Positions 1-64,000 of a stretch of DNA of 64,000 bases are shown here, in pieces. The first letter of the stretch is position 1; every line of letters begins with the position of its first letter. Location: contig CAMKKZ010000007.1 of assembly GCA_946413525.1 (NCBI GenBank), positions 62,001 through 126,000 on the forward strand. The letters run 5' to 3'. Made by a program: the position numbers and the translations under genes. Under the pieces are notes generated by a model. The model ran no database searches. It was not told the DNA's origin and saw nothing but the letters and a program-made list of their open reading frames with translations. Source of the stretch: an uncultured Oribacterium sp. Lineage in GTDB: Bacteria; Bacillota; Clostridia; Lachnospirales; Lachnospiraceae.

Positions 1-221
1 ATATTTTCTGCCTGGTTTTTGGCATCTGTCAAAATAGCTTCCTGTTGGGAAATGATTTTCTGATATTTTTTAATTTCTTCAGGAATACGAAGACGCAATT
101 CCACCAAAAGTTCTTCCATCTCCTCCTTGTTCACCAAAATCCTTGTATTAGACAAGGGCTGGTATTTGCAGCTATCAATATATTCTTCGATTTCCCCTAT
201 TAATTGTTCAATTCTGCTCAT
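1..221 (-). CDS. Partial CDS (3' end outside window), small helical/coiled-coil protein, V-ATPase subunit H-like
   Basis: Reverse-strand ATG at 219-221, open to window edge: MSRIEQLIGEIEEYIDSCKYQPLSNTRILVNKEEMEELLVELRLRIPEEIKKYQ...; directly downstream of coaD. Confidence 0.7.
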   Translation of the reverse strand, partial: MSRIEQLIGEIEEYIDSCKYQPLSNTRILVNKEEMEELLVELRLRIPEEIKKYQKIISQQEAILTDAKNQAEN

Positions 222-391
222 ATGCCATACACCCACTCTTCCGCTTTCCAATTTGTTCCCAAACTTGTTCCTTAATTTGTTCCTATTACAGATTTCAATT
301 TCCAGATTTCAATTTTCAGTTTTTGATTTTCAGTTTTTTTGCTCCCTGTTCAGAGATTTCAAAGGTGGATAAGCTCTCGATATAACAAGCG

Positions 392-883
392 TTATCGCGC
401 ACTCCGACTTGCAAACTTTTCTTTTAGCCGCTCTTCCACCAGGGCCGGAACAAAAGCATGCACATCTCCCCCAAAGGAAGCAATTTCCTTCACGGTACTT
501 GAACTCAGATAGGAATATTTCAGGTTAGTAGTCAGAAAAACAGTTTCAATGTCCGGAGCCATAACCTTGTTGGTTTGGGCAAGCTGAAGTTCGTACTCGA
601 AATCGGTAACTGCCCTGAGTCCTCGCATAATCACGCTTGCGCCGCATTCATGCGCATAGTCCACGGTAAGGCCATCAAAAGACCTGACAGAAACATTTTC
701 GTAACTTACTGTCAACTCCTTAATCATTTTAACACGTTCAGGCATAGAAAACAATGCTGTTTTTGAACTGTTCAACAGCACGCCTACAATAAGCCTGTCT
801 ACAATTTTCGAGCTTCTGCTGATAATGTCAAGATGTCCGAGCGTAACCGGATCAAACGATCCCGGATATAAACCGATTATCAT
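392..883 (-). CDS. coaD: Pantetheine-phosphate adenylyltransferase
   Basis: [21 protein letters not shown]... nucleotidyltransferase motif; start trimmed from the longer ORF (392..982). Confidence 0.95.
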
Positions 884-959
884 AAAAAAGTCCCTCTTAA
901 AGCGATATTTCGGGTAACTTTGATTGCCATTAACAAACCAGCCATGCTTCAGACATATT

Positions 960-1514
960 CTAAGGATTCGAGAAAAAGACATGCTTATTTGTCTTATATT
1001 TTTTTTCCCTGATCAGCCTGTAACCCATTCCGCAAATATCGGAGATATCTTCGTCCCTTGAAGTCTCAAGTATATATAGACAGTCCTTTTCCACATATTC
1101 CTTATCCAAAAGAAGCTTCATCGCAATTCTCTCAAGCCCCCTCCCATAGGGGGGGTCCATATAAATAATCCCAAAATGGTAATCCATGCCGCAGATTCGG
1201 GCGAGGGCCGAGGAGAAGTCAGCAGCAATGATGAGGGAACGATCTCTGAAGCCGGTTCTCTCTACATTATCGGAAATACATTGAATGGCTTTGGAATTAT
1301 TGTCCACGAAAACGGCGCGGTTTGCGTCTCTGGAAAGGGCTTCGATTCCAATCCCTCCGGAACCTGAAAAAAGATCCAAAAAATCCGTACCCGGTATATC
1401 GAATTGAATCATGTTAAACAAAGTTTCCTTAATCCTGTCTGTGGTAGGCCTGGTTTCCATGGAATCCACAGTTTTTAAAAGGAGCCTGCGGGCGCTCCCG
1501 GAAATCACCCTCAT
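960..1514 (-). CDS. rsmD: 16S rRNA (guanine(966)-N(2))-methyltransferase
   Basis: [10 protein letters not shown]..., [21 protein letters not shown] motifs; adjacent to coaD as usual. Confidence 0.94.
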
Positions 1515-1619
1515 GTCATCCTCCCCTGCTGAAACGAATTACTAAAGAAAGTTTTATTAGTGTATCAAAATGCAAAGAAACAATCAATAAGCAAATGAGC
1601 AAATGTCTTCCCCTGACTC

Positions 1620-1648
1620 TTGACAGAACTGAATAATTATAGTAGTAT
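1620..1648 (+). promoter_or_regulatory. Sigma-70-type promoter for tRNA-Pro
   Basis: TTGACA (1620-1625), 17-nt spacer, TAGTAT (1643-1648), about 55 nt upstream of the tRNA. Confidence 0.6.
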
Positions 1649-1701
1649 ATTCCTGTTGCAAAAATACAGTGTATGTATATTTATAATCATTTGTTTTATT
1701 T

Positions 1702-1775
1702 CGATGCGTGGCTCAGTTTGGTAGAGCGCTGCGTTCGGGACGCAGAGGCCGCTGGTTCGAATCCAGTCGCATCGA
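1702..1775 (+). tRNA. tRNA-Pro (anticodon CGG)
   Basis: Acceptor CGATGCG/CGCATCG, D-arm GCTC..GAGC, anticodon stem CTGCG-TTCGGGA-CGCAG, T-arm GGTTCGAATCC. Confidence 0.95.
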
Positions 1776-1784
1776 TTAAGTGAA

Positions 1785-1825
1785 AAACAAAAGGGCTTCG
1801 GTTTGCCGAAGCCCTTTTGTTTTGT
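1785..1825 (+). terminator. Rho-independent terminator after tRNA-Pro
   Basis: AACAAAAGGGCTTCGG-tttg-CCGAAGCCCTTTTGTTTTG; near symmetric, could also serve recG on the minus strand. Confidence 0.85.
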
Positions 1826-1858
1826 TCGAAAACATTATTAAGGAACTACTCAACGGCC

Positions 1859-3907
1859 TCATTCAGGACTCATATAACGTTCCAGGGCACGGAGGAGGGC
1901 GGTATGCCCATCTTTCTTAAGTCCCGGGTCATCGATAAGTATGCTGCGCGCATCCTCATAGGCATCCTCTAGGATTTTCCTGTCCCGATAGATATCCGCA
2001 TATTGAAACCTCATCTCGCCGGACTGGCGCAAGCCAAAGAATTCCCCAGGCCCCCTTAGCTTGAGGTCTTCCTCCGCTATGAAAAAGCCATCATTGGACG
2101 ATGAGAGGATGCCTAATCTTTTTTGGGAAAGCTCGGATTTTTGTGTATCCACAAAGATACAATATCCTTGATAGGTGGAACGCCCAACTCTTCCGCGAAG
2201 CTGATGAAGCGAAGCCAGTCCAAAACGTTCCGCATTCTCTACCATCATAACAGAGGCATTCGGCACATCCACGCCGACTTCAACGACCGTGGTGCATACG
2301 AGTATGTCAATTTCATCGTGAAGGAAGCGTCTCATGACAGCCTCCTTTTCCTCTGCTGCCATTTTCCCGTGCAGCAAGGCCGTCCGGATTTCCCTGGGGA
2401 AAATCCTCCGGATTTCCGCCGCGTAGTCATGGACATTTTGAAGATCGAGAGTATCGTTCGGATCAATCATCGGGCAGACAATGTATGCCTGCCTTCCCTT
2501 TTTCACTTCATCATAGATGAACTTGTAAGCCCTTTGCCGGTATTCCTCACCTACGACGGCATTTTTCCTGGGAAGTCTTCCCGCAGGGAGCCCTTCAAGA
2601 GTGGATACGGACAAATCTGAATAAAGGAACATTGCCATGGTCCTGGGAATAGGTGTTGCCGACATGGCAAGTACATGCGGATATTTCCCCTTTTTTTCCA
2701 AATCCCCGCGCTGCCTGACCCCAAAGCGATGCTGTTCATCCGTGATGACCAGGCCCAGGGCGGCGTATTCAACTTTATCCTGAAATAGGGCGTGCGTCCC
2801 AATAATAAAGTCCACCCCTCCTTCCCTGATTTTCTTTCTGGCCTCCCGTTTTTCTTTTTCCGGCATCGCTCCAATCAAAATCTGGACCTTGAAAGGCAGA
2901 CCCTGCCTTACTATCAAATCCTTCATTTTTTCAAAATGCTGCAAGGCCAAAAGCGCCGTAGGCGCCATAAAAGCTGATTGGAATCCATTTTCTGCCGCTG
3001 CAAGCATTGCCGCAAAGGCAACGATTGTCTTCCCACTTCCCACATCTCCCATCAGGAGCCTGTTCATGATGAAGCCACCCGATAAATCCATGCGGATAGC
3101 TTTCAAAGCCTCCGTTTGTCCCGGAGTCATTCGAAAAGGAAGCTCACTGAGAAAATGATCCATCTGGGCAAACGACTTCATGACATAATCGGAACATTTT
3201 CTTCTCATCTCATCCTTTTTAAAAAGCATGGCTACAGAAAAAATGAAAAGCTCATCATAAGAAAGTCTGCCACGCCAAATGCAAAGCTGAACTGGAGAGG
3301 ATGGAAAGTGCATGCCACGTACGGAGTCGGAAAGGGAAGGGAGCTTCCGTCTCTCGAGAATCTCCTTCGGAAGAAAATCCTCCCTCAGGATTCCCGCTCC
3401 CTCATCTTTTTCCATTATGTCCAGGAGCTGCATGACGGACTTTTGAATCACCTTGTTCCCCAGGCCTTTCGTCTGGCCGTATACAGGCGAAAGCTTTCCC
3501 CTCAGTCCTTCATACTCCTTTATACGGAAAATGACCGGCTGCGCCATAACAAGCTGCCCATCATATCTCGAAACCTTCCCCCAAAAAACCATAACCATGC
3601 CGGAACGAAGCTGTGTCCGCAAATAGGGTGCGTTAAACCAGGTTAATTTGAGACGGCCGGAAATATCCCTGATATAAACTGTAAGGACCGCTTTCCCATT
3701 TGCATAATAAACAGCGGCATCCCTTTCCAGAATGCCGCGTACTGCCCGGGGTCCACCCTCTTCCAGCGTGCCAATCGGCACAGGCTCCGAATAATATATA
3801 TAATCAGCAGGAAAATAATAAAGGAGGTCGCAGGGAGTATAAATACCTATTTTATGAAAAAGCTCCTCTGTCCTGGTTCCGATTCCCTTTAATTCCGATA
3901 ATTCCAT
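1859..3907 (-). CDS. recG: ATP-dependent DNA helicase RecG
   Basis: LLMGDVGSGKTIVAFAAML, DEQHRFGVRQR, QLRGRVGRS motifs. Confidence 0.97.
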   Translation of the reverse strand: MELSELKGIGTRTEELFHKIGIYTPCDLLYYFPADYIYYSEPVPIGTLEEGGPRAVRGILERDAAVYYANGKAVLTVYIRDISGRLKLTWFNAPYLRTQLRSGMVMVFWGKVSRYDGQLVMAQPVIFRIKEYEGLRGKLSPVYGQTKGLGNKVIQKSVMQLLDIMEKDEGAGILREDFLPKEILERRKLPSLSDSVRGMHFPSSPVQLCIWRGRLSYDELFIFSVAMLFKKDEMRRKCSDYVMKSFAQMDHFLSELPFRMTPGQTEALKAIRMDLSGGFIMNRLLMGDVGSGKTIVAFAAMLAAAENGFQSAFMAPTALLALQHFEKMKDLIVRQGLPFKVQILIGAMPEKEKREARKKIREGGVDFIIGTHALFQDKVEYAALGLVITDEQHRFGVRQRGDLEKKGKYPHVLAMSATPIPRTMAMFLYSDLSVSTLEGLPAGRLPRKNAVVGEEYRQRAYKFIYDEVKKGRQAYIVCPMIDPNDTLDLQNVHDYAAEIRRIFPREIRTALLHGKMAAEEKEAVMRRFLHDEIDILVCTTVVEVGVDVPNASVMMVENAERFGLASLHQLRGRVGRSTYQGYCIFVDTQKSELSQKRLGILSSSNDGFFIAEEDLKLRGPGEFFGLRQSGEMRFQYADIYRDRKILEDAYEDARSILIDDPGLKKDGHTALLRALERYMSPE

Positions 3908-3928
3908 AAGCTATTTCAACGATAAGGC

Positions 3929-5692
3929 TCATTCTATAGACAGAAAATAATAGTACACCGGCTGACCGCCGCTCTCAAGTTCAATTTCCAAATGCGGATA
4001 AAGACCGCGGAGCTCTTCCTGAAGCTTCTCAGCATCCTTTTCCTGTACATCTATACCGTAATAAAGGGTTGCGATTTCAGAATCCTCATGAATCATAACG
4101 CTCATCGCTTCCTTAACGGCCTCATCGACGGTTCCTGAAACAGCAATTAGGCCGGTATCCGAAAGGCACATGATATCCCCTTTGTGGATTTCCTTCCCCT
4201 CAATCATGGTGTCCCGGACGGAGTAAGTAATTTCAGCGGATGAAACCGCGGAAAGGGCGGCCATCATATACTTCTCATTCTCTTCCACAGACAAATCCGC
4301 CTGGAAGCCAATCATAGCGCTAATCCCCTGGGGAATACTGGTGCTGGGAATCACATGCAGCTCCTTGTCCTTGACAAGGAAGACGGCCTGCCTTGCGGCC
4401 AGTATTATGTTTTTATTGTTCGGCAGTATGAAAATATGGTGGGCGTCCACCTCCTGTACCGCGCGAAGAATATCCTGCGTAGACGGATTCATGGTCTGTC
4501 CGCCGGATATCACGTAATCTACGCCAATTTCCTTGAAAATACGGGCGAGTCCGTCCCCCGCGCAAATTGAGATAAAGCCGATTTCCTTTTCAGAAGGAAG
4601 TCCTGCCTCCTCGCGCGAAAGGTAGGCCTGATTACCGGTCTCGCTTCCTTCCCTAGGCGGGGCTGCTACGGGCGCTTGCTTTTCCGACCTGCTTTTTACC
4701 TTTTCCGCAGCCGCGATTCTTGAAGCGTCTTTGATAAGGACTTCATGATGCTCAAGACGCAGGTTGTCTACCTTCATTTTGGACAAAAAGCCCATCGTCA
4801 GCCCCTTTTCAAAACACTCGCCAGGATGGTTCGTGTGCACATGAACCTTGATGATATTTTCATCGGAAAAGCAGACAATGGAATCCCCTATTTCGGAAAG
4901 CCATTTCCGAAGCTCCTCCACATCATCGTCTGTAAACACCTTGTCGGCATTGATCATAAACTCGGTGCAGTATCCAAATTCAATATCCGCGGTTGATATA
5001 TCTGCCTTTGATTTCACTGCTCCCGTTCTGTTGGCGGATGAAGGAAGGATTTCATCCCTAAGCAGCAAATCCACATCATCCCCCCGAAGGTAAGCCAGCG
5101 CGCCCCATAGAAGTTCCATTAGGCCCTGACCCCCGGAATCAACCACCCCTGCCTCCTTCAGGACGGGAAGCATATCAGGCGTCCTTGCCAAGGTTTCATC
5201 CCCATACCGGAGCACCTCCTCCATCATGGGAACAATGTCCTCCTGAAAAACGGCCAGTTCGGAAATCTTGTCAGCCATGGCCTTGGCCACGGTCAGAATC
5301 GTCCCTTCCTTTGGCTTCATGACAGCTTTATAAGCGGTTTCTACGCCCCTTAAAAAGGCACGGGACAGGGTAAGGCTGTCAACCTCAGTATTTTCAAGGA
5401 TTTCCTTTGTGAAGCCGCGTATCAATTGTGAAAGAATGACGCCTGAATTTCCCCTGGCGCCCCTCAGGGACCCGTCAGCAATAGCCTTGGATACATTTTG
5501 AAGGCTGGGCTCTTCCAAAACAGCCAGTTCCCTGGCTGCGGACATGACTGTCATCGTCATGTTCGTCCCTGTATCGCCATCCGGTACCGGAAAAACATTC
5601 AGTTCATTAATTACTTCTTTTTTTCGATCCAGATTATTAGCAGCAGCAAGGAAAGCATTTTTCAGTTGCTTCGCATCAAGGTTTTTCACCAT
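3929..5692 (-). CDS. DAK2 domain fusion protein YloV (FakA-like)
   Basis: NELNVFPVPDGDTGTNMTMT, GARGNSGVILSQ; next to Asp23/YloU and rpmB. Confidence 0.92.
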   Translation of the reverse strand: MVKNLDAKQLKNAFLAAANNLDRKKEVINELNVFPVPDGDTGTNMTMTVMSAARELAVLEEPSLQNVSKAIADGSLRGARGNSGVILSQLIRGFTKEILENTEVDSLTLSRAFLRGVETAYKAVMKPKEGTILTVAKAMADKISELAVFQEDIVPMMEEVLRYGDETLARTPDMLPVLKEAGVVDSGGQGLMELLWGALAYLRGDDVDLLLRDEILPSSANRTGAVKSKADISTADIEFGYCTEFMINADKVFTDDDVEELRKWLSEIGDSIVCFSDENIIKVHVHTNHPGECFEKGLTMGFLSKMKVDNLRLEHHEVLIKDASRIAAAEKVKSRSEKQAPVAAPPREGSETGNQAYLSREEAGLPSEKEIGFISICAGDGLARIFKEIGVDYVISGGQTMNPSTQDILRAVQEVDAHHIFILPNNKNIILAARQAVFLVKDKELHVIPSTSIPQGISAMIGFQADLSVEENEKYMMAALSAVSSAEITYSVRDTMIEGKEIHKGDIMCLSDTGLIAVSGTVDEAVKEAMSVMIHEDSEIATLYYGIDVQEKDAEKLQEELRGLYPHLEIELESGGQPVYYYFLSIE

Positions 5693-5722
5693 AGCCTGGT
5701 CCTCCCAGAACAAATCCCTCAT

Positions 5723-5791
5723 GTATCAGAGTGGCTTTTTGCCGCTCTGAGTTCTGACATAGCGAACCGCTTGCAGGGCAAACCGGCTCTT
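5723..5791 (-). repeat. Family A two-hairpin repeat, copy A1
   Basis: TATCAGAGTGGCTTTTTGCCGCTCTGAGTTCTGACATAGCGAACCGCTTGCAGGGCAAACCGGCTC; tandem with A2; just upstream of yloV. Confidence 0.9.
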
Positions 5792-5859
5792 GTATCAGAG
5801 TGGTTTTTGCCGCTCTGAGTTCTGACGTAGCGAACCGCTTGCAGGGCAAACCGACTCAT
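5792..5859 (-). repeat. Family A two-hairpin repeat, copy A2
   Basis: Near-identical direct duplicate of A1. Confidence 0.9.
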
Positions 5860-5861
5860 AA

Positions 5862-5995
5862 TTTGCAGCTATTAAGCGCTTTCTGGATTTCGAAGAATTC
5901 CATATGGATAGCTGGCTTTTCATTTGGAATTCTCCGAAACCTTTGCTTGATTGCACAGGGTCGCGCCACAAGCAGGTATTAAATAGCTACTAATT
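5862..5995. repeat. Family B palindromic element, diverged copy B1
   Basis: TTTCGAAGAATTCCATATG...CATTTGGAATTCTCCGAAA inverted repeat flanked by AGCTATTAA...TTAAATAGCT; related to B2 and B3. Confidence 0.65.
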
Positions 5996-6012
5996 TATTT
6001 AATCGATTACGT

Positions 6013-6372
6013 TTAATCGATTACGCGAACTCCTTCTACGTAAATTCTAATCTTCAGCACCTTCATGCCGGTAAATTCTTCAAGCTTGTAACGAACATTT
6101 TCCATCAGATTGTCAGCCACCGCGCGAATGCTGACTCCATACGCGATTATGACATGGAAATCCAGCTCAATTTCCGAACCATTGATCACAAGGGAAACTC
6201 CCTTTGTCAGGCTTTCCTTCTTCAGAATCCTGGCAAAGCCACCGCCCTTCATAGGCACCTTGGCCATGCCAACGATGCCTGAGCATTCCACGGCAGTCGT
6301 TCCCGCATACGCCGCAATTACATCGCTGCTGATCTCTATTTGCCCTAGTTTTGATATTATCGTACCCTTCAT
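6013..6372 (-). CDS. Asp23/Gls24 family envelope stress protein (YloU)
   Basis: MKGTIISKLGQIEISSDVIAAYAGTTAVECSGIVGMA...; synteny with yloV and rpmB. Confidence 0.92.
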   Translation of the reverse strand: MKGTIISKLGQIEISSDVIAAYAGTTAVECSGIVGMAKVPMKGGGFARILKKESLTKGVSLVINGSEIELDFHVIIAYGVSIRAVADNLMENVRYKLEEFTGMKVLKIRIYVEGVRVID

Positions 6373-6754
6373 ATCCCACCTCCAAGAACAGCTTGCCTGT
6401 CTCCCCGGCTATGCAGTGTGAAACTGATTTCGTTATCATCAAGGCAGCCGCAAGACCTGCTGCAGGCCGGCATTTTCCTTTCAACGGCTCTGCGATAAAA
6501 AAGGACACTACGACTTTTCATCGCAATGTCCCCTTTAATAAGTACAACAGCAGCCCAAACAATGAAATATAGTCAGAAACGATTAAATCCCGTATAGACA
6601 GAAGCAAATTCAATTGCCCCTTATCACTTCACTAAACTTAACTTCTCTTAATTTAGTCGGCCGCCCGCACTTACTGCAAGCAGCTTGTGAACAAGCCATA
6701 AAGCAGAATGTTGATCCCAATGAAATCCATACAGTCACTCACTCACTGCGTCAT

Positions 6755-6973
6755 CTACACCGTCTGTAAGTTTTCAGGAACTCTTACAACTGCTCTTTCG
6801 ACTTTTCCGGACCGCAAGCAGGAAGTACATACATACATTTTCTTTGTACCGCCATCTACCTGGACTCTGACCGACTTGATGTTGGCTTTCCACATCTTGT
6901 TCGACCTTCTGTGTGAATGGCTCACTTTAATCCCAAAGTGTACCGCCTTTCCACAAACTGAGCATTTCGCCAT
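6755..6973 (-). CDS. rpmB: 50S ribosomal protein L28
   Basis: MAKCSVCGKAVHFGIKVSHSHRRSNKMWKANIKSVRV... Confidence 0.96.
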   Translation of the reverse strand: MAKCSVCGKAVHFGIKVSHSHRRSNKMWKANIKSVRVQVDGGTKKMYVCTSCLRSGKVERAVVRVPENLQTV

Positions 6974-7066
6974 GGTTGCACCTCCCTCTTTGCATAATAT
7001 TGCCGTAATAAAAACGACTGAATTAGAATAGCAAATTTCCACTTGAAATGCAAGAACTTTTTTAAT

Positions 7067-7519
7067 TCATCCATCAAGCTTTTCATCGCCAGGATTTTCA
7101 TCTTCGTTTATGATTACGGGCTCGGATTCGGACAATATCTCCTCGGCGGTCTCCTCCGCTCCGCGCGAGACCCTGCTTCCGCCGGTGAACCTGTCAAGGA
7201 TATCCGGAATCATATCAAGAACCTTCGTAACGGAATCCTGATTTTTGATATTAATCAGCTTTGTTCTGCCATCCTGCAGCACCAGCATGGCTGTTGGCGT
7301 TATCTTTGAACTCATTGCTCCAACTCCGGAATTTCCACCCTTCTTATTCCTGTCCTGCACAAATGCTCCGGATGCCATGCCGCAGCTGACTTCCATCAGG
7401 GGAATCAAAGTGGCATCTCCAACTTTTATTGGCTCTCCCACAACAGTTTTCGATGTCACAAAGCCGTCCATGCCCTCAAAGAGGCCTTTCATTAGTTCCT
7501 TCGCGTTATTACTCTGCAT
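7067..7519 (-). CDS. GerW/YtfJ family spore germination protein
   Basis: VVGEPIKVGDATLIPLMEVSCGMASGAF...GAMSSKITPTAMLVL. Confidence 0.92.
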   Translation of the reverse strand: MQSNNAKELMKGLFEGMDGFVTSKTVVGEPIKVGDATLIPLMEVSCGMASGAFVQDRNKKGGNSGVGAMSSKITPTAMLVLQDGRTKLINIKNQDSVTKVLDMIPDILDRFTGGSRVSRGAEETAEEILSESEPVIINEDENPGDEKLDG

Positions 7520-8606
7520 GACGTTTCCTCCCCAATAGCAGAAGCATGCGTATCTCCCGCCTGCTCAAAAGCCTCACTGCGGCGACAAACACATGCACAA
7601 GGCGCAAATGTCCCGCAATGTGCAGCTCCCCTTCAATCATTTTTTTATCAAAATAGGGATGAATCTTTATATCCCCCTTCGTAAAGGTATATACAAAGGA
7701 AAGCAGTTCAAGAATTTTAGCCGTTTCATACGGGTCGCCTAAACCATAATCCAGAAAGCCCTGGAGTTTTCGAAAGCGCATATGCCAAAGAACGTATTTC
7801 AATTGTTCCCAAATATATAATACAGCATCCCGGTTTTCATATTCCAAAAACCATCGAAACAGTCGTATGAAGAAATTGTTTTTGAAACGATTTAATCTGA
7901 ACCGACCCTTGGGTTTACGCGATCTCTCGCCTCCCTGCTTCGCGTCATCATCTCCATTATCTTTTACGGTGTTTTCACTCCCCGTCTGTTCAGGATCAGG
8001 CAAATCCGATTCTTGAGAGGCCGGATTACCTGCAGGGCAGGCTTCCTCTTTTTGATCAGGATCAGGCAAATCCGATTCATAGATAGGCGGATCGTCCGCA
8101 GGGCAGGCTTCCTCTTTCTGCTCAGGAGCAGGCGGACCCGGTTCCTGAGCGGCCGGATTGCCCGCAACGCAAGCCGGTTCCGACAAGCTGGAATTTGACT
8201 GTTTTAATTGAGTGGCAACAGATTTCGGAGCGGAATTTGATTCCCCCGAATGTATTGCAACAGATTTCGGAGCAAAATCGGGTTCCCCCGATTGTATTAC
8301 TACAGATTTTGAGGCGGAATCCTTCTTGCTTTCTTTTTCGGATTCATCTTTCTCATTTGAAAAAACCGTCAGAAAAAGAACCGAGGCCTTGTAACTTAAT
8401 CCATCTGATCCATCATACTGCGCATGCAGGGAAATTACGTTAAAAAGCCAGCCCAGACAAAAAAGAACAAATTCTTTGTCCTCTCCCTTTTCCGCATGCA
8501 GTGAATAAGAAACCGGTATCAGAATAATCAGGAAAAAAACAAAAAGCGAGAAAAGGATTATGATCAGGAACAAAAGGGCAAGGAATCTAAATGCTGCGAA
8601 AATCAT
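7509..8606 (-). CDS. DUF2953 domain-containing membrane protein with internal tandem repeats
   Basis: N-terminal TM, C-terminal YGLGDPYETAKILELLSFVYT..., upstream of gerW; central acidic/proline repeat. Confidence 0.75.
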   Translation of the reverse strand: MIFAAFRFLALLFLIIILFSLFVFFLIILIPVSYSLHAEKGEDKEFVLFCLGWLFNVISLHAQYDGSDGLSYKASVLFLTVFSNEKDESEKESKKDSASKSVVIQSGEPDFAPKSVAIHSGESNSAPKSVATQLKQSNSSLSEPACVAGNPAAQEPGPPAPEQKEEACPADDPPIYESDLPDPDQKEEACPAGNPASQESDLPDPEQTGSENTVKDNGDDDAKQGGERSRKPKGRFRLNRFKNNFFIRLFRWFLEYENRDAVLYIWEQLKYVLWHMRFRKLQGFLDYGLGDPYETAKILELLSFVYTFTKGDIKIHPYFDKKMIEGELHIAGHLRLVHVFVAAVRLLSRREIRMLLLLGRKRHAE

Positions 8607-8872
8607 TTCCCGTATCTCTCCTCGATCATATGGCAAAGGAGGCGCAAAGTATCCCGATAACCATAACCTATCCCAAGAACGCGGAGTTCATCCGTACCCA
8701 TCGGGAAGTCCGGCAGGCTGGCGGCAGAATATATTTCATAGAGGTTCGGCGCCTTCGCTTCTGTAATAAGATGGGCAGCTATCTGGAAACGCCCCTCCCT
8801 GAGATTTGCAAGTATATAATCCCTGCGTTCCGCGGCATGTTCGCTCCAATATAGATTATCCGCAAAAATCAT
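8603..8872 (-). CDS. Hypothetical protein (89 aa)
   Basis: Intact ORF overlapping its neighbours by a few nt, consistent with translational coupling; no recognised family. Confidence 0.65.
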   Translation of the reverse strand: MIFADNLYWSEHAAERRDYILANLREGRFQIAAHLITEAKAPNLYEIYSAASLPDFPMGTDELRVLGIGYGYRDTLRLLCHMIEERYGK

Positions 8873-9468
8873 AATGATTCCTTAACTTTTTGCATGGCAA
8901 GCGCCAAAGCCCTATGGACAGTCTGCATCCTTATTTGCTGACGGTCTCCATGAAAATGGCAGGTTTCAACCATGGTCTGCCCGTCAACAAAAACGCCGAT
9001 ATACACAAGGCCTACCTCTTTTCCCTCCATTGCGTCAGGTCCGGCATTGCCTGTCACCGCGATGCCCACATCTGCCCCGGTCGCGTTGGCGGCTCCAATG
9101 GCCATTTCCCGCGCCGTCCTGATCGAAACCGCCCCCTCCTTTTTTAATGTTTCCTTTTTGACCGAAAGCATGCGACGCTTCGCGCCGTTGGAATACGTCA
9201 CAAAACCGCCTTCAAAACAGCTTGAAGCGCCTGGAACAGATGTGATCGCACCCGCAAGAAGGCCTCCAGTCAGGCTCTCCGCCGTCGTCACCTTCATCCC
9301 CTGAGAAGACAGCAGCCTGACAAAGCTTTCCTTGAGAGAAGACCTGCCTTTCTTGCGGATCGGGCTGATTTGTCCGGCACCGCTCAAAATAGCCCCGGCG
9401 CCGGATTTCAAATGGGATGCCAGTCCCCTGATAGGGGATGGAATATCCTTCTTCTTCTCCTTTTCCAT
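8869..9468 (-). CDS. CinA C-terminal domain protein (nicotinamide-nucleotide amidohydrolase family)
   Basis: TTAESLTGGLLAGAITSVPGASSCFEGGFVTYSNGAKRRML... CinA-C signature. Confidence 0.92.
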   Translation of the reverse strand: MEKEKKKDIPSPIRGLASHLKSGAGAILSGAGQISPIRKKGRSSLKESFVRLLSSQGMKVTTAESLTGGLLAGAITSVPGASSCFEGGFVTYSNGAKRRMLSVKKETLKKEGAVSIRTAREMAIGAANATGADVGIAVTGNAGPDAMEGKEVGLVYIGVFVDGQTMVETCHFHGDRQQIRMQTVHRALALAMQKVKESL

Positions 9469-9619
9469 TGTCCTTACCTCTTAAACCAAAAGTCTCCCCT
9501 ATCAGAATCAAAGCGAGAGCGAGTTATGACCCTTAAATCAGCGTTTCCCTAAACAATGCGGCATCAAGTAAAAAAAGCCTTCAGGATTGAGCGTTGGCCC
9601 TTCCGAATTGAGATACGGC

Positions 9620-10162
9620 TCACATGCCGCCGGCAGTTATAACGCCTCGGTTTTTCCAGATATAATCCAAAAGGGAGATAATTGTAAGGAACAGCGCGGC
9701 AGCAGCAACCGCAAGAGTCACTATGCGAATTGCCGGGATATTCATGATGAGCAGGATGATCGTAAGCATCTGGAAGGTGGTTTTGAACTTTCCCCACCAG
9801 GACGCGGCGATCACGACGCCATTATCGGACGCGACAAGCCGGAACCCTGAAATGATGAATTCCCTTGCGATGATGATGATCACATACCAGGCTGGGAGCT
9901 GGGAAAGCTCCACCATGCAGATCAGGGCGGAACAGACAAGTAGCTTGTCGGCAAGCGGATCCATGAACTTTCCAAAATTCGTCACCAGGTTTTGGCTCCT
10001 GGCAATCCTTCCATCCAGAAAATCCGTCAGCGACGCAATGCAGAAAACAAGCAGTGCCGCAATCCGGAAGCCGTAATCAGCCCCCTTGTTCCATAGCAAT
10101 AGAAATACAAATACAGGCACCAGGAGCACCCTGCTCACTGTCAATTTGTTTGGTAGATTCAT
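9620..10162 (-). CDS. pgsA: CDP-diacylglycerol-glycerol-3-phosphate 3-phosphatidyltransferase
   Basis: MNLPNKLTVSRVLLVPVF...SLTDFLDGRIARSQNLVTNFGKFMDPLADK CDP-alcohol transferase motif. Confidence 0.95.
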   Translation of the reverse strand: MNLPNKLTVSRVLLVPVFVFLLLWNKGADYGFRIAALLVFCIASLTDFLDGRIARSQNLVTNFGKFMDPLADKLLVCSALICMVELSQLPAWYVIIIIAREFIISGFRLVASDNGVVIAASWWGKFKTTFQMLTIILLIMNIPAIRIVTLAVAAAALFLTIISLLDYIWKNRGVITAGGM

Positions 10163-11430
10163 ATTCGTCTCCCCACAAGATCATATCCATCCGCCCCCGT
10201 GACCATTACCGTGACAAAATCCCCGGAAAGGAGGGAACTGCCGTGTCCGGAGTCAAAATAAACCAGGCAGTCAATATCCGGAGCATCCATATAGGATCGC
10301 CCGAAGAACATGCCCCTTGAAGAATCATAGCCTTCCGTCATGACGGAAAGCTGCCGGTCTATCCGACTCTCTGCCTTTGCAAAAGCAATTTCCTGCTGCC
10401 GCCTCATCAGTATATCGCGGCGTCTCAGTTTCAGTTTTTCCGGAATCTGCCCCTTCATGCGGGCAGCAGGCGTCCCTTCCTCCCTGGAATAGGGGAAAAC
10501 CCCCAGCCTGTCAAACCTGGCTTCCTCTATAAAGCGAAAAAGCGTTTCAAAATCCTCTTCCGTTTCACCGGGAAAGCCGGTAATCAAGGTTGTCCTGAGC
10601 GCAATGTCCGGAATCATCTCCCGTATACGGAAAATGATCCTCCGAAGCTCGTCCAGACGCGTCCTTCTGTTCATGGCAGCAAGAATCCTGTCGGATGCAT
10701 GCTGGACGGGCATATCCAAATAATGACACAGCTTTCCATTATCCCGGATTTCCCTGAGCAGGGATTCATCTATTTCCTCCGGATAGGTGTAGAGGACGCG
10801 TATCCATTCGATTCCCTGGATTTCGGAAAGTCTCCGGAGGAGACGCGGTAGCTCTTTTTTGCCATACAGATCCAGGCCGTACATGGTGCTCTCCTGAGCC
10901 ACCAGGACAAGCTCCCTGGCCCCTTCCCCGGCAAGCCCCTCGGCCTCTGCCACGAGCTGTTCCATGGCTATGGAGCGATAACGCCCACGGAGCTTCGGGA
11001 TAATGCAATAGCTGCATCTCTTGTCGCAGCCCTCCGCGATTTTCAGATAACGGGAATAGGCCTCTGCCTCCGGAACCCTGGACAAGGTACTGTCCAGCCT
11101 GGAAAGATAAGAACTGGCAGGGACAATCTCATCCACCTCCGGAAGCTCCTTCCGTATCTGCGGGGCATAACGCTCCGCAAGGCAGCCGGTCACGACCAGC
11201 TTCCTGAGCGCCCCGCTTTTCCGGTATTCGCCCATGTCTATAATCGTATTAATGCTTTCTTCCTTGGCAGGACCGATAAAGGCGCAGGTGTTGACAATGA
11301 TCATTTCCGCGTCCTGAGGATCCTCCGTCACCGAGCATTCCGGATGCTTCCTCAAAAGCTCGGCAAGATACTTCTCCGCGTCCACCCGGTTCTTGTCACA
11401 GCCAAGAGATATCATGTACAGCTTCTTCAT
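10159..11430 (-). CDS. rimO: Ribosomal protein S12 methylthiotransferase
   Basis: MKKLYMISLGCDKNRVDAE...AEGCDKRCSYCIIPKLRGRYRS radical SAM CxxxCxxC. Confidence 0.96.
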   Translation of the reverse strand: MKKLYMISLGCDKNRVDAEKYLAELLRKHPECSVTEDPQDAEMIIVNTCAFIGPAKEESINTIIDMGEYRKSGALRKLVVTGCLAERYAPQIRKELPEVDEIVPASSYLSRLDSTLSRVPEAEAYSRYLKIAEGCDKRCSYCIIPKLRGRYRSIAMEQLVAEAEGLAGEGARELVLVAQESTMYGLDLYGKKELPRLLRRLSEIQGIEWIRVLYTYPEEIDESLLREIRDNGKLCHYLDMPVQHASDRILAAMNRRTRLDELRRIIFRIREMIPDIALRTTLITGFPGETEEDFETLFRFIEEARFDRLGVFPYSREEGTPAARMKGQIPEKLKLRRRDILMRRQQEIAFAKAESRIDRQLSVMTEGYDSSRGMFFGRSYMDAPDIDCLVYFDSGHGSSLLSGDFVTVMVTGADGYDLVGRRI

Positions 11431-11858
11431 GCTTCATTGTCCGACCCGAAATCTTCTTCATCCGAAGAATCCTCAAGGTCTTCTTCGTCCTCATCCTCCA
11501 TGTCCTCCGGGTCGCCGTCTTCCTCATCCATCTCCTCTGTATCTTCCCCATCGGAATCATAATCATCATCATCCACGGAATAGCGGGAATATTTTTCGAA
11601 ATCTTTTTGAATGACGGGCGGCTCATCAACCACGATTTCCTGACGGATCGTGACGGCTTTATGGAAAATTTCATCGATCGCGATGGAAAGAGGCTTCTTT
11701 CCTTCCTCATCGGGAAGCAAGGGCTCCTCGCCGTCAATCAACTGCCTGGCCCTCCTCGCGGAAGCAATGACGACGGAATACCTGGACTCTATGCCCTGAG
11801 AGCCGTCCCCCTCCCTGTGAAGAGCCTGTATCAAATCATTATATGTCGGCCGAAGCAT
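11427..11858 (-). CDS. rpoZ: DNA-directed RNA polymerase omega subunit with acidic C-terminal extension
   Basis: RPTYNDL...SRYSVVIASARRARQLIDGE...KPLSIAIDEI omega core, downstream of gmk; about 65-aa Asp/Glu tail. Confidence 0.9.
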   Translation of the reverse strand: MLRPTYNDLIQALHREGDGSQGIESRYSVVIASARRARQLIDGEEPLLPDEEGKKPLSIAIDEIFHKAVTIRQEIVVDEPPVIQKDFEKYSRYSVDDDDYDSDGEDTEEMDEEDGDPEDMEDEDEEDLEDSSDEEDFGSDNEA

Positions 11859-12477
11859 TTTGTTCCCTCCTTAAACCCTCTCTTATACTGTTGATAATGT
11901 CAAGATGCGCTTTTGCCCTGTTGTGATAGGCGCAAATGAGATTATGCAGGCTTTCACAACATGTGTCAACATCATCATTAATCAGGATGTAGTCATATTC
12001 CCGGGCATTCATGGATTCCACCATGGCTCTCCGGAGCCGCTCCGAAATCACCTCCGGTTCCTCCGTACCCCTGAGGAAAAGTCTCCTGCACAATTCCTCC
12101 GATGTGGGGGGCGTCAAAAAAACAAGCAAAGCGTCCGGATAATTCCGCCGCACCTCCCTTGCGCCCTGAATATCGATTTCCAGAATGACGTCATTCCCCT
12201 TTGCAAGATTTTCTTCCACAAAGGCCCTGGGCGTTCCATAGTAATGATTCACGTACTGAGCGTATTCAAGAAGGCTCCCCTTGCGGATCAGTTCCTGAAA
12301 GCGTTCTTCGGAAACAAAGAAGTAATCTTTGCCGTCCTCTTCCCCCGGCCTCATGGGGCGGGTGGTGGCTGAAACTGACAGGGAATACCTGTCATGCTTT
12401 TCCAAAAGCCTGCGGATGACCGTGCCCTTGCCCGCGCCCGAAAAACCGGAAAGGACAAGCAAAACCCCATTCTCCAT
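11839..12477 (-). CDS. gmk: Guanylate kinase
   Basis: MENGVLLVLSGFSGAGKGTVIRRLLEK...; an alternative in-frame start at 12540 lies just after repeat A3 with its own Shine-Dalgarno. Confidence 0.95.
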   Translation of the reverse strand: MENGVLLVLSGFSGAGKGTVIRRLLEKHDRYSLSVSATTRPMRPGEEDGKDYFFVSEERFQELIRKGSLLEYAQYVNHYYGTPRAFVEENLAKGNDVILEIDIQGAREVRRNYPDALLVFLTPPTSEELCRRLFLRGTEEPEVISERLRRAMVESMNAREYDYILINDDVDTCCESLHNLICAYHNRAKAHLDIINSIREGLRREQNASADI

Positions 12478-12547
12478 CTCAACTCTCCCTGTAAAACTCT
12501 GTTGTTGTCCGATCAGGCCGGACAATTGCGAAAAAGCCATTCCGCCT

Positions 12548-12619
12548 CTATCAAAGTGCCTATTTGGCCGCTTTAATTCCTGACTAACATCTGCGGTATC
12601 GTAAGCTATACAGCTTCAT
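12548..12619 (-). repeat. Family A repeat, copy A3
   Basis: TATCAAAGTGCCTATTTGGCCGCTTTAATTCCTGACTAACATCTGCGGTATCGTAAGCTATA; upstream of gmk. Confidence 0.75.
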
Positions 12620-12646
12620 CAATGCATATCTGTTCCGGATTGGCAT

Positions 12647-13531
12647 TCACTCTATATTCTGGATCTGCTCCCTGATTTTTTCAATCAGGGTCTTCAGCGC
12701 AATGGCATCCTCGGACACGATGAGGTCGTTTGCTTTGGAAAGGATCGTGTTTGCCTCCCTGTTCATTTCCTGCGCCAGAAAGTCAAGTTCCCGCCCAACA
12801 GGACCGCCGCCGCGTAATTTCTGCTTCATCGCCTCTATATGGCTCCTAAGCCGCACGACCTCCTCATCGGTACAAATCCTGTCAGCATAAATGGCGGCCT
12901 CCTGCGTGATCCTTTGGGCATCAATGGCGGCATTGTCAAGGATTTCGGAAAGCTTGTCCCGGAGCCTTTTTTCATAAGCCGAAAGGATCAAAGGCGCCCG
13001 GGAGGATATTTTGGAAACGATGACGTCCATTTCCTCCAGCTTCTGGAGAAGGTCTTCCCTTAAATTTGCTCCCTCCTCCGTCCTGGACCGGCAGAAAGCC
13101 TGGAAGGCTTCTTTCATCGGCTCTTCAAGCCGTTTCCAAAGAAGCTCATCGTCCAAAGTCCCCGTCTCCGATAACTCCAAAACCTCCGGCAAAGCGGAAA
13201 ATAATGATGTCTTTACATCGTCCACGATTTCCAGTTCCCTGGAAATTCGCATCATTGCCTCATAGTATTCCCTTGCCAAAGCCATATTCACATGAACGGT
13301 CTGGCCTTTTCTTGCGTAGTCCTCAAAAGTTATATATATATCCAGCTTTCCCCTGGATGCGTACTGACGCACGGTTTTCCGTATGCTGCCCTCCAGGGCA
13401 TTCAGTTTTCTTGGCATCTTGATATTAATGTCAAGATAACGTGAATTAACTGATTTCAATTCAATTGACAGCCTGTAATCAGGATCCACGACTTCCGCGC
13501 GTCCAAAGCCTGTCATGCTGCAGATTTCCAT
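12647..13531 (-). CDS. YicC/YloC family endoribonuclease
   Basis: MEICSMTGFGRAEV...IELKSVNSRYLDINIKMPRKL...EREANTILSKAND-type C-terminus. Confidence 0.94.
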   Translation of the reverse strand: MEICSMTGFGRAEVVDPDYRLSIELKSVNSRYLDINIKMPRKLNALEGSIRKTVRQYASRGKLDIYITFEDYARKGQTVHVNMALAREYYEAMMRISRELEIVDDVKTSLFSALPEVLELSETGTLDDELLWKRLEEPMKEAFQAFCRSRTEEGANLREDLLQKLEEMDVIVSKISSRAPLILSAYEKRLRDKLSEILDNAAIDAQRITQEAAIYADRICTDEEVVRLRSHIEAMKQKLRGGGPVGRELDFLAQEMNREANTILSKANDLIVSEDAIALKTLIEKIREQIQNIE

Positions 13532-13700
13532 TGCGCTCCTTCCCCCGTCCGCCCTCTTCCGCCAGCTTTCCCATGAAACGTCAAGCAAATTTTCAAATCC
13601 ACCTGATGGGATATAGCAAAGGACAAAGGCGTACCTTGATTTTTTTTGGAGTTTGTAATACATTCTGACTAATTAGCGGGCTTTGCCTTATATTAATGAA

Positions 13701-13743
13701 GGAATAAACTATGCATCAAGCATGGTTTATACCGTATTTAGCG
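13701..13743. repeat. Family F hairpin repeat, copy F1
   Basis: GGAATAAACTATGCATCAAGCATGGTTTATACCGTATTTAGCG; homologous to F2 at 19076. Confidence 0.7.
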
Positions 13744-13838
13744 CATCCCACAGGGATGCGTCTGAACAAAATATGCCGTCAGGCATATTTTGTTCAGATT
13801 TTTCCGCAGCATTCCTTGCGCTGCGGAAAAACCTACAG

Positions 13839-13989
13839 CTATTCAGCACCCTGTTCGCAGCCGCCTTCGGAGATTCACGCCCGTTCAGAGCCGCTCCGCG
13901 CCTGGTTCGCCCTTTGGATTTCATGAAATTCCAAATGAAAGGCAAGCTTTCCGTTTGGAATTCCATGAAATCCGGAAGATGCTGAATAG
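13839..13989. repeat. Family B cruciform element, copy B2
   Basis: Outer arms CTATTCAGCA/TGCTGAATAG; inner hairpin GGATTTCATGAAATTCCAAATG..CGTTTGGAATTCCATGAAATCC; long alignable with B3. Confidence 0.85.
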
Positions 13990-14082
13990 TTTCTTATTAT
14001 AGAATACTGTCCAGGGGTTTTTCAAGCCATTTTTCCCTGGGATAATTCGGAAATCAAGTCAAGCAGGAAAGGGGGAAGCATC

Positions 14083-15954
14083 ATGGCTTATGACGGACTG
14101 ACAGTTCTTGCCACCGTTAAAGAATTCAAGGAACGTCTGACAGGAGGGAAAATTTCCAAAATCATCCAACCGGAAAAAGACGAAATCGTTCTTTTTATCA
14201 GGAACAAAGGGGAGAACCTGCGCGTTCAGATTTCCGCCAACCCATCTCTTCCTCTTTGCTGCTTTACCGAAAGCAGCAAAGCTGCCCCGGCTACCGCCCC
14301 GGCTTTCTGCATGCTGCTCCGCAAACAAATCGGAAACGGCACCATTCTCTCCGTTCGGCAGCCTGACAGCAGCCTTCTCCGTGACGGGCTGGAAAGAGTC
14401 ATCCTTTTTGAGATCGAGCACCTTGATGAAATGGGGGATATCGGCACGCACATACTTTCGGCAGAGCTCATGGGAAAGTATTCAAACATCATCCTTCTAA
14501 GGAAGAATATGACGATCATTGACGCAATAAAGAGAATTTCCCTTTCCCAATCCTCCGTGAGGGAAGTGCTGCCCGGCCGCGAATACTTCATCCCGGATAA
14601 CAAGAACAAGGCAGACCCTCTCAGCCTGAGCGAGGAAGAGTTCCTGAAATGCATGCAGCAGGCCCCGGAGCCTGCCTATGCCGCCATTTTCCACAGCATT
14701 ACCGGTATTTCCCCTGTCATGGCACAGGAAATATGCTTCCGGGCCTCCATTGACCCGGATACCCCAGCCAACTGCATGGACGAGAGCGCCCAGCGTAATC
14801 TCTACGGCGTCCTGCAACACCTGCTGCAGGACGCCCTTGGTGGGAATGGGCTTTATCCGAACATCCTTTACAAGGACGATATTCCTTTTGAATTTTCCGC
14901 TGTACGATTAGAAAGCTACGGTGGAAAAGATGATTTGCCCGATCCTGAGGGAGGCGGTGCTCTTGCCGGAAAGCAGGCGCCGGAGGGGCAAAGCCAGGAC
15001 CGGGTAAGGACGAGGCATAGCGATTCCATGTCTGAAATCATTCGTCTTTTCTATGCCGAAAAGGATAAGGATTCCAGGATAAGGCAGCGTTCCTCTGATT
15101 TGCGCAAGCTCCTTTCCACGCTCCTTGAACGCGCAAGCCGAAAGCTCTCGTTGCAGGAAAACCAGCTCAGGGACACGAAGGGAAAAGATCGCTTCCGGGT
15201 CTATGGCGAACTTCTGAACACCTATGGCTATGGTCTCAAGGAAGGCGAAGACACCCTGATCTGTGAGAATTATTACGATGGCAAGGAAATTTCCATCCCC
15301 CTGAAAAAGGAATTGTCAGCCAGGGAAAATGCCAGGCTTTATTTCGAGAAATATGACAAGCTCAAACGCACCGAGTTAAACCTCACGGAGCAGCTCTCCC
15401 AAAGCAGGCAGGAGCTTCTGCACCTGTCTTCCATCCTGGCCTCGCTGGACATGGCGGAAACCGAAGTGGATCTGCAGGAAATAAGGAAGGAAATGTCCGA
15501 ATTTGGTTTTGTGAAAAAAGGAGGCCGGCAGAAAGAAAAGCTTCGGACCCAGGGCAAGTCCTCCCCGCTGCATTTCATATCCTCAGATGGATATGAAATC
15601 TTTTTAGGGAAGAACAACTACCAAAATGAATATGTCACCTTCCGTCTTGCGGAAGGGGGCGACCTCTGGTTCCACGGAAAAAACATCCCGGGTTCCCATG
15701 TAATTGTAAAAACCGGCGGGAAAGCGCTTTCCGAGCTGCCGGACCGCCTATTTGTGGAAGCCGCTTCATTGGCCGCGTGGTTTTCCTCCCGGCGTACGGA
15801 CAGCAAGGTGGAAGTGGACTATACATTCAGAAAGAACTTGAAAAAAGTTCCGAATGGCGCGCCCGGCTTTGTCATCTATCATACAAATTACTCAATTACA
15901 GTCACTCCCGGAATACCTTTGAAACAATTTGCCGGGAATGGCAAAAACGGGTGA
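14083..15954 (+). CDS. rqcH: NFACT family protein (RqcH / Rqc2 homologue, fibronectin-binding-like)
   Basis: MAYDGLTVLATVKEFKERLTGGKISKIIQPEKDEIVL...; ...DLWFHGKNIPGSHVIVKTGGK NFACT-R motif. Confidence 0.93.
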   Translation: MAYDGLTVLATVKEFKERLTGGKISKIIQPEKDEIVLFIRNKGENLRVQISANPSLPLCCFTESSKAAPATAPAFCMLLRKQIGNGTILSVRQPDSSLLRDGLERVILFEIEHLDEMGDIGTHILSAELMGKYSNIILLRKNMTIIDAIKRISLSQSSVREVLPGREYFIPDNKNKADPLSLSEEEFLKCMQQAPEPAYAAIFHSITGISPVMAQEICFRASIDPDTPANCMDESAQRNLYGVLQHLLQDALGGNGLYPNILYKDDIPFEFSAVRLESYGGKDDLPDPEGGGALAGKQAPEGQSQDRVRTRHSDSMSEIIRLFYAEKDKDSRIRQRSSDLRKLLSTLLERASRKLSLQENQLRDTKGKDRFRVYGELLNTYGYGLKEGEDTLICENYYDGKEISIPLKKELSARENARLYFEKYDKLKRTELNLTEQLSQSRQELLHLSSILASLDMAETEVDLQEIRKEMSEFGFVKKGGRQKEKLRTQGKSSPLHFISSDGYEIFLGKNNYQNEYVTFRLAEGGDLWFHGKNIPGSHVIVKTGGKALSELPDRLFVEAASLAAWFSSRRTDSKVEVDYTFRKNLKKVPNGAPGFVIYHTNYSITVTPGIPLKQFAGNGKNG

Positions 15955-15984
15955 CTGAGCAGTTACGGAATAATTACAAATAGT

Positions 15985-16013
15985 TTGCCAAGCTGCCGCC
16001 AAAATGATATACT
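15985..16013 (+). promoter_or_regulatory. Sigma-70-type promoter for yebC
   Basis: TTGCCA (15985-15990), 17-nt spacer, TATACT (16008-16013). Confidence 0.55.
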
Positions 16014-16021
16014 ACGGGTCA

Positions 16022-16044
16022 TGAAAAGCCCTGATGGCTTTTCA
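16022..16044. other. Hairpin in yebC 5' region
   Basis: TGAAAAGCC-ctgat-GGCTTTTCA, perfect 9-bp stem. Confidence 0.55.
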
Positions 16045-16072
16045 CTATATAACAAAGTGGCAGGAGGAAAAT

Positions 16073-16819
16073 ATGTCAGGACATTCAAAATTTTCAAATA
16101 TTCGCGCTAAGAAGGAAAAAAATGATGCCGCAAAAGGCAAAATCTTTACCATCATAGGGCATGAAATCGCGCTGGCCGTGAAACAGGGCGGCGCGGATCC
16201 CAACAGCAATTCCAAATTAAGGGATGTCATAGCAAAGGCAAAAGCCAACAACATGCCGAATGACACGATCAATAACGGCATCAAAAAAGCGGCAGGCGCT
16301 TTGGATACAGTGAATTTTGAAGAAATGCAGTATGAAGGCTACGGCGTCAGCGGTGTCGCCATTATCGTCAAGGTCCTTACGGACAACAAGAACCGTTCGG
16401 CCGCGGATGTGCGTTCGGCCTTTTCAAAAGGCAAAGGCTCCCTTGCAACTCAAGGCGCCGTTTCCTTTATGTTCGATGAAAAAGGCCAGATCATCCTGGA
16501 CAAGGAAGCCATGGATGACCTGGACAAGGATTTCGACACGCTGATGGAGATCGCGATTGATGCCGGGGCGGAAGACATAACGGATGATGGGGATTCCTAT
16601 GAAATTATTACGGCTCCGGGGGATTTCTCCGAGGTTCGTGAAAAGCTTGAGAAGCTCGGAATCCCCATGGCAGAGGCGGATGTTGTCATGATCCCGCAGA
16701 ATTACGTCTCCGTCACAGATGAAGAATCCGTGAAAAATCTCAGGAGGACGTTGGATCTCCTGGATCAGTCTGATGACGTGCAGAACGTCTATACCAACTG
16801 GGAAGAAGAATCCTATTAA
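16073..16819 (+). CDS. YebC/PmpR family transcriptional/translation regulatory protein
   Basis: MSGHSKFSNIRAKKEKNDAAKGKIF..., preceded by AGGAGG. Confidence 0.95.
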   Translation: MSGHSKFSNIRAKKEKNDAAKGKIFTIIGHEIALAVKQGGADPNSNSKLRDVIAKAKANNMPNDTINNGIKKAAGALDTVNFEEMQYEGYGVSGVAIIVKVLTDNKNRSAADVRSAFSKGKGSLATQGAVSFMFDEKGQIILDKEAMDDLDKDFDTLMEIAIDAGAEDITDDGDSYEIITAPGDFSEVREKLEKLGIPMAEADVVMIPQNYVSVTDEESVKNLRRTLDLLDQSDDVQNVYTNWEEESY

Positions 16820-16857
16820 AGCTGACTGTCAGGATCACCCTGAACGCGGGGGAATGA

Positions 16858-19044
16858 TCACCCTTTTATTTCTTTGCAAACCGCAACGGGTTTCCCCTCC
16901 CGAATATATACGCGGGGAACCCGTTTTCCAATGTTGCACAATGCTTCATAGGAGAATAAGCCCAACGATTCCCATTCATACAGATCAATCTCTTCTTCCC
17001 CGTCCCTGCCAAGCAAAGTTGCTACATCCCCTTCCCTTGCCCCAATCCCACTCACATCAATCATCATCTGGTCCATGCAAATCCTGCCGAGAATCCTGCA
17101 TCGCGCCCCTTTGACAAGCACCTCGCCACGGTTGGACAATCGTCTTGAAAATCCGTCTCCATAGCCCACCGGCAGGGTAGCTACTTCCATCTCCTTCTCT
17201 GTCACAAAGGTTCCCCCATAAGAAATCGGCGTTCCTGATGGCACGGTTTTGACATAAGAAATCCTTGCCCTCCAGGAAAGGGCGGCCTCCAGCGGCAGCC
17301 TGTCCTTCGTTACCTCGCCGGAAGGGTAGATTCCGTAAAGGGAAATTCCGTCCCGGGCCATTTGATAGCCGGTACCGATACCCTCGATAATGCCGGCAGA
17401 ATTTGCTATATGACATACCGGGATGGAAAGGCCTTTTTCCGAAAGCCTGGAGACAAATTTCTGAAAACGATGCATCTGAAGCTTCGTAAACTCCTTATCC
17501 TTCTCATCGGCACGGGCAAAATGGGAGAACAAGCCCTGAATACGGATTCCGGGGACGGAAGATATCCGCAAGGCAAGATTCACAGCGTCATCGGATTCCG
17601 ATGAAATGCCTATGCGTCCCATGCCCGTGTCCAGGACAAGGACAATGTCGGCACATCCCATGCCTGCTTCCTTTGCGACACGGGATATTTCCTCCGCCTG
17701 AGACAATGTGAACACGGGGGGCAGGATTTTGTTTTCCAAAAGCCTCCCCAGGGATGCGGGGGAAACGGGTCCCAGACATAAAACCGGCTTGTTTATGCCA
17801 TATGTCCGAAGCTGGACCCCCTCCTCCACGGTCGCAACAGCATACATGTCTGTCAGGTCATCAATGGCACTGGCCACGGGAATGGCTCCATGCCCGTAGG
17901 CATCCGTTTTTACAACTGCGCAAAAGCCCGTTCCCTGCGGCAGGTTTCGTTTCGCGGCCAGAGCATTTCTCCGAATCTTGTCCAAATCCACTATTACCCA
18001 GCTTCGGTCATATGCCTCTTTCCCGGCCACGGAAAAAACTTGTTCTTTCCTTCTCTTCAGAACGCCATCCATGGCAAGCCCAATCCTGTCAGCCGTTTCC
18101 CGAGCCAGAACGCCATGAATGCCGGATACAGTGGCAGCGAGTCTTCCGGCTTCGGCATGGATGAGAACGCCCAGACAGGCAGCGGAGAATGCCGGATTTT
18201 CCGTAGGCCTCGAAGCCCTCAGCACCTCATGAATGCCCGCTATGCAGCCGCAAAGCACATCTCCTGAACCAGCCTTGGACAAAGCAGGGGATGGCTTCCT
18301 GTTCTGGAAGCTCTTCTTTCCGTCCACGTCCACCACCCAGGTCCTGGCGCCTTTCAGAACTGTAATAACATGATGTTTCCTGGAAAAATCCAGCGCGCAC
18401 CCCATCGGATTGGAAAGTACATCCTGGATTGAAAGGCCTGAAATGCGTGACATCTCCATGGGATGCGGCGTGATGATGAGCGGAATCCTGACGGATACCT
18501 GGTCGAAAAGCCCCATCATCGACGATTCTCTGGAAATAATATTCAGACCGTCCGCGTCGATAAGCATTGTAAAGGACGGCTTCAGTTTCCCTTCATCGAA
18601 TAATCCCACTATACATTCCAACAAAGCGCGGAGCAGGGATACGGAAATGCTGCCAAGCCCAAGCCCCGGCCCCGCGACAAGATAATCCGCCCAGGGCAGA
18701 TGCTCCGCAGCCAATATTTTGAAATCACTGTCCTGACCGTAGCATGAAACGACAGCCTCCGGAAGAAAAGCCTGAAGGATAGCACGGTTTTTTTCATTCA
18801 CAAGCGCCCTCACGAGCCCTGCTCCGCTTCGATAAGCAGACAGGGCGGAAAGACAGGCGGCGCCGCTCATCCCTTCCGAACCGGCAGCCAGCAAAACCTT
18901 TCCGTAGCTTCCCTTATTCCCATCCTCAAGACGGTCAGGAAGAAGGTCAAAAAGCTCATCTTCCGTAATGTACACGCTCTCTTCCTTTCCCTGCCATGCC
19001 TCAAACTGCTCTTTATCCAAAACGCTTCCCTCCTCCCCTGTCAA
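16858..19044 (-). CDS. Fusion: ADP-dependent NAD(P)H-hydrate dehydratase (NnrD-type) + alanine racemase
   Basis: N-terminal NKGSYGKVLLAAGSEGMSGAACLSALSAYRSGAGLV / KAGSGDVLCGCIAG; C-terminal VIVDLDKIRRNALA..CAVVKTDAYGHGAIP..SYGGTFV; one uninterrupted 728-codon frame. Confidence 0.93.
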   Translation of the reverse strand: MTGEEGSVLDKEQFEAWQGKEESVYITEDELFDLLPDRLEDGNKGSYGKVLLAAGSEGMSGAACLSALSAYRSGAGLVRALVNEKNRAILQAFLPEAVVSCYGQDSDFKILAAEHLPWADYLVAGPGLGLGSISVSLLRALLECIVGLFDEGKLKPSFTMLIDADGLNIISRESSMMGLFDQVSVRIPLIITPHPMEMSRISGLSIQDVLSNPMGCALDFSRKHHVITVLKGARTWVVDVDGKKSFQNRKPSPALSKAGSGDVLCGCIAGIHEVLRASRPTENPAFSAACLGVLIHAEAGRLAATVSGIHGVLARETADRIGLAMDGVLKRRKEQVFSVAGKEAYDRSWVIVDLDKIRRNALAAKRNLPQGTGFCAVVKTDAYGHGAIPVASAIDDLTDMYAVATVEEGVQLRTYGINKPVLCLGPVSPASLGRLLENKILPPVFTLSQAEEISRVAKEAGMGCADIVLVLDTGMGRIGISSESDDAVNLALRISSVPGIRIQGLFSHFARADEKDKEFTKLQMHRFQKFVSRLSEKGLSIPVCHIANSAGIIEGIGTGYQMARDGISLYGIYPSGEVTKDRLPLEAALSWRARISYVKTVPSGTPISYGGTFVTEKEMEVATLPVGYGDGFSRRLSNRGEVLVKGARCRILGRICMDQMMIDVSGIGAREGDVATLLGRDGEEEIDLYEWESLGLFSYEALCNIGKRVPRVYIREGKPVAVCKEIKG

Positions 19045-19075
19045 AACGGTATTGCCGCTCTGATATTATAAGCCA

Positions 19076-19119
19076 GGTATTAACTATGCATCAGGCATAG
19101 TTAATACCTTATTTGGCGG
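19076..19119. repeat. Family F hairpin repeat, copy F2
   Basis: GGTATTAACTATGC-atcag-GCATAGTTAATACC perfect 14-bp stem, then TTATTTGGCG as in F1. Confidence 0.75.
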
Positions 19120-19483
19120 TCTTATCGTCCCCCTCCAGCACGGCCATGGCCATAACCAGATCCTTTGTATCCGATATGCTCACCTGGAGATTACAGCCCC
19201 CTAGCTTTTCGAACTGTTCCTTCGCCCCTCCGTGTAAAAGAACATAGGGCTTTCCAAGTTCATCTCTCAGCACCTCAATATCTTCCAGGCTGAATCCCCG
19301 AATTCCCGTTCCGAAACATTTCGATACGGCTTCCTTGACACAAAAATCACCGGCAAGCATGGAATGTCTCCCAGATGCCTGCCGGCGCTCTTCTTCGGTG
19401 AAAAATCTTTCCAGCCCGCTTCCTCCGACCAGCCTCTCTATTCGCCCGATTTCCAAAATGTCACATCCAATACCAATTATCAT
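19109..19483 (-). CDS. acpS: Holo-[acyl-carrier-protein] synthase
   Basis: MIIGIGCDILEIGRIERL...FCVKEAVSKCFGTGIRGFSLEDIEV. Confidence 0.95.
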   Translation of the reverse strand: MIIGIGCDILEIGRIERLVGGSGLERFFTEEERRQASGRHSMLAGDFCVKEAVSKCFGTGIRGFSLEDIEVLRDELGKPYVLLHGGAKEQFEKLGGCNLQVSISDTKDLVMAMAVLEGDDKTAK

Positions 19484-19493
19484 CTTAAATCCC

Positions 19494-19570
19494 TTGACTT
19501 AATGCCGTAGGCATTGATGTCCCATTTGTGACGCGCCAGCGGCACAAATGCATTATGAAAGGCTTGCCTT
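19494..19570. repeat. Family D three-way-junction repeat, copy D1
   Basis: AATGCCGTAGGCATT hairpin + CATTTGTGACGCGCCAGCGGCACAAATG hairpin + CATTATGAAAGGC; tandem with D2. Confidence 0.85.
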
Positions 19571-19648
19571 TCATAATGACTTAATGCCGTAGGCGTTGAT
19601 GTCCCATTTGTGACGCGCCAGCGGCACAAATGCATTATGAAAGGCTCC
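19571..19648. repeat. Family D repeat, copy D2
   Basis: Near-identical direct copy of D1; supplies the purA stop codon (TCATAA). Confidence 0.85.
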
Positions 19649-20936
19649 GCGTTATGAGTGGCTTTCTGCGAAGAATTGCCTGACGTTCCGGCCCATTGGA
19701 AACCATGGTAATGGGGGTTTGGATGCTTTCCTCGATAAAGTCTATATATTTTTTGCAGTTTTCCGGCAAATCTTCATAGTTCTTTATGCCGCGGATGTCA
19801 CATTTCCACCCCGGCAACGTCGTAAAAACAGGTCTGGCTTTGGAAAGAAGATGTGTGACAGGGAAATCCGTTGTCACCTTTCCGTCAATATCATAAGCCG
19901 TACAGATTTTGATTTCAGGAAGGTATCCAAGCACATCCAATACCGTCAGTACGGCTTCCGTTGCGCCCTGCATTACGCAGCCATACTTTGAAGCCACGGC
20001 ATCATACCATCCGACCCGCCTAGGTCTTCCCGTTGTGGCCCCGTATTCCCCCTTGTCCCCGCCCCTGCGTCTCAGCTCTTCTGCCTCTTCTCCGAAAAGT
20101 TCCGAAACAAAATCACCTGCTCCAACAGCGGATGAATAGGCCTTTGTCACCGCGATAATATCCTTGATCTCATACGGCGGTATGCCTGCCCCGACAGCCC
20201 CATAAGCCGCCAGGGTAGAACTGGATGTGACCATTGGGTAAATGCCATGATCGGGATCCTTCAATGTTCCAAGCTGTCCCTCCAGCAGGATCGTCTTTCC
20301 CTGCTTCAGCGCGTCCCTCAAAAACGCGCTTGTATCCGCAAGATACGGCCTGATCATCTCCCTCTGCCTTCGCATTTCATTGAGAAGAGCTTCAAATGAC
20401 AGCGCCGGCTTATGATAGAGGAAGCCAAGCATGACATTTTTAATCTCCACAACCTTTCGGAGCCGGCTTTCCAGGACTTCATCGGAAAAAAGCTCATTGA
20501 CTTGCAGCCCAATCTTCAGGAATTTGTCGGAAAAGAACGGGGCGATTCCGGATTTGGTAGAGCCGTAGCTTTGACCGGCAAGGCGTTCCTCCTCATAGCT
20601 GTCAAAAGCAGCATGATACGGCATCATCACCTGGGCTCTATCGGAAACAAGAATCCGTGGTTCGGGGACGCCATTTTTTCTCAGGGAGTCGAGTTCATTT
20701 ATGAATTTCGGTATGTCAAGCGCGATGCCATTTCCAAGAACCGATGTGACATGATCATAAAAAACGCCGCTGGGCAAAAGGTGAAGCGAAAAACGTCCGA
20801 AATCGTTAATGATCGTATGGCCTGCGTTTGCCCCTCCCTGAAAGCGCACAACCACGTCGGAATCTCCCGCCAATAAATCCGTTATCTTCCCTTTTCCTTC
20901 ATCTCCCCAGTTTGCACCTACAATTGCACGAACCAT
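19635..20936 (-). CDS. purA: Adenylosuccinate synthetase
   Basis: MVRAIVGANWGDEGKGKITDLLAGDSDVVVRFQGGANAGHT. Confidence 0.96.
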   Translation of the reverse strand: MVRAIVGANWGDEGKGKITDLLAGDSDVVVRFQGGANAGHTIINDFGRFSLHLLPSGVFYDHVTSVLGNGIALDIPKFINELDSLRKNGVPEPRILVSDRAQVMMPYHAAFDSYEEERLAGQSYGSTKSGIAPFFSDKFLKIGLQVNELFSDEVLESRLRKVVEIKNVMLGFLYHKPALSFEALLNEMRRQREMIRPYLADTSAFLRDALKQGKTILLEGQLGTLKDPDHGIYPMVTSSSTLAAYGAVGAGIPPYEIKDIIAVTKAYSSAVGAGDFVSELFGEEAEELRRRGGDKGEYGATTGRPRRVGWYDAVASKYGCVMQGATEAVLTVLDVLGYLPEIKICTAYDIDGKVTTDFPVTHLLSKARPVFTTLPGWKCDIRGIKNYEDLPENCKKYIDFIEESIQTPITMVSNGPERQAILRRKPLITRSLS

Positions 20937-20978
20937 TTTCCCTCCCACAGGCATTCAGCATCCTCTGAATAGTTGCCC

Positions 20979-21212
20979 TTATTTAAAAAGCCTGGTAATC
21001 CAAAACATGACATAAACCACAACAGGAACAACAATCAAACAAAACAAGATGGCCAGAAGATACTCCGGCTTCCCTCCCGTAAAAGCAAAGAACAGAAGAA
21101 GCAGCAGCAGGAAGAAAATGACGACAAGGGCAATGCAGGCCAATCCGCGCCGGAGAATACTGCCTCGCCGGCTTCTTTCCCTTTGTTCATTTCCTTCTGT
21201 CAAGGGATTCAT
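20979..21212 (-). CDS. Small two-TM membrane protein, hypothetical
   Basis: 77 aa with two hydrophobic segments, between purB and purA on the same strand. Confidence 0.55.
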   Translation of the reverse strand: MNPLTEGNEQRERSRRGSILRRGLACIALVVIFFLLLLLLFFAFTGGKPEYLLAILFCLIVVPVVVYVMFWITRLFK

Positions 21213-21325
21213 CTCGCCCTCCTGCCAAAGAGCTATCGTAAATGAATAGTAACAATGAATTAAGTGTCTGCCGGCGTGAAACCATGCATGGCACCCCCTT
21301 GGACCCCGGATGATTCACACAGAGT

Positions 21326-22762
21326 TCACACAGAGATTTCAGCTTCCCGCCTGGCAACATCCCGGTTTTGGGAAAGGAGCGGCCGGATATGCTCTTCCAG
21401 AAATTCATCGACCTGCTCAGGGGCGCGACCAACAAAATTCTCCGGCTGCATCCTGCTTTCCAGTTCCTCGATTCCCATATGGAAATCCGGATCCCCGGCT
21501 ATCATGGAAAGAAGGCCGTTCTTCTCCCCCCTCTCCTTGATGCCCTTTCCCGCCTCCATGGAATAATTGCGTATTTTTTCATGAAGAAGCTGCCTGTCCC
21601 CGCCCGCCTTGACGGAATCCATCAAAATATTTTCCGTAGCCATAAAGGGAAGTTCTTCCATGAGATGCTTGCGAATCATGCTTGGATATACCACCAGGCC
21701 GGAGGCCACGTTGAGATATAATTCCAGTATGCCGTCAGCGGCAAGGAAGCCCTCTGAAATAGAGAGGCGGCGGTTGGCCGAATCATCCAGCGTCCGCTCG
21801 AACCACTGGGTTGAAGCCACCTGCATCGGGTTAAGTAGATTGCTGATCAAAAAATCGCTGAGGGAGGCCATCCTCTCAGAACGCATGGGATTCCGTTTGT
21901 AGGCCATGGCACTGGAACCAATCTGGTGCTTCTCAAAAGGCTCTTCCACTTCCTTGAGATGCTGCAGGAGCCGCAGATCATTGGAAAACTTATGGGCAGA
22001 CTGGGCAATCGCGGAAAGCACGGACAGGACACGGAAATCAACCTTCCGTGAATAGGTCTGGCCCGATACGGGATAAGTGCCTGGAAAACCCATCTTTTTC
22101 GCGATCAGCCTGTCCAGTTCCCTGCATTTCTCATGATCACCGGAGAAAAGCTCGAGGAACGAAGCCTGCGTCCCCGTTGTTCCCTTGGAGCCGAGAAGAA
22201 GCAGGGAGGAGCTGGCATAGTCAAGGTCAGACAAATCCATCACGAGATCCTGAATCCAGAGGCAGGCCCTCTTCCCAACCGTTGTGGGCTGCGCGGGCTG
22301 GAAATGGGTGAACGCCAGCGTTGGGAGCGATTTGTATTTTTCCGCGAAAACGGAAAGCTCCCTGATGATGTTCAATAATTTTTCCCGAAGGAGGGAAAGC
22401 CCTTCTTTCAGGATGATCAGATCCGTATTATCACCCACATAGCAGGATGTAGCCCCCAGGTGGATGATTCCCTTTGCTTTTGGGCACTGCAGGCCATAGG
22501 CATAGACATGACTCATCACATCATGCCTCACCTCCTTCTCCCTCCGCTCAGCATCAGCATAGTTGATATCATCCTGGTGGGCGCGCAGCTCCTCTATTTG
22601 TTCCCTTGAGATTGGAAGGCCCAGCTCATTCTCAGCCTCGGCAAGGGCCACCCACAGCCTCCGCCAGGTACGGAACTTATGATTCTGTGAGAAGAGCCTC
22701 TGCATTTCTTTGCTTGCATAACGGCCTGACAGGGGACTTGAATATGAATCGTATTCTGACAT
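21326..22762 (-). CDS. purB: Adenylosuccinate lyase
   Basis: SSAMAYKRNPMRSER fumarase/ASL signature; SPLSGRYASKEMQ. Confidence 0.96.
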   Translation of the reverse strand: MSEYDSYSSPLSGRYASKEMQRLFSQNHKFRTWRRLWVALAEAENELGLPISREQIEELRAHQDDINYADAERREKEVRHDVMSHVYAYGLQCPKAKGIIHLGATSCYVGDNTDLIILKEGLSLLREKLLNIIRELSVFAEKYKSLPTLAFTHFQPAQPTTVGKRACLWIQDLVMDLSDLDYASSSLLLLGSKGTTGTQASFLELFSGDHEKCRELDRLIAKKMGFPGTYPVSGQTYSRKVDFRVLSVLSAIAQSAHKFSNDLRLLQHLKEVEEPFEKHQIGSSAMAYKRNPMRSERMASLSDFLISNLLNPMQVASTQWFERTLDDSANRRLSISEGFLAADGILELYLNVASGLVVYPSMIRKHLMEELPFMATENILMDSVKAGGDRQLLHEKIRNYSMEAGKGIKERGEKNGLLSMIAGDPDFHMGIEELESRMQPENFVGRAPEQVDEFLEEHIRPLLSQNRDVARREAEISV

Positions 22763-22774
22763 AATAGTTCCCTC

Positions 22775-23539
22775 TCAGCTAATTACATCCTTCATATCAT
22801 AAAGGCCGGGTTCTTTTCCCACGAGGAAATGAGCGGCAGCCAGCGCGCCTTTCGCGAAAATGCGGCGGGAATAAGCGGTATGACTGAATGTGATAACCTC
22901 ATCCTCCCCGGCAAAAATCACCTCGTGCACGCCAGGAAGCGTCCCCCCGCGAATAGAGCTGATGCCAATCTCGCCATGGGGACGGGCCGTCCGCCGCCCG
23001 GACCGGTCAAATACGACATCCATCCCCTCCTTGAGGGCATTTTCAACCGCGTCCTTAAGGGACAGGGCCGTTCCCGAAGGGGCGTCCTTCTTACGCCTGT
23101 GATGCTCTTCCAGAATCTCGATATCAAAGCCCTGGGAATAAAGCTTCTCTGCCACGGCACCCATAAGTTCTATAAGGAGATTTATGCCAATGGACATGTT
23201 CGCGCTGCGCAGAATTGGAATCCTTTTCGACACTTCCTCCACCCTGCGAAGCTGCCGCTCTGACAAGCCGGTAGTGCAAAGCACCAATGGCTTCCCTTTT
23301 TCTTCCGCGTAATTCAAAAGCCCGTCTACAGCCTCGGCCACTGAAAAATCTATGATCACGTCAAAATCTTCCGTAATGCCTGAAAATTTCTGATAAACCG
23401 GAAAGAGGAGGGACGGGTCGGGAGAACACTCTTCTTTTTCGACGCCGCAGGCAATCATGATGTCGGGATCGCTCTCCGCGCAGGAAACCACGTTCCCTCC
23501 CATCACGCCCATAGCTCCATGTAGCATTAGTTTCAGCAT
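22775..23539 (-). CDS. dapB: 4-hydroxy-tetrahydrodipicolinate reductase
   Basis: LHGAMGVMGG...EEHHRRKKDAPSGTAL signature. Confidence 0.96.
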   Translation of the reverse strand: MLKLMLHGAMGVMGGNVVSCAESDPDIMIACGVEKEECSPDPSLLFPVYQKFSGITEDFDVIIDFSVAEAVDGLLNYAEEKGKPLVLCTTGLSERQLRRVEEVSKRIPILRSANMSIGINLLIELMGAVAEKLYSQGFDIEILEEHHRRKKDAPSGTALSLKDAVENALKEGMDVVFDRSGRRTARPHGEIGISSIRGGTLPGVHEVIFAGEDEVITFSHTAYSRRIFAKGALAAAHFLVGKEPGLYDMKDVIS

Positions 23540-23554
23540 GGCAATTTCCTCCTG

Positions 23555-24439
23555 TCAAAGAAGCCCATATTTCTTCATTTCGGAAAGAAGCGTTTTTTTG
23601 TTCTTTTCTTCCATTTCTGTCAAAGGAAGGCGAAGGGGACCCACATCCTTCCCAAGCAGGTTCATGGCCGTCTTTACCGGGATCGGGTTCACCTCTGAAA
23701 ACAGTGCCTTGACAAGGTTGAAAGCCCTGAGCTGTCCCTCCCTTGATTTATCGATATTTCCGGCAAACCAATCAGCGCAGATGTCATGGGTCTGCCTGGG
23801 AGCAATGTTGGACAGGACGGAGATTACCCCTCGCCCGCCAAGAGAAAGAATCGGCACGATCTCATCATCGTCCCCGGAATACAGGCAAAAATCCTTATCC
23901 ACCAATGTCATCAGCTTCGCCGTCATGGTGATGCTGCCGGTGGAATCCTTCATTCCAACGATGTTTGAAACATTCTTATAAAGCTCCGCCATGGTTTCGG
24001 GCTGTATTGTCACGCCTGTACGGGACGGGATGTTATAAAGGATGCATGGAATCCCGACGCTTTCGGCAATACAGGTATAATGACGGATCAGCCCGCCCTG
24101 CGTCGCCTTATTATAATATGGCGTCACCAGCAAAAGCCCGTCCGCGCCTGCTTCCTCCGCGCCCTTCGACAATTCGATTGCGGTCTTCGTGCTGTTGGAT
24201 CCGGTCCCCGCGATGACCGGGATGCGTCCGTTCACGGCCTTGACCGTCCGGCGTATGACCTCCAGATGCTCCTCCTCGCTCAGGGTGGAAGCCTCGCCGG
24301 TCGTGCCGCAGGAAATGATGGCATCCGTCCCCGATGTCACCTGCTCCTCCACCAGCTCCTCCAGCTTGTCAAAATTCACTGAAAAGTCCGCGTTCATTGG
24401 GGTAATCAGCGCTACCCCGGCGCCTCTGAAAATCTCCAT
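23555..24439 (-). CDS. dapA: 4-hydroxy-tetrahydrodipicolinate synthase
   Basis: GAGVALITPMNADFSVNFDKL...CGTTGEASTLSEEEH...YNIPSRTGV. Confidence 0.96.
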   Translation of the reverse strand: MEIFRGAGVALITPMNADFSVNFDKLEELVEEQVTSGTDAIISCGTTGEASTLSEEEHLEVIRRTVKAVNGRIPVIAGTGSNSTKTAIELSKGAEEAGADGLLLVTPYYNKATQGGLIRHYTCIAESVGIPCILYNIPSRTGVTIQPETMAELYKNVSNIVGMKDSTGSITMTAKLMTLVDKDFCLYSGDDDEIVPILSLGGRGVISVLSNIAPRQTHDICADWFAGNIDKSREGQLRAFNLVKALFSEVNPIPVKTAMNLLGKDVGPLRLPLTEMEEKNKKTLLSEMKKYGLL

Positions 24440-24627
24440 TCAAGTCCTCCCCCTGTTTGGAAAGTTTTTTGTAACTGCTCAGACGGCAGCTCACGCTTAT
24501 GGCAGCATATACCTGAAGACCCCGGAAGGCAGCAAGGCCCGCTCCGGGATATAAAGAATTCGGCGCTGCCCCTGTTTCAATATGCAAGGATTTGGCTCTC
24601 TCTGATTCAGGACGCAACGATTTGGAT

Positions 24628-26466
24628 CTATCCCTGCTTCCTGCTGAATGAAGCCCTCTTTCTGAGAACCGGATCCAATATTTTTTTCCTGATCCGCAGG
24701 CTTTGCGGTGTCACCTCCAAAAGCTCGTCATTATCTATGAAATCTATGCATTGTTCAAGGGACATCTGCTTTTTGGGCGTAAGCTTCAAAGCCTCATCCG
24801 AGCTGGATGTACGGGTATTTGTGAGATGCTTCGTCTTGCAGACGTTCAATTCTATATCTTCTGATTTGGGGCTTTCCCCGATGACCATGCCGCCATACAC
24901 CTTTTCTCCGGGGCCAATGAAAAGCGCCCCCCTGGCCTGGGCCTGGAATAATCCGTATGTAACGGCCTCGCCCTGTTCAAAAGCAATGAGGGAACCCTGA
25001 CGGCGGTAATTCAGCTCCCCCTTGTAGGCGCCGTAGCCGTCGAATTCCGTATTCAAAATGCCATTTCCCTTCGTATCCGTCAGGAACTCACCCCTGTATC
25101 CAATGAGGCCCCTGGACGGGATTTCGAATTCCAGACGGGTATATCCTGTCTCCAGAGGGCTCATCCCGTTCAGCACGCCCTTCCTCTGCGTCAGCTTTTG
25201 GATGACGATTCCGGTGCAGTCATCCGGGACGTCGATATAGGCAATTTCCATGGGTTCCAATTTCCTGCCGGCATCGTCAAGCCGGTAAATGACCTCGGCT
25301 TTTGATACGGCGAATTCATAACCCTCTCTCCTCATGGTTTCCACAAGGACAGAAAGATGCAGCTCCCCCCTGCCGGATACCTTGAAGCAGTCGGCCGAAT
25401 CCGTATCCTCCACCCTCAAAGAGACATCGGTATTCAGTTCCCTGTACAAGCGGTCCCGGATGTGCCGGCTGGTCACGTATTTTCCTTCCGTTCCCGCAAG
25501 CGGAGAATCATTCACCATGAAGTCCATGGAAATGGTGGGATCGGAAATCTTCTGGAAAGGAATAGGGACCGGGTCCTGCCCGGTGCAGATCGTGTCCCCG
25601 ACGTGCAGCTCTTCTATGCCGGATACCGCCACAATGGAACCAAAATCCGCTGATTCCACATCCAGACGCTTTAAGCCATCAAACTCATAAAGCTTTGTAA
25701 TGCGCACGTGCCTGTGCAGATCCTTATCATGCTGGTTCACCACAACGGCTTCCTGGTTCTGCCGGATGCATCCGTTCTCCACCTTCCCAATGCCGATTCT
25801 CCCAACATAGTCATTATAATCGATCGTGGATACAAGAAGCTGCAGGGGGGCGTCCGGATCCCCGGTGGGGGCGGGTATAAATTTGAGGATTTCCTCAAAA
25901 AGAGGCTTCATGTCTTCATCAGGGTCGGAAAGCTCCCTTTTGGCGAATCCCGCCTTGGCGGAAGCGTAAAGGAAAGGGCAGTCCAACTGGGCGTCGGAGG
26001 CATTCAGATCCATCATGAGCTCCAGCACCTCGTCCACCACCTCAGAAGGCCTTGCCTGGGGCTTGTCAATTTTGTTGATTACCACAAGGACAGGAAGCCT
26101 TAAATCCAATGCCTTTTGAAGCACGAAACGGGTTTGCGGCATGGGCCCCTCAAAGGCATCCACCAAAAGGATGGCTCCATTTACCATCTTCAGGATTCTC
26201 TCCACTTCGCCGCCAAAATCCGCATGGCCCGGCGTGTCAACGATATTGATCTTGCAGCCCTGATAGCTTACGGCTGTATTCTTGGAGAGGATCGTGATCC
26301 CCCTCTCCCGCTCAATCGGGTTGGAATCCATGACACGGCGCACGACCGCCTGGTTTTCCCGGAAAGCCCCGGATTGTTTCAAAAGCTCATCCACCAGAGT
26401 CGTTTTGCCATGATCCACATGGGCAATAATTGCAATATTGCGGATATCCTCTCTCTTTTCCACCAT
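24628..26466 (-). CDS. typA: Ribosome-associated GTPase TypA/BipA
   Basis: [33 protein letters not shown]... Confidence 0.96.
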
Positions 26467-26587
26467 AATTTTTCTCCAGATAATGCAGAGGGAACCTATA
26501 TGGGCGGAAATCCGGCGGAAAGGACTATCTGTCATGACATAGCCTCCCTGCCCACCCTCATTCTCGTGAAAAAGGCCGCCCATAAAG

Positions 26588-27217
26588 CTAAACCGTATTA
26601 GTATACCACTCTGCCTCCTCTATTGCAAGTTCCGTGCAGCCTTTGACGAGTTCCGTGAAATCTTTCCGGAAGGATGGCAGGATATCGCCCGGAACCAGCC
26701 ACGTAAGGCTCGCTTTCAGGGAGTATTCCCCCTCTTCTTCCTTCAACGAATATTTCTCCGCAAGCCGTTTAAGCTTTCCCACAAGGCTGTAATCCACTTC
26801 CGCGGAGGCCCTGAATCCATCCACCCTGCGGAGCAATACGGCATGATTCAGCGCGTCCTTTGCCGCGTTTGTATAGGACCTGACCAGTCCGCCCGTTCCC
26901 AGCAAAGTCCCTCCAAAATACCTTGTAACTACAAGAAGCGCGTCATGGATACCTTCCCCCTGCAGCACAGAGAGGATGGGCGTCCCGGCTGTCCTTGAGG
27001 GTTCGCCATCATCTGACTGCTTCACCGTTTCGTAATTTTTCCCAAGCACATAGGCGTAGCAATGATGCCTTGCGTCATAATACTTTTTTCGTACTCCGGC
27101 CAGGGCCTCCTCTGCTTCCGCCTGAGTCCGGACGGGAAAGATTTCCCCGATAAAGCGGGATTTCTTCTCCTCGTACTCCCCCCTGGCATATGATTCTATA
27201 TAATAACTCATATTCAT
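26588..27217 (-). CDS. YigZ/IMPACT family protein
   Basis: EEKKSRFIGEIFPV...DARHHCYAYVLG...DDGEPSRTAGTPIL...RYFGGTLLGTGGLVRSY. Confidence 0.94.
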   Translation of the reverse strand: MNMSYYIESYARGEYEEKKSRFIGEIFPVRTQAEAEEALAGVRKKYYDARHHCYAYVLGKNYETVKQSDDGEPSRTAGTPILSVLQGEGIHDALLVVTRYFGGTLLGTGGLVRSYTNAAKDALNHAVLLRRVDGFRASAEVDYSLVGKLKRLAEKYSLKEEEGEYSLKASLTWLVPGDILPSFRKDFTELVKGCTELAIEEAEWYTNTV

Positions 27218-29883
27218 CCTGGCATAATGGGACCCTCGCCCATCTGTATGTTTGCTCCCGGTCCTTCCACCACCTCGGCCTGCGCCTCGGTCTGAGGCGG
27301 TTCCTCCTGTACAGCGGGTACCTCCTGAGCTGCCGGCGCCTGGGCTGCCGGCGCTTCCTGGGACGACCGCGATGATGAAGAGGAGGAAGAGGAACCCGAT
27401 TCCCTGCTCCTTGAATAGTATCGGTCGTCCGAATAACCGCCCTTATCATTTTCACGCACCTTGATGGAGCCCCATGATGTATGCACGTCGCAATCCGCTG
27501 TTGGCACGGTACCAGCGGCAAACTTCTCATGGATGACGGCGGAACCCCTGTAGTCCTCGTAACAGCCCCCGATGGGCTGGAATCCGGATTTACGGCATAC
27601 CGCCGCTTCCACAATGCCCTCCGGCTCTTCAAAGCCGATGTCCGGAAGCCCGGCATGCACGCGTTCCATGATATTTCTCCAGATATCTTTATGATAGCTG
27701 GTGCCGCCGTTATATTCATCCGTCCTCGTATCCCGAAGCGACTGGTTCTCATCACAGCCGCCCCAGACACAGCCCAGATAGTACGGGGAGTAGCCCACGA
27801 ACCAAATGTCATTATTGTTTGTCGTCGTGCCTGATTTCCCGGCCAGGCTCATGCCGTCAAAATGGGACCGGGTAGAGGTGGAATTGACAGAAAGGCTGCT
27901 GGCAAAGGCTTTGTTCGGAAGCATGGACTGGGACATGGCGTCCGTCAACAGGTAGGCGGTTGTTTCCTTCATGACCTGTTCCGCGATATCCTTCGTCGTG
28001 TCAACGATCACATTCCCGTTAATGTCCTCAATTTTCGTAAAGAATTTCGCGTGATTCAGCCTTCCCCCGTTGGCAATGGCGGAAAAAGCCTGGGCAAGCT
28101 CCAGGTTTGAAACGCCGTTGGTAAGCCCTCCCAAAGCAAGCGCGCTGTTGACATCGTCATCCACAAGGGATGTGATGCCCAGCGATTCGGCATACGCCCG
28201 CCCGTTCTCCGGCTTGACGGTTTCCATCAGACAGCGCACGGCAACAATGTTAAGGGAATAAATGATGCCATCCCTGATGGTCTGGTAACCCAGGAAGCCG
28301 CTGGAGTACCAGTTCTTGAAGGTTTTTTTGTCCACGGTATATTCGCTGTCATAATATGTTGTGGCCAATGTCGCGCCGTAAAGGTCAATGGCCGGCGCGA
28401 AGGCCGTAAGCACCTTGAAGGTGGAGCCGGGCTGCCGCAGGGAGTTGCTGGCGCGGTTCAGGGTGAGGGACTGCTTCTTCTCCCCTCGCCCTCCGGAAAG
28501 GGCCAGGACCTCGCCCGTATGGGGATCCATGAGGACGAAGGATGCCTGGGGCTGCGGCACTGCGTCATAATTCTCCCCCAGCACCTTGTCCCCTTCCTGA
28601 ATCAGGTTATCCTTATACGCTTCTATATACGTCCAGGCGGAATCCTGCTTCAGGAAGAGCCCGTTAAAGTTCATGCCCCGCACCTCGCGCATATAGCGGA
28701 TCAGATCCTTCTCGGAATAATTGACAATGGACCCGTCCTCATGCTGGATCGTCAGGCGCCATGTCACGGAAAACTTTTCCGTGTCATAGTTTTCAGGATT
28801 GTTCATCTCCTCGTCAACAATGCTTTGAAGGTAAGGATCCTGGGTGGTATGGATCGTCAGCCCTCCTGAATAGAGCATTCTCGTAGCCTCTTCCTTTGAA
28901 ATGGAGAGCCTCACCATCAGCTCGTTCACGACCTGGTGGGTCAGCTCGTCCGTGAACCAGGAATACGGCTTAACTTCTTCAAGCACCAGGGTGTTCGTAT
29001 TCTGTATCCTCTCATACACTGGATCGTTAAGCGCTTCCTGCCTCTGCTCGTGAGTGATATATCCCTGCTCCTCCATGTTTTTCAAGACCTGGGCCCGCCG
29101 TTCCGCGTTCTTCTCCGGGTAACGGATCGGGTTCAGGGCCGAAGGATTTTTTGTGATGGCGGCGATGACCGTACATTCGGAAAGGGTGAGGTCCGAGACA
29201 TTTTTATTAAAATACCGCTTTGCGGCCACCTTTACACCTAATGTGTTGGCCCCCAGGTTGATGGTGTTCAGGTATTCCGTCAAAATGCTTTCCTTCACCA
29301 TCCTCTTGTCCATGCCGGGCTGGTTCTCCAGCTCCAGGGCAAGGTACTGCTCCTGAAACTTCCTGACATAGCGTTCGAATCTCCCTTCATGCAGGCCGCC
29401 ACCAAAGACATTGTTCTTGAGAAGCTGCTGGGTGATGGTAGAGCCTCCGCCGGCAGAGTCATCGTCCGAAACCACGCCCCGTACAGCCCGGAGTATGGAG
29501 CGGACATCGATGCCGTTGTGCAGCCAGAAGCGCTCGTCCTCAATCGCGACAAAGGCATTGACCAAATCCTCGGGCAGCTCCTCGAAGCTTGCCCTCTCCC
29601 GGTTTGACCCCTCCGTCACGAGGGTCACGATATGGTTCCCTTCCCGGTCATATATTTTCGTGGCATAGGCTGTGGGCCCGATATGGATCGTATTGATGTC
29701 AGGAGCCGAATCAAGTATACCCTGGAACATGCCCAGGCCCAGGGCTGAGGACAGAAGGACCGCGCCGATGCAAAGGAAGATCGTCGCGACAGAAAGGAAA
29801 TGGAGGACTCGATGACCCAGCCGGACGCGGATTCCGTCCATTTCATCCAATGTGTTTTCAATATTGTACTGTGTATATTTCAT
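27214..29883 (-). CDS. PBP1A-family penicillin-binding protein (transglycosylase/transpeptidase)
   Basis: AIEDERFWLHNGID, STITQQLLKN, RQPGSTFK, GKSGTTTNNND; Ser-rich C-terminal tail. Confidence 0.95.
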   Translation of the reverse strand: MKYTQYNIENTLDEMDGIRVRLGHRVLHFLSVATIFLCIGAVLLSSALGLGMFQGILDSAPDINTIHIGPTAYATKIYDREGNHIVTLVTEGSNRERASFEELPEDLVNAFVAIEDERFWLHNGIDVRSILRAVRGVVSDDDSAGGGSTITQQLLKNNVFGGGLHEGRFERYVRKFQEQYLALELENQPGMDKRMVKESILTEYLNTINLGANTLGVKVAAKRYFNKNVSDLTLSECTVIAAITKNPSALNPIRYPEKNAERRAQVLKNMEEQGYITHEQRQEALNDPVYERIQNTNTLVLEEVKPYSWFTDELTHQVVNELMVRLSISKEEATRMLYSGGLTIHTTQDPYLQSIVDEEMNNPENYDTEKFSVTWRLTIQHEDGSIVNYSEKDLIRYMREVRGMNFNGLFLKQDSAWTYIEAYKDNLIQEGDKVLGENYDAVPQPQASFVLMDPHTGEVLALSGGRGEKKQSLTLNRASNSLRQPGSTFKVLTAFAPAIDLYGATLATTYYDSEYTVDKKTFKNWYSSGFLGYQTIRDGIIYSLNIVAVRCLMETVKPENGRAYAESLGITSLVDDDVNSALALGGLTNGVSNLELAQAFSAIANGGRLNHAKFFTKIEDINGNVIVDTTKDIAEQVMKETTAYLLTDAMSQSMLPNKAFASSLSVNSTSTRSHFDGMSLAGKSGTTTNNNDIWFVGYSPYYLGCVWGGCDENQSLRDTRTDEYNGGTSYHKDIWRNIMERVHAGLPDIGFEEPEGIVEAAVCRKSGFQPIGGCYEDYRGSAVIHEKFAAGTVPTADCDVHTSWGSIKVRENDKGGYSDDRYYSRSRESGSSSSSSSSRSSQEAPAAQAPAAQEVPAVQEEPPQTEAQAEVVEGPGANIQMGEGPIMPG

Positions 29884-30176
29884 ATTCACATCCTGTTTTT
29901 GCAATAAGCCGTAACTGCTCGTATTATACCGAATCCACGGAAAGCTTGCAAGGCAAGATTCTCCTGATACTTCTTCACGGATCGGATAGTATCAAATCAT
30001 GGTCAAATTAGGTCAAATATTTTTTTATTTCACTCATTTTTTGTGGAAACATTTTTCTTTCCATGCTATACTAATTTCAGGATGTCACACAAAACGTGTA
30101 CGGCAATGGCAGGCATTGTTTGCACCTTACGCCTGTAAATACCTTTAGGCATATTTATTCGGGTTTTCCCGAAGAA

Positions 30177-30332
30177 CTATCCAGCACCCTATTCGCAGCC
30201 GCCTTTGGCGACTGCGAATGTGGGCGTTCAGAGGCGCTTCGCGCCTTGTCCGCCCTCTGGATTTCAGAGAATTCCAAATGAAAAGCAAGCTTCCCATTTG
30301 GAATTCTCTGAAATCCAGAGGGTGCAGAATAG
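30177..30332. repeat. Family B cruciform element, copy B3
   Basis: CTATCCAGCACCCTATTCGCAGCCGCC...GGATTTCAGAGAATTCCAAATGAAAAGCAAGCTTCCCATTTGGAATTCTCTGAAATCC...; immediately upstream of hpf. Confidence 0.85.
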
Positions 30333-30382
30333 CTACAAATGCGGAAAAACCGTCAGATAATGCCTGCAGAAGGGAGCGATCT

Positions 30383-30916
30383 ATGAAGTTTAACATTACT
30401 GGCCGGAATTTGAACGTTACGGATAACATGCGGAATATGGTGGACAAAAAACTCGGAAAGCTGGACAAGTTTTTCAAGACTGACACCCTGTGCAATGTCA
30501 CCCTTTCCACACAGAAGGATCTGCATATCATCGAGGTCACTATTCCTGTGAGGGGCAGCGTAATCCGCGCGGAGCAGAGCTCTCCGGACATGTATCAGTC
30601 AATCGACCTTGTGGAGGATATTATCGAACGGCAGATTCGCAAATACCGCACCAGGCTCATCAACAAGAAGCAAAACATACAGTCCTTCAGTGACGCGTTT
30701 ATCGAGGAACACGAAGAGCTGGATGAGCCGGAGATGAAGATCGTCCGTACAAAGCAAATCGACCTGAAGCCGATGACAGCGGAGGAGGCCTGCCTTCAGA
30801 TGGAACTGGTCGGTCATACGTTCTTTGTCTTCCAAAATGGTGACACCGGCAAGGTGAATGTGGTTTACAAAAGAAAGGGAAACAATACCTACGGACTGAT
30901 TGAGCCGGAAATTTGA
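30383..30916 (+). CDS. hpf: Ribosome hibernation promoting factor (long form)
   Basis: MKFNITGRNLNVTDNMRNMVDKKLGKLDKFF...; C-terminal domain EEACLQMELVGHTFFVFQNGDTGKVNVVYKRKGNNTYGLIEP. Confidence 0.95.
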   Translation: MKFNITGRNLNVTDNMRNMVDKKLGKLDKFFKTDTLCNVTLSTQKDLHIIEVTIPVRGSVIRAEQSSPDMYQSIDLVEDIIERQIRKYRTRLINKKQNIQSFSDAFIEEHEELDEPEMKIVRTKQIDLKPMTAEEACLQMELVGHTFFVFQNGDTGKVNVVYKRKGNNTYGLIEPEI

Positions 30917-31067
30917 ATTTTTTTCTGGACATATATCCCATTCCCTTGTATTATAGTAAACGCGTTTGAAAAATATGTTTTACTATTATTCATGCACATG
31001 GATTCAACAAGGTCCGGGCTGTATAACTTAGGGCTATAACTCAGAGCATTTGAAGTCGGGGGGGCAA

Positions 31068-31286
31068 ATGGCAAGGAAACGGACAAAAATGACGCTGGCG
31101 GAACAGGTCGTGTCAAAAAAAGAAGAGATTGAAGAGGCTAAAGCGCATCTTCAGAAACTACAGGAGGAACTGACAAGTCTGGAGGATCAGCTCCTAGCTG
31201 AAGAAAAGAAGTTAGTGATGGCCGCAATTGATGCCAGCAACAAGAGCACGGATGAAATTATGGCCTTCCTCAAAGGGGAGACCTGA
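31068..31286 (+). CDS. Small coiled-coil protein, hypothetical
   Basis: MARKRTKMTLAEQVVSKKEEIEEAKAHLQKLQEELTSLEDQLLAEEKK...; transcribed after hpf, terminator downstream. Confidence 0.65.
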   Translation: MARKRTKMTLAEQVVSKKEEIEEAKAHLQKLQEELTSLEDQLLAEEKKLVMAAIDASNKSTDEIMAFLKGET

Positions 31287-31440
31287 TGACCTGATGACGC
31301 ATCCGCTTAAGAGACCTGATGACGCGATATCGTATCCGCTTATGAGAATCTTGATGACGTGAAATCTCATCCGCTTATAAGGGTCTTGATGACGTGAAGT
31401 CGCATCCTCTTATTAGGGTCTCGATGACACGATAACGCAT
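31287..31440 (+). repeat. Degenerate tandem repeat, about 35-nt period, 4-5 units
   Basis: CTTGATGACGTGAAATCTCATCCGCTTATAAGGGT / CTTGATGACGTGAAGTCGCATCCTCTTATTAGGGT / CCTGATGACGCGATATCGTATCCGCTTATGAGAAT. Confidence 0.85.
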
Positions 31441-31458
31441 TGCTTGTCTTAATAAATT

Positions 31459-31494
31459 CAGGCAGGGATGGCATTTATGCCCCCTGCCTTTTTT
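31459..31494 (+). terminator. Rho-independent terminator
   Basis: AGGCAGGG-atggcatttatgcc-CCCTGCCTTTTTT. Confidence 0.85.
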
Positions 31495-31559
31495 CGTTGA
31501 GCCATCGAAAGGAAAATCTTTCCTTGTGGCGGCCTGCTTCTTTTTATATTCAAAAAATC

Positions 31560-33305
31560 CTAAAAAACCATGCCCTTCCGTTCCGGAAGATTCGAAAGGA
31601 TATTTCCCTTCCTTTCCAGCATGAGGTCCATCCTCTCCATGTAACGGCGGATATCCTTCCCATTGTCACATCGGCAAATGCGTGGCGAAGAAAAACGGTT
31701 TCCTGTCAGGTTCCGAAGCCCTTCTTCACCCTCTCCCACCTCAGGTCCTTGACCATTTCCTCGATCTATTCGTGAGGATTTTAACCGCTCTGAATTCTGA
31801 CACAGATAACCGCCCGCGGAGCAAACCTGCTCATCCTCCTCAAATACGATGACCTTGGATGCCGAACCCGCGCCGCAGCCCATAACCGTATGCTTTTCCC
31901 CCATCATAAGAATATTGTAAAGGCATTCCTTCCCGGCGCGGCTGTACCCCACGTTTTCCAGATTTCCGGACATGTTCTTCTGTCTGTATAGATAGTACGG
32001 AAACAACGAGAGCTCCCCCGCGGCATATTCCGCAGCCATCATCATCCGTTCCATCTCCGTCAAAAGGAGCGTTTCACCACCCGGGAGCTCCTCCTCGTGG
32101 AGGGTGAAATCTGCTCCCGCCCTGTAAACCCCCTCCCATTCCTGTTTTTCCGTTCTCAGCCTGGCGGCCCGTTTCACGGACAGGGAGTGCACTGTCAGAC
32201 TATCGGGATGGAGACCGGCAATCCGGCAAAGCGTTTCGGTAAGTTCGGGAAGTCTCTCCCCGGGAAGCCCCAGAATGATATCCATATTGATGTTATCAAA
32301 TCCCGACTCCCTGGCAAGCTGGTAGGAACGGTACACATCTTCCACGCTGTGCCTGCGCCCGATCAGGTCAAGGGTTTTTTGAAGAAAGCTCTGGGGATTG
32401 ACGGAAATTCGGTCAACACCGGATGACCTGAGGATTTCAAGCTTTGCTTTCGTGATGGAATCAGGCCTTCCCGCTTCCACAGTGAACTCGCATATCCTGG
32501 AAAAGGGATGGGCGAAGCACTCCTCCCTGATAATATCCATCAGCTTTAAAAGCGCATCCTCAGGCAGCGCGGTAGGTGTCCCGCCGCCCACATAGATCGT
32601 CTGCAATGCCCTGCCCCGCTTTCCGCACATCTCCTCAACGCAGAAACGGATTTCCCTCCGCAGGCAGTCAAGGTAGGCAGGAATGCTGCTTTCCCATTTG
32701 GATACGGGATTGGACGTGAAGGAACAATAAAGACACCTTGTCGGGCAAAAGGGTATGCCGATATAAAGGCTCCACCCTTTCCTTGCCGGAAGACCCGTAA
32801 CCTCCTTAAGCCTTTGCAGGCTCTCCCGCTCCCTCATGGCGATATCCAAAAGCAGATCGAGCTTCCGCTCCCCTATCTGGTATTTTTCGGAAAGCATTTT
32901 CCGAATGGAAAAAAGAGCCTCCTCCGTGACCCTTCCCTCAGGATCCCGGGAAGACGCTTCATAGAGCATGGGCTCCGCCAAAGTTACCGGACGAATCCCC
33001 GTAAGATTCCCCCATGGAAGAATGCGTCCGGTCATGGAGCAAAGCGTTTTATAAAGGTCTTGTTTGATGATGGATTTGTCTTCCGGACGCCTTCCCGTAA
33101 GGGGAAGGCTGTTAGAAAGAATGGAAAGGGTCAGGGAAGGTTCGGAATCCATCGGCTCTCTTCCTGCCGTTCTTTCCAATTCATAGTAAGAAATGTCATT
33201 ATCTTTTACAATCTGGAAGCTTTCGCCCGGGAAAAAGGCTTTGACAAGCTCCCTTATCTCTTCCTGGAACAGTACTGTTTTGGAATCCAGATTGAGTCTG
33301 ATCAT
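31560..33305 (-). CDS. hemZ: Coproporphyrinogen dehydrogenase HemZ-like radical SAM protein, with in-frame repeat insertion near C-terminus
   Basis: YIGIPFCPTRCLYCSF CxxxCxxC, IYVGGGTPTAL; C-terminal part interrupted by a segment matching family A. Confidence 0.88.
   Translation of the reverse strand: MIRLNLDSKTVLFQEEIRELVKAFFPGESFQIVKDNDISYYELERTAGREPMDSEPSLTLSILSNSLPLTGRRPEDKSIIKQDLYKTLCSMTGRILPWGNLTGIRPVTLAEPMLYEASSRDPEGRVTEEALFSIRKMLSEKYQIGERKLDLLLDIAMRERESLQRLKEVTGLPARKGWSLYIGIPFCPTRCLYCSFTSNPVSKWESSIPAYLDCLRREIRFCVEEMCGKRGRALQTIYVGGGTPTALPEDALLKLMDIIREECFAHPFSRICEFTVEAGRPDSITKAKLEILRSSGVDRISVNPQSFLQKTLDLIGRRHSVEDVYRSYQLARESGFDNINMDIILGLPGERLPELTETLCRIAGLHPDSLTVHSLSVKRAARLRTEKQEWEGVYRAGADFTLHEEELPGGETLLLTEMERMMMAAEYAAGELSLFPYYLYRQKNMSGNLENVGYSRAGKECLYNILMMGEKHTVMGCGAGSASKVIVFEEDEQVCSAGGYLCQNSERLKSSRIDRGNGQGPEVGEGEEGLRNLTGNRFSSPRICRCDNGKDIRRYMERMDLMLERKGNILSNLPERKGMVF
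31769..31835 (-). repeat. Family A repeat inside hemZ ORF, copy A4
   Basis: CCGCTCTGAATTCTGACACAGATAACCGCCCGCGGAGCAAACCTGCTCAT versus A2 CCGCTCTGAGTTCTGACGTAGCGAACCGCTTGCAGGGCAAACCGACTCAT. Confidence 0.82.
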
Positions 33306-33369
33306 ATCCCCGCCCCCGTACCGCCACGGCGAAGCCAGCCGTTTTCAAAAAAGTGCAGCCCTCCGGGCT

Positions 33370-34056
33370 TCAGTATTCCAAAATCGGATTCCACTGCCGT
33401 TCATGGGCAATGGTCGTTTCAGCGTCATGTCCGGGAAGGACAAGCGTTTCCTCAGGCAGAGTCAAAAGCCTGTTGCGTATGCTGTCAGCAATCGATGAGA
33501 AAGACCCTGTCGGAAAGTCCGTCCTTCCGAAAGACTCGCGGAACAGGGTGTCGCCGCTGAAAAGGACAGGCAGAGCTGATGCGCCCCCGCTGCTCGTTTT
33601 TCCTTTTCCGGCTACTGCGTCAGGTATGAAATAACATACCGAACCCGCCGTATGTCCCGGTGTTTCCATCACCGTCCACGAATGTCCCAAAAGTGAAAGC
33701 ACATCCCCATCATGCAGGCCCCTGTACTCAAGGAGCTCCGTATCCAGAAGATGCGGGTGGGACAAGTTCATCCTGTTGTCCGACAGCAGCCCCCTCTCCG
33801 CCTCGGAAGCATAAATATCCGCGGCGAAATGCCTGCTGACGGCAGAAGCCGCAAGCATGTGGTCAAAATGCCCGTGTGTCAGCAGGATGGCAGAAAGCCG
33901 CGCATGAAGCTTATCTTCAATCACCCTGATAATGCCCTCCGCGTCATCGGCTGGATCGATCAGTACGCAGCATTCGCTTTCTCTATCAAAGACGAAATAT
34001 ACATTCGTACGGATTTCGCCCAATACTGTCCGGCTGATTTCAAGCATTTTTTCCAC
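33370..34056 (-). CDS. MBL-fold metallo-hydrolase
   Basis: LLTHGHFDHMLAA HxHxDH motif, ETPGHTAGSVCY, LPGHDAETTI. Confidence 0.92.
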   Translation of the reverse strand: MEKMLEISRTVLGEIRTNVYFVFDRESECCVLIDPADDAEGIIRVIEDKLHARLSAILLTHGHFDHMLAASAVSRHFAADIYASEAERGLLSDNRMNLSHPHLLDTELLEYRGLHDGDVLSLLGHSWTVMETPGHTAGSVCYFIPDAVAGKGKTSSGGASALPVLFSGDTLFRESFGRTDFPTGSFSSIADSIRNRLLTLPEETLVLPGHDAETTIAHERQWNPILEY

Positions 34057-34168
34057 TCCTTGTCTGTCAGAACACTGTCCATGATACTATTCGGAAGATT
34101 TCAACTCCTGCGCGTCCTTTGAATTTACATCTGCCAGAAACCGTCGTAATACTTTTCGTAAGATTTCA

Positions 34169-36427
34169 TCACCCGTGCGCCCTTTGAATCTCCAGGACAC
34201 CATTGATTTTCCGGAGTTTTGTAACCAGATTCCTAAGCTCCAGCAAATCATGCACGTCGAAAGCCACCTCGATATTCGCCTTTCCTGACTTGGCAACCCT
34301 GCAGCTCAATCCCTTGATATCAATATTCGAATCGGAAAATGTCTTGGAAATGTCCACCATCTGCCCCATTCGGTTGCTTGTGACAAGCTGCAGCATCGTC
34401 GCGAAGGTCTCTCCGGATGTATCCGTACGCCATTCCACATCGATGAGCCGGTCCTTTTCATCCTGAGGAACCCCGATCAGGCTGTTGCAATCCGTACGAT
34501 GCACCGTGATTCCGCGTCCCCTGGTGATGAAGCCGATAATCTCGTCCCCCGGGACAGGGGTACAGCATTTCGCGTAATGGACGGCAAGCCCCTCGACCCC
34601 ATGAACAACCACGCCGGAATTGCTTTTCCGGATGAACGCCGGCTTACTCGTCATCTCCCGGATGTTATTAAGCACAGAGGCATCATCCGTATTGCTGTCC
34701 TCGGCCTTTTTCTTGAGATCAATAAGCCTTGTCACTACCTGAGATTCCTTAAGGCCGCCCCTCCCTACGGATGCCAGGACAGAATTCCAGTCCGTATAAC
34801 TGAAACGTTTTACGACGTTTTCGAGAAATTCCGGCTTTGTCAGTTCGGATAAGGCATAGCCCCTGGATTTCGCGTTCTTCTCCAGTATTTCCTTTCCGCG
34901 TTCGATATTTTCTTCTTTCTGCTCATGCTTGAACCATTGATTGATCTTGCTCCTGGCCTGGGTGGACTTGACGATCTTCAGCCAGTCCCTGGAAGGACCC
35001 CTGCAATTTTGCGAAGTCTGGATTTCAACCCTGTCGCCGTTTTGCAGCTTGTATTCGATGGGCACGATCCTGTCATTCACCTTGGCCCCGGTCATACGGT
35101 TCCCGACAGCGGAATGTATGGCATAGGCAAAATCAATGGTGCAGGAACCGACCGGAAGTGTTTTTACATCGCCGTTCGGCGTAAAGCAGTACACGTTCTC
35201 ATTGAAAAGGCTGAGATCCGACTTTACCATGTCAATGAACTCTCTGGAATCCGACTCGTCCCTTTGCCATTCCAGAATCTGATGAAGCCATCGCATCTTT
35301 TCAAGCTCGCTGTCGGATACCTTTTCCTTCGAACCCTTCTCTTTGTATTTCCAATGGGCAGCAATGCCGAACTCCGCTGTACGGTGCATTTCAAAGGTCC
35401 GGATCTGTATTTCGAAAGGCACCCCGTCCGAACCAATGACAGTGGTATGAAGCGACTGGTACATATTCGGCTTCGGCATGGCGATATAATCCTTGAACCT
35501 GCCTGGGATAGGCATGTACATCTTGTGGATCACGCCAAGGACCGCGTAGCAGTCACGTACCGATTCTACAAGTGCGCGAACGGCAAAAAGGTCGTATATC
35601 TCATCAATCGTTTTGTTCTGATTGACCATCTTCCTGTAAATGGAAAAAAAATGCTTGACGCGTCCGCTGAGCTCAGCCTGAATGCCAATCTCCCTGACGT
35701 GTTCATCGACCTCCTTCACGATGCTCTCTATTCTCTTCTCCCTGGCTTCTTTCTTGAGGTGCACCTTTTCCGCAAGGTCGTAATACACCTCCGGCTTCAG
35801 ATACTTTAAGGAAAGGTCGTCCATTTCCGTCTTGATCCGGCTGATGCCCAGACGATCCGCCAGAGGGGAGTAAATTTCCAGAGACTCCCTGGCTTTTTCG
35901 ATCCTTTTCTCCGGCGTCTGGTATTCAAGGGTCCGTAGGTTATGAAGGCGGTCAGCCAGCTTGATAATGATGACGCGGATATCCCTTGCCATGGAAACGA
36001 ACATTTTCCGTAGGTTTTCGGCCTGCACTACCACCTTGTCCGTCTTAATATTCAACTGCGTCAGCTTGGTCACCCCGTCCACCAGGACGGCCACATCCTC
36101 ATTGAATTCCTTTGCCACCTCCCCAAGGGTCATCCCGGTATCCTCGACCACATCATGCAGAAGTCCTGCCGCAATGGTTTCCTTGTCCATTTCCAGGTCG
36201 GCCAGGATGATGGCCACACAGAGGGGATGGATAATGTACGGTTCCCCTGATTTCCTCCTTTGATCCTTATGCTGCTCTTTGGCAACCCTGTAGGCCTTCT
36301 CGATCATGCTAAAATCTTCGGAAGGATGGTAGCGGGCAATTGCGTATATGAGCCTTTCAAAAAGGACTTCCGGCGGCGTTCTGTCTGCTGGTCTTTCCAA
36401 AATATTTGTCTCCATTTTCTCTGCCAT
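34169..36427 (-). CDS. rsh: Bifunctional (p)ppGpp synthetase/hydrolase (RelA/SpoT homologue)
   Basis: HD domain (LLHDVVEDTG), synthetase domain (YQSLHTTVIG), TGS (VYCFTPNGDVKTLP), C-terminal ACT. Confidence 0.96.
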   Translation of the reverse strand: MAEKMETNILERPADRTPPEVLFERLIYAIARYHPSEDFSMIEKAYRVAKEQHKDQRRKSGEPYIIHPLCVAIILADLEMDKETIAAGLLHDVVEDTGMTLGEVAKEFNEDVAVLVDGVTKLTQLNIKTDKVVVQAENLRKMFVSMARDIRVIIIKLADRLHNLRTLEYQTPEKRIEKARESLEIYSPLADRLGISRIKTEMDDLSLKYLKPEVYYDLAEKVHLKKEAREKRIESIVKEVDEHVREIGIQAELSGRVKHFFSIYRKMVNQNKTIDEIYDLFAVRALVESVRDCYAVLGVIHKMYMPIPGRFKDYIAMPKPNMYQSLHTTVIGSDGVPFEIQIRTFEMHRTAEFGIAAHWKYKEKGSKEKVSDSELEKMRWLHQILEWQRDESDSREFIDMVKSDLSLFNENVYCFTPNGDVKTLPVGSCTIDFAYAIHSAVGNRMTGAKVNDRIVPIEYKLQNGDRVEIQTSQNCRGPSRDWLKIVKSTQARSKINQWFKHEQKEENIERGKEILEKNAKSRGYALSELTKPEFLENVVKRFSYTDWNSVLASVGRGGLKESQVVTRLIDLKKKAEDSNTDDASVLNNIREMTSKPAFIRKSNSGVVVHGVEGLAVHYAKCCTPVPGDEIIGFITRGRGITVHRTDCNSLIGVPQDEKDRLIDVEWRTDTSGETFATMLQLVTSNRMGQMVDISKTFSDSNIDIKGLSCRVAKSGKANIEVAFDVHDLLELRNLVTKLRKINGVLEIQRAHG

Positions 36428-36503
36428 AATCTACCTCCTTCCTGTTTCAATAAAAAACCCGGCATCTTTTCATCTCAATCTGTTCACCTGGCACATTGCG
36501 TTT

Positions 36504-36640
36504 TTTGTGAGGAGTAAAAAAGCTGAAAAGCAAGCCTCGGGGAGAATCGGAATACGCGCTAATGCTGCGCCTGATAAGTGACCGTTCAGCCTGGCTGAAC
36601 GGTCACAGAATTCAGCGGAATTAATAGCTGGGTTTTAAAA
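36504..36640. repeat. Family C hairpin-rich element, copy C1
   Basis: GAAAAGCAAGCCTCGGGGAGAATCGGAATACGCGC...GTGACCGTTCAGCCTGGCTGAACGGTCAC; homologous to C2. Confidence 0.75.
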
Positions 36641-36654
36641 ATATAATTTTTCGA

Positions 36655-38508
36655 TTATACCACATCATAGTTAGATTTGTCAAACAAAAACATCGGTCTT
36701 GTGGCCTCTTTCAGCCACTCCAGCTCCTCCCCGGAAAAATAAGGGGAAAGATTATCAAAAACCTGCTTATGATAGGCATTCAGAAGGGAAAGGTCGTTTT
36801 GGGTCATGACGCCGGTATCCAGCGCGTCCAGGTCTATGGGACACATGGTCAGAAATTCAAAACGGAGGAATTCCCCATATTCGTTCTCAAAATCCGATTC
36901 ACATACCGTCAGGTTCTCCATTCTCACGCCATGCGAGCCCTCAATATATATTCCGGGCTCGTCAGAGGTGATATAACCGGGCCGGAAGGCTTCTGAATCC
37001 ATGCGCTCCGGAACAAGCCTGTAACGGATGCCATTCGGCCTCTCGTGCACGGAAAGGAGGTAGCCCACGCCATGCCCTGTACCATGGTTGTAATTCAGCC
37101 CTTCCCTCCAGAACAGCTCCCGGGCGGCATAGTCAAAGCTCACCCCGCTGGCCCCCCGCAATATGCGGACATCCCCCAGACGGAGCATGGCCCGCACCAC
37201 CATGGTGTAATGTTTACGTTCCTCCTCTGTTACAGGACCCATGGCAATAGTCCTTGTTATATCCGTCGTCCCTTCAAGATAATGTCCGCCGGAATCCACC
37301 AGGTACAGGCCCCTTGGAAGGATTTCCACCTCAGGATCCTCCGAAGGGGAATAATGCGGCAGAGCGGCGTTCTTTCCATATGCCGAAATTGTCGGGAAGC
37401 TCAGCTCCAGGAAGCCTTCCTGCTCAGAACGAAGCCGGAAGAGGTAATCCGCCCCTGTCACCTCGCTGAGCCGGTCCGCCCGGAGCACATCCCTGGCCCA
37501 CTGGGTGAGCCTGCCATCCTTGAAGGCGTGTTTCAGGAAATAGCAATATTTTGTCATCGCGACGCCGTCCTTGATATGCGCGGCCCGCTCATTCCTGATT
37601 TCAGTTTCATTCTTGACGGCCTTTTCAGAGGAGCTTGGCAGGAAGCGGTCAATCACACTGCAGGACTCATTCAGGCATCGGAGCATGGCGTAATTTGTCT
37701 TGCCCTTTTCAAGAAGCACCGATTTGGAACAAAGCTCGGAGACCGCCTCATAAGCTTCCTCATAAGGCCTGAGCCGGACGCCAAGACCGGAAAGGTAATG
37801 AAGGACATTTTCATCAAAGCTTGCGGAATTGGCAAACAATACCGCGTCCTCCTTCAAAAGGAAATAAGCCAGGAATACAGGCGTATAGAGGATATCCCCG
37901 CCCCTGAGGTTCAGTATCCAGGCGATATCCTCAAGGCTTGTGATCAAATGGACATCCGCCCCTTCCTCCCTCATCTTCTTCCGAATATCCGAAATCTTTT
38001 CGGCAGCCGATCTTCCGGCCCATTTCTCGTCAAGGATGAAGACCGGTTCGGACGGCAGGGGCGGACGATTCTTCCAGATCCTTCCGACAAGATCTGTATC
38101 GTATTTAATAGAGGCGGATTTCTTTTTGGCTATCTCATCCAGCCTGCTTCCCAAAGACTCATCAACACATCTTCCATCGAATGAAAGGCAGCCGTGCTCA
38201 GGAAGGCAATCGGCTATATGGGAAGTCAGGGAAGGCACTCCCTTTTCCCCCATTTTCATAAGGCGGAAGCCGGATCCCCGGAGCTCCTGTTCCGCCTGGA
38301 TAAAGAACCTTCCGTCCGTAAAAAGCCAGGCATCCTCCATGCCCACCACGGCCTGTCCGCTCTCCCCGGTAAAGCCGGTCAGGAACTCCACAGCCTTGAA
38401 GTATGGGGCGACATATTCACTCTGGTGGAAATCATCCATGGGGACAAGGCAAAGGTCTATCCCGAGCCTCTCCATTTCTCTCCTGAGTTCAAGCAATTCC
38501 TTCCTCAT
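36655..38508 (-). CDS. Aminopeptidase P family (M24) Xaa-Pro peptidase
   Basis: LYLVDSGGHYLEGTTDITRTIAMG, GTGHGVGYLLSVHE, SDEPGIYIEGSHGVRMEN. Confidence 0.94.
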   Translation of the reverse strand: MRKELLELRREMERLGIDLCLVPMDDFHQSEYVAPYFKAVEFLTGFTGESGQAVVGMEDAWLFTDGRFFIQAEQELRGSGFRLMKMGEKGVPSLTSHIADCLPEHGCLSFDGRCVDESLGSRLDEIAKKKSASIKYDTDLVGRIWKNRPPLPSEPVFILDEKWAGRSAAEKISDIRKKMREEGADVHLITSLEDIAWILNLRGGDILYTPVFLAYFLLKEDAVLFANSASFDENVLHYLSGLGVRLRPYEEAYEAVSELCSKSVLLEKGKTNYAMLRCLNESCSVIDRFLPSSSEKAVKNETEIRNERAAHIKDGVAMTKYCYFLKHAFKDGRLTQWARDVLRADRLSEVTGADYLFRLRSEQEGFLELSFPTISAYGKNAALPHYSPSEDPEVEILPRGLYLVDSGGHYLEGTTDITRTIAMGPVTEEERKHYTMVVRAMLRLGDVRILRGASGVSFDYAARELFWREGLNYNHGTGHGVGYLLSVHERPNGIRYRLVPERMDSEAFRPGYITSDEPGIYIEGSHGVRMENLTVCESDFENEYGEFLRFEFLTMCPIDLDALDTGVMTQNDLSLLNAYHKQVFDNLSPYFSGEELEWLKEATRPMFLFDKSNYDVV

Positions 38509-38531
38509 TAACCCTTCCCCTTTCACATTTT

Positions 38532-38727
38532 TCCACCTGTACGGTTGCCATCCAAAGCGATATTTTGATACGGTTTACCGTAATCAAAATATCGCTTTGG
38601 ATGAGCAACCTACCCCTAAATGAGCAAAACGATTTGCGAAGCAAATCTTTAAGCACGCGAAGCGGGCGGTTTTGCGAATTTAGGGGTATTCAGAATGGCC
38701 TTTAGGCCATTCAACCGTACAGGTGGA
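38532..38727. repeat. Multi-branched cruciform element
   Basis: 16-bp outer arms TCCACCTGTACGGTTG/CAACCGTACAGGTGGA enclose a 20-bp stem ATCCAAAGCGATATTTTGAT/ATCAAAATATCGCTTTGGAT, TACCCCTAAAT/ATTTAGGGGTA and AATGGCC/GGCCATT. Confidence 0.9.
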
Positions 38728-38797
38728 CATTTTTTGAAAAATCATGTCCCTTGCTGTCTCTTTGATTATAGGCTTTTACAGGCTTTGAACGCGGCGT

Positions 38798-39241
38798 CTA
38801 TCCAGGCAGCAGGTCAAACTCCTTCCTTTTCACGACAGTGTCACAGTAGATGCAGCGGTACATCCTTTTTTCCCGGTTCGATATTTGAAAAATGTGGGGC
38901 AGCTCCTGTTCCGTAGAGGTAATGCACCGGGGGTTCCTGCATTTCAATACATTTTCAAGGGTTTCCGGCGGCTCCAGATTTTCCTTCCTGACCAGTTTCC
39001 CGTCCCTTATATAATTCACGGTAATCCCGGGGTCTATATATCCAAGCACATCCAGGTCCAGGTCTATGGTCTCGGAAATCTTGACAATATCCTTCCTCCC
39101 CATTTTGCCGGAAGAACAGTTCTGGATCAAAGCCACCTGGCTCTGCAGCTTTCCGAGGCCAAGGTATCTGTAAACAAGCATGCTCCTCCCCGCCTTAATG
39201 TGGTCAAGCACGATCCCGTTTTCAATGCCGTCTATATTCAT
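38798..39241 (-). CDS. pyrI: Aspartate carbamoyltransferase regulatory subunit
   Basis: MNIDGIENGIVLDHIKAGRSMLVYRYLGL...; four-Cys zinc site CRNPRCITSTEQ...YRCIYCD. Confidence 0.95.
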   Translation of the reverse strand: MNIDGIENGIVLDHIKAGRSMLVYRYLGLGKLQSQVALIQNCSSGKMGRKDIVKISETIDLDLDVLGYIDPGITVNYIRDGKLVRKENLEPPETLENVLKCRNPRCITSTEQELPHIFQISNREKRMYRCIYCDTVVKRKEFDLLPG

Positions 39242-39260
39242 GAAATTCAACCTCCCCTCT

Positions 39261-40190
39261 TCATCCTTTATCCAGCCCGAGCAGGAAAAGGATAAGGGCC
39301 ATGCGCATCTGCTTGCCACACAGGGTTTGATAAAAATACTTTGCCCTTGGATCCTTGTCCACCTGCACGGAAATCTCATTCACCCTTGGAAGCGGGTGGA
39401 GAATGGCCAGGTCCTCACGGGATTTCAGCAGCTTTTCAGGAGTCAGGATATAGCTGTCCTTCAGCCGCAGATAATCCTCCTCATTGAAAAACCTTTCCTT
39501 TTGCACCCTGGTCATATACAGAATATCCAGATCGGGAATAGCCTCCTCAAGGGAGTTCACCTCCTGATAGAGGACCCCCGACTTCTCCAGTTTTTCGAGC
39601 TCATAAAACGGCAGCCTGAGTTCCTCCGGGGAAATCAGCACGTATCGGTTTCCCGGGTAACGCAGCATGGCATCGATCAGGGAATGGACGGTCCGACCGA
39701 ATTTCAGGTCACCGCATAAGCCCAGTGTCAATCCTTCCAGCCTCCCCCTTGTGCGCCGTATGGTAAGGAGATCCGCCAGCGTCTGGGTAGGGTGAAAATG
39801 TCCGCCGTCCCCCGCGTTGATAAAAGGGACAGAGGCATTCTGAACAGCCACTACCGGGGCGCCTTCCTTGGGATGCCGCATCACGATAATGTCGGCATAG
39901 TTCGATACGACGCGAATTGTATCCGCTACTGATTCACCCTTGGCAGCCGAGGAGGAATCCGCTCCGGCAAATCCCAGCACCTGCCCCCCCAGTTCCAGCA
40001 TGGCGGCCTCAAAGGAAAGCCTTGTCCTCGTGGATGGCTCGTAAAACAATACAGCCAGCTTCCGATGGGCGCAGCATTCCTGAAATTTGCCGGGATCCGC
40101 CTCAATAGCATCCGCAAGCTCCATCAGATGGTTAATCTCATCCACTGAAAGATCCAATATATTGACAACAGAACGAATCTCCTTCCCCAT
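39261..40190 (-). CDS. pyrB: Aspartate carbamoyltransferase catalytic subunit
   Basis: [16 protein letters not shown] carbamoyltransferase signature; [10 protein letters not shown]. Confidence 0.96.
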
Positions 40191-40200
40191 TTTCCCTCCA

Positions 40201-40260
40201 TATCAAATTGGTTTTTGACCATTCTGATTCCGTGACAAAGCGATACGGCATCGTATCTTA
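40201..40260 (-). repeat. Family A repeat, copy A5
   Basis: TATCAAATTGGTTTTTGACCATTCTGATTCCGTGACAAAGCGATACGGCATCGTATC; abuts pyrB Shine-Dalgarno. Confidence 0.85.
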
Positions 40261-40269
40261 ATTAAAGTT

Positions 40270-40333
40270 ATTCAAATGGTTTTTTGCCATTTTAATTGCC
40301 GACAAACGGTTGTTGCAGCGAAAGCTATACGGC
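40270..40333 (-). repeat. Family A repeat, copy A6
   Basis: CAAATGGTTTTTTGCCATTTTAATTGCCGACAAACGGTTGTTGCAGCG; overlaps the pyrE stop. Confidence 0.8.
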
Positions 40334-41095
40334 CCCGATCCATGACTGATCCGAAGGATTGTCCCGAAAATGAAGAAGCCTCTCCACGTCCTCCGGGCGG
40401 ATATAACCCTCTTCCGCAGCCACCTTTGCCAGGGTGTCAAGGTCGCAGAGGCTATGGTTTTTGACCCGGGCGGATTCCAGCCTTTCAAGCCCTTTTTTCA
40501 TCCCATAGGTAAAGATGCTCACAATGCCCAGCACCTCCGCCCCGGCATCCCGCAGCGCTTCCACGCATTCCAGAACAGACCCGCCCGTTGATATCAAATC
40601 CTCTATCACAACAACCTTTTCGGATTTTTCCAGCCTCCCCTCTATACGGTTCTGCCGCCCATGATCCTTTGCCGACCCCCGGACATATCCCATGGGCAGG
40701 CCCAAAATCTCCGCGGCAATGGCCGCGTGGGGTATGCCGGCAGTTGATGTACCAAAAAGCGCCTCAGCCTCCGGATAAAGCTCCCTGACCATGCCCGCAA
40801 TGGAATGTTCGATCATAGACCGGACCTCCGGGTAAGCAAGCGTAAGACGATTGTCGCAATATATCGGCGAAAGGATGCCCGAAGCCCAGGTGAATGGTTC
40901 ATCAGGCCTTAAAAATACCGCTCGTATGGAAAGCAGCCCTTTCGCTATTTCCACCCCGGTCCTTACAGTTACAGACCGATCCGATTCCTGATCAAAGGAA
41001 TTACCATCACTTGTAAATGCTTTGCTTCCACCTGATTCTCCCGAAAGGGCAGACTCATTCATAATAGCTTTTTCTCCCTCTTTTCTATCCATCAT
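40325..41095 (-). CDS. pyrE: Orotate phosphoribosyltransferase
   Basis: FTWASGILSPIYCDNRLTLAYPEVR...KVVVIEDLISTGGSVLE PRPP motif. Confidence 0.95.
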   Translation of the reverse strand: MMDRKEGEKAIMNESALSGESGGSKAFTSDGNSFDQESDRSVTVRTGVEIAKGLLSIRAVFLRPDEPFTWASGILSPIYCDNRLTLAYPEVRSMIEHSIAGMVRELYPEAEALFGTSTAGIPHAAIAAEILGLPMGYVRGSAKDHGRQNRIEGRLEKSEKVVVIEDLISTGGSVLECVEALRDAGAEVLGIVSIFTYGMKKGLERLESARVKNHSLCDLDTLAKVAAEEGYIRPEDVERLLHFRDNPSDQSWIGAV

Positions 41096-41113
41096 GACAT
41101 TCCCAATAAATGT

Positions 41114-41818
41114 TCAATCAACGAAATCACGAACTGCCCGGTCATAGGCCGCGACCGGATCTTTAGACGCGGTAATGGAACGCCCCACCACAATATAATC
41201 TGAGCCCAGCTCCTTTGCCCTGGCCGGAGTTGTGACCCTTGCCTGGTCATCCCGTCCATCCTCTGAGAAACGTATGCCCGGTGTGATGGTCAGAAAATCC
41301 TTTCCGCATTCCCGGTGCACCTTTTCCGCCTCCAAAGGCGAACAGACAACCCCGTCCAGTCCTGCTTCGCAGGCGTTTTTGGCAAACGCGGCCGCCGCGT
41401 CCCCAAGAGGCATGTCCACCAGCATTTCCTTTTTTAACTTTTCCTCGCTTATAGAAGTCAGAACAGTAACCGCGATCAGAAGCGGCCTCGTTCCATCCTC
41501 CCTGATCAGGCCCTCCCGCGCGGCCCGCATCATTTCCTTTGTTCCCGCAGCGTGAACATTCGCCATGTCCACCCCCAGAGAACTCAGGGAGCGCATGCCG
41601 CCCTTTACCGTGTTCGGGATATCATGAAGCTTCAAATCCAGAAAAACAGGAAGTCCGCGCCTTTTCAGCTCGCGTACGATTTCGGGACCTTCGGCATAAA
41701 ACAGCTCCATTCCCACCTTCACAAAAGGCTTCCTCTCCGCCCGCGTGAATTTATCCAAAAAATGGAAGCATTCCTCTCCCGAAGGAAAATCCAAAGCAAT
41801 GATTACGTCCTTTCCCAT
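41114..41818 (-). CDS. pyrF: Orotidine 5'-phosphate decarboxylase
   Basis: MGKDVIIALDFPSGEECF...VFLDLKLHDIPNTVKGG. Confidence 0.95.
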   Translation of the reverse strand: MGKDVIIALDFPSGEECFHFLDKFTRAERKPFVKVGMELFYAEGPEIVRELKRRGLPVFLDLKLHDIPNTVKGGMRSLSSLGVDMANVHAAGTKEMMRAAREGLIREDGTRPLLIAVTVLTSISEEKLKKEMLVDMPLGDAAAAFAKNACEAGLDGVVCSPLEAEKVHRECGKDFLTITPGIRFSEDGRDDQARVTTPARAKELGSDYIVVGRSITASKDPVAAYDRAVRDFVD

Positions 41819-41831
41819 ATCATCTTCTCCC

Positions 41832-41900
41832 CTATCAGAGTGGGTTTTGGCCACTCTGAGTTCATGACAAACCGATGCGGCATCGCATCAGCAAGGCTCC
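41832..41900 (-). repeat. Family A repeat, copy A7
   Basis: TATCAGAGTGGGTTTTGGCCACTCTGAGTTCATGACAAACCGATGCGGCATCGCATCAGCAAGG; abuts pyrF Shine-Dalgarno. Confidence 0.88.
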
Positions 41901-41934
41901 TTATAGAATGGGCTTTGGTTACTATTCAGTTAGC

Positions 41935-42060
41935 ACCTCGCGCTTGCCGCGAGGTGCGTATGAAAGCGTAGAAAAGCGCGCCTCGGGCGTACTCGGAATG
42001 CGCAAGCGCCACGCCCGAGGCGTAACTGTTCAGCTTGACTGAACAGTCACGGGCTTTGCC
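41935..42060. repeat. Family C hairpin-rich element, copy C2
   Basis: GCACCTCGCG-cttgc-CGCGAGGTGC; GCCTCGGGCG..CGCCCGAGGC; GTAACTGTTCAG-cttga-CTGAACAGTCAC. Confidence 0.8.
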
Positions 42061-42080
42061 TGCTCCCGTGTCTTTGCGCT

Positions 42081-43058
42081 TTACATAATGCCAATGATCT
42101 CTCGCAGACTTCGAATGCCCAGTTCCTCACATTTCCGGGGGAGATCCATGATGATGTCCCTGCAGGCAAAGGGGTTCCTCAGGTTTGCAGCCCCAATCTG
42201 GACGGCACTGGCACCGGCCATCATCATTTCGATAACGTCCTCCGAGCTGCTAATGCCGCCCATCCCGATCACAGGCACATCCACCGCCCTGGAAACCTGC
42301 CACACCATTCTGAGCGCCACGGGGAAAACAGCCGGGCCCGAAAGGCCGCCCGTTACGTTTTCAAGAACGGGTATCCTTTTCCTTAAGTCAATACGCATTC
42401 CCAGAAGGGTGTTGATAAGGCTGATGCCATCCGCGCCCGCATCCTCGGCAGCCCTGGCCATTTCACAGATATCCGTCACATTCGGGCTGAGCTTCACATA
42501 GACCGGCTTGGAGCAGGCCTTCCTGACTTCCCTGGTCACGAGAGAGATGTTGGACGCGCTGGTACCGAAAGCCATGCCGCCTCCACGGACATTAGGACAG
42601 GAAACATTCAGCTCGAGGATGCCGACGTTCGGCGCAGCATCCATCTTCACCGCCACGGCAACATACTCTTCTACGGAAAAGCCGGATATATTTGCTATGA
42701 CCGGCTTTTTATAATGTAAATAAAGCTCAGGAAGTTCCTCTGAAACGACCCTGTCTATCCCCGGGTTCTGAAGCCCTACTGAATTAAGCATCCCCGCTTC
42801 GCATTCAGCGATCCTGGGCAGAGGATTTCCGCCTCGTTCTTCCAGGGTAGTTCCCTTCACGGCGATAGAGCCCAGGATGTCAAGGTCATAGAGATCCCAG
42901 TATTCCCTCCCGTAGCCGAAAGTTCCTGATGCAGGTATGACCGGGTTGGAAAGAAGCAAGCCGGACAGGCTGGTGGAGATATCCACGGAACGAGCTTCCT
43001 CGCCTCCATTGGCGTTCCCGCCCTCCCTCCCGGGCATCGTGGTGGAAATGTCTACCAT
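42081..43058 (-). CDS. pyrD: Dihydroorotate dehydrogenase (class 1B catalytic subunit)
   Basis: VDISTSLSGLLLSNPVIPASGTFGYGREY...ELNVSCPNVRGGG; next to pyrK. Confidence 0.95.
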   Translation of the reverse strand: MVDISTTMPGREGGNANGGEEARSVDISTSLSGLLLSNPVIPASGTFGYGREYWDLYDLDILGSIAVKGTTLEERGGNPLPRIAECEAGMLNSVGLQNPGIDRVVSEELPELYLHYKKPVIANISGFSVEEYVAVAVKMDAAPNVGILELNVSCPNVRGGGMAFGTSASNISLVTREVRKACSKPVYVKLSPNVTDICEMARAAEDAGADGISLINTLLGMRIDLRKRIPVLENVTGGLSGPAVFPVALRMVWQVSRAVDVPVIGMGGISSSEDVIEMMMAGASAVQIGAANLRNPFACRDIIMDLPRKCEELGIRSLREIIGIM

Positions 43059-43774
43059 AACAAATCCTCCTTTTGAAAGACGGGACCCTCCTTGCATATC
43101 CGGCGAAAGCCCTGACGCGTCTCTAGGCTGCAGCCCATGCACGCGCCAAAGCCACAGCCCATCCGCGCCTCCAGGCTGAACATTCCATCACCGGACTTTT
43201 TATACAAAACCCTCATCATGGCCTCGGGTCCACAGCACACGGCATAGCCCCCCTCCTCGAAAAAATCCGTCGCAAAGCCTTTTTGTCCAAAGCTGCCATC
43301 AACGGTGGCCACCGTGACCGGGATATTCAAATTCCGGAATTCCTTTTCCAGGAATACTTCTCCCGCATTGTTAAACCCAAGTACCGCTGCGGGTTTTTTC
43401 CCTTCAAGAAGAAGGCGTTTGCAGAGGCCATACAAAGGAGCCACGCCAGCCCCACCGCCAATCAGCGCGCAGGATTCCGGGATCCGGGAGAGATCAAAAC
43501 CATTTCCAAGACCGCTGATGACGGAAAGCTCATCACCCTTTTGCAAATGGCTCATTTTTTCAGTTCCCTTGCCCACGATTTTATATATGATACGAATCCA
43601 GCCCTCCCCGTAATCACACACGGAAAAAGGGCGGCGGAGGAAGCTGCCCGGGAGAAGAATATTTATAAACTGGCCCGGTCGGCTGACTGCGGCACTGTCG
43701 CCCGAGAGCTCCATCCCGAAGGTTTTGTCCGCAATCTGACAATTTTCCGTAATTTTGTATATGCTCTCCTTCAC
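43052..43774 (-). CDS. pyrK: Dihydroorotate dehydrogenase electron transfer subunit
   Basis: FAD/NAD-binding (ALIGGGAGVAPLYGL) and 2Fe-2S cysteines EARMGCGFGACMGCSLET. Confidence 0.95.
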   Translation of the reverse strand: MKESIYKITENCQIADKTFGMELSGDSAAVSRPGQFINILLPGSFLRRPFSVCDYGEGWIRIIYKIVGKGTEKMSHLQKGDELSVISGLGNGFDLSRIPESCALIGGGAGVAPLYGLCKRLLLEGKKPAAVLGFNNAGEVFLEKEFRNLNIPVTVATVDGSFGQKGFATDFFEEGGYAVCCGPEAMMRVLYKKSGDGMFSLEARMGCGFGACMGCSLETRQGFRRICKEGPVFQKEDLLW

Positions 43775-43825
43775 ATTTCATCCCCCATTGAAATTTGTTA
43801 ATTATTCAACAAATCTTCACTATTT

Positions 43826-44000
43826 GAATCAGAGTGGACCTTGGTTACCCTGATTCAATTTCATACCGATGCGGAACGCGTCAGCAAGGCCACTTTATCA
43901 GAGTGGGCTTTGGCTACCCTGATTCATTTTCATACCGATGCGGCATCATGTCAGCAAGGCCCCTTTATCAGAGTGGTGGGCTTTAGCCGCTCTCATCATG
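43826..44000 (-). repeat. Family A repeats, tandem copies A9, A10 and truncated A11
   Basis: AATCAGAGTGGACCTTGGTTACCCTGATTCAATTTCATACCGATGCGGAACGCGTCAGCAAGGCC repeated about every 70 nt between pyrC and pyrK. Confidence 0.88.
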
Positions 44001-45375
44001 TGACATTATGAAATGCTTGAGGGGGGAGGCTGATTCCCCTCCTTCGGTCATAAACCTCCCGGCCGCCCACGAAGGTCTTCACCGTTTCCCCCTGCATCTC
44101 CATGCCGGAAAAAAGACTTTTCTTTGCCTTTGTATAAAAGACGGAAGGATCCGCCAGATAAATCCGGGAAAGATCCAGCACGGCAATGTCCGCGTCCGCG
44201 CCTTCCTCGATATAAAGGGGTCCCGGGAGGGAGAAAATCCTGCGGGGATTTACAGCCATCAGCTCTACCAGGCGTTCCAGGGTGATAGCCCCCTCTCCCG
44301 GGAGCGCCTGCCTTGCCCTGTCAACCCTGCTTTCACCGCAGGTCTCCGGGTTCCTCAGCACAAGATTATGATACAGGGAAGGGAAGCACGTTTCCAGCCC
44401 CGGGATGCCGAAGGCGGATCCGGCCAGACCCCTTGACTTCTCATCAAGGGAATGGGGGGCATGATCGGTAATGATGCAGTCGATCGTACCGTCCCTGATC
44501 CCTTCCAAAAGGGCCTCCCGGTCCTCCCTGCCGCGAATAGGGGGATTCATTTTCCAGCCGCCATCCTCTTCCAGATCCATATCCGTAAACATCAGGTAAT
44601 GTGGCCCGGTCTCGCAGCTTACGGGAAGCCCTTCCGCTTTAGCCTCCCGGATAATGCGGACAGATTCCTTCGTTGACACATGGCATACATGGTAACGGCT
44701 CCCGGTCTCCCTGACCAGGCTCACATCCCTCTCCACCTGCTTCCATTCCGAGGCGCTGTTAATCCCCTTTAAACCATGCCGTCTCGCGTAAAGGCCGTCA
44801 TGAACGCATCCTTCGGGGGAAAGCTCTCCCTCATCCTCACAATGGGCGACGACCGGCTTCCCCAGTTTCCGCGCCATTTCCATGGCGGCACGCATGACGC
44901 CTTCTTCCTGCACGCCGGTCCCGTCATCTGAAAATCCGACTACATAAGGCGCGATCCCCTCCATGTCGGAAAGAACTCCCCTCCCGCTCCGGTCCCTGGT
45001 AATCGTCCCATAAGGGTATACCGGGATTACAGCGCTTTCCCGGATGATCTCCAGCTCTTTCGAAAGGTCCTCCACATTGGAAGGGGGCGGATTCAGGTTC
45101 GGCATGGCGCATATCCCTGTATAGCCCCCATGGGCGGCGGCAGCGCTCCCGGAAGCGATGCTTTCCTTATACGAAAAACCGGGTTCCCGCAGATGTACAT
45201 GTACATCGACAAAACCCGGAACAATATGAAACCCCTCTGCGTCAAAAACCTCTGCCCCCGAAGCCTTTTCTCCGGAAGGATCAAGAGCAATCCTCCCATC
45301 CGAAAGAAGGATGTCCCGTCTTTCAAAGCCGGAGCGGGTAAAGGCCATGCCGTTTTTTAATAAGATTTTCGTCAT
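43996..45375 (-). CDS. pyrC: Dihydroorotase
   Basis: GFVDVHVHLREPGFSYKESI; CIITDHAPHSLDEKS. Confidence 0.96.
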   Translation of the reverse strand: MTKILLKNGMAFTRSGFERRDILLSDGRIALDPSGEKASGAEVFDAEGFHIVPGFVDVHVHLREPGFSYKESIASGSAAAAHGGYTGICAMPNLNPPPSNVEDLSKELEIIRESAVIPVYPYGTITRDRSGRGVLSDMEGIAPYVVGFSDDGTGVQEEGVMRAAMEMARKLGKPVVAHCEDEGELSPEGCVHDGLYARRHGLKGINSASEWKQVERDVSLVRETGSRYHVCHVSTKESVRIIREAKAEGLPVSCETGPHYLMFTDMDLEEDGGWKMNPPIRGREDREALLEGIRDGTIDCIITDHAPHSLDEKSRGLAGSAFGIPGLETCFPSLYHNLVLRNPETCGESRVDRARQALPGEGAITLERLVELMAVNPRRIFSLPGPLYIEEGADADIAVLDLSRIYLADPSVFYTKAKKSLFSGMEMQGETVKTFVGGREVYDRRRGISLPPQAFHNVT

Positions 45376-45402
45376 CTGCTTCGGCCTCCTGCCCTGCCCC
45401 GG

Positions 45403-45672
45403 CTACTCATCCCACCCCTCCCGGGGCATGATCAGGGCAACCATGGTGGATTCCTGATTTTCAGTAAGGGGGATGTCCTCAAGATGGGTCTGCGCCGGGA
45501 GGTCGGAAACTTCTTCCAATTCGACAAGAATCCAATTGACGCCTGCCTCCCTCGCGGAGGACAGGGCGTCATCCCTGTCCCTCCCTTCGCCAAAGCAGCC
45601 CTCCAGGTCCGGGAAGTCCACCCTGTACCCGGAATCCTTTTTGCTGATCACAGCAGGATAATAATATGTCAC
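45403..45672 (-). CDS. HicB-like (type II TA antitoxin family) protein
   Basis: YPAVISKKDSGYRVDFPDLEGCFGEGRDRDDALSSAREA; no HicA-like ORF adjacent. Confidence 0.8.
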   Translation of the reverse strand: MTYYYPAVISKKDSGYRVDFPDLEGCFGEGRDRDDALSSAREAGVNWILVELEEVSDLPAQTHLEDIPLTENQESTMVALIMPREGWDE

Positions 45673-45694
45673 GTATCACCTCCCGGCCGGAGGA

Positions 45695-47122
45695 TCACTC
45701 CAGCCCCTTCCTGTATTTATGCGGCGTCATGCCCGTGTATGTGCTGAATATCTTGATGAAATTCCCTATGTTATGAAAGCCACAGGCCTCCGCTATGTCG
45801 TAAATCCTTCCATTGTTCCCACAAAGCATCTCCCTTGCCCTGTCAACCCGGTAACGATTAATATATTCAAGCGGCGGTATCCCGACATAATTCCCAAAAA
45901 GCCGGATGAAGTACTGTTCGTTCAGGTTTGTCAGCTTTGCAAGGTCACGTATGTAGATCTTGTTGCGGTAATTGTCCTGTATATATTCCACCGCGTCCTT
46001 GATAATCTTGATCTGCTTCTCTTCCTCCCCGCTGTCCGCGGAAATCCTGCCGCAGGATTCCATCAACGCGATAATCTTCAAAAGCTCCGCTTTGATAAGT
46101 ATCCGGGGGGCGGCCCCGGAGACCGTATATTTCTTACTTCCAGGTATTGAATCCCCTTTTGAGCCCAGTCCGTGGAAGCGTTTTACAAGGCTGCGGAAAG
46201 CCTCCAATATCTCCATATATCCTATATCTGAAACAGAAAGGCAGGGGCTGAAACGCAGCCTTTGTTCAAGGAGGGGCAAAATCAAATCCCTTTCCCCTTC
46301 ATCCTGCAGGTAGGACCGCAGCATTCTGTAATCAAAGCAGACCGAATATTCCAGCCCCACATCAGACAGCGAATCAATCCTGTGAAGATCGCCAGGGTTC
46401 AAAAAGTAAAAGCACTCCTCGGCAATGTCAATCTGACGGAGATTCAGGGTCAGCCGCCATTGGCCTTGACTGAAATAAAGTATTTCCGCGTATTCATGCC
46501 AGTCCAGCCTCACATGGAAGCCTTTTCCTTCAGAAGTGCTGCCTTTGGATTCATACATCCTGCAGGAAAACGCCTCCGTTCCCTTTTCCCCGTCAGGCTC
46601 GGAGGCATATCCCAGAAGGGAGGAAAGCGCGTCGTCCGACGCCTGCTTCATGCGCTTTTTTCTTTTATTCTTTCCTTCCCGCGCGTTTTCATTCTTTGTC
46701 CCGGCATCTGTCCTGCCATCTGTCCCATCATCTTCGGAAACCGGCTCGCCGACCTCGGAAAAAGGCTCCCCGCCATCTCCGAAAAGGGCTGCCCCATTCT
46801 CTTTTATCAGAGCAGGTAATGCCGCCCCGCCGTCTGGTGAAGGAGCCGTTTTTCCCTCTTCGGAAAGATTCCCTTTGCTATCCCCGGAAAAAGTCATCCC
46901 GGAACCACTTCCCGTTCCTGGCTTCCGTCTGGATCGGACCGCCCCGGAAGCAGAACGTCTGGATGACCTTTGTACGGCATTCAGCCGACTTCCCGGCTTT
47001 TCAGTATCTGTTGTCTCCAATGGAGAAGCCTCCGGGGAAGAAGCCCCTCCCTCAGGGGAGCCTGCCTTTCCGCCTCCCCCGTAGGCTCCAGGTTCCGCCT
47101 CATAAACGGATTTCCGTCCCAT
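45695..47122 (-). CDS. AraC family transcriptional regulator with long low-complexity N-terminus
   Basis: C-terminal HTH: IYIRDLAKLTNLNEQYFIRLFGNYVGIPPLEYINRYRVDRAREML...IYDIAEACGFHNIGNFIKIFSTYTGMTPHKYRK; the ORF extends to 47185 but that start lies inside repeat A12. Confidence 0.88.
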   Translation of the reverse strand: MGRKSVYEAEPGAYGGGGKAGSPEGGASSPEASPLETTDTEKPGSRLNAVQRSSRRSASGAVRSRRKPGTGSGSGMTFSGDSKGNLSEEGKTAPSPDGGAALPALIKENGAALFGDGGEPFSEVGEPVSEDDGTDGRTDAGTKNENAREGKNKRKKRMKQASDDALSSLLGYASEPDGEKGTEAFSCRMYESKGSTSEGKGFHVRLDWHEYAEILYFSQGQWRLTLNLRQIDIAEECFYFLNPGDLHRIDSLSDVGLEYSVCFDYRMLRSYLQDEGERDLILPLLEQRLRFSPCLSVSDIGYMEILEAFRSLVKRFHGLGSKGDSIPGSKKYTVSGAAPRILIKAELLKIIALMESCGRISADSGEEEKQIKIIKDAVEYIQDNYRNKIYIRDLAKLTNLNEQYFIRLFGNYVGIPPLEYINRYRVDRAREMLCGNNGRIYDIAEACGFHNIGNFIKIFSTYTGMTPHKYRKGLE

Positions 47123-47163
47123 ACCCTTCCCTTTCTTTTTCAACCCCGCCTGCCGCCCCTCCT

Positions 47164-47233
47164 TTATGAGAGTGGGTTTTCTCACCCTGATTCCATGTCA
47201 TACCGGACTGCTTACGGCGCAAGTCGGCTCCTT
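47164..47233 (-). repeat. Family A repeat, copy A12
   Basis: TTATGAGAGTGGGTTTTCTCACCCTGATTCCATGTCATACCGGACTGCTTACGGCGCAAGTCGGCTCC. Confidence 0.75.
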
Positions 47234-47342
47234 AAGAAAGGAAAAACGGCTTGCTAATCATAACATATTTTTTTGTCTTCTTTCAAGACGGCTTGCCATG
47301 CTTTTTTATTCTGGTTTATAATACATTTATGCCCACTCCATT

Positions 47343-47423
47343 GGCAAGCTGCCCTGCCGGAAACCGGTTTGCTCCGATAATGCTTCGCTATGTAAAAACT
47401 CAGAGTAAAAAACACTTTGACAG
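47343..47423 (+). repeat. Family A repeat, copy A13 (orientation reversed, upstream of + strand coaX)
   Basis: AAACCGGTTTGCTCCGATAATGCTTCGCTATGTAAAAACTCAGAGTAAAAAACACTTTGACAG; matches the reverse complement of A1. Confidence 0.78.
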
Positions 47424-47471
47424 ATGAGCATATTGAACATATGGCTGACTATGATGAAAAGAGGTTTCCTT

Positions 47472-48251
47472 ATGATACTGGCTATTGACTGCGGAAATTC
47501 CCAAATTGTAATCGGGTGCATTGATAAGGATGGTACAATCTCCAATATCTTCCGAATGGAAAGCCGCCCCCGAAAGACCGCTTTTGAATATGCCGCGGAT
47601 ATACATCAGGTAATCAGGCTCCTTCGCATGGACGTCCTCCCCCTGGAGGGGGCGGTTCTGTCCTGCGTCGTTCCCTCGCTGCGAAATACTCTGCAAGAGG
47701 CTGCGCGGCTCATTACCGGCGGGAAGGTCCTTGTAATCGGAGCAGGAATACGAACCGGGATACGCATCCGAATTGATGATCCCGGAACCGTCGCCCCGGA
47801 TCTGGTCTCTACCGCGGTAGCTGCCAACGCGCTGTTCCCCTGTCCCTGCATCATTATCGAACTGGGCACGGCCACCGCCGTGACAGCTTTGGACGAGAAT
47901 GGGGATTATATCGGGGGCGCCTTCATCCCCGGCGTGAATATATCCCTGGACGCGCTTTCGTCCAGGGCCTCCCTCCTCCCTTCCGTGGAAATTGCCCCTC
48001 CGAAGAAGGTCATCGGCACTTCCACCCAGGATTCAATGAAATCCGGAATAATCTATGGGAGCGCTGGGGCGCTGGATGGCATGATAGACCGATTTTCGGA
48101 GGAACTTGGCTCAGTCAAAAGCATTGTCGCCACCGGAACCCTTGCCGGCCTGATTTGTCCCTTCTGCAAACATGAAATAACCATCTCCGAAAACCTCATC
48201 TTCCATGGCTTGTGGAGGCTTTGGAATAATAACCGAAAATATATCAGTTAG
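47472..48251 (+). CDS. coaX: Type III pantothenate kinase
   Basis: MILAIDCGNSQIVIGCIDKDG...CPCIIIELGTATAVTALDENGDYIGGAFIPGVNISLDAL. Confidence 0.95.
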   Translation: MILAIDCGNSQIVIGCIDKDGTISNIFRMESRPRKTAFEYAADIHQVIRLLRMDVLPLEGAVLSCVVPSLRNTLQEAARLITGGKVLVIGAGIRTGIRIRIDDPGTVAPDLVSTAVAANALFPCPCIIIELGTATAVTALDENGDYIGGAFIPGVNISLDALSSRASLLPSVEIAPPKKVIGTSTQDSMKSGIIYGSAGALDGMIDRFSEELGSVKSIVATGTLAGLICPFCKHEITISENLIFHGLWRLWNNNRKYIS

Positions 48252-48604
48252 AGGCTGTGGATCATTATTAAAAGGAATCCAGGACAAAAATCATTATTCC
48301 GTAAAAAACATAGAAAAACGTATGAAAATATGTCATTATTTCAAATAATCCAGTAATGCGGGTAATAAATTGACAATAAACCTTAATCAAGCGGTAAGTT
48401 TATTTGTCCGTTTCCATGATATAATACAGCAAAGAGGATCTTGATGATGTGATTACCATATCAGATGTCAGAAAAGCAGAATTACGATAAAGCACTCTGA
48501 CAGGGAAACCTTGATAATGCCATGTAATATCCCATGGCACGCATGTCACAAATCAGAATAGTGAAAACCCAATCTGAAAGAATGGAAAAAGAAAGGAGTT
48601 TATT

Positions 48605-49510
48605 ATGAAAAGGTGTAAAGGACATGACTTTTCCGGAATGAAAAAGAATGGCGTCATAGCCATGTTTTTCCTCTTCATCTTATTTGCCATGAATATTGCC
48701 TCCTCTGCCGGGCAATGGGTGAAAAATGATGTGGGATGGTGGTATCAAAACGATGATGGGAGCTGGCCGGAAAATGTATGGGTGTGGCTGGACGGGAATC
48801 AGGACGGCATATTTGAATGTTACGCTTTTGATGATGATGGCTACCTTTATACCGGAACCACGACCCCGGACAGCTTCACCGTTGACGGAAACGGCGCCTG
48901 GATGGATCATGGCATTACCGTTTCCAGGAAATTCCTGGGCGATGTTCCAGGCCCTGCCCCCATTACCCAGTCAGCCATCATTTCCTCGCAGCCCTCTTCA
49001 AAAAAGGCTTCCGGCTCGGGAAAGACTTCAGCTACGACGACCTCCTCCTCTTCCGGAAACGGGATACGCGTTGTAAAGAGCAGCGGCGTGATCAAGGCAG
49101 GAGGAACAGAAAATGATTCCGAAGAAGACGATGAAAAGGGAAAGAGCTCTTCTTCCGTAAAATCAAGTTCCTCCTCATCGACGGGCAAATCTTCATCGGG
49201 CAGCTCCTCCTCTTCCAATGCCGAGGAAATGACCCCTACGGCCAGCTCAGGCAAACGCACTGAGTCAGGCGGACCATCGGGCTCCATGTCAGACAACAAC
49301 AGCTATGGCTCTCCTACTTCGGACAGACGTTCCGCGGATTCTCCGTTGGAGGCCAATGGCTCTGTTTACTGGAATGCCGGAGGCAGCGTATACCATAAGG
49401 ATGCAGGCTGCAGCGCTTTGCATGGAAGCGCGAACAATCTCTCCCACGGAAGCGTCGACGAGGCGGTAAGGAACGGGGCCGGCACCCCATGCAGCATCTG
49501 CGCGTCGTAA
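48605..49510 (+). CDS. Secreted protein with cell-wall-binding-type repeats, Ser-rich linker and C-terminal Cys-containing domain
   Basis: Signal-like N-terminus; QWVKNDVGWWYQNDDGSWPENVWVWLDGNQDG; Ser-rich linker; VYHKDAGCSALHG...GTPCSICAS. Confidence 0.75.
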   Translation: MKRCKGHDFSGMKKNGVIAMFFLFILFAMNIASSAGQWVKNDVGWWYQNDDGSWPENVWVWLDGNQDGIFECYAFDDDGYLYTGTTTPDSFTVDGNGAWMDHGITVSRKFLGDVPGPAPITQSAIISSQPSSKKASGSGKTSATTTSSSSGNGIRVVKSSGVIKAGGTENDSEEDDEKGKSSSSVKSSSSSSTGKSSSGSSSSSNAEEMTPTASSGKRTESGGPSGSMSDNNSYGSPTSDRRSADSPLEANGSVYWNAGGSVYHKDAGCSALHGSANNLSHGSVDEAVRNGAGTPCSICAS

Positions 49511-49611
49511 AAAGATGAGTGATATAATAATCGTTCTGATTGCTGATCTGTTCATTCCCCGCATGATGGAAAACTCTTGAAATAAGTTGTGCCGGGGGAT
49601 ATACTTGTAAT

Positions 49612-49810
49612 GTTGCGTTATAAAACGGATCGTAACCGGATTACCCCGCAGGCGATTCTCTGAATCATAAAATCAGGCTGGCAAAAGCCGCTTTGACGAA
49701 TAATCAAGCAGGGGTAATGAAATCCCCTATTCGCCCGCGAGCCGTCGGTTGCCGTAAGGAAGCATCTTCCTTGCGGCATCTCTGCGATAATAAAAAAAGG
49801 ATAACGCAAT
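49612..49810. repeat. Cruciform-like intergenic element (E)
   Basis: Outer arms TTGCGTTAT/ATAACGCAA enclose ATTACCCCGC/GCAGGGGTAAT and TGCCGTAAGGAAG-cat-CTTCCTTGCGGCA. Confidence 0.7.
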
Positions 49811-49973
49811 GGTAATGTCGGAAACTATATTTGTCTTAAAGGGCGGCTTTTTGGGAAAAATTATCCTCTCCCCGGGGTTGGCCGAGAATCGGTATCTCAT
49901 TAAACAAATAGATCCCAATGCACGGCTTCGCGATCAAGGTAAGCCCTGAAAACCGCTCCAAGCAGGAGGAAAA

Positions 49974-51401
49974 ATGAAAAAAAGCGCTTTATGTATTCTA
50001 ATGGCTGGAATTATGTCTGCTTTTCTGATTGGCTGTAACGCCAGTTCAGCCCAGGTACCGAGCCCGGAGAGCGGGAAACAGGCTGCCGGGAACGAGGCCG
50101 CTGACGAAGGCACCGAAGACGCGTCCGATGAAAAGGCCGATGAGGATAATGAGGATGCTGCCGGTGACGAAACTTCTACTGAATCCGGTGCGGAACTTGA
50201 ATACTGGACTGAGGACTCCAAGGCTGCTGCTTCCATCAGGGAGTATGTTGAAGAGGTGACGGACGAGGCTTCGGACAAATTCATTCCCGTTGAGGACAGG
50301 ATTGCGGTATTCGACCTGGACGGCACGATCATCGGCGAGCTTTACCCGTCTTATTTTGAATATATGATGTTCATCCACAGGGCTCTTTATGACGACAGCT
50401 ATGACGCCCCCTGGGATGTCAGGGCCTTTGCGAGGGAGCTGGAGGCAGGGATTACCACAGGCGATATGCCGGACAGCTCGGAAAGGCTTCACGCCAAATA
50501 TGCGGGGATTGCCTATGCGGGCATGACCATTGACGAGCTGAAGGATTATACAAAGGAGTTCAAGAACAGCAAGGCAGAGGGCTTCGAGGGCCTGACCCGG
50601 GGAGACGCCTATTTCCTCCCGATGGTTTCCCTTGTGGAATATCTGGATGCCAATGATTTCCAGTGCTATATTGTCAGCGGATCCGACCGGACTGTAGTCC
50701 GCGGCTTCATTGACGGCCTGCTCCCGATTCCGGCAAACAGGGTGATCGGAATGAGTTATTCCATGGTGGCCCGCGGCCAGGGAGATACGGACGGCCTGGA
50801 TTATGTTTACTCGGCAGACGATGATGTGATCCTCGGAGGGGACTTGCTCATCAAGACCATCAAGATGAACAAGGTCAGCGAGATCGCGCTCGAAATCGGG
50901 AAGGTACCTGTTCTTTCCTTCGGAAACAGCTCCGGAGATCTTTCCATGGCGCAGTATGTCAAGAACAACAAGCAGTATGAAGGCAGGGCCTATATGGTTC
51001 TCTGCGATGACCTGGAAAGGGAATTCGGAAGCGAGAAAAAGGCTGAATCCATGAAGAAGACCTGCGAAGAGCGCGGCTTTGAGACGATTTCCATGCGGGA
51101 TGATTTCGCCACAATTTACGGCGATGGCGTAAGCATTATTAAGAAAGAAGCTGCAGCAGATAATGCACAGGCTGATGCGGAAACTGCTGCTGAGGCGGAA
51201 GCCACTGTGGAAGCGGCGAATGCAGAGAATGCGGAAACCACTGTGGAAGCGTCGGATACAGAGGATGCGGAAACTGCGGCAGAGTCAAATGAAGATGCCA
51301 GCGAGAATGTTGAAGCCGAGGCGGAAAGCAATGAGAACACGGAAGCCGATACGGAAGCTGCTGATGCAGAGGATGCCGCAAGCGGCAAGGATGCGGCGTA
51401 A
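49974..51401 (+). CDS. HAD-superfamily phosphatase lipoprotein with acidic C-terminal tail
   Basis: Lipobox LIGC near N-terminus; IAVFDLDGTIIGELYPSY; SFGNSSGDLSMAQY; C-terminal Ala/Glu/Asp/Asn/Thr repeats. Confidence 0.88.
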   Translation: MKKSALCILMAGIMSAFLIGCNASSAQVPSPESGKQAAGNEAADEGTEDASDEKADEDNEDAAGDETSTESGAELEYWTEDSKAAASIREYVEEVTDEASDKFIPVEDRIAVFDLDGTIIGELYPSYFEYMMFIHRALYDDSYDAPWDVRAFARELEAGITTGDMPDSSERLHAKYAGIAYAGMTIDELKDYTKEFKNSKAEGFEGLTRGDAYFLPMVSLVEYLDANDFQCYIVSGSDRTVVRGFIDGLLPIPANRVIGMSYSMVARGQGDTDGLDYVYSADDDVILGGDLLIKTIKMNKVSEIALEIGKVPVLSFGNSSGDLSMAQYVKNNKQYEGRAYMVLCDDLEREFGSEKKAESMKKTCEERGFETISMRDDFATIYGDGVSIIKKEAAADNAQADAETAAEAEATVEAANAENAETTVEASDTEDAETAAESNEDASENVEAEAESNENTEADTEAADAEDAASGKDAA

Positions 51402-51504
51402 GGAATGCGAAAGATGACACAGAGGATGCCTGTCCTTCATATGGTTTCCCGGACTTTTCTGATCTTCGCAGTTGAGTAATGTTCTAAAACAAGTTCCATT
51501 CATT

Positions 51505-51548
51505 AGCAGTGGAGAGGCTGGAATACAGCCTCTCCACTGCTGGTTTTA
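51505..51548 (+). terminator. Rho-independent terminator
   Basis: AGCAGTGGAGAGGCTG-gaata-CAGCCTCTCCACTGCT-GGTTTT, perfect 16-bp stem. Confidence 0.88.
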
Positions 51549-51598
51549 AGTATACATTCCTCCTTGTACTGCGGAAAAACCCACATTTTGCCATTCAT

Positions 51599-52358
51599 TC
51601 AATACATATCCTCAAGGGTGATCAGCCTGCACTTTTCCGAATGATCTAAAACATAATCGGTAAAGCCTCCCAGTGAGAAAAAATAAATCCCAGGATCCGT
51701 AGATGGGACATATCTGGCTTTATCCATAAATTTTTCTAATTCCGTTTTATCAAATGGAGAATGCTTGAACTTACATTCTCCGAGCAGTACAATTTTATGA
51801 TCATTTCTGCCAAGAATATCTATTTCTATCTGTTTCTGCTTTTTATTTTCATCAAGTACCGATGACTGGAAATCGTTGATCTCAGTAAGAATCGGAAAAT
51901 CATCCCTACCTGCATTCATCATGAGGTATTCTTTTGCCATCTTTTCAAAAATCCTACCCATATAATCATGCAAATGACTTTTGATATTTTCAAGATAATA
52001 GATTTCTCCACGTCCGGCATTAATGAGGCTGGTAGCTCTGTTTACATACCTGAACCAGAATTCAAGCATACTGTCATTCAGAATATAATAAGGCTTCTTT
52101 GACATCCTTTTCTCAAGAACTTCCGCTTTAACCAGAACCTTCAGTGGATAGGTGACATCATCTGAACCAATATACGTGGCAATTTCTCCGTTTTTTGTAT
52201 GACCAGTTGCCACAGCAGAGATAATGGAATTATACAAAGCAGGGTTTTGCTTGTCACTTGATATGACCGTTTTGATCTGTTCTTCCGTAAAATATCCACC
52301 CGAATTTTCGTTCGAGAATCTTTAATTCAGCAGCTCGTCCTCTGAATATTTTATTCAT
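51599..52358 (-). pseudogene. Decayed DUF234-type AAA ATPase gene (internal deletion/frameshift)
   Basis: C-terminal DUF234-like domain intact; MNKIFRGRAAELKILERKFG start at 52358 in a different frame; P-loop region missing. Confidence 0.72.
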
Positions 52359-52366
52359 TTAACCTC

Positions 52367-52435
52367 CAATTTACCGAAAGCGAGTTCACCGAAATCGATT
52401 TAGCCAAAGAGCATTTCGGTTAATTGGAATTATAA
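52367..52435. repeat. Inverted repeat upstream of the ATPase remnant
   Basis: CCAATTTACCGAAA...TTTCGGTTAATTGG (13/14) with internal CACCGAAATCG. Confidence 0.6.
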
Positions 52436-52683
52436 GCGCAATTTCTATAAAATGCAAGGTCGAAATATTGCTTGCCGCAAGGCAAGATCTTCATCGCGAC
52501 GGCTCCGCGATGAAAAAAGCGCCTCTTCCGTAGAAGAGACGCTCTCGATGTTAACTTGTCTATTTTCCACAGGGCTTCCGATTCTCATTAATACTTCGAA
52601 GCGGGGAGCCTTTGATCAAGTTCCTGTTATCCCCCTTCGTCATTATGGTGCCATAGTCCTGGAAAAAGATAACTATGCGATAA

Positions 52684-55600
52684 CTATGCGGCTTCCTTCT
52701 GCTCCGTTTCAGCCTGTTCTCCCGAGGCGCTCTCCGCAATGGATTCCACTTCCACGCCATAGGGCAGTCCCTTCGCGTTTTCCTCTTTCGCAAGCTTCTT
52801 ATAAACCTCTTCCGGCTTTGTGCCGAAGGATGACACGACCGCGCTGTTAATAATCCTCCCGGTCTCAAGCTCCCGGGCAAGATTGCGGGCGGCGCTCACA
52901 TTGAGCTCGCAGGGAACAAATTTGGCCCTGACATTGTAACCGGCCTCCTCGAAGGGCTTGATATAGGTTTCCATCAGGCTGTCATAATCGTCTGCCACAA
53001 GAGGAAGGATGACATTCGTGCCCTTCAAATCTCCCTCCGTGAAAGCCTCCATAGCCCGCTCCATGAGCATCATGCTCTCCATATGTACCGCGTCAGCGGC
53101 GCCGCCGTGGCTTTCCTGGAATTCAGGAAGCATTTCCTTGATCACGTCGCAATCCAGGATGAATGCCTTCATCTCCTCACTGTCGGGATCCGTCACCCTG
53201 CTGGACTTGCCCGAGGCGGGAAGACCCAGCACAAGCTCCATTTCATAACCTTTTTCCAACGGCCCGTCGTAAACGTATTTATGAAGCTGCGTCTCCTCGT
53301 TAATGCTTTCTGTCCTGGCGGAACCGATGGAAAGAAAGTCGTCCAGAATATAGTTTCGAAGCATCCTTCTCGCCGCCGTGTCTATCTCGGAGGTTTTTCC
53401 ATAATAATCAATATAATAAGCGGACAGCGCGTCAATCTGATCTAACAGAGGGCTTTCCACTATTTCCTCCATTGTAGGATAATCCCCGGCCTTGATCCTC
53501 GTATACATCTCCCTTGCCTCATCTCCTTCAATGATCAGATGATCGGGAGAAGGTTCCCAGGTAACGGGCCTGACTCCGATTTCGGCAAGCTTTTTTAAAT
53601 CCGCAGCCAAAGAGGCAGATTCCTCTGATTCGCTTTCTGAAGCGGATTCTTTTTCAGACTCCTCTTCAGAAGCTTCGGCATCTTTTGACTCTTCTACGGA
53701 TTCCTTTTCAGAGGCTTTGGCATCTTTTGATTCTGCCTCTGATTCTTCATCGAATGCTTTGCTTTCTTTCTGTTCCGCTTCCTCTTCGGTCTTTTCTTCG
53801 TCGCTTCCGATTTCCGCAGCCTTCTCTTCCGAATCGTCCTCTTTTACGGAACCGGCTTTCATCGCCGCAGTCTCCGCGCTTTCCTCGATAGCGGTCTCGG
53901 AAATCTCGATCCTTCCCTGCCCATAGGGATCCTCATATTCCTCTCCGATATTCCCGCCAAGCTTCTCAATGATATAATCGATCAGTACCTTCTTTTCAAT
54001 GCCGGCGTCTTCAATCTCGACTTCGGCGCCGTCAAAGCCGGTCTGGCCGTCCCCGTTATCCAAAAGCGTATAATCCAGCCCTGCGACAGTGTAAATCTTT
54101 TCCGGATCCAGCGGCTCATTCCCAAACATCACGTTTTTGACGCGCCTCTGCCTTGTGATCCCTGTCATCATACCGTTTTCATTCGCGGTACAACCGCTGT
54201 CTACGGTAAGGTCGACCTGGTAAGTAATGCCGGAAACATCAAGGAAGGCGCCGTTTTCCTCCGGAATCCCCCTCGCGCCCCATTCCAGGGCATCCAGAAT
54301 CTGCTGCCCGCTTGCCTTGACTACGCAGACGTTATTGTCCCAGGGGAATACTCCCAGCAAATCCCCTTTCGTGACGTCCCCTCTGGAAATTCCGTCCCGG
54401 ATTCCGCCGCCATTTATCACGCCGATATCCGCGCCTGTCATGACCCTGAAGGCATCAGAGCAGAGATCACCAATGTTTGTTTCCGTGCGTCTCACGATCC
54501 TGATTGAGTTTCCGCTTGTATCATTTAAAACCGGATCATAAATGAAAAGATTTACATCGCTATGGGCCAGAACCTCCCCAAGGGTTTTCTCAAATTCCTT
54601 TTCTGTTTCCTCAATCGCCTCACTGACCTCATTTTGGATATTCAGGAATGCCGGAGCATCGATGGAATTTGGCCAGCTCCATACATCTGTTTCTTCGATC
54701 CCCCGATCCGTAATGAGGCTGTAACCAATGCAGCTCATCTTCGTCCCGACGGCGGAACGGATCACATTTTCCCCGTCCTTGTTTTTCATGACGACCTGCA
54801 CAGTATCGTGGCTGTGGCCATCGAGAAATACGTCTATACCGTTCGTATGGGATATGACGTCGGCATAGGTATATGGCTTTACGGCCTCCTCAAGCCCCAT
54901 GTGCCCCATGACATAGACATAATCGGCGCCCTCCGCCCGGCAGTCGTCAACGGCTTTCTGTACCGCTTCATAGACGTCGCTGCCATCCTCATTCTGCAGG
55001 AAGTCATATACGTATTCCCCATCCTCATTCTTCTCGCGCATAGGCGCGGAGGTGTTCATGGTTTCCGGAGTCGTCACACCAACAAAGCCGATCTTTTTTC
55101 CAGCCGCCTCCACGATCTGGTAAGGAGGAAGAAGAAGCTCTCCTCCCTTATTGAAATTGCAGCTTATGTACGGGAATTCAGCCATATCTTTCAGCTTTAT
55201 GAACTGCTCAACACCATAATCGAACTCATGGTTACCCGGAATCGCAACATCATATCCGACGGCATTCATCAGCTTGAGCAGAGCCTCCCCGTTCGTAAGG
55301 GTGCCGATCGCCTCCCCCTGGACACAGTCACCGTCATCCACCAGTATGGTGTCATAGCCTCGCTCTTCAAGATTGTTCCTGATCGCATACAGACCGGCAA
55401 AGCCAAAGCCCTGGCTGACGCCGCAATGGACATCGCTGGTATAGAGGATGTATATCCCCTTCTTCTCATCTGCATCCTCTAAGTCCCCTTCGGCAGCATC
55501 CGCCTTGGCTTCCTCGTCCCCGGCATCCTTTTCAGCCGCTTCAGCCTTGCCTTCTCCGTCCTTTTCTTCGGCATCCTTTTCAGCCGCTTCTGCCTTGGCT

Positions 55601-55887
55601 TCCTCGTCTTCGGAATCCTTTTCGGCAGCATCCGCCTTTACATCCTCGTCCTCGGAAGACTCTTCCTCCTGAGCCTTATCTTCTGCAGCCTTTTCCGTGT
55701 CCACCTCGTCCTTTTTTGACTCAGAATCATCCAGGGCCTCCTCCGCTTCGGCTTTTACCGAGGAGATAAATGCCTGGACAGAAGACTTCCCACTTTGCTT
55801 CTCAGGCTCCTTGTCCGCATAAGCAGTGATCATGATGAACATAATCATGCTTAAAAACAACATTCCCGCAATCGTCTTTTTTCTCAT
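52684..55887 (-). CDS. Secreted 5'-nucleotidase/UshA-like metallophosphoesterase fused to a zeta-toxin-like P-loop domain
   Basis: Signal peptide; ILYTSDVHCG, VDDGDCVQGE, PGNHEFDYG, DGHSHD, NGGGIRDGISRGDVTKGD; acidic linker; LVLGLPASGKSS, ILDCDVIKEMLPEF, AARNLARELETGR. Confidence 0.88.
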   Translation of the reverse strand: MRKKTIAGMLFLSMIMFIMITAYADKEPEKQSGKSSVQAFISSVKAEAEEALDDSESKKDEVDTEKAAEDKAQEEESSEDEDVKADAAEKDSEDEEAKAEAAEKDAEEKDGEGKAEAAEKDAGDEEAKADAAEGDLEDADEKKGIYILYTSDVHCGVSQGFGFAGLYAIRNNLEERGYDTILVDDGDCVQGEAIGTLTNGEALLKLMNAVGYDVAIPGNHEFDYGVEQFIKLKDMAEFPYISCNFNKGGELLLPPYQIVEAAGKKIGFVGVTTPETMNTSAPMREKNEDGEYVYDFLQNEDGSDVYEAVQKAVDDCRAEGADYVYVMGHMGLEEAVKPYTYADVISHTNGIDVFLDGHSHDTVQVVMKNKDGENVIRSAVGTKMSCIGYSLITDRGIEETDVWSWPNSIDAPAFLNIQNEVSEAIEETEKEFEKTLGEVLAHSDVNLFIYDPVLNDTSGNSIRIVRRTETNIGDLCSDAFRVMTGADIGVINGGGIRDGISRGDVTKGDLLGVFPWDNNVCVVKASGQQILDALEWGARGIPEENGAFLDVSGITYQVDLTVDSGCTANENGMMTGITRQRRVKNVMFGNEPLDPEKIYTVAGLDYTLLDNGDGQTGFDGAEVEIEDAGIEKKVLIDYIIEKLGGNIGEEYEDPYGQGRIEISETAIEESAETAAMKAGSVKEDDSEEKAAEIGSDEEKTEEEAEQKESKAFDEESEAESKDAKASEKESVEESKDAEASEEESEKESASESESEESASLAADLKKLAEIGVRPVTWEPSPDHLIIEGDEAREMYTRIKAGDYPTMEEIVESPLLDQIDALSAYYIDYYGKTSEIDTAARRMLRNYILDDFLSIGSARTESINEETQLHKYVYDGPLEKGYEMELVLGLPASGKSSRVTDPDSEEMKAFILDCDVIKEMLPEFQESHGGAADAVHMESMMLMERAMEAFTEGDLKGTNVILPLVADDYDSLMETYIKPFEEAGYNVRAKFVPCELNVSAARNLARELETGRIINSAVVSSFGTKPEEVYKKLAKEENAKGLPYGVEVESIAESASGEQAETEQKEAA

Positions 55888-55914
55888 AGGACTTCCCTTT
55901 CCGCAGCTTCCAAA

Positions 55915-56100
55915 CAGTCAAGTATGAAAGGCAAGCCTTTCATACTTCATTTGTGCCGCTGGCGCGACACAAATGGGACTCAATGCCTGCGGCATCAAGT
56001 CAAAGTATGAAAAGCAAGCTTTTCATACTTCATTTGTGCCGCTGACGCGTCACAGATGGGTCTCAATGCCTGCGGCATCAAGTCAAAGTATGAAAGGCTG
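55915..56100. repeat. Family D repeats, tandem copies D3 and D4 (inverted relative to D1/D2)
   Basis: CTTTCATACTTCATTTGTGCCGCTGGCGCGACACAAATGGGACTCAATGCCTGCGGCATCAAGTCAAAGTATGAAAAGC, twice. Confidence 0.88.
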
Positions 56101-56101
56101 C

Positions 56102-59100
56102 CTATTTGCTTCCATCCAGCATAGCCCCCAGGGGGTGAGCATTGCCGCCATAGTAGCCCCACTTCCCGGTTTTTTCATCATACCGCCATCCCGAGATGCC
56201 CGTAGGTATTTCATTGAAATGGTAATCGGCGCCATCCACCGTCCTCCTGCCCGTGGCCATGGCCCCGCCGGATGGGTCAAGGTAATAACAGAAACCATCT
56301 GAAGGATCTGAGAACCACCCTGTCACCATAGCGCCGGTAATTCCGTCCCGGCTATATGCCGTCCCGTCCCCTTCTTCAGCAAGGTAATAAAACCTGCCAT
56401 CATCGTCCCGTATCCAGCCCGTCATCATTTTCCCGTCCCGGGCGAAATAGAACCAATGCGTCTTTTCGTCTGAGGTCCTGATGTATTTCCAGCCCACCGA
56501 ATGCTGCCCCGTCAAGGCCTCCGTAAAGTACCAGTTCCCTTCATCGTCCTTTTGCCAGACGCCATCCGTTACAGTACTTGTCACCGGCGTAATGGCCGCA
56601 TGACCAGCGTTAAGATTCCCGCCTCCTCCTCCGGAACCGCCAGACCCACCGGAGCCTCCTGATCTGCTATTCCCACCTGTCACATAAATGATGCACGAAG
56701 CCTCGCCGAGTCCGGCCCTCGCGGTAATGACCGCCCTGCCGGGACGCAGGGCAAAGACATTGCCATCCTGGTCAACGGAGGCGATTTGCGGGTTGTCACT
56801 GTTCCATACCACCTTAAGGTCCTGATCTTCTCCGGCCTTTATCGTTGCAATGAGTTTCCGGGTCGAGCCGGCGTCAAGGAAAAGCTCGTAATCACTTAAG
56901 GAAATCTCAGCAGGGACAGCGTCTGAAATCCTGACCGCAACCGTCACACTCAGCGAGGGGTCGGAGCTGCTGGCCGCCGTCACATTCACGACGCCGCTTC
57001 CTTCCACGGTAAATACCGCCGCCTTCTTCCCCGCCTTGCTTCGGTAAAGCTCCTCCGAAATGTTTTCCACATCCCCCTCGTAGCTCCAGAGGATGGAGTC
57101 ATCGTTCAGATTCGTCCCGTCATTTGATTCAAGCTCCGGAAGCAGGACGACTTCTTTTTTTGTACCGGGCATATAGGTAACGTCGATCACGCCGTCCACG
57201 ATGTTGTCCCCTCCTGCCGCGTCCAGCTTGATGCCCCGGGGATAGCCCGTAAGCCGCTGATAATTCTTAAGTACGGCGGATTCCGCGGCCTTGACCGTTG
57301 CAAAAGCCCAGCAAAGATTCGTCTGCCCCTGATCCTTCACCTCCGTGACCTGTCCCAGCTTGTCCAGGTTATATTTCTTTGGGAGCTTCAGGCTGAGGGC
57401 CCCGCCCTTGAAATCAAGGTAACGGAGCAATTCCCCGGATTCATCCACGACCAGGCCGCCGTTATAGCTGTCATTTTCATCGAATTCAACCGAAGAAGAC
57501 GAATCTGAAGCAGCTTTCATAGCATTCCTTGTATTGCCGCGGTATGCGGGGGTGGCAACGGACTTTGGCAGGTTGGAAGGCGTTGCCGGGAAAATGTTTG
57601 CGGAATCCGTATCGTCATCATCTTTTCCGCTCCCCCCCTCTACAAAGGCAGTCTCCGAGGAATCAACTCCGGATACGCTTCCCGAAGGGTCATTCCCCGA
57701 GATGCTTTTTGATGAATCAACTCCGGGCGCGCTTTCAGAAGGATCATCCTCTGACGCTTTTTCCGAAGAAGGCTTTTCCGGAACGGGAGGAAAGGCCGTG
57801 CCATTCTCCAGGCTTTCCGCATTTACCCCTTCCGCCTCGTATACGATATCGGCATTTTCACTTTCCAGTAAATCGAAGCAATTCTTTCCCTCCGCGAATT
57901 CGTAGAAATCGGCAATGCTCACCATGCTGTATCGCCCATCGCTGTAATCAGACATGTCCGCATAGGTCATGGCATGTATGATCGGAAAATCCGCATGGGG
58001 GGAAAGCCAGTAAGGATCCTTGAAATCCCCGCCCCCCTTATAGTAGGCTGCCACCCCTTCTCCGCCGAACACAGTTGACAAGTCCCCAATGAATGACGAG
58101 CTGTAAAACATGCCGACCTTTTCATTTGCCGGGGAGGGCAGTTCAAGATCCACATAAACGGTAAATCTGGAGCCGGCCGGGATAGCGATGCCCCGATCCA
58201 GCCTCACGGTAAATACCCCCGCATAGGTACGGTAGCCACTCTTCAGAAGGTCCGGCTTCCCATCGTCCACAGACACATAAACATTGTACTTATATCCCGT
58301 ATAAGGCGAGCCGAAAGCCACCGCCCTGAGCAGCTCGTCCTTGTCTGTAGTATTTTCAAAGGACTGACTGGCGGCTCCCTTTCTTTTCCCCTTGAACCTC
58401 ATCGCGGCCTGGGAGCTCCCGGCAGCCTGGGATACCCCGATATCATTGGTATAAAGGTGGTTGTAATTATCATAGCTTTCAACCTGCCCGAAAACCACCC
58501 GGTCATTGCCCATTCCCATCTGCTGGTCATAATAGGAAATGTAAAAGTCCCCATTTTCATGGGTATCGGTCCCCCAGGAATTCCGGACGATCCAGGCCCC
58601 GTCTCCGGGGGGCATATACTCAAACTCCTTCCCCTCAACGGTGATGAACCTTTTGAATTTTTCTTTGGGAATCGTGTCATCCCAGCCGATCAGGGTCACA
58701 TTATGATTGCTTTTAAGATTGTACTTTTCCGCGTATTTCTTCATGAACTCCATGGGAAGGTAATAATACTCATTTTCATCTTTGTTCTCCCCCGACCAGA
58801 AGACCTGATGAACACACATAGCCACAACCACAGAGCCATAAGTCATCAACGCGTTTTTCCAATGATTCATGTAATCGCCTTTACCCAACTCGGAGTAATC
58901 CTTCGCTCCGGGGAGCTCGATCATGTCCTGGACATGCAGCTCCGGTGTTTCCGGCTTGAACTGCATATAATTGGATGGCGTGGCCTTGTAGACATACTCC
59001 TCCGACGGCATGACCTTCTCCGTGACAGGACCGGCCCAGTTCTGGAAATATGCTCCCCCCAGGAAAGCGTCGGCGCCGATATTCTTGCTGGACTTTTTGG

Positions 59101-59674
59101 CGGGGTCATCGTAACCGTTATAGTAATGGAAGGGGGAAACGTTGTTATTGACCTTTCCGGCAAGATCAAACTCCGAGAAATTCGGCATTACCTCATGAGA
59201 AGAAAGGGAATCCAGCGTCAGGGTGAAATCCATTCCCGCATCAACTGAGTCTTCATCCGGGATGACATAAAGCTGATAATAACCTGCCGGCAGCCCCTTC
59301 TCCTCGATTTTCTGGGAACTATAGGGACGGGCCTGGACGTTCACCGGCTTATCCTTCCTGCAGAGAAGGAGGTAGGACACCCGCTCAGCCTCCAGGAGAA
59401 TACTGATGTCAGTGTCCTCATCAAGGTAAAAGCCGTAATATGCCATTTCGTCCTTTTCCAGCCTGTCAGATACCCGGCTCGGGAAGGAAATGACATCCTC
59501 TCCGTTCTCAAGGACCGCGTTCCATAACGCGGCAAAAAACTCCTCCGACTCATTCAAAATGTAATCCCGGATATCCTGCGCCGCGGAAACCGGCTGCAGC
59601 ACCATTAAAAAAGACATCACGAAAACAAGTACGGACGCGATCAAGGCACGCGATTTCTTTCCTGAAAACACCAT
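56102..59674 (-). CDS. Secreted C1 (papain-like) peptidase with apparently permuted catalytic core, Ig-like and cell-wall-binding repeats
   Basis: Signal peptide; SNHNVTLIGWDD and WIVRNSWGTD near residues 324-365; VKDQGQTNLCWAFATVKAAES at Cys788; BIg2-like segment; Gly-rich linker; choline-binding-like GWxxxxGxWYY repeats. Confidence 0.85.
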   Translation of the reverse strand: MVFSGKKSRALIASVLVFVMSFLMVLQPVSAAQDIRDYILNESEEFFAALWNAVLENGEDVISFPSRVSDRLEKDEMAYYGFYLDEDTDISILLEAERVSYLLLCRKDKPVNVQARPYSSQKIEEKGLPAGYYQLYVIPDEDSVDAGMDFTLTLDSLSSHEVMPNFSEFDLAGKVNNNVSPFHYYNGYDDPAKKSSKNIGADAFLGGAYFQNWAGPVTEKVMPSEEYVYKATPSNYMQFKPETPELHVQDMIELPGAKDYSELGKGDYMNHWKNALMTYGSVVVAMCVHQVFWSGENKDENEYYYLPMEFMKKYAEKYNLKSNHNVTLIGWDDTIPKEKFKRFITVEGKEFEYMPPGDGAWIVRNSWGTDTHENGDFYISYYDQQMGMGNDRVVFGQVESYDNYNHLYTNDIGVSQAAGSSQAAMRFKGKRKGAASQSFENTTDKDELLRAVAFGSPYTGYKYNVYVSVDDGKPDLLKSGYRTYAGVFTVRLDRGIAIPAGSRFTVYVDLELPSPANEKVGMFYSSSFIGDLSTVFGGEGVAAYYKGGGDFKDPYWLSPHADFPIIHAMTYADMSDYSDGRYSMVSIADFYEFAEGKNCFDLLESENADIVYEAEGVNAESLENGTAFPPVPEKPSSEKASEDDPSESAPGVDSSKSISGNDPSGSVSGVDSSETAFVEGGSGKDDDDTDSANIFPATPSNLPKSVATPAYRGNTRNAMKAASDSSSSVEFDENDSYNGGLVVDESGELLRYLDFKGGALSLKLPKKYNLDKLGQVTEVKDQGQTNLCWAFATVKAAESAVLKNYQRLTGYPRGIKLDAAGGDNIVDGVIDVTYMPGTKKEVVLLPELESNDGTNLNDDSILWSYEGDVENISEELYRSKAGKKAAVFTVEGSGVVNVTAASSSDPSLSVTVAVRISDAVPAEISLSDYELFLDAGSTRKLIATIKAGEDQDLKVVWNSDNPQIASVDQDGNVFALRPGRAVITARAGLGEASCIIYVTGGNSRSGGSGGSGGSGGGGGNLNAGHAAITPVTSTVTDGVWQKDDEGNWYFTEALTGQHSVGWKYIRTSDEKTHWFYFARDGKMMTGWIRDDDGRFYYLAEEGDGTAYSRDGITGAMVTGWFSDPSDGFCYYLDPSGGAMATGRRTVDGADYHFNEIPTGISGWRYDEKTGKWGYYGGNAHPLGAMLDGSK

Positions 59675-59684
59675 GCTCCCTCCT

Positions 59685-59832
59685 GATAATAAAGTGCTTA
59701 TTTGGCCATTTTAACTGCTGACAAAGAGCTGCGATATCGCAGGCTATATGGCTCATATGGCTCCTGATATTAAAGTGCTTTTCCGGCCATTTTACCTGCC
59801 GACAAAAGAATGCGGTATAAAGGTATAACGCT
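59685..59832 (-). repeat. Family A repeats, tandem copies A14 and A15
   Basis: AATAAAGTGCTTATTTGGCCATTTTAACTGCTGACAAAGAGCTGCGATATCGCAGGCTATATGGC, second copy at about 59763; ends at the Shine-Dalgarno of the C1 peptidase. Confidence 0.8.
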
Positions 59833-60160
59833 TTAACTCAGTATTCCTATAGATTATCACAAGCAAAAATAATGGTCAAACCCTTTATTTTGAGGATTAT
59901 GAAAAAAATTTTCTTGCATTTCCCAAGGAAACGCCGTTTCAAGCGTTTCCGGCTCCGAAAATGCGCCGCGCAGCGGCAAATTTCCTTTGCATTTTCGTGT
60001 GCATCCCAAAGAAATGCTGATTCATTCAGCTTTTTCTTAGAATCTTTTTGAGGATATTTCATTGTAATAGTCAGGTCTTAAAGATTATAATGCTTAATAT
60101 AATTGAAACTACTAAAGGAACCTGTCTGGCTCGCAAGCGCTTCGGAATGACGTGAAATCA

Positions 60161-60208
60161 GAGCAGCATTTGTTTGTCGGCAATTAGAACGGCAAAAAAT
60201 CAGAGGGG
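60161..60208 (+). repeat. Family A repeat, copy A16 (+ orientation)
   Basis: GCAGCATTTGTTTGTCGGCAATTAGAACGGCAAAAAATCAGAGGGG; matches the reverse complement of A6. Confidence 0.7.
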
Positions 60209-60217
60209 AAACGGATT

Positions 60218-61852
60218 ATGAAGATTTTGGACATCCACTGCCCGGATTGCGGGGCTCCCGCGAATTTTGACATCATTAAGCAGAAATATGTCTGCCCCTA
60301 CTGCGGCGGGAACGTAGGGATCAGCGAGGCCAGGCGGCAAAAAGAAGGCTTCCGCAGGATGCAGAGGCGGAAGCTGAAAAAGGACGCGGCCAATTTCAAG
60401 CTGGCCAGGACCTCCTGCAGCGGCTGCGGAGCCGCCCTGGTGTTTGAAGAGAGCGAGGCGGTTTCCAACTGCAGCTTCTGCGGCAGAAGCCTTGTCCGGA
60501 GTGAATACCTGGACACGGAGGAGCTGCCGGAAAGCATTATCCCCTTCGCGATCACGGAGGAGGAGGCCAGGGAGCGGCTGCTCTCCTGGTGCAGGAAAAA
60601 CAGGGCAAAGCAGGAAGCGCGGCATTTGATTGAAAAGGCCGGGGATCTGAAGGGCTTCTATCTTCCCTATGAGCTGGTGAGGGGGCCGGTGCATATGGCC
60701 GTGTCAAGAATGGACGGCGGCAGGATCTTCTCCTGCGAGGGATTCATTAACGATGAGTATGTGAACCGTTCGAAGCAGCTTGACAACCTGCTTCTGGACG
60801 GCATGGAGCCCTATGACGCGGAAAAGCTCACGGAATTTGATTTTGCCTTTGTGGCCGGCCACCGTGTCAAGATTCCGGATGTTCCGGACGATGTTCTGGA
60901 GGGAAGGGTCCGGGAGGAAATCGGGGAGGCTTATACGCCGGCCGTGAGGAAGACATTGGAAACGAAAGCCGTGGAGGTAAAGGCGGATGTAAGCTCCTCC
61001 ATTCGCCTTCCCGTCCTGCTCCCCGTCTACTACATCAGCGGCGAGAACCTGATGGCGGCCGTGAACGGGCAGACCGGCAAAGTCAGCGTCCGGGCCGAAA
61101 CGGAGTCCCATTATTATTTCCTGCCCTGGTGGCTAAAGGCTATCCTGGCCACGCTGGCAGTCAGCCTCGCCCTGTTTCTTGCTCTCCGCCTCTTCGGTAT
61201 GGCCATGGGCGAAAGCCTGCTCCTCACCGGAGTACTGGCCTTGATCTTAATCATTGTCATGCTCTGCCTCTACAGTGACACGACAAAAAACAGCTTTGCC
61301 GTGGAGAAGGGGCGGGAGATCTTCACCTCCGGCGGACAGACCTTACACCGGGAACGGGGAAAGCTGGTGCAGGACGAGCGAATATTGAAACGGAAAACGA
61401 TGAAGCCTGTCTTCTTCTGGGATGTGGACGGCGAAAAGAAGCCTGCCATTCTTCGTTTCACGACACCTCTCCGGGTCATGCAATTGGCAGCCTTTTGCCT
61501 TATTGCCCTGTTCCTGCCGGTCATTATCGCCCTGCTCCTTAACGGTTTTGATTTCAACAGACTCGAGCTTGGCGGCTCCGCCGTCTGGTTCTGCATCGCT
61601 GTCCCCGTCGTCCCGGTTTACCTTGTGAAATACGGAATCGTGGAGCTATATGAAAAGCCCTGGGTATATCTCCTTAAAGAGAACGGGAAGAAAAAGCGCT
61701 ACAAGCCGAAGGTCAAGCGCCCGCTCAAGGACTACCTGTGGATGGCGGGCATGGTGCTCCGCGCATTATTCATACCCCCGGTCTGCCTCGCCGTCTGGTT
61801 TGCCATCGCCTGCTTCTTCACCATGTGCTACTGTACCGCCTTCGGGTTTTAA
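60218..61852 (+). CDS. Zinc-ribbon membrane protein, function unknown
   Basis: Paired CxxC ribbons (CPDCGAP...CPYCGG; CSGCGA...CSFCGR) and several TM segments. Confidence 0.8.
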   Translation: MKILDIHCPDCGAPANFDIIKQKYVCPYCGGNVGISEARRQKEGFRRMQRRKLKKDAANFKLARTSCSGCGAALVFEESEAVSNCSFCGRSLVRSEYLDTEELPESIIPFAITEEEARERLLSWCRKNRAKQEARHLIEKAGDLKGFYLPYELVRGPVHMAVSRMDGGRIFSCEGFINDEYVNRSKQLDNLLLDGMEPYDAEKLTEFDFAFVAGHRVKIPDVPDDVLEGRVREEIGEAYTPAVRKTLETKAVEVKADVSSSIRLPVLLPVYYISGENLMAAVNGQTGKVSVRAETESHYYFLPWWLKAILATLAVSLALFLALRLFGMAMGESLLLTGVLALILIIVMLCLYSDTTKNSFAVEKGREIFTSGGQTLHRERGKLVQDERILKRKTMKPVFFWDVDGEKKPAILRFTTPLRVMQLAAFCLIALFLPVIIALLLNGFDFNRLELGGSAVWFCIAVPVVPVYLVKYGIVELYEKPWVYLLKENGKKKRYKPKVKRPLKDYLWMAGMVLRALFIPPVCLAVWFAIACFFTMCYCTAFGF

Positions 61853-61913
61853 GAGACTTATGTTTTTCGGAAATGCTTGATTTTTGTTCAGAACTGACGA
61901 TCCATTATTTTCA

Positions 61914-61952
61914 GGATTTTTCTGCGGCACAAGTAACGCCGCAGAAAAATCC
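61914..61952. terminator. Symmetric hairpin in convergent gap, probable bidirectional terminator
   Basis: GGATTTTTCTGCGGC-acaagtaac-GCCGCAGAAAAATCC, perfect 15-bp stem. Confidence 0.65.
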
Positions 61953-62031
61953 AATTGAGTGACAAGGCAGCAGGACTTATGCTTTTGTCAGATCAAAAAG
62001 CCGATAATAAATTGCATAGCCAGGCGCCGCC

Positions 62032-62721
62032 TCAGCAAGGCTCTATTTCAGCAAACATGCTTACCTGCGCGCTGTCCACACCAGTAAAACGGGGCGGGAT
62101 GGCAAAGACCCTGCGTATCCCCTTTCCCTCCGCAGGAAGCCCTGAGAGGTCGCAGTCCTCTATGATCAGTATATAGCCGTCATGATATACCCCCAGCATA
62201 TACTGATGGGCGAGGTCACCGTCCTTCGTGTCGCTTGGAGCAGCCAGGGAAAGGAAATCAAGGGCCACCGCTTTCAGACTGCCGCGGAAATTGTCCATCA
62301 GATATCTGGCCGCCTCCGCGCTGATGGCCGGCCCGTTCGTATTATACGTTTCCGGATCCTCACGTCGCATCCTGTCCGCCCCGGTCCGTATGCACAACAG
62401 ATCCGCCTTCCCGATAGCCTCCGCATAAGGAGACAGTTCCCCGGCCATGACCTTCTCCCCAGCCCCCTTCGGGATATCCAGAAGCAGGACCCGATCATAT
62501 ATAAAGCTCTCGAAAAAGGGCAGGTCCCCGATCCGCAGCCCGTCCCTCTTGTAATGTCTCGGAGCATCCATATGTGTGCCGAAGTGGCCGAAAATGCTGA
62601 CCGTCGCCGTATTGCACAGGGCTCCGTCCTCGAAGCTTTTCACCGGCTCCCAGGAATATCCAGGGCAACCCGGCCAGTTGATACCGTTATCCTCTATGGG
62701 ATAAGAAATCATTTTCCACAT
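62032..62721 (-). CDS. Cyclase family protein (kynurenine formamidase-like)
   Basis: FGHFGTHMDAPRHY HxGTHxDxPxH motif. Confidence 0.88.
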   Translation of the reverse strand: MWKMISYPIEDNGINWPGCPGYSWEPVKSFEDGALCNTATVSIFGHFGTHMDAPRHYKRDGLRIGDLPFFESFIYDRVLLLDIPKGAGEKVMAGELSPYAEAIGKADLLCIRTGADRMRREDPETYNTNGPAISAEAARYLMDNFRGSLKAVALDFLSLAAPSDTKDGDLAHQYMLGVYHDGYILIIEDCDLSGLPAEGKGIRRVFAIPPRFTGVDSAQVSMFAEIEPC

Positions 62722-62762
62722 AATTTTTCCTTTCCTCGACCAAATAGGTTTTGTCTGTCCCG

Positions 62763-63707
62763 TTATTCCTTTTTCTTTCCACCGTAAACCGTAACAAGCA
62801 GCACGATGATCAGGATGCCCTGCACGATGTTCTTCCCCGCCTGGGGGACAGCCAGCGCCGTCAGAAGGCTGTTCAGCACCGTCATGATGCCGACCCCGGC
62901 AATGCTACCCAGGTAACCGCCGGATCCCCCGGCAATGGAAGTACCGCCGATGACCACCGATGCAATAGAGTCCATATTATAAGTAGAGCCCGTGGAAAGA
63001 TACGCTGTCCCGGTATAGCCCAGGAAGAGGAAGCCGGTCAGACCAGCGAAAATCGCGGACAGAATGTAGACGGAAGCAAGAATGCGGGGTACGGAAATAC
63101 CGGAATACTGCGCCGTCACCCTATTCACGCCGATGGCGTAGACGGACCTGCCGAAATTCGTGAACTTCAGGATCAGGATAATGGCAACAGCCAGAAGAAT
63201 CCAGATCAGGGCCGTCCAGTTGATCATGCCCAGGAAGCGGCTGTTTACAAGAGCGGTCGTGATGGGTGAGGATTTCCCCTTCGGGGCGCCGTTGCAGTAG
63301 ATATAGGCAATACCATACACCGCGCTTCCGGAGGCCAGCGTCATGATCATGGCCGGGATGTGCAGGAAATAGACCCCGAGGAAATTCACGAAACCGATCA
63401 GGGCGGAAACACCGAAACAGATAAGGAGCGCGACCGGCACGTTGGCATCGGAACCACTGATGATGAAGGCGCTCATAATGTTGCAAAGGAGCAGCGTATA
63501 GCAAAGGGAAAGGTCGATTCCGCCGGTCAGGATGACCAGTGTCTGCCCTATGCAGCAGATCCCGAGGAAGGACATCTCCCGCAGGATGACGGAAATATTA
63601 TTCGGGCTCAGGAAGCCCGGGCTTACGGCATTGCCAAAAAAGAGCATGGCAAACATGACGCAGTAGACAGCAATGACCGAGATGGATTTTTTCAGCTTTT
63701 GGCTCAT
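62763..63707 (-). CDS. Sugar-type ABC transporter permease (RbsC-like)
   Basis: ILTGGIDLSLCYTLLL; YAIGVNRVTAQYSGISV; SIASVVIGGTSIAGGSGGYLGSIAGVGIMTVLNSLL. Confidence 0.92.
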   Translation of the reverse strand: MSQKLKKSISVIAVYCVMFAMLFFGNAVSPGFLSPNNISVILREMSFLGICCIGQTLVILTGGIDLSLCYTLLLCNIMSAFIISGSDANVPVALLICFGVSALIGFVNFLGVYFLHIPAMIMTLASGSAVYGIAYIYCNGAPKGKSSPITTALVNSRFLGMINWTALIWILLAVAIILILKFTNFGRSVYAIGVNRVTAQYSGISVPRILASVYILSAIFAGLTGFLFLGYTGTAYLSTGSTYNMDSIASVVIGGTSIAGGSGGYLGSIAGVGIMTVLNSLLTALAVPQAGKNIVQGILIIVLLVTVYGGKKKE

Positions 63708-63720
63708 TTTTCCCCCTCCC

Positions 63721-64000
63721 TTATTTCCGGAGCGACCGGATCGCGCTGAGCGTCAGGGCCGCCATCAGGATCACGCCGGTCAGGACATACTGATAATATG
63801 ATGAAACGTGCATCAGGTTCAGGATATTGCTGACGATGCCCAGGATCAGGACCGAGGCAATGCAGCCGATGGCGCTTGCCTTCCCGCCCATGAGGCTGGC
63901 CCCGCCGACTACGGCCGCCGTAATGGAATCCTGGGAATAGGCCGCGCCGATGACCGGGCTGCCCGACTTCGCGTAAGCGGAAATATAAAGCCCCGCAAAC
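63721..64000 (-). CDS. ABC transporter permease, partial (5' end outside window)
   Basis: FAGLYISAYAKSGSPVIGAAYSQDSITAAVVGGASLMGGKASAIGCIASVLILGIVSNILNL...; stop at 63721-63723. Confidence 0.88.
   Translation of the reverse strand, partial: FAGLYISAYAKSGSPVIGAAYSQDSITAAVVGGASLMGGKASAIGCIASVLILGIVSNILNLMHVSSYYQYVLTGVILMAALTLSAIRSLRK

Follow-up and report, generated by a model that had tools for sequence, protein, structure and literature searches.

Among short palindromic repeats inside protein-coding genes, the Rickettsia palindromic elements (RPEs; Ogata et al. 2000, 2002; summarised in PMC10969869 and PMC3767692) measure 100-150 bp, lie in ORFs without destruction of the reading frame, and occur also in Wolbachia (PMC3767692; PMC3733652). 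In R. conorii, 44 integrations from ten families have been reported, nearly half of them in ORFs (PMC10969869), and the palindromic elements of Wolbachia go back to Ogata, Suhre and Claverie (2005, cited in PMC3733652 and PMC3767692). A further class, the PARCELs, comprises palindromic coding repeats of 25 residues, which build up amphipathic domains of repeats in functionally unassigned ORFs of many clades (PMC2996958). REP elements are extragenic, 20-40 nt long and associated with RAYT transposases (PMC2817692, PMC3116915, PMC3733652), and the enterobacterial repeats RU-1, RU-2 and RU-3 (ERIC-type) are MITE-like sequences of 127, 168 and 103 bp, reported with ORFs and with intragenic copies (PMC2759123). 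For Lachnospiraceae and other Firmicutes, the literature searched yielded no account of palindromic repeats inserted in frame, which is weak evidence of absence, most subscription papers lying outside the search.

The repeat described here, family A, came to light in a window of 64,000 nucleotides (G000:C7:62001-126000) from a 4.02-Mb Lachnospiraceae draft genome in 70 contigs, in which one copy lies within hemZ. With a probability of about 90%, we read this segment of hemZ as a single old copy of a non-autonomous, short mobile repeat that has spread through one Lachnospiraceae lineage, an RPE-like selfish insertion and not a functional HemZ domain. Like RPEs, family A is a dispersed, multicopy, hairpin-forming repeat (179 core matches; two-hairpin fold), it lies in frame within many conserved genes that are unrelated to one another (38 arrays), and its sites appear compatible with the fold of the host protein (loops in MnmG, HisD, TatD and IspH; low-pLDDT regions in HemZ and MnmG). 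RPEs, however, are elements of ~100-150 bp from obligate intracellular alphaproteobacteria and often occupy the same site in the orthologues of several species, whereas family A has a unit of 69 nt, is often tandem, belongs to one Lachnospiraceae genome and lacks copies in sister species. The likeness to RPEs put forward in the first-pass annotation therefore holds as a behavioural analogy and is not supported as family membership, given the Lachnospiraceae host, the shorter unit and the detection of the element in this one genome only; by description, size and host, family A is set apart from the RPE families. With the Wolbachia elements it shares the character of a protein-coding palindromic repeat outside Rickettsia proper, although theirs are alphaproteobacterial and the likeness is one of description. 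PARCELs resemble it in being palindromic and coding, in having a unit of comparable size (25 aa) and in forming tandem arrays within ORFs, but the family A unit has 23 residues, comes in 1-6 copies and interrupts conserved enzymes. Many non-autonomous hairpin repeats per genome and the presence of a RAYT recall the REP/REPIN systems, yet REPs are extragenic and of 20-40 nt, and the RAYT of this genome has what is probably its own GGGGACGG REPIN. The RU repeats, finally, are likewise MITE-like with ORFs and intragenic copies, but at 127, 168 and 103 bp they are longer than the 69-nt unit, and they too are compared by description. By analogy, the comparison supports the view that family A works like an RPE yet would be a distinct element from another phylum. 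A survey of the features is compiled in Table 1.

Table 1. Features of the hemZ locus, of the repeat families A and B in the window, and of a further repeat on other contigs (window positions unless a contig is named).
Feature	Position	Strand	Evidence or remark
hemZ, coproporphyrinogen dehydrogenase	31560-33305	-	581 aa; TIGR03994 465 bits vs cut-off 321
Family A unit within hemZ	31765-31832	-	nhmmer E 6.9e-13, model 1-68 of 68; in HemZ frame
Remainder of the HemZ-specific insertion, RGNGQGPEVGEGEEGLRNLTGNRFSS	31687-31764	-	missing from homologues; unlike the repeat
Intergenic tandem pair, family A	5724-5789 + 5793-5857	-	nhmmer E 4e-21, 9e-18
Family A-like unit, intergenic or 5' leader, not gene-internal	47165-47230	-	nhmmer E 6e-9
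Family A-like unit, intergenic	47364-47424	+ (opposite strand)	nhmmer E 3e-8
Family B unit, just 5' of a start codon	41832-41899	-	repeat grouping + profile
Tandem family B-type units, intergenic	43828-44024	-	repeat grouping + profile
Diverged family B-type unit, intergenic	40201-40253	-	repeat grouping + profile
GGGGACGGTCCTTTTGTG repeats	C9:1536-9869, C27, C42, C56		

The E-value of the hemZ unit was computed over 651 kb with a profile derived from the units of this genome; in ten shuffled windows the lowest E reached was 0.9. Repeat grouping within the window joined 31779-31832 to 5736-5789, with 80% identity over 54 nt, and to 5804-5857. The proposal of the first-pass annotation that a repeat is inserted in frame in hemZ is borne out by both the profile match and this identity: the unit, read in the HemZ frame, encodes EQVCSAGGYLCQNSERLKSSRID, and the same frame is open in the intergenic copy at 5724-5789, as had been stated. 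The extent had been put at about 50 nt, which has to be corrected to a unit of 69 nt.

HemZ was compared, by alignment, with its counterparts in genomes of the same genus and family, and with homologues from the genome collection. The spacing between the motifs G-A-G-x-x-[ST]-K and N-[GV]-K amounts to 63 aa in the HemZ of the window and mostly to 12-19 aa (range 11-22) in the homologues. About 23 of the extra residues derive from the repeat, and the ~26 that follow do not. The family A segment is absent from the HemZ homologues compared, including 16 of the same genus, as had been anticipated, and the contrary case of an ancestral domain common to the homologues was looked for among them and not seen; the adjacent stretch of ~26 aa is missing from them as well and is not repeat-like. 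The possibility that RGNGQGPEVGEGEEGLRNLTGNRFSS is a second, decayed unit was ruled out for want of similarity to the repeat (shuffle p = 0.91). It might be argued that the whole segment is an ancestral or lineage-specific functional HemZ domain whose likeness to intergenic repeats is incidental, in view of the divergence of the hemZ copy, which has lost hairpin I, and of the variable insertions that HemZ of this genus carries elsewhere. This is scarcely credible against a DNA identity of 80% to an intergenic copy and an E-value of 6.9e-13, the absence of the segment from same-genus and other homologues, the recurrence of the same peptide in unrelated enzymes, and the predicted disorder of the region, residues 498-537 having a pLDDT below 50 in the AlphaFold2 model, flanked by two strands.

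Two further features of the locus may be recorded here. The variable insertions in HemZ of this genus are of low complexity, differ in length, and lie at ~265-270 and ~400-415 (window HemZ numbering), unrelated to the repeat. At 31278-31413, four tandem direct repeats of 33-35 nt (GACCTGATGACGCGAT...CATCCGCTTA) separate a short ORF from hemZ.

The family A unit comprises 69 nt or 23 codons (EPICPAGGSLCQNSERQKPTLID) and occurs singly or in tandem; the seed unit GAGCCGATTTGCCCCGCAGGCGGTTCGCTATGTCAGAATTCAGAGCGGCAAAAACCCACTCTGATAGAT, which reads EPICPAGGSLCQNSERQKPTLID, agrees with the consensus of the copies. A genome-wide census with a 23-nt core (at most three mismatches) returned 179 matches and none for the reversed control, and 381 units were found within the 651 kb of stretches fetched around the matches. 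This sample is enriched for the sense peptide, and in-gene counts taken from it are lower bounds. Single units make up 101 of the 214 arrays, the others being tandems of 2-6 in which 69 nt is the commonest spacing, and a half-unit spacing of 36 nt is found too. Units within an array are more alike (identity 0.814) than those of different arrays (0.730), which indicates that arrays grow in place. The consensus folds into two hairpins (z = -2.5) with modest covariation, 19 compensatory changes against 11.1 ± 2.8 in shuffles. Arrays start with GAG and finish with TGAG, and at the flanks of 53 arrays with complete ends no target-site duplication beyond GAG was seen, both observations bearing on the comparison with MITEs.

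Among the genomes sampled, family A is lineage-specific as judged by its core sequence, being confined to one genome. No core match was found in 16 other genomes of the genus, and 396 other Lachnospiraceae yielded a single match with two mismatches and no credible copy; this match, in genome G103, was rejected as a true copy, since it extends over just 26 of the 68 model positions and is probably due to chance. Neither the viral contigs, searched for the exact core, nor the plasmids gave a family A match, and the sole Rfam match in the window was a tRNA.

The window holds other repeats. An ORF at 7512-8687 (minus strand) contains three tandem 66-nt coding repeats (7987-8184), read as KEEACPAGNPASQESDLPDPEQ-like units, whose peptide resembles that of family A; the DNA profile misses them, and they may represent an old array or a coincidence. 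Another dispersed palindromic repeat, around CTGGATTTCAGAGAATTCCAAATG, has 41-nt arms 2 nt apart and lies at 30246-30329, 5861-5939 and 13882-14000, and an 82/83-nt tandem repeat family with internal palindromes forms two pairs in opposite orientation (19495-19658 and 55920-56085).

The hemZ copy has many counterparts in other genes. When 187 arrays (E < 1e-3) were placed against ORFs of at least 200 aa, 38 were found in sense frame 1, two in sense frame 3 and seven in antisense ORFs, five of which look spurious by inspection (those at C12:35379 and C48:7681 may be real). A search of the genome for the peptide, which had been suggested as a check, was equally productive: of 146 matches, many fell within long ORFs coding for unrelated proteins. 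About 18-20 hosts were recognised by curated NCBIfam families, a host being counted if the repeat falls within or directly beside the family region. They include hemZ, mnmG, hisD, ispH, prmC, priA, rseP, coaX, rimM, tatD and nagA, an AddA/RecB-type helicase, an RsmF-type methyltransferase, an ECF sigma factor, an ABC ATPase, a LysR regulator, an FMN-dependent reductase and an ATP-grasp/HAD fusion. In argJ, lacZ and a few others the repeat precedes the recognised domain, and these N-terminal cases were left uncounted because the start codon may lie past the repeat.

That such genes might be products of assembly, with repeats misjoined into them, or might be dead, is highly improbable. The genome is a draft in 70 contigs, and two of these, C7 and C1, begin within copies of a sister repeat, family B; the host genes, however, run on in frame with high scores to curated families, hemZ and mnmG are intact with no second full-length copy found in the genome, and misjoins would not preserve frame and orientation.

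The positions of the inserts were mapped by phmmer searches of the host flanks against solved structures, one chain each. Residues 140/174 on either side of the MnmG insert correspond to 154/154 of 3cp2, 69/125 of IspH to 24/27 of 3dnf, 135/192 of TatD to 109/117 of 1j6o, and 88/156 of HisD to 75/78 of 9lbv; as far as homologous structures tell, the inserts in these four proteins are in loops or turns, positions compatible with the fold. The repeat is absent from MnmG of 24 relatives (14 of the same genus), in which the loop is variable in length within the genus and carries an unrelated insert in one relative. The AlphaFold2 models of HemZ and MnmG are of high confidence as a whole (mean pLDDT 85.5 and 81.6), but that of MnmG too has a pLDDT below 50 at residues 141-170, the insert, again flanked by two strands.

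With two hairpins and fixed ends that could act as signals, and with some inserts adjoining catalytic motifs such as the PriA Walker A and a flavoprotein Rossmann fold, one may ask whether the element is removed at the level of RNA or translation, by splicing or ribosome bypass, and never enters the protein. We hold this to be very unlikely: an open frame, which the genic copies keep, would be needless if they were removed, and hairpin I has been lost from the hemZ copy.

The inserted peptide is probably tolerated filler, predicted to be translated. The genic copies diverge from the consensus to the same degree at the three codon positions (0.186/0.181/0.180), with no excess of third-position changes, which indicates that selection does not maintain the amino-acid sequence of the peptide. 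A selected role of benefit to the host proteins, be it as a binding module, a tag for degradation or a linker with a function, would account for the common frame and orientation of 38 arrays and for the recurrent Cys-containing, hydrophilic core. Besides the codon positions, it has against it that the hosts have no pathway in common, that the inserts are predicted to be disordered and that the orientation bias extends to arrays outside genes, and we consider it very unlikely. An open frame by itself is nothing special, since about two of the six frames are open in a random stretch of 69 nt. Unit spacing is a multiple of 3 in 40/40 genic cases vs 64/101 elsewhere, a contrast that is partly built in because an open frame defined the genic arrays.

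Family B offers a comparison in this respect. Its unit of 70 nt, not a multiple of three, has hairpin I in common with family A and a different, GATGCGGCATCGCATC-type hairpin II; 69 matches were found genome-wide at E 1e-5, some of them directly upstream of a start codon, as at coaX. In loci sampled by DNA similarity, the coding region proper is interrupted by none of 30 B arrays and by 6 of 30 A arrays, the latter in the sense frame; one B array lies in the leader 5' of a start codon, and one A array in an antisense ORF. With the leader and antisense cases counted, p = 0.05 for this small sample of 30 versus 30. The contrast between A and B is consistent with length being what determines whether a copy survives in a gene.

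Orientation of the arrays was examined with simple gene calls. Between co-directional genes, 63 arrays point along transcription and 11 against it (p 5e-10), so the bias exists outside genes too. Where the leading strand of a contig is clear, arrays flanked by co-directional genes on that strand run with it in a ratio of 58:6, and those between convergent or divergent gene pairs in a ratio of 22:15 (p 3e-4 for the difference). Lagging-strand genes are too few for a direct separation of transcription and replication; replication alone would, however, give an equal bias in both classes of gene pair, which favours transcription. The data point to a bias that follows transcription, by way of insertion preference or selection. 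Integration linked to transcription, by way of an RNA step or into a single strand of DNA under transcription, is a tentative proposal, and on balance an unlikely one: the sense strand would follow transcription in genes and elsewhere alike, and coding sequence would have become a habitat owing to a length divisible by three and an open sense strand. The bias could equally well reflect selection against copies in the opposite orientation.

As to the mobiliser, the transposase search covered the Y1_Tnp family and found a single gene of this kind in the genome, of RAYT type (L301, G000:C9:6677-7441). That this RAYT moves family A as REP-type elements concerns the mobiliser alone and is compatible with the mobile-repeat reading of hemZ. 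It would agree with the gene being the sole Y1_Tnp gene found and lying ~150 nt or less from a family A array (three full units and a partial one), and with the hairpins and constant GAG ends of the units. This array, however, is a direct tandem on one side of the gene, and it is another repeat, GGGGACGGTCCTTTTGTG, that flanks the RAYT; its 35 genomic copies are clustered on the same contig and often form inverted pairs like those of a REPIN, and it is absent or nearly so in the 16 same-genus genomes. RAYT-like genes, moreover, occur in same-genus genomes that lack family A. The role of family A as the cognate repeat of the RAYT was downgraded, the flanking inverted position being filled by GGGGACGGTCCTTTTGTG, the GGGGACGG REPIN that is the more likely cognate of this RAYT, and mobilisation of family A by the RAYT is doubtful. 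Close to the RAYT gene there is also a 25-nt tandem array around CCCGGGATTATTGTAATAACAAGA, with provisional coordinates L301 4367-4560 (G000:C9), or 2968-3161 of the searched stretch.

For family A as an RPE-like mobile repeat the following course can be envisaged. We infer that a transposase acting in trans would insert the copies, and that a genic insertion would survive only with a length of 3n nt, an open frame and a site tolerating a disordered loop; the surviving copy would then be translated as filler. Arrays would enlarge as whole units of 69 nt or half units of 36 nt are duplicated in tandem, and the copies would afterwards decay through mutation.

In genome annotation, family A peptides should not be taken for conserved domains. 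In-frame palindromic insertion is known so far chiefly from Rickettsia and Wolbachia, which live inside cells and have reduced genomes. Its occurrence in a Lachnospiraceae genome of 4 Mb, where one lineage-specific family has hit about 40 candidate genes, suggests that the habit is not tied to intracellular life, and the copy number is high enough to ask how inserts in essential enzymes survive and how proteins gain loops.

Follow-up and report, generated by a model that had tools for sequence, protein, structure and literature searches.

A circularly permuted, Cwp84-related C1A peptidase-lectin protein in an uncultured Oribacterium, with relatives in other genera

The locus and the encoded protein

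The window, meaning the whole 64,000-nucleotide stretch of uncultured Oribacterium sp. DNA that was analysed, carries on its minus strand at 56102-59674 a frame of 1190 codons that starts with ATG and is free of internal stops. The reading elements, domains and catalytic residues of this gene are as follows, in the order in which they are translated.

59676..59684, minus strand: strong Shine-Dalgarno sequence AGGAGGGAG, directly 5' of the ATG, read directly from the sequence
59582..59674, minus strand: Sec-type signal peptide, residues 1-31 (MVFSGKKSRALIASVLVFVMSFLMVLQPVSA), predicted by sequence inspection
59204..59515, minus strand: PPC-type (bacterial pre-peptidase C-terminal) beta domain, residues ~54-157, from a structure match and the Pfam match of a homologue
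58475..59197, minus strand: C1A peptidase core ("heavy chain", cathepsin residue 42 to the end), residues ~160-400, starting VMPNFSEFDLAG; PF00112 positions 73-214 and VIA-align
58703..58705, minus strand: catalytic His324, motif SNHNVTLIGWDD, at the same column in 13/13 permuted proteins
58580..58582, minus strand: catalytic Asn365, IVRNSWG; Asn in 10/13 and Asp in 3/13 permuted proteins
57956..58474, minus strand: Lectin_like domain of the Cwp84 type, residues ~401-573; PF18560 at 430-514 (E 1.8e-7) and alignment to Cwp84 up to its residue 497
57398..57955, minus strand: acidic, Ser-rich low-complexity tether, residues ~574-759; 68% D/E/S/T/A/P/G/N/Q, net charge -28, pLDDT mostly about 30
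57251..57397, minus strand: relocated N-terminal peptidase segment ("light chain", cathepsin residues 1-41), residues ~760-808; PF00112 positions 2-43
57329..57331, minus strand: oxyanion-hole Gln782; Q-x5-C in 13/13 permuted proteins
57311..57313, minus strand: catalytic Cys788, QGQTNLCWAF; Cys in 13/13 permuted proteins
56960..57247, minus strand: Ig-like region after the Cys helix, residues ~810-905; custom HMM matches, conserved within the permuted clade that includes the window protein
56708..56905, minus strand: Big_2 bacterial Ig-like domain, residues 924-989; PF02368, E 3.5e-10
56156..56557, minus strand: choline-binding/cell-wall-binding repeats, residues ~1040-1173; PF19127, E 1.8e-14

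The PPC assignment comes from a structure comparison of the first model, residues 31-131 of which match 5sv5 with Z 13.3, and from PF04151, which scores above its cut-off in the homologue from Claveliimonas bilis (L113). The Lectin_like domain lies directly C-terminal of the peptidase core, as in Cwp84-type C1A peptidase-lectin proteins. Within the C-terminal repeats, Pfam choline-binding repeats begin at about residue 1071, and models of choline-binding surface proteins match 1040-1173 with scores far under their whole-protein cut-offs. In the Pfam scan no propeptide model matched the 1190-residue protein, and in chain order the tether fills that place. The same scan, at E up to 1, gave PF00112 but no match to the C92, LRAT or PPPDE models.

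The gene leader is tandemly duplicated at 59680-59818, in copies of 58 nt that are 81% alike and 81 nt apart; the upstream copy contains an AGGAG-ATG of its own and, after it, a frame of four codons (MSHI-stop). Immediately downstream of the protease gene, at 55920-56106, lie two tandem repeats of 83 nt that are 93% alike and have 28-nt palindromic arms, possibly a dispersed repeat element. The next gene downstream, at 52684-55887 on the minus strand, encodes a 5'-nucleotidase (Metallophos and 5_nucleotid_C).

Order of the catalytic residues

Papain is a textbook enzyme in which the order of the active-site residues is fixed. Members of peptidase family C1 carry them in the linear order Gln-Cys-His-Asn. 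The window protein holds the complete set, each residue once, in the order His-Asn-Gln-Cys: its sole Gln782/Cys788 motif lies 420-460 residues C-terminal of its sole His324 and Asn365 motifs. A motif scan of the whole 1190-residue protein found no second CW[AST]F or Q-x5-C-W, and thus no overlooked QGxCWAF motif N-terminal to His324.

The Pfam match to Peptidase_C1 (PF00112) is split accordingly. Residues 211-390 correspond to profile positions 73-214, the His/Asn half, and a second piece around Cys788, found by the family search of the organism's own genome at 119260-119382 of contig C7, corresponds to positions 2-43; in that search the His/Asn half spanned positions 75-214. Both pieces are significant singly (E 5.9e-6 and 2.3e-5) and exceed the 20.7-bit cut-off. 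Since positions 2-43 and 73-214 lie in one frame, the family model is covered once with its order swapped. The segment that bears the Cys comprises the entry strand, the oxyanion Gln and the catalytic Cys helix, and it matches cathepsins by phmmer with E 2.4e-4.

These results uphold what had been proposed from the letters alone, namely an uninterrupted 1190-codon frame in which His324 and Asn365 precede a single Gln/Cys motif with its Cys at 788, a low-complexity linker ahead of the domain-entry sequence (the acidic, Ser-rich residues ~574-759), and Ig-like and cell-wall-binding repeats behind the Cys (the PF02368 and PF19127 matches).

Homologues with the same order

Relatives were sought in 397 genomes of the same family, with the frames then read, and in public genomes. 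For the public genome scan the query was a four-row alignment of permuted proteins, and HMMs were applied per segment thereafter; a single-sequence query against the public genome contigs gave no relatives, whereas the four-row alignment did. The same order was found in 12 further distinct proteins, several of them from other genera and one from Actinomycetota. With the window protein this makes 13, counting distinct proteins with complete catalytic sets, and each of the 13 has one His, one Asn or Asp and one Q-x5-C-W motif in the order His-Asn-Gln-Cys. The order therefore marks a permuted variant of family C1, not an ordinary member. Chance can be excluded, because each half of PF00112 is significant alone and 12 other proteins show this order as well.

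Within the same family, full-length permuted matches occur in 5/397 genomes. One genome of another genus (G243) encodes two permuted proteins (L064, L066), a second, which consists of a single 6.9 Mb contig (G062), encodes one (L065), and further same-family searches added G216 (L037/L208) and G133 (L210). The public genome scan contributed Clostridium sp. chh4-2 (L111), the complete chromosome of Claveliimonas bilis (L113, NZ_AP024845.1), Candidatus Ruminococcus avistercoris (L115), an Oscillospiraceae MAG with two tandem genes of permuted order (L149), an Eubacteriales MAG whose protein is almost identical to G682/L085 (L152), and an Atopobiaceae MAG of Actinomycetota (L167). A fragment in G412 (L069) shows the lectin-like domain followed by the Cys. 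The 16 other genomes of the genus gave no peptidase relatives, only wall-repeat and Ig matches, and a phylum-wide sample of 397 further genomes gave no additional full-length permuted match among hits at E up to 1e-30. The canonical order is the rule, with 120 distinct canonical cores against 12 permuted ones in the first collection.

The flanking genes differ between G243 and G062, so that no conserved neighbourhood was found in these two genomes and no clue from an operon is available. In the protein of Ca. Ruminococcus avistercoris (L115, 3619-8340) the permuted peptidase carries an N-terminal 5'-nucleotidase in the same chain, and by eye L037 of G216 seems to have the same fusion.

A chimeric assembly or a single local rearrangement of the DNA could in principle produce such an order, and the source genome is a 70-contig draft. 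Its probability is negligible given the 12 further proteins, some from finished or single-contig genomes such as G062 and the C. bilis chromosome, and given that the genome holds no second copy of the Cys segment that could have served the 56102-59674 gene as donor. Long repeats at the junctions of a rearrangement are likewise absent. DNA shuffling from a genomic donor of the Cys segment was also considered and rejected: the only other C1 gene of the genome (L067, 3202-6516) is complete and canonical, with the order Cys137-His309-Asn341. The permuted order is thus real: this C1A peptidase-lectin protein has undergone a circular permutation that is conserved. The sequence-only reading had left a permutation and a split core side by side; the permutation is supported by a breakpoint that can be placed at papain/cathepsin residue ~42 and by an order kept across genera and two phyla.

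Conservation is uneven along the chain. Among the 13 proteins the Cys segment is the best-conserved piece, with a mean pairwise identity of 47%, ahead of the core (about 36%) and the lectin-like domain (33%), and the tether is the least conserved (24%). In the homologues the tether measures 84-207 residues, of which D/E/S/T/A/P/G/N/Q make up 60-74%, and its net charge is always acidic; the two Pfam pieces meet near profile position 46-48. A conserved Cys segment on an unconserved tether is what would be expected if the segment must come back to a fixed place.

All 13 permuted proteins retain Gln, Cys, Trp and His. Asp replaces the catalytic Asn in L064, L065 and L111 (KDSYG/RDSYG), and one of the 13 has NSKG in place of NSWG, so that catalytic strength may vary. 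The three Asp replacements would also suit a pseudoenzyme, a rearranged relic that binds through its lectin-like and Ig domains and does not cut. Such a relic would be expected to lose the four invariant residues in some lineage, and their retention at about 36% core identity makes this reading very improbable.

Origin of the permutation

The permutation likely arose by tandem duplication of a canonical peptidase-lectin unit and complementary losses, in which the first copy would have lost its Cys segment and the second everything but its Cys segment. The intermediate required by this route is possible, since a two-copy chain exists: a protein from Candidatus Aveggerthella (L138, 5422-10170) contains two C1 peptidase domains, both canonical, with CW at 164 and 981 and His motifs at about 331 and 1200. 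A first look at this protein had misleadingly suggested a permuted order, and it was taken out of the permuted set.

In trees built from the core only, the permuted proteins cluster: their labels change 1-3 times, compared with about 11.4-11.8 times after shuffling. One such tree needs 1 change (SH-aLRT 86); another needs 3 but does not reject a single clade (p-AU 0.506). It is plausible, with moderate tree support, that the permutation arose once.

Predicted structure

Two AlphaFold2 models were obtained. The first run used an alignment of nine permuted rows and reached a mean pLDDT of 52.8. The second, a model of residues 138-835, used 88 rows, including canonical homologues added as separate rows per half and one misaligned row of a Cys fragment, and reached a mean pLDDT of 67.1 and a pTM of 0.71. 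Because the canonical rows cover the halves separately, they carry no pairing signal between them.

In both runs the core and lectin-like domain resemble Cwp84. The first gives Z 25.5, with model residues 136..549 on chain residues 133..497; the second gives Z 27.9 over 351 residues (rmsd 2.9, 24% identity), with model residues 25..436 on Cwp84 135..497 by VIA-align, a start just past the Cwp84 catalytic helix. Against many mature cathepsins the second model scores Z about 12, with model residues 23..260 on cathepsin 42..215 by VIA-align, and its third-ranked chain is 1huc_B, the heavy chain of human cathepsin B by itself (50..254). The reported structural alignments span the core and lectin-like domain only; the Cys segment falls outside them, as is to be expected when an alignment follows the order of the sequence.

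In the second run the Cys segment has a pLDDT of 75-95 per ten-residue block and most of the preceding linker about 30. In the prediction Cys788 is the first residue of the catalytic helix, and DSSP assigns residues 767-769 to a strand, which requires a hydrogen-bonding partner. Cys788 is thus predicted with confidence in a papain-like N-terminal strand and catalytic helix, not in the unrelated fold that had been named as the outcome counting against a permutation. Overall, the models point to a two-lobed papain fold, with a core like that of cathepsins and Cwp84 and the part missing from it predicted as a strand and a helix. The pLDDT of the segment, the strand at 767-769 and the conservation together suggest that the Cys segment docks onto the core.

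Interpretation

The gene most probably encodes a secreted, cell-wall-anchored, Cwp84-related C1A cysteine protease that is circularly permuted and whose Cys segment returns to the core of the same chain (probability about 0.86). The opening of the chain would lie in the loop behind the catalytic helix, at cathepsin residue ~42. The heavy chain, with His and Asn, would come first and be followed by the lectin-like domain, and the light chain, with the entry strand, oxyanion Gln and Cys helix, would be attached C-terminal of that domain through the tether of 84-207 residues. By returning to its own core, the tethered segment would complete an ordinary papain active site of Gln782, Cys788, His324 and Asn365. 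The protein is probably proteolytic; its substrates are presumably surface components, and its anchoring would proceed through the choline-binding repeats.

A segment on its own chain has a higher effective concentration than one on another molecule. This argues for back-folding over completion of the His/Asn core of a neighbouring molecule, by domain swap or by trans assembly at the cell surface. The long tether with its very low prediction confidence makes a swap physically possible, and the wall-binding repeats should crowd the molecules; the tether nevertheless varies from 84 to 207 residues with no effect of its length on motif conservation, and assembly in trans appears improbable.

The two-chain form of cathepsin B, nicked at the light/heavy junction behind the catalytic helix, is active. 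Moving the light-chain segment to the other end need therefore not harm the fold. As a refinement of the back-folded arrangement, the tether might be cleaved after secretion, by the protein itself or by another protease, so that the active form has two chains like cathepsin B. This is a possible refinement, though the odds are against it. The break sits at the natural division of cathepsin B (1huc_B starts at residue 50), and in Cwp84 a propeptide occupies the groove (PMC4089489), the tether having the same place in chain order. The tether is, however, the least conserved piece, with no common cleavage site evident, and after a cut the core would keep its C-terminal wall anchor only through the docked segment.

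In Cwp84 the propeptide lies ahead of the Cys segment, winds around the lectin-like domain and reaches into the active-site groove (PMC4089489). As the tether likewise precedes the Cys segment and follows the lectin-like domain, it may take the path of the propeptide, and by this analogy it may act as a propeptide, a tether or both. Whether the permutation serves as a regulatory device, with the tether running along the lectin-like domain and the active-site groove, is rather doubtful. In that case the enzyme would have a zymogen switch in which half of the active site is withheld, its activity being governed by whether the segment with the Cys is docked or released at the cell surface.

With a conserved natural permutation at the cathepsin B nick, it can be tested directly which chain connections the fold requires. 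Automatic annotation, like searches that rely on motif order, can mistake active proteases of this kind for truncated ones. In addition, the natural split-protease layout is usable in engineering, and a new zymogen logic may exist in common gut bacteria.

Comparison with known systems

Permutation as such has precedents among papain-like enzymes. A structural description of permuted NlpC/P60 enzymes dates from 2011 (PMC3142127), and a 2023 classification of papain-like enzymes lists several families in which the Cys helix is permuted, with cluster I (cathepsins and similar) canonical (PMC10318531). A 2023 study on the origins of the papain family does not mention permutation (PMC10380794). In the open-access literature no report of a permuted C1/papain-family enzyme was found.

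YaeF/YiiX (C92), LRAT, PPPDE (C97) and LupA likewise have the Cys helix C-terminal of the His (PMC3142127, PMC10318531). They are compact NlpC/P60-like or deubiquitinase domains that target lipids or ubiquitin/SUMO, whereas the window protein is predicted to have the two-lobed C1 papain fold of cluster I, with a whole extra domain between His/Asn and Cys. Cathepsin B (PDB 1huc) shares the position of the break, the window protein being divided at its natural light/heavy junction and aligning with the heavy chain over 50..254. Cathepsin B, however, is synthesised light chain first, while the window protein comes heavy chain first and is joined through the lectin-like domain and the tether.

The canonical C1 peptidase-lectin proteins of Lachnospiraceae and other groups (the 120 distinct cores) carry the same C1 motifs, but with the Cys before His and Asn. 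Cwp84 of Clostridioides difficile (PDB 4ci7, 4d59) is a secreted, surface-attached protein with the same peptidase-lectin module (PF00112 and PF18560). Its chain runs propeptide-Cys116-His262-Asn287-lectin-wall repeats (PMC4089489). In the window protein, the part that precedes Cwp84 residue ~133 and carries the catalytic Cys now stands behind the lectin-like domain, with a PPC domain in front and choline-binding repeats as the putative anchor.
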